Positions 1 through 64,000 of a stretch of DNA of 64,000 bases are shown here, in pieces; the first letter of the stretch is position 1, and every line of letters starts with the position of its first letter. Both the position numbers and the translations under genes were made by a program. The notes under the pieces were generated by a model. That model was given only the letters and a program-made list of their open reading frames with translations. It did no database searches and was not told the DNA's origin. The stretch comes from Blastobasis lacticolella (Eukaryota; Arthropoda; Insecta; Lepidoptera; Blastobasidae). The stretch is from assembly GCA_905147135.1 (NCBI GenBank), contig LR990039.1, positions 32,547,708-32,611,707 on the forward strand. Direction: 5' to 3'.

Positions 1-1440
1 GGAGCACCATAAAATTGGATTTTCTTTAAATAGACAAAAAACATATAACAATTTTTTCTAACAAATTAAATTGTAACTTAGTCGGCAAAGATTACAACTG
101 TATCACGAAAACACGAATGAATTGATCTAGATTTCATTATTGACATTCATGACATGACACATGAGAAGCGAGTGAAGTTATGTCACACTTAAAATTTTTG
201 TCAAATAACAATAATATTTTATTTTTTAAATTTGTCATCTGGTGCGGAGTTCTAATTCAATTTAAAATTTGAGTTCGCATTATTTAGGGTACTTCCTAGA
301 CCGTGCAACTACATACTAATGGATGGCCCTCCTGTTAATTTTTCAGTAAATATTGAGAGATTGTTATGATACTTTGCGGTTTTGTTTTAAATATCCTACT
401 CAACTAGTAGTATTCGACTTTGTCCAGAGCGAAATGCCGTGTAACATTATTTTAAAATATTTTCTTATATATTTTATCACAGTGCTTTTGCATATTAAAA
501 ATAAGCTGTCTTACATTTTCTAAAAACTTCACTTAAGGATACATAAATAACACTAAAAATTGCCATAAAATAAGTATGGTTAATCCTGTCCAAAATCGGC
601 ATACATTATCCATATATTCAACATCTTCACCTTTCAAAGTTGAACCAGAGATTGAACATGAGACTTGAACTGATATATAAACTCGTAATAATACAAATAA
701 ATGTGTTCCTCGCACACACAAACTCGTGGTGTTACAAATAATCGATATTCCGATAACATTCTCTTTTTCAAATGTTGTTGTATATGATGCAACTTTAAAT
801 TCCTGCAACCTGGTACAAAACAATGAGTTAAAGTATTGGGTGTTCTTGAATAGCTAAGCAGACGTATTGACTTAACAGGTGCAGGTTGAGCATAATTGTC
901 TCACATTTTTAATTTTTTCTTCTACAACATTATTGGCTTTGCCAGCATGCATTGCAAACTCGTGCATCATTAGTTGGAGTCTGAAAAATTAAAACATAAA
1001 ACAAATTGCAATCTACACTTAAAGTATGAGAACCCTTCGGACCAGTGCTCTCTAATAATACAGTACTTGTATTATTCGTGGCCAGTACTTCGCGCACATT
1101 CATACCATTTCTGTTTTCTTTCAACGTTGTTGGTTCAATGGTCAATCCTTTTCCATATTTGTTCAAATCTTCTCTAACCTATGAAAATGAGCATTTTTGA
1201 GGTAGGAATAACAAAATTTATTATTATCTTTTAAAAGCTTAGTAGGCTGCTTCTGTAAAAGTAGTAGGTACACTATCTACTGCTAGGATGTAATACTTAC
1301 ATTATAAAAAAAATCAAAACATTTATGAACATTTCTTAGACTGAGCAACATTTTTATTAGAAATATACAAAATAAACAGACTCACCTAACTTAACACTCA
1401 ACTAAAAAATATACACAGATATTTTACATCAGTCTTTAAA
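1..1440. other. AT-rich stretch without a recognised gene
   Basis: I recognise no gene here. Two open frames on the minus strand (533-823 and 930-1166) have no family signature I can name. The first ends in a hydrophobic stretch (GLTILILWQFLVLF) that could span a membrane. The second ends in a CxxC-like pair (VCNACW) after what could be a short intron ending in TTTTTCAG. Neither has enough length or context to be called real. Confidence 0.4.
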
Positions 1441-1477
1441 AAGCTCGCCTCTGACAGTACCTGAAGCAAAGGTTGGC

Positions 1478-1506
1478 ACGGAATTATATTTGCAATATAA
1501 TTCCGT
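1478..1506. repeat. Perfect short hairpin
   Basis: Two 13-nt arms (1478-1490 and 1494-1506) are exact reverse complements around a 3-nt loop. The arms are AT-rich with GC ends. It lies in otherwise unassigned DNA. It may be the end of a small inverted-repeat element, but no partner or target duplication is visible. Confidence 0.55.
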
Positions 1507-1789
1507 TTAGTGCGACCCTCTGGTAACAGCCGTGACCGTCTACCCCTTCTTTGCGACAGTGTACTACCACACCACACACAAACAGATTGATGACAAAATT
1601 GTCAAAGCCCCCCGTCATTAGCATTGGCTAGTCTATTGGCATGTTCTACTGCCTCAAATTCAGAGCACTCTCGACTTCGACTTCATTGGATACCTGTAAC
1701 AAATGAAACAATTAATAAAACGTCTTTATTACACCAGTACTAACAAGTATTAAGAAAAGGTAAAATACTAATACATATACACATACACA

Positions 1790-1985
1790 CTCGCGCCCGC
1801 ATCCCGTAGGCGTAGGCAGAGACTATCGACTGCGACAAGCTACTACCGAGTGGCGTCCTCTACCGACCTCTATTCACAATCGCACAATATATAACTTTCG
1901 TAAGCCGTTTTTTTCCATCTTCTCCACGTGTCTAAACCATCTCAACATACCTCTTTCAATCCTAGTCAGCCTTTAGCTTACAAGG
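1790..1985 (-). pseudogene. RTE-like non-LTR retrotransposon, C-terminal scrap
   Basis: Read on the minus strand, the segment gives GMLRWFRHVEKMEKN followed by a VGRGR motif. This matches the layout 'LRWFGHVERM...GRGRP' that closes the reverse transcriptase polyprotein of RTE-like elements. Only about 60 codons remain and at least one stop interrupts them, so this is a dead fragment. It would normally lie close to the element's 3' end. Confidence 0.6.
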
Positions 1986-2085
1986 AATTCTTAACATATT
2001 AATTATACAACTAAACTCGCGTTCTTTACACATATTATTGTATTCAACGGGACTCACACGAAACGTACAATTTCGATATCACTAC

Positions 2086-2281
2086 ATAGTATAAAACAAA
2101 GTCGCTTTCTCTGTCCCTATGTCCCTTTGTATGCTTAAATCTTTGAAACTACGCAACGGATTTTGATGCGGTTTTTTTTAATAGATAGAGTGATTCAAGA
2201 GGAAGGTTTTTATGTAACAAAAAAAGGGTAGGTAAGGGTAATATAGGTGTACGCGTACGAAGTCGCGCCGGGTCCACTAGT
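2086..2281 (+). mobile_element. Helitron-like element end, copy 1 of a tandem pair
   Basis: The segment runs from ATAGTATAAAACAAAGTCGC through the widespread block ACGCAACGGATTTTGATGCG and AATAGATAGAGTGATTC to a GC-rich end, GCGCCGGGTCCACTAGT. A hairpin-like GC terminus closing in CTAGT is typical of Helitron 3' ends, and arthropod non-autonomous Helitrons often carry this block. There is no coding capacity. It is followed directly by a second copy. Confidence 0.6.
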
Positions 2282-2474
2282 ATAGTATAAAACAAAGTCG
2301 CTTCCCGCCGTCTGTATCTATGTGCGCTTAGATCTTTTAAACCTCGCAACGGATTTTAATGCAGTTTTCAACAATAGATAGAGTGATTCAAGAGGAAGGT
2401 TTATAAGCAATAGAAAAAGGGTAGGTATTGATAAAGTAGGTGTACGCGAACGAAGTCGCGCCGGGTCCACTAGT
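2282..2474 (+). mobile_element. Helitron-like element end, copy 2 of a tandem pair
   Basis: This is a diverged direct repeat of the preceding 196 bp, with the same start (ATAGTATAAAACAAAGTCGC), the same central block and the same CACTAGT terminus. It starts within a base of the point where copy 1 ends. Tandem duplication of a terminal block is a known outcome of rolling-circle transposition, and I infer that origin here. Confidence 0.6.
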
Positions 2475-3289
2475 TTCTAATAAAAAAGCTTTGCACACAA
2501 TTTGCCGACAACGCTGAAAAGACGTATGTGACCCGGTGATTTTTGCATTTTTCCTGTGTACCTATATTACGACTTTGCGTCTTCTTTCACTCTGCCGTCC
2601 GTCCAGCACATACTAAAAATAATCCACAACATCTTTACCCTTTACACTACTACCCCCAGGATTGATGCCCAGAAAGCTGGCTGACTTTGACTCGTTGGAT
2701 AGCGATGCTAATCCGTTGCCTGAGTAACAAGCCAGCCTCCGGTCACCAGTGCTGTCATTAATTTTATTGGAACATTCTTTGAAGAAGTTTATCACACCAG
2801 GGCCCCACGTTTCCACCCCAGAACTAGTCTTTCATATTTCCTCCGCTTGTAAAATTGTATATAAAAATGCAATATAAATAGAATTACATCCCGTTATGCT
2901 GTTGCCACCACTGGCACGGGCAAACTGATCTAGCTGGTCTTCATTTGCTTTTACGAAACGCGACTGGTTCATACGCTGCATTTACTTGCTGAGACAGTTC
3001 GATAATGTTGTGAGTTGAGTCACGACCTCAGATGAGCCTTTCATTGTTGCCACTGCATCTTACAATTTTGTTTACACAACATCTTGGTAGTGGCAAAAAG
3101 CATACCTACTGCTTCAAAAACGCAAATCCAAAAACGTACAGGTTGCGATGGGCATATTGCTAAGTAAGTACGTTTATCCTTTATAGTCCTCATTAATAAC
3201 TTTACGTATACAATACTTAACATAGTACGTAACAGGATTTGGACAATTTAGCAATTGATCGTAAACGACTGTTAATCCTTGTAAAATCA
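2475..3289. other. No recognised feature
   Basis: I see no gene, tandem repeat or terminal repeat in this stretch. Short open frames on the minus strand (2613-2816 and 3041-3223) have no recognisable domain. Confidence 0.4.
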
Positions 3290-3629
3290 TAAATAATGAT
3301 CATGGCGTTAATGTCCCGGTTGTACTCTCGTGTACGAAGGCCCGGGGTCCGCCTTGACCATGATCCAGGATTTGGCGATCAGGTAAATACAGTGGAGCGG
3401 CTACAATCTGACCTCCGTGAACTTGCTACCAGGGGAACCTGACCAGATTGGATCATGGTTACAAATTCAGTTGTCTGAATTTACAGGTTTCACCGTAAGA
3501 GCATCGGCTAGAATTCAACTAATGTACATAACTCAGAAAAGAGTCAATGGTACATGGCCGCAGCGGGATTCGAACCCGGTACCCGTTCGGTTATGAGTCG
3601 GGTACTCGACCGCCCGGCCACCGACTCCC
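3290..3629 (-). mobile_element. tRNA-headed SINE, full length, type A
   Basis: On the minus strand the 5' end is a tRNA-like module with an A box (GTGGCCGGGCGG) and a B box (GGGTTCGAATCCC), ending GCGGCCATGTACC. The body contains AACCATGATCCAATCTGGTC, and the 3' end contains CAAGGCGGACCCCGGGCC followed by ACCGGGACATTAACG. The tail is shared with the RTE-like LINE at 18.2 kb. The elements at 23.6, 27.7 and 60.3 kb belong to the same family. The B box is well preserved, but there is no sign of a functional tRNA gene. Confidence 0.85.
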
Positions 3630-3645
3630 TTTTTTTTAGAGTAAT

Positions 3646-3863
3646 TAATTCTGTTTAAATATTTAACACTTTGTGTTGTCACTTCATGATGGAACTCTGA
3701 ATTAAATCACTTTTTGTACACTAGTTCCACTTTATTATACAATTTTATTAAATTGCAACCGGTTTCGAATTACTCATCTTCAGGCAATTATTTTATGTTT
3801 ATATTTAAATATAAAATAATTGCCTGTACAAAAAGTGATTTAATTCATAATTCTGTTTAAATT
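3646..3863. mobile_element. MITE-like nested inverted repeat
   Basis: Perfect 22-nt outer arms (3699-3720 and 3825-3846) enclose a second hairpin with 16-nt arms (3781-3796 and 3811-3826). The direct repeat AATTCTGTTTAAAT at 3646-3659 and 3850-3863 flanks the unit. This could be a target-site duplication of 14 bp, or an older repeat that was present by chance. There is no open frame. The element class is not determined. Confidence 0.6.
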
Positions 3864-4546
3864 CACTCATCAACTTCCTATGGCTAACTTAAAATACGCT
3901 AAGTGAGACACTATTCAGTCCTATAGGTTTAATTCGACGTGAGGTTTTTTTAGGTAGACGTATAATACTTATTAACATGATATTTTTTCCTATTTGTCTT
4001 CTAATAGGGGGTCGATTCCACGTTCAAATTTATGCTCTGATTTTTACCAACCAGTCTGTTCTATCAGTCTTTAGTCAGATCTATTTTATACGGCTTTCGT
4101 ACGGGAGTTTTAAATCGTTTTTAAAACACATATAGTACCCTAAAATGTCGTGTTTCACGTCCATTCGTAACCAGTTCACATTAGGCCGAAGATCCGTTTA
4201 CCTATATGTTTCCGGTGTACTTTTATATCTTTTTTTTAATGGAAATTCTTATTATCTTTAATTTTTAACCCCATTTCATGTAACCTTGAATTTATAGGAG
4301 AAATGTAAATATTAATCCTTGTGTTACAACAATTGCCTTGCTGGCAATTAAATACTGATCGGCACTCATTAGTAACGTGGACTCGTAGAGCGGTATTAGT
4401 GTATTGCAAAACTGTTCAATACATTTCCATTCCTTAAGGGTATCACAGGCAAATGAACGCTAATATTTGGGATATAAGCTCGAATATCCGTTTTGAAACA
4501 TCAAGTACGTTTAATTTCCATCGGGTTGGTATCGAAGATATCAGTA

Positions 4547-5420
4547 TCAGTATAACTTACTGCCATCTGCTATTTCTTGGACCATAGTTCGGTTCCTTAA
4601 AAGTTTATCCTTGGCTTGTAAATTCCTTTTAAATACTCTCCTTTGCACTTTAATCAGAGTGGTAGCGTCATTCACGATAGCCAAAGCAGCTTGCGCGACT
4701 AAATTTAACTTGTGGGCATAACACCCGAAGTGTGGCCTTGGCTCCAGTATGCGAGCTGCACTTTCCATATTTGTTGCATTGTCACTCACCAAAAAGTTTG
4801 TTTTTATTTCGCCACTCTTCAGATACTGCCCTTGTACCTTGTGGTGAATTGGCTCTGGTATGGGATCCTTCCAATGAACACCACTGTATCGATGTAAACT
4901 TCAGCGTCAAATGGCCAGTAATAGCCATGTTCCATACACCGTTTTAGAGGTTCAGCAATCTACTGTTGTACAGATGCTATCGCAGAACTCATTTACTATC
5001 TGCTTCATTGCTGTAAAACGAGAATCGTATTCTGCATCGAGCAGAATTGTCGACAGCACTTTTCTATTTGGTAATGTGTATAAAGGGTTTAAAGCAGCTG
5101 CGAACGCTTTAATCCTGCATCATCAACAACACTAACGGACTGGCAATCTACAGCAACCATATTCAAAAGCAATTTAGCTAAACGATATTTTTCGTTTAAT
5201 TCTAATTTTCGAGGTATGTAGTTTTCTATAGTACTTTTCTGAATCTTTCTTGGTGGCATGCCGGAATGACCTGCGAGTCACCAGTTAACAGCGAGCGAAC
5301 AGCAATACAAGATTCGCCGCTAGCCAAAACCATTAGCAAATTGTCAATAACAGTTGCTACTCCATCACCCAACAGCCCCAGAATCTGTAATACATAGAAG
5401 ACCACTATCACCACCCATGC
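4547..5420 (-). pseudogene. hAT-superfamily transposase relic (ZBED1-like)
   Basis: The clearest part, about 81 codons at 4547-4792, reads VSDNATNMESAARIL and then HFGCYAHKLNLVAQAA. This is the SDNAxN...CxxHxLNL block of hAT transposases and of the ZBED proteins derived from them. Upstream pieces in other frames up to about 5414 continue the same protein, for example STIENYIPRKLELNEKYRLA and LNPLYTLPNRKVLSTILLDA. Several frameshifts and stops break the frame. The N-terminal BED finger and the C-terminal dimerisation region are not seen. The element is inactive. Confidence 0.75.
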
Positions 5421-5639
5421 ATTCAGAAACTAAGTATCACGCCACCCATAACATTTTAAGTCATAATCTTACCAGTGCATTGCATGAGGCAAAAAACGTG
5501 TGTATATTTACAAAAAATTAAGCCTGGGCAACATCGGGATTTAATTGATTTTGAAAAGTGGAACACCTGATGTAGAACTATATACACTACCTAAACCATA
5601 AAATATATGGAAACGCCTTAGCAAAAGTTATCAGGAACA

Positions 5640-5775
5640 TCTAATGTGGAACTCTAAGAGACATGTATGTATGTATGTATGTAAACTCTTTATTGCAATT
5701 AAAAAGAAATACAGTAGGTAGAAAAATATCATTTTACAAAGCAAAGGCGGGCTTATCCCACAATGGGATTATAAA
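5640..5775 (-). mobile_element. 3' end of a non-LTR retrotransposon with (TACA)n tail
   Basis: The plus strand carries ATGTATGTATGTATGTATG followed by TAAACTCTTTATTGCAATT and a block ending GGCGGGCTTATCCC. On the minus strand this is a 3' UTR closing in AATAAAGAGTTTA and a (CATA)n tail. Many insect LINE copies end this way. No coding sequence remains next to it. Confidence 0.5.
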
Positions 5776-5999
5776 TATATAGAAATAAGTTGTTCAATGT
5801 GATCAGCATTCTTGTTGACGTATGAAATTTAGATATCAGTCCGGCAACGCTATAACATATATGGAAATTACGCCCAATCAGAAGTTGTTCTGCGTGATAA
5901 ACATCAAAGATCTGGAAAATCTGATGTGAAACTCTAAGAGATTAGCTACATTATAACGAGAAAAGTTGTTCAGCGTAATAAGCGTTAACTCATTTCATA

Positions 6000-6580
6000 G
6001 TCTTCTAAGTCGTAGCACTCTTGGCAGAGTGGTTTTGGTCGTCATAGGTTGGTGGCGCGCTTCACCAGTCGCCGCCATTCTTTCCTCATGGCTGCTTTTC
6101 CTGTGCACTCGTGAAGGGGCCCATTAAAATGTGTCTTTCTTACTTGGTTCGTCCAGCCAGAATGCCTTCCATACTACTTTGCAAAACTAGTATCTCTATG
6201 CTGGTGTTATCACGCCGAGACACGTGTCCAAAAAACGATAAATTATTCGGCTTTGGATTATCGAGGAAAGGCGATGCTTAACTTTAACGAATGGAGGCAT
6301 TGGTGCGAAAGTCAGTCCATGATATTTTCCTCAAGCACCACATCTCAAGAGTATCTTTCTTTCGACGTCTCGTAGGGTCCATGTCTCTGCCGCATAGAGG
6401 AATATAGAGAAAACGAGCGCTCGCATATTTTGCACATAGTAGATATTATATAATAATAACATAGCTAGGGGTAGCACGTGGAGGTTGTGGGTAACAGTTT
6501 TGATTTTCAAAATATTTTTTACATATTGTTCACTAGATTTTTCACAATTCCAGTTGTAGCCCTGCATATTTCTTCATAAA
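6000..6580 (-). pseudogene. RTE-like reverse transcriptase, C-terminal relic
   Basis: The minus strand reads VFSIFLYAAETWTLRDVERK (6331-6567) and further on LSFFGHVSRRDNTSIEILV and EGILAGR (about 6150-6240). This order, 'YGAETWTL...FGHVxRR...G.R.G', marks the end of RTE-type polyproteins. The frame changes at least twice and the palm with its catalytic YADD is absent. Together with the scraps at 1.8, 18.3, 26.2 and 28.4 kb it shows a history of RTE-like activity. Confidence 0.65.
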
Positions 6581-7073
6581 CAATTATGTGTTTTTATTTA
6601 AGATGATGTTTCAAATTCGTAATTGTTGATTTATACTTACGAAAACTCGCCCTTTCTTAGCTGCAGACGTGAAAAAAAATTAATCCTTAGCTGTTTATGG
6701 TGCGCTACGAAAAAATGTAAATGTGTCAGTATAATACTCAGCTGCTTATGTTGAGGTTTTGTTTATCTAGTGTATTCTACAGCAAAACTGAATTGAATTA
6801 AGAGTGTAAAACATGTGATAAAAATTTTTCAACAAAAACATCATCAAAATAACGTGGTCATTCGAACACATCGGAAACAATCAACCCGATTATGTAAAAA
6901 AATTACATATTTGATTGATTGATTTTAAATTTAATGGAATGCATGGAAATGGAAACCATTCTTTCAGAATCCTTGAGGAACTTTTTACACGTAACTAATC
7001 CAGAATATGTTGTACTTAATCGTCCCAAATTGATTTAAAATATCGAATATTTATTTAAGCAAAAGCAGGAAGC

Positions 7074-7325
7074 GTTGGTTGCCAAGCGGTTAAGGTATCC
7101 GACTCGTAAGCGAGAGGTACCGGGTTCGAATCCCACTGCGGCCATGTACCAATGCTGTGTTAGACATGTACATTACTTGAATGCACCAATGCTTTTATGG
7201 TGAGGGTAATCTCGTGATGATACCTGTACATACAGGCGACACATTTGTGTAACCATAGGCTGCGGTGACTGTTTACCATCAGGCAGGCCGTAAGCTTGTT
7301 TGCCACCTTAGTGGTATAAAAAAAA
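7074..7325 (+). mobile_element. tRNA-headed SINE, type B (different 3' tail)
   Basis: The head (GTTGCCAAGCGGTTAAGG, then GGTTCGAATCCC and GCGGCCATGTACCAATG) is closely related to the type A SINEs. The 3' part differs: it runs GTGACTGTTTACCATCAGGC, GTAAGCTTGTTTGCCACC and an A-rich end. This tail resembles the 3' UTR of a different insect LINE group (CR1/Jockey or R1-like, not resolved). So related heads are joined to different LINE tails in this genome. Confidence 0.8.
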
Positions 7326-8330
7326 TTCCGCTGCCACTATCTTTCGAGGAATCATTTAACTTCTGATACTGCTTCCATTCGGAATTCTCGACTTTCTCAT
7401 CTCGACTTTGATACTTGGATATAAGTTTAGATGCACTTCAAACACTTCGACTATAAAATAAAATGTAAGTGGTTCTCACTGCTCCGAGTCTGTTAAGACC
7501 CACCTAGTCGTTGCTGGCGACAGTATTTGTGTATTTCTATTTTAAAAAATTGAATCACGTCTAGAATTTTTTGAGCGTCTGTAGCTGCGGCTAAAGTGTG
7601 AACTGATATTTACGAAATATTAGTTATCACAAATCTTCAACGTTATTAATAGTTTTGAGCACGCTTTTGATGGTACTAGGTGTATTACGTGACAGCTGTA
7701 TTTTACACACAATTTTTCTTCTTTCAACTTTGAGAACACCAAGTTGGGCTGAACCACCATACAATTCGTAGTACTTGACGAGAAACCAACCAGCGGTGCT
7801 GCCTATCTCAGGGGGCAGCTTGAATTTTACATATGAGAATTTGACACTACGTCATCTACGCTGCCCACTGACCATAGAGAATACCTGTAGGATTATTAAT
7901 GTCAAATTCAGTTCGCTGAGATAGCCAACAGCCACGCTGGGTACTTAATGGGTAATTTTTGTTTTTAATTGCCTTTAGTAGTGCTGAAAACAAATGTTAT
8001 TGCTGTTACTTCTCCGGAAGGCATCCCCATCATCATATCGAATTACTGAGTCTACCCAATAGCCGTAATTGTTAACTAAAATTGCTTTACGGAATTCGTC
8101 TCGTTCATAGGTAATTACAGCGAAATACGATGCAGGCTCTTGCATAGCCGAATATTTGGTTAACCATAGATTTAGTAAGTAATAATAGGAATTATCGTAT
8201 CGCATAAAAATAACAAATTGTATGAGTTTAAAAAAGGGTAAAGTTGTGCGTTATGCAGTTTTGGCATGTTGTTGTGAATAGTATATGTAGAATGTAGAAG
8301 TAGCAGAAGCCATTCCGGAAAAAAGACAAA
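7326..8330. other. No recognised gene; one small inverted repeat
   Basis: Apart from the inverted-repeat unit at 7801-7926 I see nothing assignable. A 76-codon minus-strand frame (7975-8205) is rich in Tyr and Asn and shows no known motif. Confidence 0.4.
7801..7926. mobile_element. Small MITE candidate with CTATCTCAG ends
   Basis: The left end GCCTATCTCAG...TTGAATTT is inverted at the right end (AAATTCAG...CTGAGATAGCC), giving imperfect arms of about 25 nt around 75 bp of non-coding DNA. The end sequence resembles the left terminus of the Harbinger-like element at 50.3 kb (GGCTATCTCAG). A non-autonomous relative is possible. No clear target duplication is visible. Confidence 0.4.
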
Positions 8331-8336
8331 TACCCC

Positions 8337-10500
8337 TTGTGGGGAGGAGGGTTAATAACCCAGAAAAGCCTAAAACTATTTTCTTCCTTGAAAGTTGTAC
8401 TTTTTTCATATAAAGGCTTAAATAAAGTGTATACCAGAAAAAAAAATAGTCACCTCTGGAAACCCTGGAAAATGAGCTCCCATATATGGGTCGGTCGGCA
8501 TAACCAGTCCTATTTACTTCAATGCTTTCAACAATATGTGGGATTATAAATAAAACCCATTTTATTGAAAAATATATATTAATTTAAGTTTTTTATAGTG
8601 TTACTTTTATGAAAATTTTATGCAGTATGGTAATAAAAAAACATTATTTGGGATGTAGGTAAATATGAGTTACACTTCACGCAAATATAATTGCAGCTTT
8701 TTTTACATATTTTGCATTTTAGTATCTTACCAACATAGTTTATTAGATGACCTCATTTATCGTATCTTGAATCTTCAAGGTGTCTTTTTGGTGCAGGACA
8801 AGGCCCACGTTTTTCACACCGTCTATGAGTTTCTAATAAAGCTCTTTTCGTGTAAAAGAGGGGTAGATGTGAAATAATTATCAAAGAAAATATGAAAAAC
8901 AATGTTGGGGTACATCGTTTGAAGACTATTTGCATACTGTAATATGACACTACCACCTAGCCCAAATTTCTTGTAAATATATGGTAGTTGTGCCGACTGA
9001 CCTTGGTAAGGGTCAAACCAAATTATGTAACCTAGGCGAGTAGTCCCGACCCAATATTTACATCCCCATTGGATCGGCTTACCCCTGATGAACTGCTTAC
9101 AACTGTGACCGCCGTAATAAGGAATCAAGCCTCGTCGACACTATGCATCTCTTCAACAGGTGCATATTCTTGGAAAATAGCATTTAGTAAACAAAATAAA
9201 GGCCACATTTTAGCGAATTTATCACTTTGGATCTGAATCAATGAGTTGTCACAACAATGTAAATGGTTCATAATATATGTAAATCTATCACGAGATAGAG
9301 ATCAATTCACAATCAGACGAGTTTTCCCAATACATACGACGTCTTGGTAAGGATACATACCCACTATAAAGTAGTATTCCAATGAAGCATTTCATTTCAC
9401 TGTGAGTTACATTGCCTGATTTATTTTTCTGTGAAGCGTACAGATTCGTATATTCCACGAGCAAATTTATAACAGTGTCGTTGAATAATTGCTCACAATA
9501 CTTTACTAAAGAACGTAACTCGTTTTTGGGACCTTCTAAAGGTTGGAAACTAGGGAACTCATTTGATCTGTGTCGATTCCTCCATTCATAATTTTTATTT
9601 TGTACAGATGTAGGGCGAATAATATCTTCCAGACTTGTAGATGAAGTTGACCTTGGCTGTTGAATCAACTGTTCAGGATCTCCTAGACGGGTAGATGGCC
9701 TTGGCTGTTCAATGAGTGGTCTCTTTTCTATTCGGGCCAAAGGAATGTCATCTTCACTCTCCGATTCACAACTAGTCCAATTGCCATAATTAGCTTCTGC
9801 AGGTGCACCTAACAAAAGAACCTGATAAGTTGTGTATGGTGATATTATTCTCTTGTCCAGAATCCTAATCAGTAACAGCAGCATTCGCGTTATCTGGTGG
9901 TTCGAATGTGATATATTCTGGGACCGGATCATTACTATTCTCTAACGCGTTCAAAATTTTGTGTAGCAATAACGGCTTTGATCTGAAATAACAAAAACAA
10001 GTTTATTTACTCAACAGTTCCAAAGTACTGACTGTGGTTGTGCCGACGCGCCCATGTATGGGTTCATGGACTTTCCGGCTAAAAAAATCGTATAGAAATG
10101 AAAATTATTACAATTTTAATTGCAATATGAATTCTAAAATGTTCCGTATGTTTCGTTGTTACTTCTATATTTTTGGCGTAATAACGATAAAGTGTTATAA
10201 ACTTACCTTTTAGAGGACATGTAACAATTTCCAATTCACTCTTTTTCACTTGCAAAAAACAACTAAAAGTAATCAACTGACTACGTTACTACAATTAACA
10301 GGTTATCGGCTAAAGTTTCTAAAAAACATGTGTAACTTGCATAAAATAAATGAAATAATGAGGGTGGAATTTTTTTATTTCTCATAACCCATGTATGGGT
10401 CGGTAGGTTCATTTGGGGGCGAAAGTGACTGAATCTGGACCGGAAAGGCGCAACGATGAAATCCCTAAAAACATTGAAATTCAGCTTAAGACCAATCACA
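8337..10500 (-). mobile_element. piggyBac-like element region with subterminal CCCATRTATGGG sites
   Basis: The transposase relic at 8690-9932 lies between copies of the palindrome CCCATATATGGG / CCCATGTATGGG: 8479-8490 on one side, 10051-10062 and 10388-10399 on the other. The 8479 and 10388 sites are each followed by TCGGT, and the 10051 copy is preceded by a related GCCGAC. Such subterminal repeats are plausible transposase binding sites. Exact TTAA-flanked ends were not identified, so the boundaries are approximate. Confidence 0.45.
8690..9932 (-). pseudogene. piggyBac-like transposase relic
   Basis: piggyBac enzymes cut and paste at TTAA using a DDD/D RNase-H fold. The N-terminal part (9288-9932, 214 codons) has an acidic, Pro-rich leader and then the domain start (MKCFIGILLYSGYVSLPRRR). 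A second frame carries RFTYIMNHLHCC and SVDEA. A third (8823-9128) has IPYYGGHSCKQFIRGKP and FDNYFTS, which hold the regions of the first two catalytic Asp residues. Frames change near 9290, 9130 and 8820. The sequence stops after the second Asp, so the last catalytic Asp and the C-terminal Cys-rich domain are missing. Dead copy. Confidence 0.8.
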
Positions 10501-10949
10501 GAACCAACAAAACAAAATCATAAAACACGAATATCTACATAGAACTATGCAAAGGACGTTCAATGTCTTCGCAAGTAAGATAAAAAATCTTGAAAATATA
10601 CTAAAAAGGTCCTCGGTAGCTAGCGAATGCGAAACATACAATTCGGAAGTAACGCAAGCGTCAGTGGTAGATGTGCGCCTACAGTCGAACTAGGACTGCA
10701 GTATGATCGTTAACAACCCTGGGCGATCGATACTAAGCAAAGAAACAAGTCAATATATATGCATCTGAGGCCGCGCCCTGGTTGAACGCAGCAAACAGAG
10801 CGACCGTTAGTAGGAAATGAAAGATGGAAAGATGGAACCCCAAAAGGAAACATCAAGTAGTTACGGGGCAAATAATGACAAAGAAATAGCTAAAATAGGT
10901 AATCTACAACATACAATCGAACCACACCGATAAACCAAAATTCCAAGAT
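10500..10949. other. No recognised feature
   Basis: There is no gene or repeat I can name. The stretch leads into the gag-like relic and may be the 5' part of that LTR element, but no LTR or primer-binding site was identified. Confidence 0.35.
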
Positions 10950-11400
10950 AAGACGGTGAGCCATCTAGTTACCTTCATTGAGGAACTAAGATGTTACCTG
11001 AACAAAATACCGGCGGGAGGAAAGGAGGTGGATATCATCTTTGACTTCCTGTCAGGGGCAGCTAGAAATTGGGTAAGGATTTATAAAAATCGGGACTTCT
11101 TGGAGACCTACTGGGAAGAAGCCGAGTAAAACGCGCTACGCAGAAAAATAGTAAACGGTTCCTGGGATAGACATACACATGCTACCATTTGACATTTGGA
11201 CATTTCTTGCACCTCGGCCAAGCACAAATGTTGACCTATAAAAGTCTGAAGAGACAGTTATAATGAGACACTTTTCCCGAATCATCTATGGATAATCTCG
11301 AAAACCGAAACAATACTAGATGCGATAGAAATTTTAAGAAATTTAGATGAAATCTCAATTTCAAAGCAACTACAATCCGGCGACAATTAATTAATTAATT
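10950..11400 (+). pseudogene. LTR-retrotransposon gag-like relic
   Basis: The plus strand reads VTFIEELRCYLNKIPAGG, then KEVDIIFDFLSGAARNWVRI (about 10960-11080). This resembles the capsid region of insect Ty3/gypsy-type gag proteins, where a helix-rich domain ends in a 'GxAxxWxR' motif. A stop follows at about 11130 and later fragments (LDAIEILRNLDEISISKQL) are in another frame. No protease, RT or integrase follows. The assignment rests on this motif pattern alone. Confidence 0.5.
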
Positions 11401-11551
11401 ATTAATCGAACCTCAACTAATCAAAATTATAGACAGGGCTGACTACCAACGAAACTACTAACGACGAAGGCGCCCAGAAAACGCGTCAACCGGACTAACT
11501 TAACGAAGCCAGCCGGCTACCAAGAAAAAAAAACTCCAGACAGAATGATGT

Positions 11552-11700
11552 TTGCAATTTAGTTTAGATTTAGTTCACAACGATATCCTTCCTCCAAAGC
11601 TACTCAATTTCTTTGCTAGTTACCTTAGTAACCACACGGAGTACGTTTGTGTAAATGGCTTTGAATCCGGCGAATATGGGGGGAACGGGGGGGAACTAAA
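11552..11700 (+). pseudogene. Non-LTR reverse transcriptase scrap
   Basis: About 45 codons read LDLVHNDILPPKLLNFFASY and NHTEYVCVNGFESGEY. This corresponds to the palm region of Jockey-type RTs between the 'FDxVxHxxLLxKL' block and the 'GVPQGS' block. The first catalytic Asp is represented only by a degenerate version and the YADD motif is absent. The flanking DNA has no further RT. Confidence 0.55.
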
Positions 11701-12430
11701 TATGGGGTGTAAAAGTATAAAAAAGTATATTGTAAAGCAAAGTAAATAGTATAAAAACGCAACAAAACAGTAAATTTTTGGTACATAACTGAACAAGAAA
11801 AGTGTCCGAACAAAAATCTTGAAAACATAATATATTGGGTCCCTTATTAACTCTCTCATACAATACTAAACTAAAACAGAAACAGAAATTGGTAAAGCAT
11901 TATGTAGTAAACTAATAAGCTTGCAAAGCATAGTAAGCGGGGACGGCTAAGGATGGTGGGTTCTGGATTTGTTAGGGATTTCAGGTAAATAGTGGGCTGG
12001 ATTAATAAGCTTTCCAAATCCGAGAGAAATTCGTGTCCTACGAAAGTAGTCAGTCTTAACGTACTATTAAATAATAGAAAATATTTTATAGTTTTTGTGA
12101 GTACTTACAATTGTTATTAATTTGGTTAGCAATCCTTTCCCAAACAAGCGCTTTTAATAGTTATATTTTTATAATCTTTATTACTTAAACCGTAGAGAAG
12201 TCTGCAGTACGCAATTGATTAATTTATCAAATTCTGTTTTTGAAATTTAATAAAAATTTAATCTTTTTTCAATGTACTGCTTTGCTCTGCTAACTTACAG
12301 ACAAAATCCAAAGCGTTAACATTTAACATTTCAAAACATAATTCATATCTCATAAAAATGATTATATAAAATACATATAAATTATTTATTGAAATTAATA
12401 CTTAATTAAATACATTAAAATATACAGACA
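11700..12430. other. AT-rich DNA without a recognised feature
   Basis: I see no gene or terminal repeat. Short open frames on the minus strand at 11620-11859 are hydrophobic and low in complexity and look like chance. Confidence 0.35.
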
Positions 12431-12439
12431 CATTGACAG

Positions 12440-13103
12440 TTTAATAATTATAAGATGATTATTTTTTTAAGTCTAGGTTTTATTAATAAAAATATTAATG
12501 GCACGAGAAAATTTACGCAGTCGCAGCAAAGATATCGATATCTTTGCTGCGACACGAATTTCTCTCGGATTTGGAAAGCTTCATTAGAGGAACTTTGATT
12601 CGTTGGTCTGATAAAAAGTAATGCGGGAGCGGGCACAGCGGACGTCATTACAATCTCTTCTTCGGCAGTAAATCTAACATCTTTCGTTCTCACGTAGTTA
12701 TGCAGCAAGTTACTTTAACTATGTCGTCTGCAGTGTCAACAGAGCAGTCTATGGGCCTATAAAGTACACGCCATTTTTCTCCCAAAATTCCAAGGGCATT
12801 TCCTACTACAAGTCGCGCTCTGCACAGTCTCTTGTTAAAAATTCTCTTTCTTTCGTCTTGTAACGCTGCAGTCCTTGCAAAAGATCGCATTAGGTTGGTT
12901 TTAAAGCGAAACCTTCGTCACCAGGCTCATTCATGGCTGGTAAAGGGGTTTTGCTGGTAGTAGAGTTTTCCATCTATAAACTCTATAAAGTTGAGTTCTC
13001 AAAGATTCCACTCTCACTAAAGCGGCAACAGCTTCCTATATCAACAACAATAAATTTATAAAATGGTTCGACAAATGCCAGAAGAACAATAGAATAAATT
13101 CTT
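12440..13103 (-). pseudogene. PIF/Harbinger transposase (copy 1), C-terminal half
   Basis: The minus strand gives YSIVLLAFVEPFYKFIVVD, SESGIFENST, then MRSFARTAALQDERKRIFNK, RLCRARLVVGNALGILGEKW and finally MLHNYVRTKD. This is the ordered C-terminal half of HARBI1-like DDE transposases, including the second catalytic Asp (VVDIG) and the 'RARxxVENAFGIL' helix with its Glu changed to Gly. Stops and frameshifts lie near 13000, 12900 and 12700. The other half is at 13948-14125, and the two are separated by a virus-like insert. Confidence 0.8.
12520..12553. repeat. Perfect 34-bp palindrome
   Basis: Positions 12520-12536 and 12537-12553 are exact reverse complements with no loop, centred on ATCGAT. 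It lies just beyond the C-terminal coding part of the Harbinger relic. It may be an element-specific protein-binding site or a fold-back junction. Confidence 0.8.
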
Positions 13104-13149
13104 ATTACAGTATTTATTTATTGTTATATACAGTATTATATACACTTAA

Positions 13150-13910
13150 GACTAGATAAAAATTGTACACAAATACACTACGTTCTCAGACGTCTGTCCC
13201 TGAGCCTCATGCACTGTCATGGCGTCGTGCCCCTTCCGGATCAAGTCGTCCTCGTCCGACTGGAACAACGCTATATAAGTTGTATTACTATAAGTTGTAT
13301 TACGCGACTTCGGCAATTCCTGGTCCGAAAACCTTTTCCTTCGCACTGACTTTGCCACTTTAGACACCGAGTAAAAACCCGGATACTTTGATCGCAATAT
13401 GCAGGTCACATCAACGGGACATCTATGGGTACGATTCAGCGTCTCAGAGACGCTGCAGTACACTTCTGGCGAACTAAGCCTGACTACCGCGACCCTGTCT
13501 CTATCTATGTAGGGAACATAGATAGAGACAGGGTCGCAATGTGTATGTGCAAGTCGCCTATCAAGATCATCTCTCCACACTCAGGGCCGCCACTTAAGCC
13601 AATGCGCCCGCGTGCACCATCAGCGCCTCATCCACTATGACTTTGTCGAAAGGTCGCCGGTCGTCGATGTGAGTCCTAACTTCTGTTACGCCATTGACCA
13701 TGACCGAAGCCACCGTCCTATAGTTGACCTTCAGATACTCCTCACCAACGATCGAAGCCACTCTCTCCCGTAAGCTTTCACATCCCTTGGACATCACCGT
13801 TAAAATCTAGTCGCCGCGCACTCCCTCATCGGGCCTATCGCGATTGCGGATGGCGTACTCGGTTTTGCCACACCCCGTGGGGCCATTTATGCAACGAATC
13901 TTTGGCATCC
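13150..13910 (-). pseudogene. Endogenous viral element: alphavirus-like superfamily-1 helicase fragment
   Basis: In RNA viruses of the alphavirus-like group this domain unwinds RNA during replication. The minus strand shows the helicase motifs in order: Walker A, GPTGCGKT (about 13865-13890); motif II, VIVDEAL (about 13615-13640); an LIGD motif resembling motif III in another frame near 13570; and TVHEAQGQT, resembling motifs V/VI (about 13195-13220). Spacing fits one helicase core of roughly 250 residues. It is broken by one in-frame stop after motif I, a stop after motif II, and frame changes around the hairpin at 13489-13537. Coding likeness ends at 13150. The nearest relatives are probably virga/nege/kita-like viruses; this is inferred from motif style. 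It interrupts a Harbinger transposase. Confidence 0.75.
13489..13537. repeat. Perfect hairpin with 22-nt arms inside the viral insert
   Basis: Arms 13489-13510 and 13516-13537 are exact reverse complements with a 5-nt loop. The arms lie within the helicase-like segment at the point where the viral reading frame is disturbed. A local inverted duplication of viral sequence is the simplest explanation. Confidence 0.85.
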
Positions 13911-13947
13911 TAACGGTCAGGGGGTTCACGTTCTTGATATATCGATG

Positions 13948-14125
13948 ATGTCACAGTTAGAAACTCGATCCACTGTTACGGGGACACTTGACTGCGATGT
14001 GCTTGCCATCAATGATGCCGACACAATTAGAGCAGTTCCATATTTCTCTGTAACCATTTTCCGCTTGTCTCCAAATACTTTCAGTTGATGTAGGCATATA
14101 AATGGGTTGCAAACAACTCCAAATT
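13948..14125 (-). pseudogene. PIF/Harbinger transposase (copy 1), N-proximal piece with first Asp
   Basis: The minus strand reads PTSTESIWRQAENGYREIW, then NCSNCVGIIDGKHIAVKCPR and NSGSSF. This is the conserved block around the first catalytic Asp of HARBI1-like transposases (IDGKH). The coding run ends at 13948, where the viral sequence begins. The family protein would continue directly into the block found at 13103. The two pieces were therefore contiguous before the viral insertion, with at most a few codons lost. Confidence 0.8.
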
Positions 14126-14194
14126 TCTGTGCATAAATTGCAAGGTCTACCTTTAATGCGGCTTGCACTATAAGAGATAGCTTTTGAAATGATT

Positions 14195-14446
14195 CTAAAT
14201 AACTTTTAAATAAATAGCATTTTTTCCTGTTGAGGCCTCATTTTTTTTCCTATTATTAAGATATTGTAGTATTCTATCTAGGCCCTTGGGTTCTTCATCT
14301 CCATTTTTGTTGCGTCGACCTTGTTGTTGCCTTTCTGGAGGTGGTTCCGAGGGAGAAATTGTAGAAGACAACGACAAAATCCGGCACATGTGTTGGTGAA
14401 ACATCCACTGGTGGCGAAGGGGCCTAGAAAGGGGGTGAGATGGCAA
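14195..14446 (-). pseudogene. Possible accessory DNA-binding protein relic (MADF/BESS-like)
   Basis: An 83-codon frame starts in a Ser/Pro-rich region and continues PKGLDRILQYLNNRKKNE and AIYLKVI. A low-complexity linker, a 'xxILxYLxxR' segment and then a short helix is the layout of the C-terminal half of MADF/BESS proteins that accompany some Harbinger elements. It lies immediately upstream of the transposase relic on the same strand. The likeness is weak and a chance frame is possible. Confidence 0.3.
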
Positions 14447-14449
14447 TGA

Positions 14450-14760
14450 TGCTGCGTTTTACATGAGTTTTACATTTATTGTGTATTTTTCACAACTATT
14501 CGACAATGTCCAATTATGTTTATTTTTATTTTTTATTTTTTTTATTTATTTGGAAGATCAACAGCTTACAATTTACATAAGAGCAGTAATATAAAACAAT
14601 CAAACGCCAATTATAAATCTTCACCAATATGTAACAATAAGCTTACGCGTATTACAAGTAATTTGATTAATTGAATTTATAAATACTTTGTCATCATCTA
14701 TTTTTGCTCTCGTAGCCATCTCTGAGAAATGGTAAAAAAAGGTCATGATATCCTCGTTCG
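14450..14760. other. AT-rich spacer, possibly LINE UTR
   Basis: The stretch contains a T-rich tract and GGAAGATCAACAGCTTACAA, which resembles insect LINE 3' UTR sequence. It precedes the 5'-truncated RT at 14.76 kb. No gene is visible. Confidence 0.35.
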
Positions 14761-14764
14761 GTAG

Positions 14765-15720
14765 ATGCTGGCGAGATTAATTGTTCCACGTATTCTTCGT
14801 TCTCTTAATATCACTCTTTCCGTGATAACGTGGTTTGACTCATAGCTTCGTGGTCGCTTGCAGCGGGTTCGTTCCGACGAGGTTTTCTCGGAATGGTGTG
14901 GTATAGCCGCAGGTGTACCGCAAGGTGGAGTTCTGTCCCCTCTCCTTTTCTTGATTTTTATCAACACGGTTACCTCTGTCATTCTCTCCAAGTACCATCT
15001 CTATGCTGACTTGCAAGTTTACAGCCATTTTAAAATCACTGACATCGATGATGCTTTTAGTTGTATTAACGATGACTTAAAGCGCATTTGTTTATGGGCC
15101 AAGTCTTATGGTCTGTTGGTAAACCCGAAGAAGTCTCAGGTTATGCTTATAGGTAGCCCGTATATGTGTCAGCGGCTTGGGTCTGACACGGTTATCCCCC
15201 AAATTTGTTACGATGGAATCTCCATTCCACTCAGCAAAACAGCAAAAAACCTAGGTTTAATTTTAGAGCCCAATTTGTCCTGGGTGTCTCAGGTCAATGA
15301 GGTCAGTAAGAAGATGCATTTTTCGTTTCACTCTATCAAACATCTCCAAAGTTTTCTGCCATTGAAAACTAAAATCTCTCTTTCTCAAACTCTTCTTCTT
15401 CCTCTTCTAGACTATGCAGACTGTTGCTATCTGAATGCCACTGAGGAGCTTTTAGGTAAGCTAGAACGACTTCAAAACATATGCATACGCTTTATTTTTG
15501 GCTTACGCAAGTACGACCATGTCTCAAGATATCGATCCCAACTCAAGTGGCTCCCAATTCGACTACGTAGGAATGCTCACATCCTTTCCACTCTTCTTAT
15601 TCTATCACGTAGTGTCCTCACCGCATAAGCAGAGTGGTCCGCATTTCCACGCATTTATTTCACAAAATTCACTTCCATACATAAACGCTGTTACCAGCAC
15701 CACACCATTATGAATAGCCA
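14765..15720 (+). pseudogene. CR1/Jockey-like non-LTR RT (copy A), 5' truncated
   Basis: The main open frame (14858-15628) covers the central and C-terminal parts of a reverse transcriptase: AGVPQGGVLSPLLFLIFIN, then YHLYADLQVYSH, where the catalytic YADD has become YAD-L, then GLLVNPKKSQVMLIGSP, the thumb and the terminal LKWLPIRLRRNAHILS. Upstream residues to about 14765 continue the domain but include a stop at 14849. The fingers, endonuclease and ORF1 are missing, so the copy is 5' truncated as is usual for LINE insertions. The same family occurs, longer, at 41.4-45.9 kb. Confidence 0.85.
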
Positions 15721-16370
15721 TTCGTGCATTTATGAGACCGCTTGGCTACTCACTACCGCGTGCACATCACCGTTGGCTTTATTATTTACTGAAACTCCTT
15801 TCAATATCCCTGTCGCACTTCCAATCCCTCGTTTACATGCTTCCCAAATACACGGTGTCTTTCAATTGTTCCACTTTCGCGTCGTCTGAGTAACACGTTA
15901 CACTGAGTAACATCATCCTCTCTTTCCAACACTATAACTTTCGTCTTACTTACATCATTATTCATCATAAATTTATTACAAAGTCATAAAAATATATTTA
16001 ATAAAACATTGAAATTTCATGCCTAATGTTGTTATTTATATCCTAGTCTCTTAGTCACCCTTTCGTTTTTTGATATTTTAATTTTTAGCTCATTTAACGG
16101 CTCATCGTCCGAACTATCAGAAGCTTCGTGTTATTCATACTCGAAAGTCAGTTTTGACCAGTTCTTTTTAAGCAGATTTCTGTTTTGATTCTCTTTGCCG
16201 TTGTAGATCTGACTTCTCGTCTTTTATTTGCTGTTTGTGACATTGTTTCTCAATCTTATATTTCTTTTTTTTCTTTTTGTTGCATAGTTTTCTGTTTTGT
16301 GTAATTTCTTTGTTGTTTGTAGTCATGTTTCTCGTCCTGCCTTTTTTCTTAGATCTTTTTTCTTCTTTCT
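15720..16370. other. No recognised gene
   Basis: This is probably the remaining 3' UTR of the upstream LINE and flanking AT-rich DNA. No tail or target duplication was located. Confidence 0.35.
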
Positions 16371-16379
16371 GCTACAATT

Positions 16380-17552
16380 TATTCTGTTTTTCTTCTCTTT
16401 GCCGTTTCCGATTTTGTTTTTCAATCTCTAATCTTTCTTTTTCATGAATTTTTTTCTGCTCTTGTTCTAACCATTTTGCACTAGTCAAAACAAAAACAAG
16501 TTTTTCGTTAATAATTCAACATTTTCGAATAGGTGTTTTTGGCGAGTACATATTATCTTTTATGCTTATATTATTCTTATCCGTTGTTGTATTCTCATCC
16601 CTAGATAGAAGTAGAGATTTGTTATTATTGTTAGTCGTCTTTACAATATTATGAATATTTTCGATTGGTTAATTATTAGGTGTAATTTCATATGGAACGT
16701 TCATGATTGAATGAGTCGGGCAATCGAATTCCAAGGGCATAAACCACACGCCTTGAAACCATTCATGATTGTAGACTTGTTGATATGTTTGTTCAAGGTA
16801 CGCGCAAGAATATGGACAAAGTCAGTTTTTGTTAAAGATTTTGTCAAATTGTTTCTTCGCCAATCTAAAACTGCCTTCTTCCATGCAGTTTTTAATGCTG
16901 CGACATCGGCAGGTTGTAATATTCGTGTGTAATTTTGGTAAAGAGCAATCAAAATGATTCCTTTATAGCAATCTCGCTGACTTCATAGTTTATATGACTC
17001 TTGTGTCCGTCCAAAAATAGTATTACGGACATAGTACGTTTTTGATATACTGGAAGAATAAATCCTTATTCATCCATCCATCATCGGAGAGTGCCAGTCC
17101 CGATTCTGATGGTACAGATGCCCTAATTTCAGGGCGCATTCTTTTAAGAGGATATATCACCATAGGTGGAGTAGTTTCTCCACTTGCCGAAAAAGTGAAC
17201 ATCACGGTCAGACAGCTCTTGGCTTGGGCGTGGTCCATTTCATACACGTTTTTTTAGCCCTTTTCGGTCAACACCTTCGTGTCTTTAGGGCATAATTGAA
17301 AATTTGTCTCATCGCCATTGTAAACTCTGGCAGGGTCCTGTAAAATGGGCAGTAACGTCTTCCGGTATTTGGTCCTGGCCTAGCTATTACAAATTGCGAT
17401 CCTAACCTAAACTGCAACGTAGGTCGGAGCACTCCGAATTTTGTCGCCGCAGTTTTATTTGGCATGACATTTTGTACAGCTTCAATTGCCTTAAATAAAT
17501 CTCCTTCCCTATATTTCTTAGAATAGACACAGCTAGCTTTAACTTTCGGCAT
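16380..17552 (-). pseudogene. pogo/Tigger-like transposase (element 1)
   Basis: A DDE transposase of the Tc1/mariner superfamily, pogo group. On the minus strand the N-terminal piece (17268-17552) has a psq-type helix-turn-helix start (YREGDLFKAIEAVQNVMPNK). The catalytic core follows in pieces: YNGDETNFQLCPK (first Asp), FTFSASGETTPPMVIYPLKR, ILFLDGHKSH (second Asp) and RILQPADVAALKTAWKKAV (third Asp). The C-terminus ends in a charged coiled stretch (HEKERLEIEKQNRKRQRREK). Stops and frameshifts separate at least four frames, and the CENPB-type domain seems shortened. Terminal repeats were not identified. A related but distinct element lies at 21.3-24.6 kb. Confidence 0.8.
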
Positions 17553-17574
17553 CTGAAAAGAATTTATATTTATA

Positions 17575-17700
17575 TTACACTAGCGACCTGCCCCGGCTTT
17601 GCACGGGGTTTCTTGGGGTTACTCTATTAATACTAATGGTAATGAGAAAATAATAGGTTCCTGCGGGTTCTATTAGTTCAACACTAAGCGATGCTTAATT
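17575..17700 (-). mobile_element. Helitron-like 3' end
   Basis: On the minus strand the sequence ends CCCGTGCAAAGCCGGGGC followed by AGGTCGCTAGTGT. The GC-rich inverted stretch just before CTAGT is the expected 3' hairpin of a Helitron. Only the end is recognisable. Confidence 0.5.
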
Positions 17701-18194
17701 CATAAAACCCAATTAAAATGATTGTTTATTTATAAAGCAAAATATATAAAGTAATTCTTTACACGACTTTCAACCCAAAACTTAAATAAGATAGTTTGTA
17801 ACATACCTGGTCCTTGTTAAATCCGTAAGAAACTCCATAAAACGCGCGCAATCTCCGCGCGCCCCGAGATTTTTTTGGTTGCTGTGTTGTTAGTTATATG
17901 TATGTTCGTGAATTACCAAGAACAGATTATGATGTTGCCAACAAAGATTTAAAACCAAATATCAATTTGCTTTAACTGATACACCAATTCTTAATATTTG
18001 TTTTACAAGTGGCATGTGCCAATCACTAGTGAGGTGCCAACAATTGTATATTACCCTACCTAAATTATGTTTTTTTTTTTAATTTTTAGAAAAATCATTT
18101 TTTTTTACCTTATTTTACTTTTATGAACCCTACGATCAGATATGAATGGATTCATCGGTTTTTTGTTGTTTTATTATTATACACTTCTCATCAT

Positions 18195-19015
18195 CATCAT
18201 TATCTTGACGTTATGTCCCGGTTGCGCCCCCGCGCGGTACGTGAGGGCCCAGGGTCCGCCTTCCTGCTACTCTTGGCCCACTTTGCTCGGTCTTCGGCAT
18301 CCTTAGTGGTAAGCTTATTGGCACGCATATCCGTTCTGACTACGTCAAGCCATCGCCGGGCCGACCTCCCGTGCCCGGCGGGGGCGGCATGGCCAGACAC
18401 TTGTTCCCCACATAGCTTGCCGGTCTGCGCAGGACGTGGTCATACCATCGATGGTCACACTCTTGCAGCTTTTCTGCGATGTCACGGACGTCAAGGCTAC
18501 CCTGAATGTGGGAACTTCGAACGCGATCCTTTCGTGAAACTCCACACATCCACAGCAGCATCTTCATTTCCGTGACGCGCAGCTCCTGCTTGTGTCGCTC
18601 TTGTAGGGTCAAGTCTCGCTGCCGTAAAGGAGAGCAGGGGGTCTAAAAAGGCCACATTAGCGTTTCATATTATGATTCATATTAATGTGTGACAAACTTA
18701 TCTACAGCGTCGCTTTTGTTGACAATGACATGACATTTCAAAATAGCGTCACTTAGTTCCAGTACTGGCCACCTAATCAGATAAGTTTGTAGTAGTCTAA
18801 TATGAATCATAATATGAAATGCGAATGTGGCCTTTTTAGACCCCCAGGTCTAATGATGGTTTTATAGACCTGTCCCTTTAGCTTTATCGACATTTTAGGG
18901 TCACAAATGACACCTGTCACCTCTCGCCATTTGGCCCAAGCTGCGGATATTCGGGCTTTGACGTCGCTGTCGATATCCCCGGTTGCGCTTAGTAAAGATC
19001 CCAGGTAATCATAAT
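18195..19015 (-). pseudogene. RTE-like LINE 3' end with SINE-type tail
   Basis: The minus strand codes for the C-terminal part of an RTE-like polyprotein: ATGDIDSDVKARISAAWAKW (about 18930-18990), YKTIIRP, then after a MITE LLYGSETWTLQERHKQELRV, EMKMLLWMCGVSRKDRVRSS and HRWYDHVLRR. The 3' UTR ends in AAGGCGGACCCTGGGCCCTC and ACCGGGACATAACGTCAAG. That tail matches the 3' tail of the type A SINEs, so this LINE family is the likely source of enzyme for them. The copy is 5' truncated and interrupted. Confidence 0.8.
18637..18845. mobile_element. MITE inserted in the RTE-like LINE
   Basis: About 209 bp with long imperfect terminal inverted repeats. The left end runs GGGTCTAAAAAGGCCACATT and continues CATATTATGATTCATATTA. 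The right end is its reverse complement with a few changes, about 47 nt in total. CAGG occurs at both junctions, consistent with a short target duplication. The LINE coding sequence can be followed on both sides, which proves insertion. No coding capacity; superfamily undetermined. Confidence 0.8.
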
Positions 19016-19019
19016 CAAA

Positions 19020-19535
19020 TAAATAAATCCGTAGATCATTTATATCAACAAAAACCCTAAATTAATTAATTACATACGGATTTACAGCTAAATCTGCCCT
19101 TAAAAATTTATTTTTTCTCAAAAAGAGGAAAAAGAAATACAATTTTATAATCAAGACTAGGCTGAATGATCATACAGCCTAAACAAAAAAAAGAGTGATT
19201 AGAAAGTTGTTTTGACAATGATATTCTTTTGACAATTGACTTTGACATTAAAAGTTAAAGTGATAAATATAAACAAACACATACTAAATTAAATTAACCT
19301 TCAATAAATATAAAAATTAAAGTAAGAAAGTAAACATAAAATTTAGAAAGGTGGTATACGCAGAAAATAACCTACCACACCACAAAGGACCTACAAAGTC
19401 AATGCAACTAGACAAAATTAAGATGGTCACTTAGCCCTAGTGCTGCGGACATGAGGACCGGCTGACGCTGCACTTGCTTTCACGGGCGCGGCCACAGGAC
19501 CGGCTTTCCACGAAGTAGCTTGAGGCTGCGACGAG
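19020..19535. other. AT-rich DNA without a recognised feature
   Basis: No gene or repeat recognised between the LINE end and the LINE ORF1 relic. It may include UTR sequence of either element. Confidence 0.35.
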
Positions 19536-19536
19536 A

Positions 19537-20120
19537 CTAGTTGCACTTCTTGTGTCGGAGTTTGTGCCTTCGGCGAGATTCGCGTGACTTTGGCAATAGC
19601 TTCCGGAAACGCCTGAATAAGCGCCTTCTCGCCTCTAATTCACTACGCCGCTCAATTCTCCTCCGCGTCTTGTCGGGTAGTAGGATGGCAATCCTGCCGT
19701 CCGTGGTCCAACTGTTATGCACTCCAAAATGTTGTCGGCAAGCCATAAAAACATCATGCCTGGATTTGGTCAAATATGTAGACAGGGTTATGCCGGAACC
19801 CTTCAAGGCGGTCTTGGAGGTCCATACCAGTCGCTGGTTATCCAGGTCATGAAAGCGCATCAGCACTGGACGCGGTTTTTCTGTTGAGGTGCTAGCTTGT
19901 GACATACTTCAAAATTGTTAGAGGTGAGTTCCGTCAATTTTAATTTGTCGGTTAATACTTCATTGACCACCTTGTGTTACTTCTCGTCCTTGGTTTCAGA
20001 AATCCCATGCAGTAGTAACACAATGTGTGATTATAATCAGTCACCGCAGCCTATGGACGTTTGCAATACCAGGGCATCACCCTATAAAGGAATCGTCACA
20101 TCATTCCTCTAACCTAGACC
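19537..20120 (-). pseudogene. Non-LTR retrotransposon ORF1 relic
   Basis: ORF1 proteins of LINEs are RNA-binding chaperones. On the minus strand, an upstream segment (about 19900-20060) reads LLLHGISETKDEK, stop, then VVNEVLTDKLKLTELTSNNF. The open frame 19537-19905 continues RPVLMRFHDLDNQRLVW, GSGITLSTYLTKSRHDVFMA and GVHNSWTTDGRIAI. This fits the order of the RRM-like and C-terminal domains in insect Jockey/CR1-type ORF1 proteins. One stop and one frame change are visible, and no RT follows. The frame ends in an Arg-rich tail. Confidence 0.65.
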
Positions 20121-20406
20121 GGAAAGTTAAAGTTGATATAAAAAGCTTAAAGCATGAGGTTTGTTACGTAACTTAAGTACCATACAAGAAATATATGAGC
20201 AAGAAACTGAAATAACTATTTAATACCAACATTTGTTACAATTATAAGCACACTGTATCTGGCCTGTAAAATTTTTTTGAAGACAAGTAGGTAATTTGAT
20301 TTTCAAAATTTATCAGACGTTAAGTTGCCGAAAGAAATGACTGAAGAGTATTTTCTCATAGAAGACAGATACGCAGACAATTGCTGACAAAGCAACTAAT
20401 AGAATC

Positions 20407-20580
20407 GAACCAATTTCGTACTACGGTGATGGAACGTTTCGTGCGTCTCCTAAGCCTTTCTACCAACTATATATAATTCACCTTGATTTATTCTCTCCCG
20501 ACGAATCTGTAAATGTATATCCTGCTATTTTCGCCTTTTTTGCCGTACAAAACAGAGAACATGTACAAGTGTCTATTTAC
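20407..20580 (+). pseudogene. MULE transposase fragment
   Basis: One open frame reads EPISYYGDGTFRASPKPFYQ, then LYIIHLDL and NVYPAIFAFFAVQNREHV. This is the first-Asp region of Mutator-like (MULE) transposases, 'xxDGTFxxxPxxFxQLYxIH...PxxFALL'. Only about 55 codons are recognisable. The flanks show no terminal inverted repeats. A C-terminal MULE fragment lies at 38.5 kb. Confidence 0.65.
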
Positions 20581-21263
20581 ACTGCTCAAAGCGAGCACAT
20601 CCTTGAAGTGTGACTACGAACTTGCTCAAGTAAATTCTAAAGCTAAATGAACGGGCTGCTACCAACATTACAATAAAGCAATATGATGATGATGAAAGCA
20701 ATATAGAAACGAGCTAAAGAGACAAAACTCAACAAAACAAAAGAAGCTGTAAAAATTGATCGACTATGCTCGTTTGCTGCGTTGTCTTCTTCTGAAATAA
20801 AAAACCATGGGACGAAATTCTTGCCTTTGGCCCGGGTACGAAGAAGATTTACGATTATTTTAATTGATTGTATTACATTCATGAAAATATTTTCAATGGC
20901 GATGTATAATTATTACTACAAATAAATGAATATGAATGTGAAATAAGGAACCAATGAATAAATCAAAAAGTATTTCCAAAATCAGTCGATGTCGATATAT
21001 TCATTTATTGTGTACAATAAATGGTTAAATAATAATAATAAATAATGAGCTGCATAGAAGACATCTACAGAACTACAAATTCGGCCAAAGGTTACCATAG
21101 AAGGCTCAATGGTAAATTCACCGGAAAACCTAATTTCTTTTTTCATATACAGCATACTAAAGAAGGAAATAAAACATTTCGATAACAAAATTAAGCGGAA
21201 ATCTTGCTTTTCGAAAAACCGGAAACTAAAAACAATTTCTGAAAGGAAATACATAAAAACTGT
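20580..21263. other. No recognised gene
   Basis: AT-rich DNA leading up to the left end of the pogo element. The short open frames here carry no motif. Confidence 0.35.
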
Positions 21264-21608
21264 TAAGGTCAGGTGGGGTAAGTGAAACATACTTTACTTT
21301 TACTTTTACGTAATGAGCTCTAGCTCAGTAAAAATACTCATTTCGAATCCGTGTGTTCGCTCATGATATCGGAAACGCTTGTAGTGGAACCATCCGAGTC
21401 TTGACTCTGACTTATTACTTTGCTTCGCTTTTTAGTTTTCTGGGCTCTCACTGTTCTATTATGGATACACAAGCCGGACAGACTAGGCTCTGGTTCTATA
21501 GAAATAGTGGGGCTGGGTGAAACATTTATGGAACATAGAAGAGTGTTTTCTTTGTTCGATTTGCATTATCATTATCGGCGTTTTTGTTTTGTTTTTCTTT
21601 TTTAATAT

Positions 21609-23484
21609 TTATAACGTGTTGCTTTGATTTTTTAACAGTTCTTTCACTTTACTTTTTTCTTGCCTTTCCTTTGCTCTTTGTTCTTTTTCCCTTACCTTTA
21701 GTTCCTTTTCAGCTTCTATTATTTTACACCTTCTGTAGACATCGTCATTTGTTATTAATTCAGCACCTGCAGCTACCTTTCGCCTTTTCACTTTCGTTGG
21801 AGTTCCACCCTTTACTTATTTAAGAAGTAGTTCTTCAAATGAAACTATGCGGTTTTCAATAATTTTTACTTTTGAATTGCAAATTTTTTGTAAATTCCAT
21901 GTTGATGCAATATTGGATTTGTTTTTTAGTGATATATCATGATACTTAGTAACTGGTATATAATTTAGAAGCGAAATATGGGGCACATTATTAGCCATAG
22001 TTGTAAGTTTGTTTATCAATAAATGGTTTTCTTCGCGGTGCACATTGTGAGTTTGCTGCAATGCTTTGTTGATGCTCACTAAAACCGTTTGTTGTAGAAG
22101 TTCGGGCTGATTATTTACAAGTTTAAAAAGTTAATTCCGTTGCTGGAAGACAAAGTTAAGGGTATTATCATTATGACATTCATTAGGGCTTGATTCGTGG
22201 CATGCTGTGTCGTCTTGATAATTTTTTCTGAAAAGAGCCGAGTAATAAATTTCGTCAGTCTCAGTGGTTTTTGATTTCCACGCTTGCAACAGGATCTGAC
22301 TAAATTTTTCTTCTGGAACTGCATTTTTGTTTAGGGGATAAATGCCGGCTTTTCTGAATCCTGCCGAGCATACACTGGATTCCACTGCAGTCCATATTTG
22401 GCCTATTATCTTAGCGAAATCTTTTTTTGGTAGGACTTTGCCTACATTCACTCTTTGCCATTTTACTAAGGCAGCATCCCATTTGTCTTTGAATGACTTA
22501 TTTACACATAGATCTAATGGTTGAAGTACATCACTTGTATGTGGTGGTATCTTAAGAATGGTAATTCCAGCCGCACGAGTTTTCTCTATTATATTAATAC
22601 CAACATAAGTACTATGGCCGTCATATATTAATAAAATGGGCCGAATTTGGCCAACGGTTGGTAAAAAAACTTTATCAAAAAAGTTTCGAATACTGGGGAT
22701 TCCATCCAACCGTTGGAAGTGGCCGCATATACTGTCCCCGGATAGGCATCTTGTGACGTCCACTCATCCCAGACGTTCTTGCCTTTATATATGATGAGAG
22801 GAGGCAGTTTTTCTCCTTGTGCGTTGCATCCTGAGAGGACAGTTGTATTGTCCTTCCCAGGTGACGAAATTGTACGTGTTGACGTGAAGCCTTTGCGACC
22901 CACAACCTTCGACTTACTGGGATCCTTGCTAAAACTGGTTTCATCTAAGTTATACATGTGGGAAGGTTTATCATGAAAATCTAATTCGTTGATAGTATTC
23001 TCCAGTAAGTCGAAGTATGGATATATAATATCAGGTCTACATGCATTTTTTCTGGCGTATTCTACAGGCTGGGGTTTTTTGACTGATAGCCCATGTCTTT
23101 TTTTAAACCCCAAAAACCAGTCTTCACCTGGCACACCATCCTTAAATGGGTTAGCAATACAATTTTCGTTGACGTATTCACCAACAATTTCTAGGATTTC
23201 CTTTCTTGTTAGCCCAAACCCATATTAAATTTTTCAATAATATGAAGATTTTTAGCCAATGATTCCTCTACTTCAAGTGATAAAATAGTATTCCTGCCTA
23301 AGGTATTAGATTTTAAACCTCTACGTTCATAAATGCGGTTAACGATGGTAGACCGTGGAATAGCATAATGCTTGGAAGCAGTATAAGCAGACATTCTTCC
23401 ACTTTTAACTGCTTGTAATGCATCTTGTAATTTTTCGGTAGAATAAGCTGCCTTATTAGTTCTACGTATGTAGTTCCTAGGCAT
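21609..23484 (-). pseudogene. pogo/Tigger-like transposase (element 2)
   Basis: The order matches jerky/Tigger-like transposases. The N-terminal psq helix-turn-helix is at 23209-23484 (KLQDALQAVKSGRMSAYTAS). A CENPB-like region includes PGEDWFLGFKKRHGL. The DDE core has YNLDETSF (first Asp), LIYDGHSTYV (second) and PPHTSDVLQPLDLCVNKSFK (third). A basic coiled tail follows (EKELKVREKEQRAKERQEK). Frame breaks lie near 23210, 22660, 22131 and 21816. All three catalytic Asp residues remain, so decay is by frameshift and not by loss of the active site. The terminal repeats are at 21266 and 24591. Confidence 0.85.
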
Positions 23485-23589
23485 GTTTAACGTGACCTGG
23501 AAGAAAGCACAATTAACTAAATTTAATTTTTCATACCCAGCAGCAATTTTTTTTAAATTATGGGAATAAAAAGTATACCTACTGTCGTT

Positions 23590-23935
23590 GCGTCGGTGGC
23601 AACGGAGGGTCGGTGGCCTAAAGGTTCAAGGGTCTGACCCGTAAGTGAGAAATACCGGTTTCGTGCCAGAGCGGACATGTACCAATGACTGTTTTTTAAG
23701 TTATGAGGTGAGGTAAAACATCGTGATGAAACCTACACATTCATGGGCCTAAATGTGTAACCATTATCCAATCTGGTCAGGTTCCCCGGTTAGGATCACG
23801 GAGGACAGATGGCAGTCGCTCCATTGTTACGTGATCGGTCAAATCCTGGATCATGTACACGGCGGACCCTGGGCCCTCGTGCGCGAGAGCATAACCGGGA
23901 CATTACTGTCTTTATCCGTAATATATTCTTTACGT
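23590..23935 (+). mobile_element. tRNA-headed SINE type A, nested in the pogo element
   Basis: The head (GGTCGGTGGCCTAAAGG, then a degraded B box ACCGGTTTCGTGCC) is followed by the family body AACCATTATCCAATCTGGTC and the tail GGCGGACCCTGGGCCCTCGT, ending ACCGGGACATTA. It lies between the transposase start and the right terminal repeat of the pogo element, so it inserted after that element. Confidence 0.8.
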
Positions 23936-24593
23936 ATGCCTAAGTTTTATCAAAATCAGTTTAATTGTTATTGCGTGATGCTTGAATAAACAAACAGAGG
24001 CCAGTTTTATAAAAGTAAGTAGAAAAGCAAAGTCTTCTCAAATAATAAACAACATACAATAGACATTAACCGAATAATAACCACACAACTTATTATCAAG
24101 TAGGTAGGTATTCAAATATGATTTTTATTAAGGTTATTTCTCCGAAAATGTTGATGAACTCTGTCTCGGGGGAAGTGGGCTATATGTTTCTCTTACCCCG
24201 GCCATCACTGTTTCACTTTCCCAGGTCAGTATTTTTTTAGGTTAGCATTTCTACCGCGTCGTAAATCAATTGTCTGTAGATTTTAGACAGAAATAACAAT
24301 TGAAACATTAAATCTATTCTTTATGTAGAGTACTTACTGTGACAAACTTTCAGAAACACTATAAAATCACTTTACTTTCGTGAGACTCATGTTTTGTGGT
24401 TGGACGACTGTCAAATTTCTTTTTTGAATATTATCTTGCAGAATGATTAAAGTGACATCTATGTTTCAAGATTGGAACTATTTCGTCATGTCTGTTTTAT
24501 CAACAGAGCACCGTATCGATAAACTCCATAGTTTATTGGTTATGGTTGGGTGTTCCACTCCCCCCTTCGTTACACTTACCCCACCTGACCTTA

Positions 24594-26035
24594 CTTACTT
24601 CATTTAAAAAATAAATAAATATATAAAACCCAAGTTTTTCTAAAAAAAAAATATTTTCATTGAACAAGTATTAGAAAATCACGACCTGTCACTAAGCCAT
24701 GGGGCCGGTCTAACAAAAAACATTTGTTGTATTAAAAAAAAAAACTCAAGGACTAAAATTAACGTAAAATCACTGATTTCAGTAAAGATAAAGCAGTCTG
24801 AATTAAAGTATTTAAAACTAATGCGAGTAAAATCGGATTCTCGGTTCAGTCGCTCTGCTTAGAACACAACACAAACAGAACACAACACAAACACAACACA
24901 AGCTTAGACACACAAGCACAACACAATCTACAAGCTTTGCTTACTGTGAATTTGTCCAAGCAATTTTTATTTATGCTGACAAACTTAAAACTGACATTTC
25001 TCTTTAGGAACTAGTATTTTTGTACTAAACGTTTCTGAGTTAGAATAGACGAATGTCGAATTTCCCTGAGAGTTCATTATCAGATCCGGTACTGGTGAAA
25101 ATGATACCACCTCAGGAGTCCGTCGACATCCGAGAACCTAACCTAACCTAACCTCCTAAACATCATGTCAGCCCTTACACTACAAAAATCTACTAAAAGT
25201 TGTGGAGTTCTGTGGCTTCATCATCAGTTCAGCGGCATGAGATCTCTTAGAAACAAACGCCTGATTATATGAAGACATGCCAAACACACAATACGATCCT
25301 TTAAGGGTATCTATCGTAAGATCCTGACCTGATAAAAATTTAAGTACCACAGGAGCATATACCCTTTCAACCTAAATAAGAAAATGGTACTAGAATAGGA
25401 TCACGATAAGTAAGCATTGACTGGCAGTGGTAAAAATTATAAAGTGTAGATATGGCAATATCGGTTGGATAATCTGTCCTTGTTAGTCCCTGTGCTCACT
25501 AAGGGATTATAATACGAGAAACACATTGTTATACTTTACATTTAACTAATGAATTTTTGAAAAAGTACACTTTCAAGTTATATAAACCGGCAGGATTAAC
25601 TATCTTGCTAATGTTATGTTGGAAAAAAATGCTTCTCAATTGAAGTAGTAAAAAACAGCCTGCAAAGGCAAGCAAACGTTTATTTTCGAATTTAATTTTT
25701 TTAAATATTTTCGTCACACCAGGACTCCGCTGCCGATTGCCTCTGTCTTAGGCCCGAGCTCCACTCATGCAGTTACAGTGCACTGCGCGGCGCATCGCGT
25801 GGTGCCATGTCACGGTGACAACAAAGAAAACGGTGGTATAATTATGGTTTTTCAAGTTAGGCAACGTTCGCACGAGAGATTTACGAAAGATTGTGAGTTA
25901 GATAACGTTTGCAGAAGAGCTTTTTCGGCGCTTTTGAGTGCGCTATTTTAAACGACTCGCATGATTATTGACCATATGTCTTCTCGACTGTCTGTTCACA
26001 CGCAGGCGTAAAAAGTGGACTGTACAACCATGTCA
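24594..26035. other. No recognised gene
   Basis: Contains a CA-rich stretch around 24870-24920, four AACCT units at 25135-25154 and otherwise unassigned DNA. The GC-rich patch CAGTGCACTGCGCGGCGCAT near 25780 resembles the block at 35.5 kb. Confidence 0.35.
25135..25154. repeat. (TTAGG)4, written as AACCT on the plus strand
   Basis: Four exact copies of the arthropod telomere-type pentamer. The tract is only 20 bp and lies inside ordinary interspersed DNA, so chance or a transposon tail explains it as well as any telomeric origin. Confidence 0.6.
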
Positions 26036-26190
26036 AGTTACCCTATTACCAGGCTCATGGAGGTCAGTTGGCAGTCGTTCCACTGTTATTGATTGATCTG
26101 CTAAATCTTGGATCATGGTCAAAGCGGACCCCGGGTCCTCGCGTGCGAGAGCACAAACAGGATTTGACGTCAAGATCATCATTATCATCG
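26036..26190 (+). mobile_element. SINE type A, 3' half
   Basis: The body portion GGAGGTCAGTTGGCAGTCGT (the usual family block) and AATCTTGGATCATGGTCAAA lead to the tail GCGGACCCCGGGTCCTCGCG, with GACGTCAAGATCATCATTATCATC at the end (given here in pieces: GACGTCAAGATC, then ATCATTATCATC). The tRNA head is missing. The tail faces the tail of a LINE fragment in opposite orientation. Confidence 0.7.
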
Positions 26191-26470
26191 TCTTCGTGTT
26201 AAATTTCGGTTGCGCTCTCGCGCGGTACGCGAGGGCCCGGAGTCCGCCTTCTTACTCCTCTTGGCCAACTTCGCTCGGTCTTCGGTATCCTTGGTGGTGA
26301 GTTTGTTGGCACGCATGTCGTTCTTATCGACGTCTAGCCATCGCTTCGTAGGTTGAACTCTCCTTCCTAGTTCTCTCCTAGTTCTCCTTCCTCCTCCTTT
26401 CCTAGTGGGTTGGCATGGTCAGACATTTCTGTCCCCACATAATTTGCCGTTTAATTCCCTTACTATCATT
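26190..26470 (-). mobile_element. RTE-like LINE 3' end (tail to tail with the SINE)
   Basis: The minus strand shows the same 3' sequence as the LINE at 18.2 kb: a GGTTGCGCTCTCGCGCGGTA block in reverse, AGGCGGACTCCGGGCCCTCG, and GACCGAGCGAAGTTGGCCAA upstream. Coding likeness is limited to the very C-terminus. The arrangement of SINE tail against LINE tail suggests that one inserted into the tail region of the other. Confidence 0.65.
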
Positions 26471-26786
26471 ATCCGTATCTTGTCTCTCACGTTCTGTTTA
26501 GAGTAATCTGATCGATTATAATCGTATGGTGCAGGATATTTTTCAACAAGCTCATAAAACATTATATTGAAGTCAACATCATCATAATGACGCCACGATG
26601 ATGATGAATGTTACATTGACATTGCATTTAGATGGAGCTCCATATTATTCTATAGTCACCACTCTGTTTCATCTTAGGATCACAAACATTTTGATTATGT
26701 AATAAAGATATTTAAAATCATATCTAAATATTTATTTCACTAACCTCAAAGTAATGAGCAGTCTCTCTTCCGGACTGATGGATGAC

Positions 26787-27038
26787 CTACAATTTGTGTG
26801 CCTTGTAACCTTGATCTGGCTCGGCTAATATTTGATTATAACATAATTGTGACATCCTTAAAACTTGCTGAAAACAGTCCGGATACATTTCCAGGTTTAC
26901 CATCAACTGGTAAAGTCTATATTTTTCACCGGTATTCCATGTAGGGTGCACCCAATATTTACGTCGGGGTCGTCTACATCTTTGCATATTGACCATCTGC
27001 AGTACGGCCAACATGTCTTCATCGTCGGAAAAAGACAT
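26787..27038 (-). pseudogene. PIF/Harbinger transposase (copy 3), N-terminal exon
   Basis: An 83-codon frame reads MSFSDDEDMLAVLQMVNMQR, then RRPRRKYWVHPTWNTGEKYR and LYQLMVNLEMYPDCFQQVLR. The acidic start followed by 'RRYWVHPIW' is the N-terminus of a HARBI1-like transposase subfamily. Its start codon lies only 25 bp from the GC-rich terminal repeat at 27.06 kb, as expected for the 5' end of an element. The catalytic part is not on this strand. A matching C-terminal part is on the plus strand at 27.3 kb. Confidence 0.7.
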
Positions 27039-27304
27039 AATTTTACTTTAAAATCTTTTAAAAACGGACGCCCGCACCGCAAGAGCCGCACGCGCCGCAC
27101 ACGCTGCACGCATCGCATTGAAATATTGCTGACGTTGCTCATCAGCATCATCAGCAGTGTGGCCATCGCATGGCCACACTGGCCGCACCGCACGAACCGC
27201 AATTGCGGGCAGGGTTGCCAACTGTGTGTCATGATTTGGTACTAATAATGACCCCATAGTGGCTCAAATTATTATTGCTACAAAAAGCATTTTAATCTGG
27301 TATT

Positions 27305-27635
27305 ATTAGCATTAGTAGATTCTAATAAAAAATTCATCGCTGTCGATATTGGGGCATATGGTAAAAATTCTGATGCAGCTATATTTCGTAACTCCAACAT
27401 GGGAAAAAAATTGCGGGATGGACATTTCGGAATACCACCATCAAAACCTCTACCGGGAGGCCACTTACCGTTGCCACACGTTATTGTTAGAGATGAAGCG
27501 TTTCCACTGTGTGCAAATTTGATGAAACCCTATTCTCGAGATGACGTTCGGCAAAATGAAAGTAAAAAGATTTTTAACTATCGTTTAAGTCGTGCTAGGA
27601 ACACCGTGGAAAACACTTTTGGTATATTAGGTATA
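27305..27635 (+). pseudogene. PIF/Harbinger transposase (copy 3), C-terminal half
   Basis: The plus strand reads KFIAVDIGAYGKNSDAAIFR, NSNMGKKLRDGHFGIPP, LPHVIVRDEAFPL, LMKPYSR and KKIFNYRLSRARNTVENTFG. These are the second-Asp region (AVDIG), the third catalytic region (VIVRDEAFPL) and the 'FNYRLSRARxxVENxFGIL' helix of HARBI1-like enzymes. Coding ends at a possible donor site (ATTAG|GTATAT) at about 27630. A SINE follows at 27.68 kb, perhaps within the former intron. No frame break is visible within this part. Confidence 0.8.
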
Positions 27636-27675
27636 TATTTTTCAAATCGAATTCTTTGTTATATTGTAAATACTT

Positions 27676-27995
27676 AGAGTATCGGTGGACGAGCGGCTCA
27701 GTATCCGACTCGTAGGCGAGAGGTACCTGGTTGGAATCCAGCTGCGGCCAATTACCAATGACTCTTTTTTTTGTTGAATTATTACCGATTTCTCTTACGG
27801 TGATGAAACTTGCACATTTAAGCGACTGAATGTGTAACCATGATCCAATCTGGTCAGGTTCCTCTGGTAGCAGGGTCACGGAGGTCAGACGGCAGTCGCT
27901 CCACTGTAAATATTTGATCTGCCAAATCCTGGATCATGCTCAAGGTGGATCCCGGGCCTTCGTGCGTGAGAGCACACCCGGGATATTAACGCCTA
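27676..27995 (+). mobile_element. tRNA-headed SINE type A
   Basis: The head is GTATCGGTGGACGAGCGGCT, then CCGACTCGTAGGCGAGAGG and a mutated B box (CTGGTTGGAATCC). The body is AACCATGATCCAATCTGGTC and AATCCTGGATCATGCTCAAG. The tail is GTGGATCCCGGGCCTTCGTG with CCCGGGATATTAACG. Full length, and the best preserved member apart from 3.3 and 60.3 kb. Confidence 0.85.
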
Positions 27996-27999
27996 TAGT

Positions 28000-29600
28000 T
28001 TTTATACTACCAAAAATTAAAAAAAAATATTATATTATCTTGTTTTGTTATTGTTCCTATCTCCTCCCAAATGTTATCCCTTCTTTGGGCATTCGAATAA
28101 TTGGGATGTTTTAAGTTGTACAGTTCTTCGTACTTTTCTACTAACATTATCAACAATTCGTCATTCATTTTTGAATGCCGCTTTCGCCCTCAAAATCAGA
28201 CTCAGGTGATTGATTTAATAGAACTAGAAAATGACGCAGTCAATGGGGCAGAAATTTTTTGGCACTAATACACTATAAAAATATCAAAACAAGACGACTA
28301 TGGAGTCGCCAACGATCAAAGATATTGAAATTAATTATTGATAATATCTAGTGTTTACCACTAAGAAATCGGGTGAAATCTAAATGATACAATATTCATA
28401 ATCTTGACCATCATCCAAACAGTCAATCCTGGCTTCTGCCAGGAACCCCTATCCTGCTTCTTCTCTCCTCCAATTCGCCTGATGTTCGGTATCCTCACGT
28501 CGTAAGCCTCGGTTGGCTCTCATGTCCGACTCAGCGATGTCAACCCATTCATTTTTGTATCTCCCAAGGAGAGGTGTGTTATCAATCAAGGAGACGCGTT
28601 CAGAATTTCAATGAGAGGGCATAGAGCAACATCAGCAGCAACATCTTTTTGACAAGCTGTATGTATGTATTATAGCCCTTCATGAATATTTTGGACGTGG
28701 CCGAAATCAGAACTAACGTCGCCTTCTAGTAAAGTGTCACTTTTGACAAACAGATGAAGTTGGTGTTGACAATCACGTCCTCATCCAAGTACCAAAAGAT
28801 AAATATGTAATAATCACAGAGGTCTAGTTTCTATATACCCGGCCCTTTATAGGTCGTTAAATGAAGTATTATTGAAGTTACTCCATAGAGCTTCTGTTCA
28901 AAAAGCAACAAACAGTTTAATTATTGGCGATGGTTCCATGACAACCAGTTCTCAATTTATTCTTCGTCAAAATATTTATTTTGAATATAATATTGCCTAT
29001 TGTATGAAAATAGTTTTATAAAAATAACGCTTCTTAATTTATTTTTCGCCAAAGTCAAAAAACACATTAAAAAATTTCTCCACGCTATCTCCCAATTTCG
29101 CCAGTATGACGAAAAAATTATCCAATGTGGCAACACTGTCAACGAGAATTTATTTCTTCAAAAGAGAAGATTATATTTTCGATTGCTCTATGCTCCAAAA
29201 TCTTTGGTTTTGAGCAATAATCTAGAACGCTGTCACAAATTTAAAAAAAGTAACAATTGGCAATAGCAGAAGGTTCGAATGGGTACTTAACAACTTATAT
29301 CCTTCTCTATCAGACATGTCATATGCACCATTAAAAAAGGAAACAAAATATAGATTGTTGTGACTCAAGCTGTAAGTAGGCTCTAAAGTCGAAAATATTT
29401 GCAACAAATTCTTTTCAGCGTTTCCTGTTTTTTGATTTACGTGCCAAGCGTGGAGTTTGTGACAAACCCCCCCACTAGTTTATAGCAGGCTTAAATACTG
29501 AAGTGCAGTTACAATTTAAACTTACAATTTTTTTCTTATATTTATGGGTTAATATTTTAGGACTTAGTCTCCCATTTCAGGCAAATAACGCCTTTTTTTC
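28000..29600. other. Mostly unassigned; LINE-tail-like patch near 28.45 kb
   Basis: Positions 28435-28640 contain a diverged RTE-like 3' block (GATGTTCGGTATCCTCACGT, CATGTCCGACTCAGCGATGT) on the minus strand. The remainder, including an 88-codon plus-strand frame at 29000-29266, shows no recognised motif. Confidence 0.4.
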
Positions 29601-29789
29601 TTGTATCCCTGTCCGCATCGCCCGCATTTTATGCTGGTATCCCTAACTACTGACAATGCGGTGCGGCTGTGCGGCGCGGCCAGTGCGGGTAGTGAACGCA
29701 CTCCTATACAAACTCACACAAAGCAACCCGAAATGCGATGCGTGCGGCGCGTGCGGCTCGTGCGGTGCGGGCTAGTCGACGCGTAGCTT

Positions 29790-30355
29790 TACCTTGGATG
29801 TTTACTTCTGACAAGTGACCATAGATTCACCATCTGTAGACCGTGTAAGTCATTCCAAATTTTAACTAATAAGTATAACATCTGCCTGCCTAGCACATGT
29901 GTGCGCGCGACACATCTCGCGCCTCGATAAACGAGAAAATGCGCTCTATCGAGCTCTCTCGCAAGTACATAACACAATTTGCCCTAAAATGTCAAAGCGA
30001 TCGACAATTTGTCGTTGACAGTTTTCCGCGATATAATATCGCCAAGTAATAGCACAACTGCACTTCGGATGATAATTTATCGCGAAATCAAACGTCGAGA
30101 GGAGAGAATTTCTCTTCGAGCCTTCGAGCCCGCGATAACGGTCGAGAGAATTTAAGTTTAAAGAATTTACGGCTTTTTACGAGAAATATATGTAAGTTTT
30201 GCATGTTTTCTTATTTATTTAATAATTACATATTATATTACTCCAGCAAATTATAATATTTTAATTATGTAACATAATAATTCCAAAAAATATATTATAG
30301 GTACTTTAAGATATCATATAATTATAAACTAAACATCCGTATCAAAAAGCACTTC
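29790..30355. other. No recognised feature
   Basis: CG-containing stretch at 29900-30000 and then AT-rich DNA. No gene, tail or terminal repeat could be assigned. Confidence 0.35.
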
Positions 30356-30357
30356 GT

Positions 30358-31670
30358 CTAAACTTCTGCTCCACTCCTGGCCACTCCCGATGCAAAGGTG
30401 CCCATAACACTAGCAGCGTTGCCACGCTGGATAGCAATGGACAGCCTCTGCAGCAAGAATGACCCAGAGCGAGGATCGCCGCCTCTCTCCCTCATTCGAC
30501 GGCCCACCTCTTTAAAGAAAATCCTCGCATCCTTACACCAGCAACCTGTTGTTTCTGCGGCGAGTGGGATGAATAAATACTGGCCTTGCAACTCCGAATA
30601 TTTGTCCCTTTTTCTTAGGGCCGCAAACTCCGCCGCCGCTCCCGCCACCCTGACTGTGCGACTGAGGTGTGAGGGCGCAAAGGTGCTGACGCATGTGGCG
30701 TCCCACAACAGACATTTTCCCCTCTGCCATGGTACCAATGTCAAACCATCAGGCCTCTTCCCATCGGTCCGACTCAGTCCGGGAGGCTCCAGGGCGCAAG
30801 GGATATTAGCCGAAACCAGCGCTCTACGGACGATATCATTAAGAGCGTGGTGTCGCGGGAATCTACCAGAGCACCGACAACAACTTAAAGCGTGGTGACC
30901 ATTGGCTTCCACCATGGAACCGCAGATGCATTGATGACGTTCACAAACATCGCAGCCCAGGCGAAGAGCCACCGCCACCCGCAATGAGTCGCCGTCTAGT
31001 AGAGTGCCCAGATGTGGTGACGGCAAAGCATGCAACCATGCACCTGACTCAGGCTGTGACACCGCCCTAAGCCTCGCAAGGTCCACACCCTCAGCCCCAC
31101 CTTCGAGCTGGTTTCACACCCTCTCGATCCCACAATCGTCCCACGATCGCTGAATCTCCGGACAATCAAGAACGAGCAAGGTCGGATCGAGAGCCCCCCA
31201 GGCCGTCAGTGCATCGCCGACGTAGGGAATGTTCACCCTGCCACCATCTACTGTAAGAATATTAGTGACAAGGCTCACAACCCCATATGACGACGCAAGA
31301 AAGGCCGGCAGGCTCACGTCCCGAGCACGCCGCACTCCCAAGCCCCCGCACCGGATAGGCAAGGATGCCTGGCTCCACTGCAACGCGCTGAGAGAAACGT
31401 TCAAAATCCGCTCCACCGAATCGCTGCCCCGTAGAGGTAGGGACAAACTTCCGAATTCACTTGGCCACTAAATAAAAAATTGCACTACCTTGCCAAACTA
31501 TCCTTTAAACGATGTCCGCTATCGCCAGCTGCAGGCGAAGTCAGCTCCTTCAAATGAACCGGACGGATTCCATCCAAACCCGCCGCAGATCCACTATAGA
31601 AAGTGTTTAGGGCCTGCACGATATCCTCCTGCTTTACTTTTAATGCCGACACCGAACGGTCAGGGCACAA
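30358..31670 (-). pseudogene. Retroelement polyprotein relic with zinc knuckle and RPDG...WDAT domain
   Basis: Minus strand. The first part (31485-31670) reads DIVQALNTFYSGSAAGLDGI and RPVHLKEL, the N-terminal fingers of an RT ('GSAxGxDGxxPxHLK'). The palm is deleted. The next frame (31114-31446) has SLPIRCGGLGVRRARDVSLP. The last (30358-31086, 242 codons) has a Cys/His cluster (CDVCERHQCICG...HALSC) and then KRPDGLTLVPWQ with LLWDATCV. The RPDG...WDAT pattern may be a PD-(D/E)xK-like nuclease; that is a guess from spacing. I recognise the architecture from invertebrate retroelements but cannot name the clade. A related scrap lies at 39.66 kb. Confidence 0.65.
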
Positions 31671-31719
31671 CGGAAAATCAAGTGGACGGGAAGGTGCCGG
31701 ATGCTTTGCTCGAAGGGAG

Positions 31720-31815
31720 GCAAGAGTATCAGGCCCTGGGGGGGCTACTGTATCATATATTACTTATATATACTGTATCATATATCATTATATTACTTAT
31801 ATTTAATAATCTTTT
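31720..31815. repeat. AT-rich tandem repeat (TGTATCATATAT-type)
   Basis: Near-repeats of 'CTGTATCATATAT...TACTTATAT' occur at 31749-31800, about 28 bp apart. This lies at the junction between the retroelement relic and the Harbinger relic. Confidence 0.5.
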
Positions 31816-31859
31816 ATCTACACTCGTATCGTAATGTTGGAAAATTCCAAACCGACTGC

Positions 31860-32587
31860 CAGGTGGCAGACGCGGACTGCAAAATTATTAATGTGAATGC
31901 CCAGTACCCCGGTAGAGTCCACGACTCCTACATATTCCGCCGATCGATTGTGAGGGACAAAATGCGCCGGCACGAAATGCACGAGCACCGCATAGGGCGG
32001 TTTTTCCTTTTGGGTACGTTTTAGATCATTACAGTTTGAACTTTAGAATGATTGCATCATGATATCACTGATGAACATAATTTCAGGAGATTCAGGCTAT
32101 CCCTTGGAGCCATGGCTCATGACGCCGGTGCTGCACGCTGACCCGCAGTCTCCTCAAGACCGTTCGTAACACGCGTTGGCACTGCCAGGCGCGAAACGTA
32201 GTGGAGCGGACCAACTGCTACCTCAAGGGTTTCTTGAGGTGCCTGGGGCTGGAAAGGTCGCTTCACTACAGTCCTGAGAAGGCCCGCAGCCTTATTTAAC
32301 CCTGCTGCACACTCTACAATATAATGAAACATTATAGGTAAATAGCTGCTTGTCAAAAAGTTTGAAAAATCCAGTGGACAATCTTCTAGTATATACCTAC
32401 ATATCAATTCATTTTAATATATTGTATGAATAATTACTATGCAGGGTTTAGGTGACATACGCGTCACCAGAAAATGAGGACGGCGGCGGTGGCGATGCCC
32501 CACAAAACATAGACAACGTGGGGGCTATAATGCATGCAGGAGTCGAGTGCCGCACGCAAATTATTAATCAATTCTTCGGACATTAAT
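31860..32587 (+). pseudogene. PIF/Harbinger transposase (copy 2), C-terminal exons
   Basis: Exon 1 (about 31860-32014) reads DADCKIINVNAQYPGRVHDS and YIFRRSIVRD, the second-Asp region. A GT-AG intron (32015-32085, GTACGT...TTTCAG) leads to exon 2 (GDSGYPLEPWLMTPV, then in a shifted frame VERTNCYLKGFLRCLGLERS). A second intron (GTAAAT at 32338, ...ATGCAG near 32443) leads to a last exon ending INQFFGH, with an acidic, Gly-rich stretch. One frameshift in exon 2 and an in-frame stop break the protein. The N-terminal half is missing. The Myb/SANT-like partner gene converges from the other side (33.0-34.65 kb). Confidence 0.75.
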
Positions 32588-32958
32588 TTGAATTGACATG
32601 CATTTTTAATTTTAATTTGTATATTTATTTTTTAATTACTGACATTGATTTAATATTTGAGTTTGACATGTGAAATTGTAGATTTTAATTATTGTTTATT
32701 TAATTACTTTCATTCATTCATTGATATTATTGGCATTTATGACATTGAACTTAATGAATATTAATGACTGAGTATTGTAATAACTAACACTGACACCAAT
32801 TCAAATATTTTAATTGTATAATTTAAAAATGTTATCACACAACAATATTTTACAATAGGTACTACTAACACAGTATTTTGCTTCTTAGACTAACAATGTG
32901 TATTTTTACTATAAAATACAATTTTTGATGATGATGATGAATATTCATTCTAGTTCTA

Positions 32959-33018
32959 AACCAACAACTTTTGCCAAATTAAGTTAGAACCGTAAATTGG
33001 CAAAAGGTGTTGGTTTAT
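32959..33018. repeat. Imperfect hairpin
   Basis: AACCAACAACTTTTGCCAA is followed by its near-exact reverse complement TTGGCAAAAGGTGTTGGTT (one or two mismatches) with a loop of about 22 nt. It lies at the 3' edge of the Myb-like relic and may be an end of the Harbinger element or a separate fold-back. Confidence 0.5.
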
Positions 33019-34650
33019 TTTTTTTACCAGCTGCCGCATCAGCCGATTTTTCTGGCGCGCCTCTGCAACCAGTTCCTGAAATAAATTGAGTATAATTTAA
33101 TATTATATTTCTGCTAAACAAGCGCTGGAAAATGAATTTCACTTTTAACAAATTGTTGAAATAATGAATTTAGAATTATTGATGAGGTAGATAATGCGAT
33201 TTTATAGCTTGTAGGTAGCTTTTATAATAATAATAATAAGCTAATAACATTAATCAGCTGGTAGTATTGTCTGTAAAGGCCAGATATAGATACAATTCAA
33301 TTCAAGCCCCTATCTGAATGGCTAAGTTCAGTTAAACTTATAAGGTAATTAAGTTAGTTCTCTGCGTCATATAGGTACATGCATCACTTTCATTTACCGG
33401 TTCTCTATTGACTAGTACAGTGATAATCATGTCTGCCAGATGACGCTCATTGTTGGGCATAGGCCTCCCAATACATTACTAACAATGAAATAGAGATACA
33501 TAGCATACCGTTAGGTTCTGTATCTCCTGCTTTTGCGGAGCGAGATACAGCGCTGTAGGCGTGGTCGCGTCGAGTATGCGAGCAGGCCGGCGGCGTGGAT
33601 GGCGCCGGGGGCGCGTCGGGGTGAAGCGTGGGCGCCGTGGTGTGGCAAGCTGGACGAGGCTTTCGAGTCGGGTTCCGGACCGCGAGTTGCTGGGCTGAGG
33701 GGTCCGCGGTGGTGGCGATCGCGGTGGAGGCGATCGCGGTGGCGGCGACCGCGGTGGAGGCGACAGCAGTGGAGAGGAGATGCTTGGCAAGAAGCAGTCC
33801 CCTGCGCCTCCTTGCACTACTACTTCTTTCACAACCTGTAAATGTTGTTTATAGGATTATTCTCAATTATATATAGAAATATAGTAAGAAATTTTAGATA
33901 TATATTTATAACGGATTAGGGGTTCTACACATACACTGAGGTACTATCACGTTCCCATGTTAACAGGGTCATAGAGGTTAGATGGCAGTCGCTCTACTGT
34001 AATTACCTAAATCTGCCAAATCCTGGATCTTGGAGAGCACAACAGGGGTATTATCGCCAAGAAATTTTATTTAAATCTTCAGATATATTTATGGTTGTAA
34101 TTTACTAATAAACAAATGTTTTTTATTAAAGTAAACCAAATTTTTTAATAGGTAGGGGGTGGGATGCAAGTGAAACAGTGGTTCACTAATTTTGCTTGAG
34201 TTTTGTAAGCAAATAGTAATCACCAATAATTAATTATTTAAATTTTTATAACAAAGTATATTGTGTTCAAACTTGGTCTAAGTTTAGATTTCATGTTTAT
34301 CCAAAATGTGACTGAGGATATAGAATTTTAATCTTAATAGGGTGGTACACTTTTTTGGCCACTTGTATTTTAAGGATCATTAGATCACTTATTTTACTTA
34401 AGACTTGGAGACAAGAGTCAAGTACCACTATGCATAAATATTATTAAAAAAAAAACTTACAATCATCTCCCCTATGCCAGATTCTCCTTCCAATATAAGG
34501 CCAACAGCACTCTCTTGACCAATTATACATAGTATTTTGGAGGAGAGAGTGCTCACCTCCGGCACCAATGCTTTATTGCCCGTGTGACCTCGTGCAACCC
34601 GGGCCCTACTTGCCTCCTCACGAGCCTTCGTTTTAGGTCTCTACAGGTCT
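33000..34650 (-). pseudogene. Harbinger Myb/SANT-like accessory gene (copy 2), three exons
   Basis: Read on the minus strand. The exon at about 34463-34645 (acceptor TTTTTTTAG, donor GTAAGT) reads KTKAREEASRARVARGHTGN and LSSKILCIIGQESAVGL, which aligns with exon 2 of the intact gene at 51.1 kb. The exon at 33480-33835 encodes a low-complexity linker with four SPPPR(S/T) repeats and then an Arg/Pro-rich region. The exon near 33005-33077 reads ELVAEARQKNRLMRQLVKKI, a likely coiled coil. The exon carrying the main DNA-binding helices is not found; Helitron sequence lies where it should be. Orientation is convergent with the transposase at 31.9 kb. Confidence 0.6.
33945..34060 (+). mobile_element. 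SINE type A fragment
   Basis: AACAGGGTCATAGAGGTTAG and TGGCAGTCGCTCTACTGTAA lead to AAATCCTGGATCTTGG and a shortened tail (GAGAGCACAACAGGGG). Head and part of the GC-rich tail are lost. It lies in an intron of the Harbinger accessory gene relic. Confidence 0.65.
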
Positions 34651-34799
34651 AAAAAAATCGTTTAATGTTATTAGTTATTTAAGTGATAAAGTATATAAAT
34701 AAGTATATACATTAGTTAGATAATATAAAATTGGATAGATTCCTGTAATATTTACCTATCTACTTACTTGCAATTGTATTATCCTAATATTTTAAATGC

Positions 34800-35035
34800 A
34801 AAATATAATGTGTGTTTCGTCTTGTACGTAATGGATGTTTGTTACTTCTTCACGCAAAAACTACAGAACGGATTTTAATTAAATATGGTAGTTACATAGC
34901 ATATAGCCCCGAATACCACATATACTATAATTTATCCCGATATTTAATGTGATTCCCGCGGGAACGGGTCCGAACGTTATAGCCGAATTTTATGCGGACG
35001 CAGTCGCGGCCAAAAGCTATTATGAAATAAAATAA
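34800..35035 (+). mobile_element. Helitron-like fragment
   Basis: Contains the diagnostic block AAAACTACAGAACGGATTTT and ends GACGCAGTCGCGGCCAAAAG followed by CTATTA. The 3' terminal sequence is inverted at 56530-56552. No helicase or replication initiator gene is present. Confidence 0.55.
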
Positions 35036-35210
35036 TCTAAGCCAGCCAAAATATTGCATAATTTCTTAAATATTAGGTATAATACATTTTAAACAGTTTT
35101 ATTTAAGTACCTAAGTATATAAAAACTAACTTCTTACTTACTTATTGTACCTACTTACTTATTCAACGCTTCCATAATCGTGGATAATCAAAGATCGTGG
35201 TTTAAAGTAG

Positions 35211-35258
35211 TTGTAAATTAACGCGTTTGTAGGTCCATACAAACGCGTTAATTTACAA
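35211..35258. repeat. Perfect hairpin with 21-nt arms
   Basis: Arms 35211-35231 and 35238-35258 are exact reverse complements with a 6-nt loop (GGTCCA). The arms contain AACGCGTT. There is no other structure around it. Confidence 0.8.
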
Positions 35259-35289
35259 TTTTATCAATATATTTTTAATTTATCGTCAT

Positions 35290-35690
35290 AAAATTCATGA
35301 TTTTCCTGCACATTGACATGTAAACAATGAGTAAATCGGTTCACAGCGACGTTGCCGTTCCGTGCTACAGCATGGCTTGTAGATGAAGGAGGCTATGAAC
35401 GTTTCATGTTGACATCTGTTGACATCGCGCCGCACGCTGCACCATGGGGCCAAATTGAAAAACGTTTGAACGACATTTCGGGCTTGGATTGCGGGTTTTG
35501 CCTCATCATACAGTGCGCCGCGCGGCGCGCTGCACAGTGGGACATTTCGCCATCTGTCAATGTACTTGCATACAAGTTGCTCGGCGTGTAACAAGTTTTG
35601 CCACATCGTGCAGTGCGCCGCGCGGCGCACTTCATCAGTGGGTCTTCAAGCTTAGTGCACCAGTGCGTGTGTGGGGGGAGTGTTACTCCT
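35290..35690. repeat. GC-rich duplicated block with CGCCGCGCGGCG palindrome
   Basis: A unit of about 45 bp around GTGCGCCGCGCGGCGC, preceded by GTTTTGCC and CATC and followed by CAGTGGG, occurs at 35497-35541 and again at 35597-35642. A relative is near 25780. This may be part of a GC-ended MITE, but complete ends are not seen. Confidence 0.5.
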
Positions 35691-35718
35691 TGTTCTTTTT
35701 AATACTTTATTTTTAAGT

Positions 35719-36217
35719 TGTCAAATAATTCAAGACAAGAGGAAGCGCATTATAAAATGTTTTTAATGTTAAACGTCCGGGAGGAAACCGGCTTTTAAGT
35801 GAATTCACGTATTTATTTCCTAAGAAGTTTGAGGACCCGCTCCCGGGTGGTTACGTTGCTCCAGGTTCGCACATAATGGCGACCGACATAGTCATATTAA
35901 AAAGAAAGAGAACCTTAGGAAGAAGAATTTTCAGTAAATCAATAAAAAATAGCGGATTTGGAGCAGCAGCGAGACATTCCTGCCTCTTATAAGTACGTGG
36001 AAGACAAGGCAGAAGAGCTATTAACAACTGAAGCCGAAATTAAAGAGTTACTATTCCAAGGCGACGATGACTATGTCAAATAATTCAATGACAAGAGGAA
36101 GCGCATTGTAATATAAACGACCGGGAGGAAACCGGATTTTAAGGGAATTCACGTATTTATTTCCTAAGACGTTTGAGCGCCCGCTCCCGGGTGGTTACGT
36201 TGCTCCAGGTTCGCACA
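35719..36217. mobile_element. Miniature LTR element (TRIM-like)
   Basis: Two direct repeats start TG and end CA: 35719-35873 (155 bp) and 36074-36217 (144 bp), both beginning TGTCAAATAATTCAA and ending CCAGGTTCGCACA. The 200-bp interior starts TAATGGCGACCGACATAG, which looks like a primer-binding site just after the left LTR. It holds a short coding stub (VILKRKRTLGRRIF, then SYKYVEDKAEELLTTEAEIK) like the N-terminus of an LTR-element gag. No polypurine tract or 5-bp target duplication is clear. Confidence 0.65.
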
Positions 36218-36247
36218 GTTGGGCAACCGCCCTGTTTTCCGCTGGCA

Positions 36248-36291
36248 CCATAGAGAAAATATTTACTAACGTAAGTAAATATTCTCTATGG
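36248..36291. repeat. Near-perfect hairpin
   Basis: CCATAGAGAAAATATTTACT pairs with AGTAAATATTCTCTATGG (one bulged A) around a 6-nt loop. It lies 30 bp beyond the right LTR of the miniature element. Confidence 0.65.
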
Positions 36292-36395
36292 CTGGCGCAG
36301 ATATTTCTTTTGTAAGAAAATTCTTAAAGGGATATTTACGAATTGGACGTTGCTCGGCAACCATATTTGACATTGCGCGAAAATACATTTGACAT

Positions 36396-36435
36396 TGTCG
36401 AGCAATTTGCAGAAATGTCGAGCAATTTGCAGAAA
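36396..36435. repeat. Perfect 20-bp tandem duplication
   Basis: The unit TGTCGAGCAATTTGCAGAAA occurs twice head to tail. Related GACATTG(T/C)G pieces precede it. Confidence 0.7.
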
Positions 36436-36586
36436 ATAACTTATGAAAATCTAGAAACCTGCATTCAGCACGTCTCATCGCGTCTCTGCTGTCAATAGAG
36501 AGAGTCTTAGTGACGTCTTATAATTTTTTTTGTATTTTATGTTTTATGTGTAAATATGGAACTAAGAATAATTTTAATCTGGAAAT

Positions 36587-37603
36587 GTGAATGTTTCTAC
36601 CGCGCCTACCACATGTCCCCACTGCTCAGGGTCTACCCGTACTTTCTGTGTGCGTGGTTTGTCAATCCACATTTGTCAATCCACACTAATATCTTCTGAT
36701 GCATTGCGACAGGTCTATTTTGCACATTTTCATTCGATAATGTCGTATGGTTCAATCATCTGGGGTAACTCTACGGAGGCCAAAAGAGTTTTGCTTATGC
36801 AAAAACGTGCGTTGCGTGCGATATTTGGTTTAAAGCCTAGAGATTCCTGTAGAACACTGTTTGTGGACCACCGCATTATGAGCCATTACTCTCTATATAT
36901 GTTGCAAGTGCTAACGTTTGTTAGAAATAACATATCTATGTACAGACGTGCTCATAACGCGGATGGGAGGCAGACACGCCACCCAGGCAAACTGGAAGTC
37001 CAACCGCGTCGCCTGGCACTTTCAGAAAAAAATCCGCGGATTATGGGTCCCACATATTATAATAAACTACCATCGCATTTACAAAACGAACCATCTGACG
37101 AAACATTTGGGCGCGAACTGAGAAACCTTTTATTTAATAATCCGTTGTACTCAGTAAATGAGTATTACGAACTTTACTCGAAATAAATTGCTATATTCGT
37201 ATTATGTACCTTCGACATACTTGTACCTATTGGTTATTATTTTGTATTATTTTATTTTTAAATTGACGTTACTGAATAACTTATTTTATTTTATGTTGAC
37301 AAATATTATTTACAATTATTATTATTTAATTGTGATATATTTAATCTAAATTAGATGTGACATTCATATAGAATAATTATTGTTTTTATATAATTAGTTT
37401 CATTGACATTGTAAAATTTAATGTAATTTAATTATCAGACATTTGAATTTATATTGTTACATACATTTTTGTATAAGTAATTATATATCTACTGTAACTC
37501 TTGACGATCCCTAACTTAAAACACATTTTTGACATATCGAATGTGATCATAATGAAATTGTATTTACTTTTGGGAAATAAATGTAATCTAAATCTAAATC
37601 TAG
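36587..37603 (+). pseudogene. Jockey-like LINE, C-terminus and 3' UTR
   Basis: The 199-codon frame (36587-37186) reads QVYFAHFHSIMSYGSIIWGN, then KRALRAIFGLKPRDSCRTLF, and ends YYNKLPSHLQNEPSDETFGR...NEYYELYSK. This is the thumb and C-terminal region of a Jockey/CR1-type RT. Its natural stop appears intact. The 3' UTR ends in a short (TCTAAA)n tail near 37585-37601 (CTAAATCTAAATCTA). The copy is severely 5' truncated and the palm is absent. Different family from the LINE at 41.4 kb. Confidence 0.75.
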
Positions 37604-37604
37604 G

Positions 37605-38190
37605 GAAAATTCACCGAAATCATCGACACCAAGCAGCTGCCACACAGGCCGCTCCCGCCGCTGACTCCAATTAGGTGCCCTCAAAACTACTGAAGAGTTT
37701 AGTCGCTCTTAAGGAAGGGGCACCCGTTCTACGTCACATCCCTAACGGTGCGCGGAACAGGCAGCAGGTCGATTGTGTGACGAACTTAATAATTGTATTG
37801 ATTGTATCCTCGCCTTCGCTTTCACTGCCCTTAAAGTGCCCTCTAAAGATTTATCCGGTAATATGACGGCGAAGGTGAGGACAAACATTGAATCTTCGGT
37901 GATTCACGATGATTTCGTTTCTGAACTAAAGCAGCGATCTAGTACATAGGCCAGTCAAATCTTACATCTAAAACGCAAAACGCGATGTAACGCTGCATTT
38001 TTGGTATGTTATTGAGACCTGCTACCTGCGTAATACGTAAAAAACTGCGAAATTTCAAGACTTCTTTCACATTTTGGCCTAAAAATCGTAAACTATGCTT
38101 TTCTCGACCAAAAAAGCTTAATAGCTTTTAAAATTTATTAAATTTGCAATTATTTAAGCCCAAACACAGCTCCATAAAGCGGGAGTAATA
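37605..38190. other. No recognised feature
   Basis: Contains a GC-rich patch at 37620-37700 that could come from an old coding sequence, but no motif was recognised. Confidence 0.35.
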
Positions 38191-38197
38191 CACGGGT

Positions 38198-38391
38198 GCG
38201 AATGCCGAAAGCACGAATAACGATTGCGCGAAGACTATTGCCCGAAAGCTTGAATGCGCGATGGTACATTTGTGCGAAAAATCAATTCCGCGAAAGCTTC
38301 AAAGAGCGAACGTACAATTGTGCGACAATTCCATTGCGCGATAGCTTAAAAGCACGACGTTTTAATTGAGCGAATTGTCTGCTGCGCGAAG
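38198..38391. repeat. 16-bp periodic array with GCGA at each step (48-bp super-unit)
   Basis: From 38241 each 16-nt step starts N(G/C)CGA or a one-base variant: 38241, 38257, 38273, 38289, 38305, 38321, 38337, 38353, 38369, 38385. Every third step is most alike (CGCGAAAGCTTCAAAG, CGCGATAGCTTAAAAG), giving a 48-bp super-unit present three times. The two steps before 38241 are 14 bp. There is no coding potential. Confidence 0.75.
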
Positions 38392-38479
38392 CAAAAGTAT
38401 TAATAAGAATAACCGCTTTTTTATAGCAGTTTTTAATCAGTTTTGTGGAATCTATTAATGTGGGGTGTCAAATACCTAT

Positions 38480-38840
38480 GGCATAGATGCCGATTTTGCT
38501 TTAAGACTGCAAATCTCTCTCAAATGATCTTACTGCTCTGGCGTTTTTACCGGCAGATGAGATACCAGACGCATTCCAATCACTAAAAGATAATATAATG
38601 CCTCTTGCAGCGAGGGAAGTGCTCGAGTGGTTCGAACATTACTATATTCTAGAAAGACACACGCATCACTTCCTCAAATAAAACCCAAACCATAAGGACG
38701 CCGCCGATATTGACGCCGTTGTTGTGGTCGATAAGTTTAAACTATGACTTGGAGTTACCTCGTACCCAAAACAACGTAGAAGCATGGCATCGGCAGTGTT
38801 ACTCCCCCATAAAGCGTATAGCAACCAAGTTATTACTCTT
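38480..38840 (+). pseudogene. MULE transposase C-terminal relic
   Basis: The plus strand reads DADFALRLQISL, then after a one-base shift NDLTALAFLPADEIPDAFQS, LAAREVLEWFEHYYI, and in another frame LELPRTQNNVEAWHRQC. This fits the C-terminal part of insect MULE transposases (often linked to FLYWCH fingers), whose signature is 'ALAFxPxxxVxxxF...Y.....R....TNNxxExWHR'. Two frame changes make it non-functional. It is probably not the same copy as the fragment at 20.4 kb. Confidence 0.7.
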
Positions 38841-39299
38841 TAAAGATGGTCTATTTTTTCCGAAAATCTTCAATTTTAGGTTTTGCTCCCGTCCGGAGCA
38901 AATTATTGGTAAAATTGCTAGATATATAATTTAAAAAAATTAAGAATGAGCTGTAGTACATTTAATTTGCTTTAATTGATGTACAGAACGAACAATGTGA
39001 GACTAATGGTTCATTCACAATCTTAAAAAAACGAGGAGAATGTAAAAATGTATTTTTGAAGAATAAAGTATTTATTAAGGTGGGAATAACAATTATACAT
39101 ATTATGAATACTAATCTGACATACAAATAACAAATAATAACCAACTTAATAAAACAATCACTAATTTTGTCCAAGGTCCACGGTATTAGAACTATTAGGA
39201 ATGCTGCTAATGCTGCACTTATGGTCTTTAGTAATTTTGACCAGGCGCTTAGCTAGCTCCTGAAATAGGGAGTGTGCGCATGGTCCCTATAGCTCAAGG

Positions 39300-39347
39300 G
39301 TTTCCACGCCAAACGGCGTAAATGTTTCCACGCCAAACGGCGTAAAT
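39300..39347. repeat. Perfect 24-bp tandem duplication
   Basis: The unit beginning GTTTCCACGCCAAACGGCG occurs twice (39300-39323 and 39324-39347). A third, inverted piece (GCGCCGTTTGACGC) follows at about 39369. The core GCCAAACGGC is close to palindromic. Confidence 0.75.
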
Positions 39348-39659
39348 ATGTGGTTTTCACCAACACTTGCGCCGTTTGACGCTTTCAGCTGAGGCGGCAT
39401 CGGGCCCAGCATAACACGCCGTTACTGGAAGATGTAACTGTGCCAGGGTATCGCTACACGTAGCGTCCCTGACCAAACGTCGTCCCAGCTTCTAGGGCGT
39501 GAGTGTCATCCCTTACCGTCATCACGGGCCAAACCACCTGGCTTCAGCTTCGCGGGTGCTCCAGCAGAGGTGAAGACCCGGCAGATGATATAGTGCGTAA
39601 CGCGGTCGAGAAGTGTCCCAATATTTTTAGAGGACATTGCCTGAAGTTAGAGACCCGAT

Positions 39660-39917
39660 TTACACTCGCCAGCAGCTAGCAAACGGCCACGCTCTGCAGA
39701 GTTGGTTGATGCGCTTAAAATATTGTTTCGCACCAATCTGCAGCGAGGCTCGCCCCATAGCCGCTGAGAACAGGAATTTTTCGGGAGCTTGGCCTCCGGA
39801 AAAGCCTCGTGCCAAAGGCATTTGGAACTGTGAACTATGCACTGAAGACAGAAAAGCTCTCAGGGACACATCTGAAACTTTCATTACACCTAGACCTCCA
39901 TATCCTTCTGTTATCAA
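39660..39917 (-). pseudogene. Retroelement scrap related to the 31 kb relic
   Basis: The minus-strand frame starts GYGGLGVMKVSDVSLRAFLS, closely similar in layout to CGGLGVRRARDVSLPAFLAS at 31.3 kb. It continues with QLCRAWPFASCWRV. Only this short post-RT segment remains. Confidence 0.5.
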
Positions 39918-39929
39918 GATGAATTATTG

Positions 39930-41025
39930 AGATTTATGTTAAGAATTAATATATAAGAATATGTTTCACTGTGTTGTGGACAATACCGCAAAACACAACA
40001 ATGGAATTAGAATTTTTTCTTTAACGAAGTCCGAGAGGGATTAATCAAAACTACCTAGAAGGTGAAACCTTGTCGACGACGTTGTAATAGCAATATCGTC
40101 AAAAGCTGCACAAACGGCACCAGCCCTCGGACAGCACACCAATCACCCTGAACTCGCGCATGAGGAGCTGTTCTGTAAAACCGTGTTCGCATCCCCTTGT
40201 AGGATCCCGTCGTCTAAGTAGGTCGTATTACTACACGTTAAATTTAAAATTTAGCATCTCGTGAGTCGCCTATTGCTGGCAGCCGACTACTGATTGCAAG
40301 GGTAAGCCTTTGTATATAAGATTGCTCGGCTTTTTGTGGCATTGCCGCATAAACTTAGATCAAGAAACATATTTGACCAAGCAAAGCGCCTCTATCGACG
40401 GAGTTGAATCTATTTTTTACGTCACCCTTCAGCACGACTTTAACACTATTACTTTGGAGGAAAGTTCTAATGGCGTGGACAGCGGCTTCGCAGTTACCTT
40501 TAGAACCAAAGTCAAGCTGGATATGCTGCAAGTAATTTCCTGGGCTGGGGGGCGGACAACCGGCGTCGATTGGTAGTCCCTACCGCAATAGGACGAATAT
40601 AACCATATTTTTTTTAGTTTTAGGCGCCATAATGCGTACTTACTAAGGAGTTCTACCGAGCCTGCCAGTGGTGTCAAAAATTCGTTTATAGAGGCTTGTT
40701 CCTTGAAGGCCCTAATGCTGTCGTCGTATGAATGTAGATACAACATTAAAGCCAAGTTATGTCAAAAAAATACATTATTACGATTTCAATAGAACTCTAA
40801 AGTTCAGTAACCCATGGTAAACTTAAAACTAAGCAACTTAAAACTAGCGTACAAACGGCCCTGGGTTCCGTTGCTGAATCGCTCGCCTCTATTCAAACGA
40901 TTTTCTATTTTCAATATTCAATATTTTTAAAATCACATTGGTAACACCGAAAGAGTATGGGCAAAAATAAGGAAAACCAGCATAATGCATGAAAATATGA
41001 AATTTATCATGCCGAGGAGAGCGAT
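39930..41025. other. No recognised gene
   Basis: An 88-codon plus-strand frame (40310-40576) and overlapping minus-strand frames were inspected; none carries a motif I can name. It could be decayed coding DNA. Confidence 0.35.
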
Positions 41026-41029
41026 TAAA

Positions 41030-41295
41030 AAATAGAGCCCCTGGTCTAGCGGCAGCGTGCTTGCGAGAACGATTACCAAGGTTAAGCAACGTTCACCGAA
41101 TCCGAGAACTGGGTAGAGGACCGTTTCGTACATTGAGGCTAGTCGAATTTCAGCACCGCGACGAGGTCGCTACTTGTTAGGTCTTAATACTATTAGCGAA
41201 GCGAGGTTGAGCAATATTTTCCGCTGGACCCTGAGACTGATAGAACGGTCTCGGGAGCTGATTGGCATCACAATGGAATTTTATTATTATTAAAA
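41030..41295 (+). mobile_element. 5S-rRNA-like SINE candidate
   Basis: GATTACCAAGGTTAAGCAAC followed by GTAGAGGACCG resembles the internal promoter half of insect 5S rRNA (GATCACC-AAATTAAGCAGC and GGGACCG). The rest (TCTCGGGAGCTGATTGGCAT) is not 5S-like, and the segment ends in a TTATTATTATTA tail at about 41283. The combination of a Pol III-type head, an unrelated body and a simple tail suggests a 5S-derived SINE, not a 5S gene. Confidence 0.45.
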
Positions 41296-41522
41296 TATAA
41301 TTTCTATCTCATAGAAATTTTCTTTTTGCGGGTAGACGTTGCCGAAAATACAGCTAAATGTTGAGCTCCACTATTTTAATTCTTTAAAAATAAATTATTT
41401 AATATTCTTATCAAATGTCAAGTCAAAATTGATTAATTAACACATCACTCGCTGTGCATATTAAGTCACTGTTTCTTGTGCACCTTTCACTTTCTGCAAG
41501 CACCATCACAACCATCACTACC

Positions 41523-42125
41523 ATGGAAGCCTCGTCTCAGCTCAGGAGTGACATCACCACTTTATTGGACAAAATGTGTAGCTTTGAAGAGCGCCTAGAC
41601 AAAGCAACCGCTTCATCTGCATCTTCGCCAGCCGACTTGCCAGCACTTGTTTGTGAGCCCACACTTGGCCGTGAGTTTTTCGAACTCAAAGTTTCTGGTT
41701 GGCAAATTCTTACAAAAATGCAGACTCAAATCGAGGGTTTGGCATTGGGTCAAGATCGCCACGAGGCTTTCCTACGAAGGAAGGCACTACTCATACATGT
41801 TAAATTGTAGTGGATTGAGGCATATTTGGATTGAATAAAGCTTTAAAGAACATTAACGAATGTTTTTTTGTTCACCATTACAAGAAGAGTGACAGATGAC
41901 ATCGGCTTAAATATAGAATTAAATACAGAATGTATGCAAAGAGATTGCATCAATACAAAGAGTATGTGATACTCTTAACAATACATGGGGTCGCTGGAAA
42001 CAAAGAACAAATGGTTAGTGAAGTTGCAGTGAACATCATAGTAAATAACATGCATGTGTCCGATCTCTCCGTTGGGGATCTGCAGACATGTCACCGCTTG
42101 GGTGCCTCCAAGCGGGACATTGTAT
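41523..42125 (+). pseudogene. LINE copy B ORF1 remains
   Basis: The first part (MEASSQLRSDITTLLDKMCS, FEERLDKATASS) looks like an N-terminal coiled coil. A later frame (41930-42120) reads YVILLTIHGVAGNKEQMVSE, NIIVNNMHVSDLSVGDLQTC and HRLG, matching the central domain of insect LINE ORF1 proteins ('HGVPE...CxRLG'). The frame then passes into ORF2 sequence, which suggests that the ORF1 C-terminus was deleted. Confidence 0.6.
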
Positions 42126-42239
42126 GAATAGCTTAAATGATAGTTTTTTCTCATGTTCGTCGTCATCGTCTAACGAAAATTATCTTAGCGTCAACTCTGA
42201 AGACAGTGATGATGTGTCTACACGTCTTTCTGTACATGA

Positions 42240-43975
42240 TCAGTTGAAGGTATCCTTTTTTAAGTTCCCAAACAACTTTAATGTTGTACACATCAATTCC
42301 CAGAGCATTTCTGGCCATTATTCAGATTTACTGGCATCCTTTAGTAGCAGTCCTGTGGAGGCTGTGCTTATCTCAGAATCATTCTTGAAGCCGTCTCTCC
42401 CTTCTTCTCAATTCTCACTTCCCGGCTTCACACTCATTCTCAATGACCGTACGGGCAAGGCAGGCGGTGGCGTCGCAATATACCTACGCGACGATATTCT
42501 GTACACAATTGTCAGCACATCACCAACCCTGTACTCGGGTTCAGCTGAACATATCTTTATTGAGGTAACACTCAATCATAAAAAAAGTTTTGCTTGCCGT
42601 GTTATATAGCCCAAATCTACACATAGCTACATTGATTATTTTGCTTCTCTTAACAATCTACTATGTAGCTTATGACGACGTTTTATTACTTGGGGGTTTT
42701 AACACGTGCTTTCTTAAAAACGATTCACGATCTCGTAAACAGTCTCTCTTGTCTCTTGTCTCAGTCAACCTGCATATTCTTCCACTCACTGCCACGCATC
42801 ATTCCCCAAATTGTATCCCCTCTCTTCTTGATCTAATGATCACATCCTCTCCTAATAAAATAGCCGTCCATGGTCAATTCGATGCCCCTTTTTCTTACCA
42901 TGACTTAGTTTTCCTGTCTTTTAAAATTCGGACTCCCAAACGTAAACCTCGGTTTGCCTTTTTACGTAGTTTTGGGCGTATCGCGATGCAGCAAATATCG
43001 ATTGGAAATCTGTCCTTGTTGCTGACCACATTGATGTGAAGGTACAAGAGCTTGAATCACGAATCATTAAGCTCTACGATACACATGCTCCACTTAAAAG
43101 AGTCCGATTAAAACAAACACCTGCACCGTGGATTACCGAGGACATCAAGGCTGTGATGATTAGGCGTAATTGTGCCAAGCGACGTTTCGGTAAGTATCCT
43201 TCGGACCAAAACCATGAAAGGTACAAGAATCTCAGAAACTATTGCAGTCGTCTGTGTAGAGATGCTAGGAGACGCCACATCCAAAACTCTGTTAATGGCT
43301 CAGCTCCTGCAAAAGATTGGTCTTTCCTTAGGTCATTAGGTGTGGGGAAATCCACAGTAACCTGTGAGGGTTCTATTGATTTAAATCAACTAAATACCCA
43401 CTTCTCTTCACCACCTGTCATTCTGGACTCTAACATTAAAGCTCAAACCATAGCCCAGATCAATAGTTACCCACTCCCTCTTTGTATCTCATTCTGTTTC
43501 ACGCCTGTTTCGGAGGAGGATGTTAAGAAGCACATTCTTGCTATCTCTTCTACTGCTGTGGGTAATGATAACCTTTGTCCACGCATGATTTCCTTCCTCC
43601 TTCCTGAACTCCTACCTGTTCTCACACATATTTTTAACCAGTCGCTGGTAACGAGTTCTTTCCCGTCAGCTTGGAAACTTGCTAACGTTGTCCCCCTTCC
43701 TAAAACATCCAAACCCGCTTCCTTTTCTGATTTTCGTCCCATATCACTATTACCATTCCTCTCAAAGGTCCTAGAGCACATTATCCACAGTCAGCTCACG
43801 CAGTACCTGTCATCAAACTGTCTACTTTCTCCTTTCCAATCTGGTTCCAAGTACCGTAACAGCACTGCTAAAAGACACTGATGATATCCGCTTTGCGATG
43901 GAAAATAAGTCTCTTACCATTCTTGATTTTAGCAGTGCCTTCAATTCTGTAGACTTTGATGTTCTTCTTGCTATT
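42240..43975 (+). pseudogene. LINE copy B ORF2: endonuclease and RT N-terminus
   Basis: The endonuclease part (42088-42609) reads FNVVHINSQSISGHYSDLLA, VLISESFLKPSLPSSQFSLP, and GFTLILNDRTGKAGGGVAIY; its invariant N, E and D/H positions are partly kept. After frame changes the 281-codon frame 43036-43881 covers the linker and RT fingers: FPSAWKLANVVPLPKTSKPA, FSDFRPISLLPFLSKVLEHI. A shifted frame gives LTILDFSSAFNSVDFDVLLA, the palm with its first catalytic Asp, directly before the insertion at 43976. Confidence 0.8.
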
Positions 43976-45258
43976 ACTATACACATAAAAAAACCAGTAA
44001 CCAAAAAGTGAAACACTATAGCTACAAAATTAATCTATGCTTTTTTCTCATAGTATTTAATAATGTCTAAAAGAGTCCTGTGGAAGTGCATGGAGATCGG
44101 GTTGTCCAACAAAGTCTCATTTGTTTTCTTACAGAAGTCTAATATGTTATAATTGGCAGAGAGATTGCCCTTCCTCCAGGAAAAGATTACTAGGAAAAGT
44201 TTCCTCAGGCTCGCGAAATATCCCTCATCTCGACTATTTCCTATCATTGCAAACATGAGTCCCTCCACGTATCTCTCAATGAACCATTGACTGTGAGACT
44301 CAAAGAACTTTTTGGTGTAGGCCACCATGTTGCAATCCTGCGATATCCCAGGATTTTCAATGGTCATACAACCCAAAAGGTTAATGGGCATGAACATGGC
44401 ATTGTACGCGAACATGTTGTAACAGCTGTCTTCCTTCATAATAGAATTTTGTCGTATAACATATAAATGCTCCCTAGCTTGATATACTATGCATGCCTTT
44501 AGATATGTGCAAAAGTCAATAGATATCTCAGAGATCTTCAATCTCTCAACTGTAAGAAAATTTATCCTATCAGTCGGTGATCTCGCGTGATTGGGGCCTT
44601 TTATTAATATTCCCGAGATGACCCTTTTGTAATCACTAGGAGATTCATCGATGTTGCCCCTCTCCTGCAATGATGCTACTATGGGAAACACCGCGATGTT
44701 GGACCTACTTTTATTTGTGTTTGTGACCTTCTGGCCGAATGCCCCCCCCAACCTAGAGTACATGTTTGTGAGTCTAGAGCCAAGTAGAGCTGCATTGGTA
44801 GATAAAAAGACTGAGAAGAGGTCAGATACCATGGGCTCGACCAACTCTGCCATTGGGTGCCTATCTGTAGGGGGATTTTCAGTTAAATCTTTGTGTGGTA
44901 TGAACGGTAAATAGGGTGATTTTTCTGCCAATGCGATAGTAATCTCTTCGTACCAGGGAGGATAGCACGTCTTTCGTATTCCACTGAATTCCTTTTGTAC
45001 CATATTTTCAGGGTTCTTATTGAATATCTTCCCCTTTCTATTTATTCCTAATGCCTTGCTTATATTTTCAATTTTTTGTGTCATTCTACATCCTTCATAG
45101 AGATCAAACACATTCTTATTAGATTCCATCCATGTTTCTATTATGTTATCTAGTAATTCTGTGTTTAACGAAGAGTTTTCTCTATTTGTTACATTTATCT
45201 CAACCTTTACTCCCCAGTCAATATCTTCTTTCATTTTGCTTACAAACAAGTCTACCAT
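43976..45258 (-). CDS. Endogenous virus-like ORF (407 codons), possible negative-strand RNA virus polymerase fragment
   Basis: The open frame at 44035-45258 has no stop across 95% of a 1282-bp insertion in the RT of LINE copy B. TATT occurs at both junctions (43972-43975 and 45258-45261). The first base of the ATG comes from the flank, so the apparent start is fortuitous and the piece is probably internal to a longer protein. Features include SRLGGAFGQK, ILIKGPNHARSPTDR and EGYFASLRKLFLVIFSWRKG. The overall style resembles the region before the palm of bunyavirus-type L proteins; this is recognition by pattern and not certain, and no polymerase catalytic motif is inside the piece. No introns or poly(A) are seen. 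The intact frame among decayed elements implies recent capture or selection. Confidence 0.5.
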
Positions 45259-45261
45259 ATT

Positions 45262-45845
45262 CTTCGCTCTCTTAACATATCTCCTTCTGTGGTAGCATGG
45301 TTCGCTTCGTATCTACGCGGTCGCCTGCAGCGGGTCCGCTCTGATGAGGTCTTCTCGGATTGGCGTGATCTCGTTGCGGGTGTGCCGCAGGGTGGCGTTC
45401 TTTCACCTCTCCAATTCTTAATTTTAATTAACACGGGTTACCTCAGTCATTTCTTCCAATTTACATCTCTATGCAGACGACTTGCAGGTTTACCACCACT
45501 TTAAAATTACAGACATTGAAGATGCTTTTGCCTGCATTAATAATGATTTGCAGCGTATCTGCCTGGGCTGAATCGTTTGGCTTGCTTGTAAACCCCAAAA
45601 AGTCTCAGGCTCTTCTCATCGGAAGCCCGTATATGTGTAGGCAGCTTGGTAATGTCACTGGTGTCCCGCAAATTACATCCCTAGGTCTTGACCCTACACC
45701 TCAACCAACGCCCCAACTTCTGATACAGTTTTTTTTGCTGATTCGATCACCGCGGGCCCACTCACAGTCTCTGCAGCGAGCGGCACAAAGTCGTATGCTG
45801 GCCCCAAGAGTATTTGCCCTGTTTGAGGCTAGCCGCCAGTAGCGT
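45262..45845 (+). pseudogene. LINE copy B RT, C-terminal part after the insertion
   Basis: The RT resumes in register with SVVAWFASYLRGRLQRVRSD and AGVPQGGVLSPLQFLILIN. The YADD region is shifted (LCRRLAGL in this frame, YADDLQVYHH in another), then ESFGLLVNPKKSQALLIGSP follows. Sequence likeness ends near 45700, where unrelated DNA begins. The gap between 43975 and 45262 corresponds to no loss of RT codons, so the foreign piece inserted cleanly. Confidence 0.8.
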
Positions 45846-46019
45846 AACTAGAGCTGTACCTGCGGTGCCCAGGTTGTACAGATCCTGTAGAAGCGCAGAT
45901 CAGGACCAAGTTTTGGATCATGCATTGTACTCAGTAGCAAACAACACAACATTTTTATCGCAAGTACGAGTCTAGTGTAGACACGCGGTGTAGTCAGGCG
46001 CGGATTGATCCATTGTCAC

Positions 46020-46690
46020 CTCAGCTTTTAAAACCCAAAATATCAAAGATTTCGATTTCGAATTCATAGGTTACAGTTACTTTCCAATAAGTTCGTTGCG
46101 GTCGTTTATTCATTGTTTTTCCTAAGTTGCTTTTGTAAAGATCATCCCTTTTCTGTTAAGACCCAAAATGTCAAAAATTACGAGCTCGCTCCGCTCGCTT
46201 ATTCATTTTATGATCGCCTCAGGCTTTTATTACCCATAATATCCAGAATTTCGAGCTCGCTCCGCTCACTCATTCATTCATTGATCGCACCAACTTTTTC
46301 GACCCAAGATGTCAAAAATATCGAGCTTGCTTCGCTCGCTCATTCATATGTTTCAGATACTTTTCTTATCATTAGACTAGCTCATTAATTTCACTTATTC
46401 ATTGATTTCCCTTAAATTACTATTGTAAGGATCACTTACTGCTGTTAAGACAAAAAATGGCCAAAATTGCGAACTCGCTCCGCTCGCTCATTCATCCAAT
46501 GATCACCTCAGCTTTTAAGAACCATAATGTCATAAATTTCGAGCTCGCTCCGCTCGCTCACACATTCGTTGTTGTCCACCACGTTTTAAGACCCAAAATT
46601 TCCGAGCTCACTTCGCTTGCTCATTACATTTTTGATCATTCCACTAAAAGGCCAAATTATTTTTTAACTCAGGGCGCTCATCATATTATT
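46020..46690. repeat. Tandem array, ~70-bp unit with GAGCTCGCTCCGCTCGCT
   Basis: The core occurs at 46181, 46252, 46322, 46471, 46541 and about 46604, each followed by CATTCAT and preceded by ACCCAAAATGTCAAAAAT-like sequence. Spacing is 71, 70, 149, 70 and 63 bp. A longer stretch (46100-46170) recurs at 46395-46465, which shows higher-order duplication. Single copies of the core, in inverted orientation, are at 63503 and near 63662. Confidence 0.75.
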
Positions 46691-46699
46691 TTGGCTTTT

Positions 46700-47040
46700 G
46701 CCAAAATAATAAAATAATAAATAATTGCTCAACAAAATTTTATTGAGCAAATTTAAAAGGACTATGAATGATCAAATTTTAAAATAAGATCGAAAGTTCT
46801 CCTGATCAAAGTCTGGAATATCAACGTTTAAATTACTTTTCTATTACACTATTGACCAATCTTTAATTCACAAATGTTCAAAAGAATTTTAATTTATTAA
46901 TTAGCGAATAACACCTGTTAATTGGTTCTGGAACTCGCCAGCCGCGGCCGCGGCACGTTCGCTTCGCTCGCTCGGCTTATGCGCGGTGGTTTATAACAAT
47001 ATACATTCGAATTTGTGCAAATAAATTAATAATTACTGAC
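46700..47040. other. No recognised gene
   Basis: AT-rich DNA with a GC patch (CGCTTCGCTCGCTCGGC) at 46958-46977 related to the array upstream. Confidence 0.4.
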
Positions 47041-47044
47041 CTAG

Positions 47045-47108
47045 ATTTATTAAACCGGCGACTTCTGGATCATGAACCAAACTCTCTAACCATTAGACTG
47101 AGGAAAGG
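47045..47108 (-). mobile_element. Degenerate tRNA-like sequence
   Basis: On the minus strand CTCAGTCTAATGGTTAGAGA, GTTTGGTTCATGATCCAGAA and GTCGCCGGTTTAA follow the order A box, anticodon arm, T arm. The B box is poor (CCGGTTTAATA) and the acceptor stem does not close. It is most likely a SINE head remnant and not a tRNA gene. Confidence 0.3.
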
Positions 47109-47239
47109 AAATAAAATACTGTGGAGGAAATTCTATATGATTTGATAACGGATGATTTGGTACTTTCAATTTACATCTAACAAACTTTGCTAAATAAAAC
47201 ATTTTGCCTTACAAAGTTTGTTATCTCCCCTCCTTCCCC

Positions 47240-47345
47240 ACCACACTACTAAGCCGCACTACTGGTAGTGTCGTGGATATTTTTATTTCCCTTCTGCACT
47301 ATTGGCCCGGTAGTGTCGTGGGTATTTCTAAAATACATATATGTA
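47240..47345. repeat. Partial duplication (GGTAGTGTCGTGG)
   Basis: GCACTACTGGTAGTGTCGTG at 47257 recurs as GCACTATTGGCCC plus GGTAGTGTCGTGG at 47298, each followed by a TATTT run. A short local duplication of about 41 bp. Confidence 0.55.
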
Positions 47346-47924
47346 CGTTCCCCATTACACTACCCAATTTGTTTACGCAACTTTATACGGGTAACTAAAA
47401 AACAAAATTCCTATTTTTAGCCGTTTATTTAACACCAATCTAACATCATTAACTTAATACGACTTAAATATCTAGTGTATACATTTGGACAAAAAAAACA
47501 CAAAACCCTATAGTAATAAACCAATAATAATAAAAATCTATAAATATTTTATTGGACTTAAATAGGAACTTTTGCCCTTTTATGAGGATGCTCTATATTT
47601 GATATGACGATATAAGGGACAAGGAATAAGTTAAAATGATGATTAAACTATCTCAATTTATCTAAAGCGTGACCTACACTTATCTCCCCGGTAATTAACC
47701 GCATTTGCACTCGTGTAATGATAGCATCGTTGATAATGCGTGATTTGCGTCGTTTCGTGACATTTGCATTAGTTCCGTATTTTGTTTTTGATACTGTTTG
47801 TAACTGAAACAGTACATTAAGCAATCTCATTACCGGGACTGTATTTTTGTTCATTTGTTCAACTTTGGCATTTTAATTTCATTGCCACACTTTTTCTTAG
47901 TGTAAGTCCAACCCTCGTTCAATC

Positions 47925-49255
47925 TTAGGTCTGGAATAAGTGTGAGTGCTGCAGTAAGTTGCACGATTCTTCTTTCTGCCTTACTTTTGGTATGCCCCAA
48001 ACGCTTTGCTTATCGCCAATGCATGCAGTGTATTTATAAGTCTGAGTGATCGTCATAATTTTTGTTTCGCTATAGACTTGACTGGAAGTGGCATGGTAGT
48101 CGTAGTGGAATAATAGTTTGACAATTTTATTTTGAGCTACTTGTAGTCTATTTAGGTTGGTTTTAGCGGCGGTACCCCATATTTCCACGAGATAGTCTAG
48201 GTGTGGTTTAATTAAGGAATTGTAAATAAGATACCGCACTCGCTTCGGTAAACAGCGCACAATAGGGCGGACTGTACCAGCAAGTTGTGACAAATTGGAA
48301 CATAATTTTTCCAGGTGAGTTTTCTACGACAATTTACCATCAAGTAACAGGCCGAGATACTTTTCCGAAGAGACTTCACTTGGAACTTCTCCATTTATTG
48401 TTAGTGGTTGAAAATTAGGAATTATTTTGTTTTTAGCCGCAAATACTATATAATTACTTTTGGTCGCATTAATTTTTCAGTAAATTGTCTTGGAACCAAG
48501 TGTTCAGGACTTTTAGATCGTCATTTGCTTGTTGTGATATGGCTTCAATCTTGCCAAAGGAAAAAAAGACTTGTATCATCTGCGTTTAAAGATATGTCTC
48601 CATTTAAAGGTAGTTTGTGAATATCACGCCATAGGTAACCAGTTCCGGCTCCAAAACAGTGTTTTCAATTTTGACAACTTGGTGTCGGTTTGAAAGATAG
48701 GATTCAATAATATCGTAGGCGGTTTCAGTGATTCCGATCTGCCTCAACTTTCCCTATGACCTACAATATCGAATGCTTTTTTTAAATCAATAAATAAGCC
48801 TAGAGCTAATTTTTTCTGATCAATATTGTTTTTAGGTTTGATTACAAAGCCGAAATTCGTATTGTTTCGGAGATAGAAAGTTAATCGATGACAGGTAAAT
48901 AAATAGTCTACTGTAAATTATCTTCTCGTATATTTTTGATAATATTGGCAAAACCGAGATAGGTCTATAGTTTCCTGGGTCAGATCTACTACCAGACTTA
49001 TATTGGGGGGTATTGGGGTGCAAAAGTGTTTGCAAGCTTAAGAGCATTTGGAAAAACCCCTCGGTCTAGGCAATTGCTTATACACTGCGCTATGTCAGAG
49101 GCAACAAGATCCTTGAGACATTTTATTATTTTAGTGCTTATTAAGTCGATGCCACAGCTAGTATTTATATTAACGTTATCAATTATTTTGCTGACTTCTA
49201 TTGCTGTGGTATGTGTAATTATGGATAGTTTTGTTGCAGTGTCCTGAGTATGCAA
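47925..49255 (-). pseudogene. Jockey/CR1-like RT (third family), minus strand
   Basis: From high to low coordinates: IIDNVNINTSCGIDLISTKI (fingers), then GNYRPISVLPILSKIYEKII, LSPKQYEFR, and much later RPIVRCLPKRVRYLIYNSLI, KPHLDYLVEIWGTAAKTNLN with LQVAQNKIVKLLF (thumb and C-terminus, 47925-48293). The palm between about 48400 and 48830 is split over several frames, and no YADD was found in a single frame. The copy is heavily frameshifted. Its 3' end is around 47.9 kb. Confidence 0.7.
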
Positions 49256-49344
49256 CTTTGATGGCGAAAACAGTAAGATTTACTTTTATTGCTTGCTAAT
49301 TCTTTAATTAAGCTCCATATTTTTAGAGGACTTTTCTCACATTT

Positions 49345-49445
49345 TTTAAGTCAAAGTCAAAGTTAAATAATTTTTATTCAATTTAGGTTTACAAAACTCT
49401 TATGAAGGTCATAAAAACAAAATCATAATTTACACAATACAGTAA
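49345..49445 (-). mobile_element. LINE 3' end with (TTTGAC)n tail
   Basis: The plus strand shows AAGTCAAAGTCAAAGTTAAA followed by AATTTTTATTCAATTTAGG. On the minus strand this is a 3' UTR ending in TTTGACTTTGACTT. Lepidopteran LINE copies commonly end like this. No coding sequence is attached. Confidence 0.5.
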
Positions 49446-49995
49446 AAAAAAATGGTGCTGCGGGCCGTCCATTGAGCCGGTGTGCGTTCCAGACATTATT
49501 GGTCCTAGGATCGGACTAACTGACTGTCACTGTCACTTTGACAGTTTGAGTTACCGCCCGAATCAACGTAGCAAGGTGCCGCGCCGCGTGCTTTCCTTTC
49601 GTACACAAACAAAACAAATATTATACGAACACGAAAAAGTATATATCAAAGGTGATAACTATGATGATAATTAACCCTTTCCCCGCCAAGAGTTTTCGTC
49701 AAAAACGTACACCACACGCCACGACAATAAAGTATAAACTGTCTGAAAACTGTATGCATGTGTCATCGTGATAACGATAAGAAAAAAGGAGTTAAATTGG
49801 TAAGATTTATTTGTCTGATATTATCGACATTGGCGGCGAGGGCACGAAACTTAAACGTCTGATATATCAGACTTTGGCGCTGAAAAGGTTAATGGTTAAA
49901 TCACAACCATACGTATTTACCGGTAGATACATACTGCATACCTGTGAATATGCAACAATGTTACATTTTATGAATGCAAACATAACCTAATAAGA
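49445..49995. other. No recognised gene
   Basis: No motif recognised. The sequence reads into the LINE C-terminus at 50.0 kb and may be part of its decayed RT. Confidence 0.35.
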
Positions 49996-49996
49996 A

Positions 49997-50316
49997 GTGC
50001 AGTTTGTCGGTCTACAACAGGTTGCACTTCGGAGAGTGTGCAAAGCAGTTACACGACGTCATTCCGCCGGCCCCTTTCCGCCATCGGGAGACGCGAGCCG
50101 GGCTAGCGTTTCATCCTTATGTCGTGGATCTTCCAGTTATCCGCACGAGGCGCTTTGGCTCGACTTTTATAATGCGTATGCCTAAAGAGTGGAATGCGTT
50201 GCCTGCGAGTGTGTTCCCTGATCAATATAATGTGGATGCCTTCAAGGCTAGAGTGAATAGGCTGTTCCTAGACAGGCATGCTCCATCATCGGCCGCATCG
50301 TCACTTACCACCAGCA
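49997..50316 (+). pseudogene. Jockey-like LINE C-terminus, cut by the Harbinger insertion
   Basis: The frame from 50004 reads YNRLHFGECAKQLHDVIPPA, PFRHRETRAGLAFHPYVVDL, RTRRFGSTFIMRMPKEWNAL and NVDAFKARVNRLFL. This is the conserved C-terminus of a Jockey-type LINE polyprotein ('YxxxxxGxxxxEL...FHPxxVxxxxxRTxRFxxSFxxRxxxxWNxLP...VFPxxYxxxxFKxxVNRxLL'). It stops where the terminal repeat of the Harbinger-like element begins at 50318. The LINE is therefore older than that insertion. Confidence 0.75.
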
Positions 50317-50776
50317 GGGCTATTGGCTATCTCAGTTGTCAACTCAAATTAGTTGTACACTCACATAAGTTGAACACTGGCACTGTCATGGAATTGGTAT
50401 TGTCTATCTCTTCAGTGTACAACTATTCACGGTGGATCCACTGCAATTCACGGTGCTACCATAGACTAAATAGATATACTACGTGACTATCAAGTAGCCA
50501 TTATGACATCTCTATTTTTTATCGACTTTTCAAATTGAAGGGTGATATGTCACCGACATCTTGTTTTGGCACGAATTTTGAAATTACTACATATAACAGC
50601 TACCAATAAATTAAATAAATTGTGTTTTTTAGTATTACACGTAAGTATTAAATATACCCTTTCTTAAGTGTAAGTGCGTAATGACTACATATATAACTAT
50701 TATTGAAGAATATTTTTGTTTAATATTTACATAGTATTTGAATCTGCGAATGTAAATTATTTTGACAAATTTTAGA

Positions 50777-52077
50777 ATGCCGGGTCGTCGAATTTCTGCA
50801 TGGCAGTTAGAATTACTGGTGGAGTGGGCCGAGGAGCACAGAATGGTGGCATTGGGCCGGTTCACAGGCGGAGCTCTAGCTGCCCAAACGGTTAGGCAGG
50901 CTTGGGAGCAGCTCGCGCTGCGCCTCAACTCAGTGGCGCAAGGCGCTTCGAAGTCGGTGGCCCAGTGGCGGAGGGTAAGTACTTAGTAGTATACTATATT
51001 CGATTACTTTTTTTTTTTGCTTTGAACGCATGTAAATGCTAATACGATTTCAAACTCTTAATTTGATACCTAATATTAATCCCTAACCATCCCATTGCAT
51101 GTTTTAGTAATTCTAATTTTAACATTTTGCTTGTGAAGTACTGGATAGAGTTCAAGGCCAAGACGAAGTCTAAGGCTGCGGACTCTAGACGGAGTGCATC
51201 CGCCACTGGTGCAGGGCCGTCAAGAGTTGCGCCACTGAGCGAGCTCGAGGACCGGGTGCTGGTCGTGATCGGTCGGGTGGCGGTAGAGGGCTTACGTGGT
51301 GTAAGAATACCTATTAATGTAAGTCTTTACTTAATTTTTCTTTTACAATTCCAAATTTGAAGGAAAAATCATTAAATATTAATATTTAGGAATTCTTAAC
51401 ATTTTGTGCAGATACCATCAACAGCTCCTCCTCTTGCTGCGTCTGTTCCTTCAGCCACTCCTTCAGAAGTGGAGACCCGGCCAGCACAAGCCATCACACC
51501 TCGGGCAACTCCACCAATAGCAGGCTCTTCTCAGCCGATGCCCGGTGCGGTCATATAGTTATATTTTAGCAGTCTTTAAATGTAGGGATAATTAACAAAA
51601 TGCTAATTATTTTGTTTTGTTTTCAGCTCCTCTAAATGAACAAGAACCGACTCGGCAGACGAGACCGCAAAGGCCGCCAAGGCGCTGTAAGTAAATGGTA
51701 TCTATAACATAGCTCATCATCATACTTTCTATGACACTTGCCATTTTTATTAACTCATGTAGTCAGTATGTTTTCAGATGCAACTCCATAAATGCTTCTA
51801 GTCGTTAATAAGATCAATTTTTATAATTGCAGTCCGTGATGCTGGTCCTCCTCGGTGGACGGTTCTTCTTGAGGAGAGGCATATTGCAGTTGAGGACAGG
51901 ATAGCGACTGCGATGGAGCGACATGCTGCTGCGCAGGAGCAGCAAGCTGCTGCCATGCATCAGCTTGTTGCTTCGCATCAGCAACATGGTGCTTTAATGG
52001 AGCGAATAGCCGCTGCGCAGGAGGACACGGTCCTCATATTAGCGGAACTCCGAGACGGCGTCAGGCGGCAACACTAG
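50777..52077 (+). CDS. Harbinger Myb/SANT-like DNA-binding protein, five exons, intact
   Basis: Such proteins bind the element ends and help the transposase enter the nucleus. My model uses exons 50777-50974, 51139-51318, 51412-51544, 51627-51686 and 51833-52077, all joined by GT-AG introns (four GTAAGT-like or GTGCGG donors). It gives 271 residues without a stop. Residues 5-75 form the Myb-like domain (SAWQLELLVEWAEEHRMVAL, QWRRYWIEFKAKTKSKAADS). A Pro/Thr-rich linker (about 127-190) and an Ala/Gln-rich coiled coil (about 200-265, ERHAAAQEQQAAAMHQL) follow. The ATG is preceded by TTTTAGA. The fully open five-exon model contrasts with the broken transposase nearby. Confidence 0.8.
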
Positions 52078-52079
52078 GT

Positions 52080-53280
52080 CTTTTATTTAGATTTTCATCT
52101 CTATTTTCATCACCAAACACACAAACCTGATGGTGGGTATCAGCACATTGCCTTGCTGTATGAGTATCGTAACTAACCTTATAGTCAGATGTCGGAAACC
52201 TTCGACACGTAGGTGCTTAAATATTACTCTAACTGCCAAACGGATTTTAATGAAGCGAGGCTTTGAACGATTTCTATTAAATTGGCTTACTTGCAAATAA
52301 AAAACAGTAGCGAATTTGGTCCATCCGTTCGGGAACTACGATGTCAAACTTTTATCATTTACAATTATCATCATCTTAGCGTCTGCCGCTTATGCCAGAG
52401 TCCGTATTCCTACTAGATTTCCTCTCATTCGAACTGTCTTCAGTTACATTCACTTAGTAGTTACTTATTAGGGATTAAATGTAAATTAAAAACTAATAGA
52501 TCTTAATGTTTATTTATTTACAGATCGCAACGTTCGTGCAAGAAAATATTATTTAATCTAGCAATATAAACATTTACAATAAATTGGTTTATTTAAAATT
52601 TGCTTGAATATTTATTTCTTACATAGAGCAAGTTACACAGCAATATATTATTTTATATTATTTTTTTATGTTATACGCAAGACAAACAGGCAAGTGGGCT
52701 ACGTGATGGAAAGTGGTCACGCGTAGTTTCAAGATGTATAAGAAATGAAAGAGTGTAAATAAAGTAGACGCACAGTGTTCAAAATTTATAAGATGTGCTC
52801 GTCTTTCGCTGACACGTTGTAGTGCAGACGAGACAGGTAGAGTACCGTCGTTGCCGGTGGTTGGGCCCGGTTTCTGCAGTGCCGCACTGATTCTGCGTAC
52901 CGCGACGTGTACTCTTCTTTCTTTGGGCCTTAATGAAGCCCTCTTCATTCTCAGTGGCAACACGAGGTGCAGATTGTTTCTAGGTGGAAGTCCTCGTGTG
53001 GAGATATTTGCGCAATGTCGATGCGCGGACAGCTGTCTGTGGTCTGTGGCGCTGCGGGTGTAGGCTGGCGAGTGGTTCGTGCCCTTGCCAGTGGTGTCCA
53101 TATGAGCACCTACGATACGATACTACAATAGGCATTATGTAGACCGGATTCCTCGTTAATTCCTTATACATAGCATAGGTGGCACCGTGACACCAACAGC
53201 TCTTTCAGCGTCTCCCACTCCAAAGGATATGACAGAAGAGAAAGAATGGAAGAAAGTGGAGGCAGTGTGCGTCGGAATTT
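52080..53280. other. Spacer between convergent Harbinger genes
   Basis: Contains a degraded Helitron-like block at 52200-52330 (CCAAACGGATTTTAATGAAG). A 147-codon minus-strand frame (52658-53101) is Arg/Pro-rich and unrecognised; it could be extra 3' transposase sequence or chance. A segment at 53155-53215 is repeated, diverged, at 53325-53385. Confidence 0.4.
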
Positions 53281-53364
53281 ATAAGCTTGAGCTGCCCCAC
53301 CCTCATATTAGATGGGCCGGAGTACTTGTTAGTTCCTTATAGCGCTGTAAAACCAGCACCTTCT

Positions 53365-53727
53365 TTAATGTCTTGCGCTCCACAGCCTGTGTACAAGCGC
53401 CTCCCTCGTACCGTCTGGAACCTCCTCTGCGTCAAGGCTGTCACGGAGGCTTCGGTGCGGTTGGCCACTGTCAGCATCATACTGCGTCTCGGGAAAGGAA
53501 ATATTTAACTCATTGGCGATGTTGTGCAGGACAACACATGCATTCACTATTCTCCCAGCAGTTTCAGATGGATAGTGAACCACTCTATGTGCCAACAAAC
53601 AACGCCAACGTGCCTTCAATACCCCTATGCACCGCTCCACAGTATTCCTGACGCGACAGTCAAGATCTGTGTAGAACTCCTCAGATGATCCTGGAGCCGC
53701 ACCCAATATTGGAGTCATCAGCGACGA

Positions 53728-53735
<8 letters not shown>
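53365..53735 (-). pseudogene. Harbinger transposase (copy 4), C-terminal exon
   Basis: The minus strand reads [60 protein letters not shown] and VVLHNIANEL. It covers the end of the HARBI1-like catalytic domain ('TPxL.P...YN..HxxxRxxVERxxGxLKxRFRCL') with its last catalytic region. The frame is open to a natural-looking stop at 53365. Upstream it runs straight into the (TA)n palindrome at 53.73 kb, so the central exon carrying the first two Asp residues has been lost. Confidence 0.8.
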
Positions 53736-53869
<134 letters not shown>

Positions 53870-54735
53870 AAGGAAAGGGTTGTATCAGGATCATTGTCAT
53901 CAGGGTGATATCAGTATTCGTCCAGATAAATGAAAGAAAAGGTTCACATTTACTTCACTGTATTTATTCCATTTCATTTTTGCACATCACTTATAATTTC
54001 ACTTGAAAACAGAGCGGTATCACAATATAGGCAGTTGAGGTAATTAACTTTCTTATTTCAAAGGTGATTTTAAAATTACTTTATTTTCAAACGTAAATAA
54101 CACTTTCTATAAACGAAATGTGGAGACAGTTTCAAGACGCGTCACTCCTCGGCGGCGGTCGCGCCAAGAATGGCCGCCACTCCGCCCGAGTCGTGCCGTC
54201 GAGACTCTGTCAGCACGCCCCACCAGAGGGCGCACTCCCACTTCCGTTTTCTTCGTCATGAGTCCGTACTATTGACCACATGAGTCCGTACTATTGACCA
54301 CATGCTTCCATACTAGTAACCGCATCCGTCAACTTCCGAACGGCTGCAATTATTTGACTAATTTTCATTTGTCCGGACAAGGCATGAAAAAAAAGTGCTA
54401 TGGCAGGGCACGGGCAGAGTAGTGGTAGGGTAGGCGTCTGACGTTGCACCACGTGAAGGAAGAACGCGCCAGACCCAACTAGTTTAATATGTATCTATCG
54501 GTAAAGTCGCCTGCCGTCGGTCCCACTGCATACGCTTAGATATTTTAAACTACGCAACGGATTTTAATGCGGATTTCAACAATAGATACACTGATTCAAT
54601 AGAACGGTAGGACAACAGGCGAACGAAGTCGAATAGCATATAATAAAGTTACCCTTAGCCCTATGGGATACGGGCGTACTGTGTATGTACTTATTTTATT
54701 TTTTAAGATAAATACAGTTACTGTATACTTACTCC
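53870..54735. other. Foreign segment inside the transposase gene
   Basis: No transposase coding here. There is a GC-rich patch (54135-54230), a 22-bp tandem duplication at 54257-54300 (CATGAGTCCGTACTATTGAC unit) with a third diverged copy, and a Helitron-like block at 54485-54640 (AACTACGCAACGGATTTTAA). The segment lies between transposase exons, so it probably arrived by insertion and deletion. Confidence 0.5.
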
Positions 54736-54739
54736 CTCA

Positions 54740-55235
54740 TAACAGCTTCTCTTTCATTAATAGATGAAGGGAATTTTATGTATTTTAAAAGGATTTCCTG
54801 GGAATTGAGTGCATCGGTAACCTCATGTAGACATTTGCTAAATGTGGGTTGGGACATGCTCGCAAAAGAGGACGCGCCCACAATCCGCTGATACGATCCA
54901 CTGGCATAGAAGCTTAAAACTGCCAGAACCTGCAAACATTTATGAGACTACTATACTCAGTAGGTACTTACTTAAAACAGCTAAGGCAGGTAATTTGGAA
55001 AGAAAAATCTTACTTTAAGTTCATTGCCAACACCAGTTCTCCGGCGAGTGACTGGTAAGTGAGAGCGGAGAAGTTGAAACCCAGCTTTCGTCAACCGATA
55101 GTTGGCAACAAACTCTTTTTCAGGCAGCTGCAGTGGATCGCTCGCAGTGGCGTCTTTCCAGCCGAAGAAGCCGCCTCCTCCTCTCTTCTTCAGCATGCCC
55201 CAACAACATAGCACGCGCCATAATTTATAGTAAAG
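54740..55235 (-). pseudogene. Harbinger transposase (copy 4), two N-terminal exons
   Basis: On the minus strand the first exon (about 55016-55235) reads DATASDPLQLPEKEFVANYR, LTKAGFQLLRSHLPVTRRRT, GVGNELK and ends at a GTAAGA donor. An 84-bp intron ends in TTTGCAG. The next exon (54740-54931) reads VLAVLSFYASGSYQRIVGAS, FASMSQPTFSKCLHEVTDAL, then SINEREAVMRE and a GTAAGT donor. This is the helix-turn-helix part of HARBI1-like transposases. Both exons are open; the following exon is missing. The Myb gene of the element faces it. Confidence 0.8.
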
Positions 55236-56523
55236 TTGTAGAAATTTAATCAATCAATTATTTTTTAATGAAATGGCAACGGGTCATAAATTGATAAAGT
55301 ATGCTTGACAGGCCCAAGTGATTAGAAAGATTTATCACAGATTAATTATTTCAATTTACACAAAAACGGGATAAAATATATTACCCATCTCTTTAACAAT
55401 ATAAACCTAATAAAACTGAAAGCCCAAATCGTAGTATACATATATAATATTTTCTTACCTTTCCAACTCAGCTGGTTAATAGTGACCATCGCCGGATTCC
55501 TAAGCACTAATATTTGCTTAGCACTGGCGATTTCATGAATTGGTATTCTCTATCGCTTCGGTGCAACCGTGAATACGGTGCCGTTACGGTGACCATCACG
55601 TAGAGCACATGACCTCTCTATTTTTTATTGAATTTAGGCGAACAAATTAGATATCTCTTTACGACCTTTGCTAAGTAGGCTATAATGTATATTTTCAAAT
55701 TGAACGGTTATATGTCACTGACTGACATGTTGTTTGTTTACATAGAGTCGCACATCTATAGTTTTAGGTAAATATTATTAGAAATAAATAGATACCAATA
55801 GGTTTTTGTGAAACCAAAACATCATAATTATGTAAGTATTCAATATTTCTTACGAGTAAGTGCATAGTAACTTTATGTATATCTATTGTTTGGCATAAGT
55901 AATAGTTTGTAAATGTAGAAGAAATTTTCGGTAATAGTAAAGGATATGCGCTTACTTATCTATTAACTGAATTTGCAATTTGAATTGTTTTAACAAATTA
56001 CACAATGCCGCCTGCCGGGCAGTTGAAAATTGGCCATTCGGTAGATGGAAATACCAATGTAGTAGGTCGGGAAAAAGGTAGCTGTGTCCGGTGTACAGGC
56101 TGAGCTTTACCTGCCCAAGCCTTAAGATATACATGGAAGCAGTTGGCTAGCACTATGTTAGAATTCAGTGTCACAGAAAATAGTACCTACAACATAGCAT
56201 TCATCAAATTCGTGATTAAAATGAAAATAAAAGCCTAATTGGGTGTATTAAATTTAATTACAGTTCGCAACGGATCGTCATGTTCGCAGCATCGCGTGTC
56301 TTCCTTCAACGGTTACCACTGCCAAAGCCTTTGTACCAGCAGCATCTCAACCATCAGCATTCCAAACAAGAATAAGATCTAGCCAACAACCCTCTCTATT
56401 TCATACACCCTCCATGTTCAATGCAGGAGCATGAATGCATAACCACCTTAAGAGTCATATTCCTTTGTACTATAATGCAGTTGTTAAACGGTGTTTATAG
56501 CATTCGGGAATTATTTATTTATT

Positions 56524-56560
56524 TATTTCTAGCTTTTGCCCGCGACTTCGACCGCGTGGA
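56524..56560 (-). mobile_element. Helitron-like 3' terminal scrap
   Basis: CTAGCTTTTGCCCGCGACTT is the reverse complement of the terminus seen at 35.0 kb (AGTCGCGGCCAAAAGCTA). Only the last 35 bp or so are recognisable. Confidence 0.45.
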
Positions 56561-56654
56561 TATCGTTTTATTCTATTACTATTTCTTTATCGCTCTAAAT
56601 ATGTTTTTTGTAAATATATTCAATGTGCAGGACAACTTTTTACTGTTTTAAAAA

Positions 56655-57620
56655 AATACGAGTTCTTTAGGCACAGAGGACAGCTAATTCTTCCTTCTTT
56701 TAGTAAACTGATTTTGGATAAATTTATCCAAATGCCGTGAATTTTATTGTAGCGGTAAAAGCAAATTTTCTTGAAAAGATAATGCACTTATGCTTTTGTA
56801 CTGTACCAATGCCTTGATATCGCATTAGTTCGAGACGTAAATAGGTGGGTTGTTAATGTGATCACCTCTTTTAGTTACAATACAATATTATAATTTAAAA
56901 TAGCGTCGTATTGAACGTCATTGTATGATTCATGTTTTGTATCAAGTAAAGTTTTGTAGTAAGTTATAATTCATTTAAATACTATATCAAAGATATTTTC
57001 TGTTATGAAAATCCTCCTCGTCATCCGTTGGCCGAATTACGGCTACGTAAGCGCCATCGTTGCACCCGATTACACAAGAAAAGTCAAATTCTCACAAAAA
57101 TAATGTGCCGGGATATGTGGGCATGTAGACCTACGCCGTATAGTATTATTATCACCAGCAAGTAAGCATACGCACGATTAGGTGTAGGTCTCACACTGTC
57201 CGTATGACCGAGAGTTTAGGGTTAAATTTAGGTGTTGTGAAAATATATTTGCATTTCTTGTATTCTTACACCAACTTACCCTAAGGTACTGATTATTTAT
57301 TTATTTGGTTAGGTAGAGTGCGCGAAAGACAAGTCTGCACTTAGGTATGGCGTCCATGTCACTATTTTTGTTGGTCACTGTTCTGTCAAATTTAGTTTTA
57401 TTTTCAGCTGCACGCAAAGTTAAATAGCGTTTCATCTTTAAAGTCCTGTGATAATCAGCGGAACTATAAACCATAATATAAGTATATAGTCAGGCTACAG
57501 AGAAAGGCGCCACTCTTCATACTAAATATTATAGTACAGATTATCTATTTCAATTTATAAAGAGAGCAAGGACCAAAGTACACTGTCTCTTTGAATTCAT
57601 CATATGAACCTTCTAACACT
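56655..57620. other. No recognised gene
   Basis: AT-rich interior of the composite Harbinger region. No open frame with a motif. Confidence 0.35.
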
Positions 57621-58159
57621 CCAAGCCCAAATCGTAGTTCATTGTGTATACTTCTTACTTCTTCTTACCTTTCCAACTCAACCGGATAATACTACTCTCT
57701 AGCAGTTACTTTGAAAAAGTGTTTGACAATCGAAGTGGCTATGGATTTGACGTACCGGGTGATCATCACCACGATACGCAATACCAATTATTGAATTATC
57801 GATACAAAAATATATACCTTTGACATCTACAGTGTACAACTGTTATATGACGTCATCTCAGTTGAACACTAGCCAGCCATAGCAAATACCAAATTAGGGT
57901 TTAATGGACATCTTATGTTAAATTTAGTTGAACACTGAGTTAGCCAATAGCCCCGCAGACCACAGTACTGGCGGGTTTCTGGAAGGCACAGAGTTGATTT
58001 TTAAGGCAAAAAAGACAGACTGAGAGGGGCGACTATCGTAACGAAAAGGATGCCCACAATTTGTTCTAGCGTAGAAGAAATGTAAAGTTTATACTTATCT
58101 CGTTCATTACAGGTCTAAGAAAAATTTTGAATTAGTGAAATCTGAGTCGGTCATAGTAG

Positions 58160-59575
58160 GGGAGACCGGGGATGGTTGGCTATAGGGGCAGGTAGACTAA
58201 GCAACAATAACTCGCCACCATCACGTGTTTTTCATTAACCAATCACGAGCCACGATGCCTCCCCGCGACCCGCGAACTTGTGCGAAGTGAGCCGCCGCAG
58301 TCGCGCGGCGTTCGTAAGTGACATCACACGTTGTATTTTTGGGCTCGGTAAGTAATTTTTTTCGTTCGTATTTTTTTTGTTATTGTGCGTATGGATCTGT
58401 TAGAAACAATGTTGTTGTTATGCCAAATGTAAATATTATAGTATTACTCTATATTACATAGTATTGCTTCCATGTTAACGCCAGAGTTTGTATATGATAC
58501 GCAGGTAAAATTCAAAATGGCGTCAGGGGTTGGTTGGCAAATTTTGTTTGGGGTGGGTAGACTAATTAGTCAACCAACCCCTTTAAAATAATTATAATAT
58601 TTTATACTCATTTAAAGAATTGGGTGGGCTAATGTGCACCATCAATGTAAACACTATTATGGTCTTCTTTCGTATACTAAATTACAGTTGTATTTTTACA
58701 GAAAATGAGGACGTACAAAAGAAAATCTGAAAGGGGTGATGTACCAAAAGATATCCTAGAAAGAGCTTGCCACGCAGTGATCTTCGATAATAATAGCATA
58801 AACGCCACATCAAAGAAATACCAAATTCCATGCAAAACGTTGCATCGTTATGTAACCAGACTTAAACAAAAGCTAGAAAGTAATCCGAACCTCAGTAGAG
58901 CTGATTTGACCCTGGACACGGCAGGGTACATAAAAAATAGACAGATATTTAGCGATGACGAAGAAAATAAACTGGAAGCTTATTTGAAGACGGCTGCTGA
59001 CATTTATTATGGATTAACACCGTATGAGACACGCAAGTTTGCATTCGAATACGCAAAAAAGAATAATAATTCTGCACAAACTTTTGTATTCGTAAAAGAT
59101 TAAAGTGGTTTATAATAATCACTAATTCAAAGATGATAATATTTTGTTAGGAGATATACTTAAAGACTCTAATATGAGACTGATTGTTCTATTTTCATAA
59201 ATAAGTTAATTTTTAGAAAACCAGTTGTCTGTTTTAATAGTTTATAATATTTGATACTCACAAGTTTATGTATGTTGAATAAGTACCAAAATTAATCTTT
59301 CTTATTGGTAATTTAAGTTTTTTTAAATAGTTTTTAGAGACTGTTTGTTTATTACTTTAAACTTTATATAAGTACTTTATTGACCAGAAATAGATCTCAA
59401 ATTTAAGTTTGTTTATAATTTAATAAAAAGTTTCTATTATGTAGTACATTTCAATGTTATATTTTATACTAATCCTCTTTATTTACACTAATTACTGCCT
59501 AGGTCAACCTACCCCATGCTTATGGTCAACCTACCCCGGATATGGGGTAGGTTGACAAAGCGTCAGGGGTTTAGA
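58160..59575 (+). mobile_element. Truncated pogo-like element (element 3) with CAACCTACCCC sites
   Basis: The left side begins AGGGGAGACCGGGGATGGTT with further GGGGCAGGTAGACT. The right side has GGTCAACCTACCCC twice (59501 and 59523) and once inverted (GGGGTAGGTTGAC at 59543), plus AACCAACCCC at 58570. Such repeated subterminal motifs resemble those of element 2 (GGGGTAAGTG). The ends match only approximately, so boundaries are not fixed. The interior holds a short gene for the DNA-binding domain. Confidence 0.55.
58705..59103 (+). CDS. pogo transposase N-terminal domain, 132-codon gene
   Basis: The open frame reads MRTYKRKSERGDVPKDILER, ACHAVIFDNNSINATSKKYQ and CKTLHRYVTRLKQKL, a psq-type helix-turn-helix (residues 15-60), then GLTPYETRKFAFEYAKKNN, the start of the CENPB-type region. 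It stops after FVFVKD where the family protein would continue into the DDE core. A 3' splice site (TTTTTACAG) lies just before the ATG, and a GTAAGT donor at 58348 follows a GC-rich leader, so a 5' UTR intron is plausible. The frame has no defects. It could encode a DNA-binding protein without a catalytic domain. Confidence 0.65.
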   Translation: MRTYKRKSERGDVPKDILERACHAVIFDNNSINATSKKYQIPCKTLHRYVTRLKQKLESNPNLSRADLTLDTAGYIKNRQIFSDDEENKLEAYLKTAADIYYGLTPYETRKFAFEYAKKNNNSAQTFVFVKD

Positions 59576-59869
59576 AAATCTACTAAATAAGTATTATAAT
59601 GATAAATATACAGGGTGTTTCATAATACATGTATAAAGCCGAAAGGGTGTTAAAGTATAGCTTGCAAAGAGTACACTGACGACTTCATATTATCCAGACA
59701 TTGAATTTTAATTTTTATAAAAAATCTTCGTTTTTAAAGAAAAATAACCATATCGACTACGTTGATGCGCAGCTCTATTTCAAGTTGATGATCCTAGAAG
59801 GAGAAGTTTAATAACCGCGTGCGACCCCTATGAAAAAAGAGCAACCTCCTTAAGCCTAGTACCAGGAGC

Positions 59870-60145
59870 CTAATGCTACGTACACACGCACCGTTGGCGT
59901 GTGCCGGCCGGCGATCCGCAGCGCAGCGTGGCGATAACATCAAACGGATAGAAGCAATCGACCAAACGCAGCTTGGGCGGATACCGAAGGCCAACGAACA
60001 AACGTGCGATTACGAGCCCGAATAGGTTCCCAAAACTCCCAAAGATCGTTTGCTTGACCACGAAATGCAATTACCTATTGGACCTTAGAAATTCAAATCG
60101 GCCGACAACGCTTCGTTGGCGTAAGTTGAGTGTGTACACACCATA
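59870..60145. mobile_element. MITE candidate with GTGTGTACACAC ends
   Basis: The left side CGTACACACGCACCGTTGGC with CGGCCGGCGATC is approximately inverted at the right (GGCCGACAACGC, GTTGGCGTAAGTTGAGTGTG, TACACACC). The arms are imperfect, about 40 nt. No target duplication was found, so this is tentative. Confidence 0.35.
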
Positions 60146-60321
60146 AAGAAGAGTTTAATAACCTCGCGCCATTCATAACAAAACAAACGAACCTCCTACA
60201 TCTTGCTACCAGGCGCCGAACTAAATGTTACCTACTTATCTCCATGAATAATCTCTACCAAATTAACTAGGAACTTACCTACACTAATTATTTTCAATAG
60301 GTAGGTATGCTTAAATAGTCG

Positions 60322-60645
60322 GAGCGTCGTAGGTGGCCTAAGGTTACGGTATCCGAGTCGTACGCGAGAGGTACCGGGTTCGACACCCGCTGCCGCCACG
60401 TACCAGTGACCTTTTCTGACGGAAAACATCGTGATGAAACCTGCACATTTAGGCGACTGAATGTCTAACCATGATTTTAATCTGGTCAGGTAATCAGGTT
60501 CCCCTGGTAGCAGGGTCAGTCAGGATTCAGGACTGTCAGACGTAATGACCAGAAATGCGAAATCCTGGATCATGGTCAAGGCGGACCCCAGGCCCTCGTG
60601 CGCGAGAGCAAAACCAGGTAATTAACACCGAGATGATTTCTACTA
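60322..60645 (+). mobile_element. tRNA-headed SINE type A
   Basis: The head is GTCGTAGGTGGCCTAAGG, then CCGAGTCGTACGCGAGAGG and GGGTTCGACACCC. The body is AACCATGATTTTAATCTGGT with a small duplication (CAGGTAATCAGGTTCCCC). The tail is CAAGGCGGACCCCAGGCCCT followed by ACCAGGTAATTAACACC. Full length with intact A and B boxes. Confidence 0.85.
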
Positions 60646-61860
60646 GGTAGGTACCTAACAGAACAAACCACCCCAGCACAACAAAAGTAAAATAAGAATT
60701 AAAATCATAATACTTAGGTACTTATTAACTAAAGGCCTAAAAACAGTATCTAAGTAGGTTAGGTAGGTAGGAACCTACGTAAATAAAAAACAAAACATGT
60801 TAATCAGTCTGGAAGACAGCCGGACCCGCGCTGTGGACTGCCGCAGGTACTTAAACTAAATAAAAATAAACATAGTCAGCTACGTACTAAAGTAGATATC
60901 TACTACACTAAAACGGGATTCGTTCAATTGACAAAATGGCTCTACACAGATAGGTAAGTACTAGGTACCTACTAACACGGTTCCCTCATCTAAGTACCTA
61001 CGTACCTAGGGAACCACTTATGAATCTAGTTTTGGTGAAACACATTACAGACAGGTTCCACTAAATACCTACATGTTTTTATGAAAAGATAAAAGCGTTG
61101 TCTTTTCTACCTATTTCCCGTCGGAAAAGAACCGAGCGCGGCGGTTGCGCTTCTAACGTCACTATTAGGTGGTAGGTAGCGTCTCCTAGTCTAGCTAGCA
61201 CCTAGACCTTTAAAGCATGTAGGTACGTACCTTTTAAACGATATTTTATGGAAACAAACAGTGTCAGGTGCCAGCGCAGTTAACCACACTTTCTTGCTTT
61301 CTTGTGGCTCGATGACCGATAGGTAAATACACTCATACACACAGCTACACAACACTACAGCATGCACTGGTTGCTATGCAATACGTAAGTAGGTAGGTAA
61401 CATGGTCTTTGGCCTACTGCTTGGTTGCACTCATGCACAGAATAATGATTATCACAATACTTAAACTGTTGAACATTGTACACAAACAAGACTACGTTAA
61501 TATTGGTACCTGAAGCAATAAATCATTCATTCATTCATATCGTTTACAGTCTTATCACAGTTATTTTCACAGTACTTAGGTAGGAATACAACGCAACAAA
61601 CAATCACACCGATCACGCGAAAAGCTAAAAACCGAATAAACGAACACGACTCGAAAATAGGTACATTTTATAACACAAGAAGCCACGCTGTCGTCGTCAG
61701 CGGTTCAATCAAACGACACACCCAAGTGCAGCATGCACACTGCCAATACTCCGGCGTGTCGACACATGGGCCTCGTGGCGGAGTATTTCCCGCGACTTTC
61801 GGCGCGGCGCACGGGGCGGCGGGGGGCGGGAGGCGAGGCGGGAGGCGTGGCAGCAGGCAG
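60646..61860. other. No recognised gene; TAGGTACCT-rich DNA and a GC-rich patch
   Basis: The stretch 60650-61450 is unusually rich in AGGTA/TACCT words. The patch 61740-61862 is very GC- and CpG-rich (GGCGCGGCGCACGGGGCGGC). It could be the edge of a host CpG-type promoter or a GC-rich transposon end; I cannot decide. Confidence 0.4.
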
Positions 61861-61869
61861 CGCTTTAGG

Positions 61870-62233
61870 CAGCGTTGCCAGATCGTACCTTTTAGTACGA
61901 TTTACGTACTATTTGGCCGACTGTCGTACCTTAAGCGTACTTTGCTCCACATCGTACTATTTAGTACATTTTTACAAAATGCTGAATTTAGCTGAGGGGG
62001 GTAGTCACTTCACCTTTCCTGTGCGCAAAATACTGAAAAATAATGGGAAGGAAGGGTTGATTTTAGCCACCGGCAACAAAATAACGTCATTAATTGACTA
62101 AAAATCATCCCCCCCCCCCCCAAGGTCGATAAAATATAGAAGATAATAAGAAGAAATCGTAACTTTTTAGCCATTTTCGTACTATTTTAAGAGCCCAGAC
62201 GTACTTTTTTGGAAACTACTGCTGGTAACACTG
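61870..62233. mobile_element. Non-autonomous hAT element (MITE), 364 bp
   Basis: The left end CAGCGTTGCCAGATCGTAC is inverted at the right end (CTGGTAACACTG; on the minus strand CAGTGTTACCAG). The identical octamer GCTTTAGG flanks it at 61862-61869 and 62234-62241, the 8-bp target duplication expected of hAT transposons. CAG-type termini also fit hAT. The interior has repeated CGTAC words and a C10-type run at about 62109, with no transposase. Confidence 0.85.
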
Positions 62234-62554
62234 GCTTTAGGGATCCGCGTGTTAGGGGTCGTACTTATTTCGCCTCTTATGTTCTCCTGGTAGATGCACC
62301 GTAATGTTGATTGTGTTTATTTAATAAAGTGAGGCTCAAACAAGTCCAACAGTGGACTAATAATAATCCTTATGATGTCGGTGATGGAATACATTTGCTT
62401 ACCACTATTTTATCGGGTAATTTGTACAGACAGTAATTACTAAAATTGTGTTCGGGTCCGTGTTTCACCTAGGTGACCTAGGTTCAGTGGCGTTGCTTGC
62501 CTTCCAGGGGCCCCGTATCAATAGCTGTCTGGGGCCCCATAGTTAGTACCCCCA

Positions 62555-62830
62555 ACTACAAGGGATCATCATCATCATCATCACAGCCCATAACAGTCCA
62601 CTACAGGACTTTGGGCCTCTCCCGCAAAAGGGGAGATTATTGCCATAATCTCCACGCTTGGCAGGCGGGTTGGAGATCGCAGTGTTGCAAACATAACAAT
62701 GAAAAACGCTGCTGCCCATTTTCCAGTTTATGGAGACTAGATATTTTGCCTCTATACGTTAGTCGCCTTGTACGACACCCACGAGTGTAAGGGGTTGGTG
62801 CTATTCTACTCTACCGGTCACCACACGGCT
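62555..62830 (-). mobile_element. LINE 3' end with (TGATGA)n tail
   Basis: The plus strand starts ATCATCATCATCATCATCAC followed by CAGTCCACTACAGGACTTTG, GGCCTCTCCC, CTCCACGCTTGGCAGGCGGG and ending near CACCCACGAG. This is the familiar 'AGTCCACTGCTGGAC...GGCCTCTCCC' block of lepidopteran LINE 3' regions. On the minus strand the tail is (TGATGA)n. Not coding. Confidence 0.65.
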
Positions 62831-62834
62831 ACAA

Positions 62835-63210
62835 GGGATGCTAATGAGTAACTTAAATCCAAGCCATTCGCGTGTTAAGGCGGTACGATTTTCATACAAT
62901 TTTTATGTAACGTTTTTGTGCAATTGGCTATTAGAAAATATGTTCAATTGTGCGCGAAATAGATTTCCACATGTTAATAATGTAAAACAAAGCAATGAAA
63001 AAGAAAAATAATTAAATCACAAAACAACGCCATCAAGCAGCGATTTGTGCTTTTTTCGATTTAACTGCTTTTGAAAAGAAAACCACTTTGCGCACCATTG
63101 AATACATTTACTAAGAGTAGAAATCATAATACAATCACTAAACACTCAAACAAATGAAAGAATATCGAGAGAAATTTAGTATGGGCGTTGAATCACCTTA
63201 ATAGTAAGAA
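62835..63210. other. No recognised feature
   Basis: Nothing assignable was seen between the LINE tail and the Helitron-like block. Confidence 0.35.
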
Positions 63211-63214
63211 TAAC

Positions 63215-63365
63215 ATATGTATGAAAGAAAGTTCCACACCGCGTCTGTCTGCCTGTTCGCGATAAACTCAAAAACTACTGAACGGATTTTCATGCGGTTT
63301 TCACCAATTGACAAAGTGGAATTACTTTGTCTATTGAGGAAGATTTAGGTGTATAATTTGTTAAT
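63215..63365 (+). mobile_element. Helitron-like fragment
   Basis: The block AAACTACTGAACGGATTTTC with ATGCGGTTTTCACCAATTGA belongs to the same family as the copies at 2.1, 34.9 and 54.5 kb. Ends are not visible. Confidence 0.5.
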
Positions 63366-63494
63366 GTTTTATGTTGGTAGTTTGTATGACAAGAATCTCC
63401 TTAAAGGCCGGGGTGGACATCGGAATTTTTGTAAATTGGCCCTTGACTTTGGTATATTAAAACCTTGCATGATAAATATAAAACTGTCATAATT

Positions 63495-63690
63495 TGTTGA
63501 ATAAGCGAGCGTAGCGAGCTCGATAGTTTCACAAACTACCCCTTCAGAATATAAAATCACATAAAATCAGTAAATGGACGATACGACATACGACGACATA
63601 CGATGTAGACATTTCTGACATCTGGTTTATAATAAAATTAACTTCGCAAACAATTAATTAATGAGCGTGCGAGCTCTATTTCTGACATTT
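63495..63690. repeat. Two copies of the GAGCGAGCGTAGCGAGCTCGA motif
   Basis: At 63503-63532 the motif GAGCGTAGCGAGCTCGATAG is the reverse complement of the core of the array at 46 kb. A second, shortened copy (GAGCGTGCGAGCTCTA) lies at 63663. Both are followed by TTTC and a GACAT or CACAAA piece, as in the array. Confidence 0.5.
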
Positions 63691-64000
63691 TGGCTATAAA
63701 GTTTTCACGATTAACTTAAAAACAGTCAAATTCGAAAATCGTGTGGGCCAAAACGATTTTATTATGAGCCAGGTCCATCTGACCCGTTGAGCAATGAACA
63801 GTGTAAGGAGTTTTTTAAATCTTATGATCTCACCGATAGTGCTGAATATGTTGTACATGAGATCAAGATTTTTCTCATTTTTGCTATAGGTGAATTTTTA
63901 CACAATTTCAATGAAGTAATGAGTGAGTCTAAGTTGTTGTTTTTTAATAAAAATGTTAATTATCTCTAAGCGAAAGGGGAACGAAAACGGATTGTATCAC

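Follow-up and report, generated by a model that had tools for sequence, protein, structure and literature searches.

An open C-terminal frame of an orthomyxovirus PA gene inside a LINE of the moth Blastobasis lacticolella, with further PA captures on a probable Z chromosome

Orthomyxovirus insertions are already known in arthropods. The excerpts of the literature on which this comparison draws report orthomyxovirus-derived insertions, including quaranjavirus-like ones, in ticks, insects and a dipluran (PMC10675110, PMC4384744, PMC6955108, PMC9963324); among these are quaranjavirus RdRp elements in the Lepidoptera Bombyx mori and Melitaea cinxia (PMC4384744) and orthomyxovirus-like sequences in beetle genomic data (PMC9963324). 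Insect orthomyxovirus relatives integrated in a beetle genome are described for the firefly (PMC6191289), and seven elements are described in Campodea augens, all of them PB1 and all with incomplete frames carrying stops and/or frameshifts (PMC6938034). The OKIAV orthomyxo-related viruses are presented as sequences from insect transcriptomes (PMC6932829), whereas the copy analyzed here, found in a window of 64,000 nucleotides of the B. lacticolella genome, is a fragment integrated in genomic DNA. This insert belongs to the same kind as the arthropod insertions above. As the available text describes for C. augens, several orthomyxovirus polymerase-subunit captures occur in one hexapod genome; unlike the PB1 elements of that species, however, they include the PA gene, and the copy in the window is open (PMC6938034). 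The excerpted accounts of the tick, insect and dipluran elements (the four sources first cited) concern RdRp/PB1 and nucleoprotein homologues, whereas the window element is PA, and the surveyed excerpts on orthomyxovirus elements name no PA element for arthropods, which is no proof of absence. What sets this case apart is that the captured gene is PA, that its C-terminal frame is open and the empty site clean, and that the captures concentrate on one chromosome, probably the Z.

The original prediction for this window was a virus-like ORF from a segmented negative-strand virus, taken to be the pre-palm region of a bunya-type L protein. The viral, segmented and negative-strand parts of that prediction stood, but the source gene had to be replaced by PA on the evidence of Pfam, named relatives and Foldseek. 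The profile search proposed as a check did find viral similarity: Flu_PA (PF00603) was the sole Pfam family matching the ORF up to E = 10, with a score of 23.6 bits that lies barely above the curated cut-off of 23. With phmmer the ORF matched insect PA at 1e-78, and PDB sequences weakly (best E 0.32). All ten named relatives were called PA; nine of the names say orthomyxo and the remaining one is Old quarry swamp virus. The PA of Lepidopteran orthomyxo-related virus OKIAV1731 aligned as a homologue along the entire ORF (44% identity over 99%) and fell in the same tree group, and that of the firefly virus PpyrOMLV2, whose host is a beetle, was 42% identical over 90%. The tree was built from 18 of the 26 PA relatives plus two captures, after short or distant sequences had been dropped (P0008, P0019-P0022 and P0024-P0026).

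A first structure model, based on nine sequences, was poor (pLDDT 44); the alignment was deepened afterwards to 24 of the 26 relatives, with P0025 and P0026 left out. The 50 Foldseek matches listed were all influenza or thogotovirus polymerase entries, and the fold is that of the PA C-terminal domain. The structure comparison proposed as a check likewise pointed to viral polymerases; the listed entries were orthomyxovirus polymerases and not L proteins. In the alignment the ORF begins at the counterpart of about residue 303-306 of influenza PA and runs nearly to the PA C-terminus. What is missing is the N-terminal portion, which in influenza numbering corresponds to the endonuclease part; the frame is a fragment and not a whole PA. 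Of 60 columns with at least 90% conservation among the relatives, the insert keeps 59; each of the 24 relatives keeps 86-100% of them. In a collection of 5.8 billion proteins, the best match listed was 51% identical over 55% of the length, or 63% over 34% in a second search; the matches listed held no protein close to the ORF and no conserved orthologue, and a scan of viral contigs for its relatives found nothing. We conclude that the insert is an endogenous element of a segmented negative-strand RNA virus and that its source is orthomyxovirus PA. In bunyavirus L, the part that precedes the palm is described as resembling PA-C, and the earlier pre-palm guess was close in this one sense. Despite this structural kinship, it is extremely improbable that the insert is a piece of a bunyavirus-type L protein: a bunya-type source was rejected on the Flu_PA-only Pfam result, the PA names of all ten named relatives, the Foldseek matches, the alignment to influenza PA and the position of the frame end. 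No bunyavirus family was found in Pfam up to E = 10, within the limits of the HMMER filters.

The insert lies antisense to the surrounding, degenerate LINE, and its extent of 1,282 bp between two TATT copies, as first proposed, was confirmed to the base (Table 1). The opposite-strand frame of 407 codons was likewise recovered. It is part of a stop-free run of 425 codons, the longest in the window; in 20 sequences simulated from a first-order Markov model of the window, the longest run reached 127-189 codons. The ATG occupies positions 45258-45256 and takes one base from the TATT on the right, which means that the junction itself created the start codon; codon 9 is the next Met in frame. Joining the LINE from position 43975 to position 45262 yielded DFDVLLAILRSLNISP and restored the LINE reading, bearing out the claim that the reverse transcriptase breaks off and resumes in register with no codon lost. 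We compared the join with LINE proteins, using 120 listed of the 194 found: among 57 alignments, 45 spanned the site, and 43 of these were gap-free near the join. Among the 120 listed relatives, all that carry an organism name were from butterflies or moths except for one named as an archaeal assembly, which is likely a mislabel; by this comparison too a lepidopteran host is very likely. A second copy of the LINE is present in the window, and the neighbouring LINE frames are indeed broken up, as had been noted for the other long coding regions nearby. With virus-derived sequence flanked by host LINE on both sides, a TATT duplication and a clean empty site, the insert has the features of a non-retroviral endogenous RNA-virus element. 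The exact 4-bp duplication with no LINE base lost, the internal position on a 35.4-Mb contig and the other captures in the genome, several of them decayed, make it hardly credible that the assembler created a chimera by joining exogenous viral cDNA to the LINE.

Table 1. Coordinates of the insert, its flanks and the other captures (positions in the window unless a contig is given)
Feature	Position	Strand	Basis or remark
Left TATT copy of target-site duplication	43972-43975	.	Sequence and junction analysis
Right TATT copy	45258-45261	.	First base completes the ATG of the ORF
Endogenous orthomyxovirus PA insert	43976-45257	-	mRNA sense is the minus strand; Pfam, phmmer, Foldseek, junction analysis
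407-codon open frame, PA C-terminal part	44035-45258	-	ORF list, Pfam, alignment, simulations
Insert end resembling viral segment terminus (8/12 bases; suggestive only)	43976-43987	+	Comparison with other PA insertions
LINE reverse transcriptase, left of insert, ends ...DVLLAI	43880-43975	+	Protein comparison, junction analysis
LINE reverse transcriptase, right of insert, starts LRSLNISPSVV	45262-45674	+	75% identical to copy at 14795-15205
L002/L014 PA capture	G000:C30:30968212-30970416		Open for 751 codons, cut off near C-terminus, viral terminus before ATG
Tandem array of decayed PA capture	G000:C30:31106065-31148392		At least 7 terminus-bearing copies, frameshifts or stops
PA capture, broken	C30:34.73 Mb		Variant of terminus precedes ATG
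L009/L015 PB1 capture	G000:C30:22221909-22222847		Open for 546 codons, SSDD motif; single PB1 match, C30:22.22 Mb

It is highly probable that the insert represents the unbroken C-terminal 407 residues of orthomyxovirus PA, likely as a copy of viral PA-segment RNA that a host reverse transcriptase made and that was joined into a LINE already present. The target duplication, a first end that falls within the gene and a second close to a segment terminus would together point to reverse transcription followed by joining at a staggered cut. Because the low-coordinate end of the insert resembles the terminus seen at three other PA insertions, the template may have been genomic or antigenomic RNA without poly(A), copied from its extreme end before truncation inside PA. 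Compared with the viral terminus, the 12 bases at the start of the insert agree at 8 positions, a score reached by 0.4% of window positions; with the variant terminus they agree at 7 of 12 (2.1% of window positions). At the level of sequence, this hints at copying of genomic or antigenomic RNA from its end. A search of the window for the viral terminus, allowing up to 3 mismatches, gave no match, as expected from the truncation of the insert on that side. LINEs are the usual suspects for such captures, and LINE-driven capture is plausible here. Of the L1-type retrocopy features, the insert shows a target duplication (TATT, 4 bp) but no poly(A), since no A run was found at the junction corresponding to its mRNA 3′ end. 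The usual L1 target duplication is longer than 4 bp, and a 4-bp duplication without poly(A) is not a textbook LINE signature. The ends of the insert are also informative on whether poly(A) mRNA or genome/antigenome is the viral RNA that gets copied into DNA.

A search of the moth's own genome with the ORF protein, which scores the best candidates only, gave 22 matches, 19 on the contig that carries the window (C30) and three on a second contig (C8). They define PA loci at 30.97 Mb, at 31.117-31.148 Mb (the array), at the window insert and at 34.73 Mb on C30, and at 3.61 and 10.82 Mb on C8. The 17-base terminus that precedes the ATG was found at eight sites genome-wide, one at 30.97 Mb and the other seven at 31.106-31.146 Mb, whereas its reversed control did not occur; the array therefore contains at least seven terminus-bearing copies. 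Two of them, at 31.106 and 31.111 Mb, went unmatched in the PA search, in which only the best candidates were scored. Five array copies that were compared are about 95-99% alike. Because the fragment at C8:3.61 Mb (L016) matches the array at 96.4% identity over 415 bases, likely independent PA captures number about five, four of them on C30 within 3.8 Mb. Under uniform placement, the binomial probability of four out of five falling on C30 is 6.8e-5, for a grouping made after the data had been seen. These loci record the infection of the lepidopteran germ line by influenza-family viruses, with separate captures of one polymerase gene in varied states of decay. The PB1 locus contained no match to the viral terminus, and searches of the genome for PB2 (PF00604, one PB2 domain) and NP (PF00506) gave no match; the controls were equally silent, and these results therefore do not show absence.

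Identity between the capture at 30.97 Mb (L002) and the array is about 70-73%; the two have in common a segment start just before the ATG and are unlike outside it. No target duplication was seen by eye at L002. The fixed differences between L002 and the array are distributed as 110/55/332 over codon positions 1/2/3, which, as far as sequence comparison goes, would fit separate captures of related viruses whose divergence took place under protein constraint, in virus or host. In its best stretch the window insert reaches 66% identity with L002, and in the tree it lies about as far from L002 as from the other members of its group. That all the PA loci of C30 descend from one old capture through genomic duplication is very unlikely: the four loci do lie within 3.8 Mb, the array is itself a genomic duplication and its relative on C8 is nearly identical to it, but the moderate identity of L002 and the array, their common segment start within unlike surroundings, the concentration of their differences at third positions, as expected in a working virus gene, and the distance of the window insert from L002 all speak for separate captures.

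The contig that carries these captures stands out of size order, with 35.4 Mb after a fall from 26.6 to 10.9 Mb across the sampled C1-C29, and the five sampled later measure 16-23 kb. All three genome matches to triosephosphate isomerase (TIM) are on C30. As Tpi is Z-linked in Lepidoptera, C30 is probably the Z chromosome, and the PA cluster on it makes testable whether some chromosome regions collect RNA-virus copies.

Under neutrality, the frame would survive with a probability of 0.5 up to 0.003-0.014 substitutions per site and of 0.05 up to 0.013-0.061, depending on the assumed indel rate. For CpG, the observed/expected ratio of the insert (0.51) is about half that of the window (1.01). 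Frame survival, conserved residues and CpG show that the insert is young or constrained. A young and functionless insert is most likely, because no close orthologue was found in the protein collection and most of the sister loci are decayed; two other captures that remain open (751 and 546 codons) speak a little against it. Youth without an established function would account for the open frame as well as for the nearly full complement of conserved residues. The sign of youth is intactness, however, and purifying selection would give the same pattern in the sequence. We therefore weighed the reading in which selection has kept the PA-C frame, either because the host makes an endonuclease-less fragment that would sequester PB1 and so hold back related viruses or because the locus would feed antiviral piRNAs. 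The intact frame and its conserved residues, the two open captures, the four out of five likely independent PA captures on one chromosome, the retention of the C-terminal domain and the protein-constrained divergence between L002 and the array, in virus or host, are all in its favour. The junction-made start codon and the lack of a close protein among the matches listed count against it, as do the segregating sites of the array, which are spread nearly evenly over codon positions (10/9/13 in about 600 columns each, only 32 sites in all) and, on these few sites, give no sign of protein constraint after duplication. On balance we regard maintenance by selection as unlikely. If expressed, PA-C without the endonuclease is predicted to bind PB1 and to act at most as a decoy, and the open frame makes testable whether endogenous polymerase fragments act in this way. 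The bolder combination, in which the distal Z serves as a hotspot for the capture of orthomyxovirus PA and the window frame has been domesticated as a decoy, binding incoming viral PB1 and stalling assembly of the polymerase, is a long shot.

The window also contains, just downstream of the LINE, a degenerate tandem repeat with a 71-bp unit (46156-46347), with related pieces at about 46004-46637, as well as DNA-transposon transposase fragments at 9288-9932, 22131-22763 and 53365-53730 (Pfam DDE_Tnp_1_7, DDE_1 and DDE_Tnp_4).
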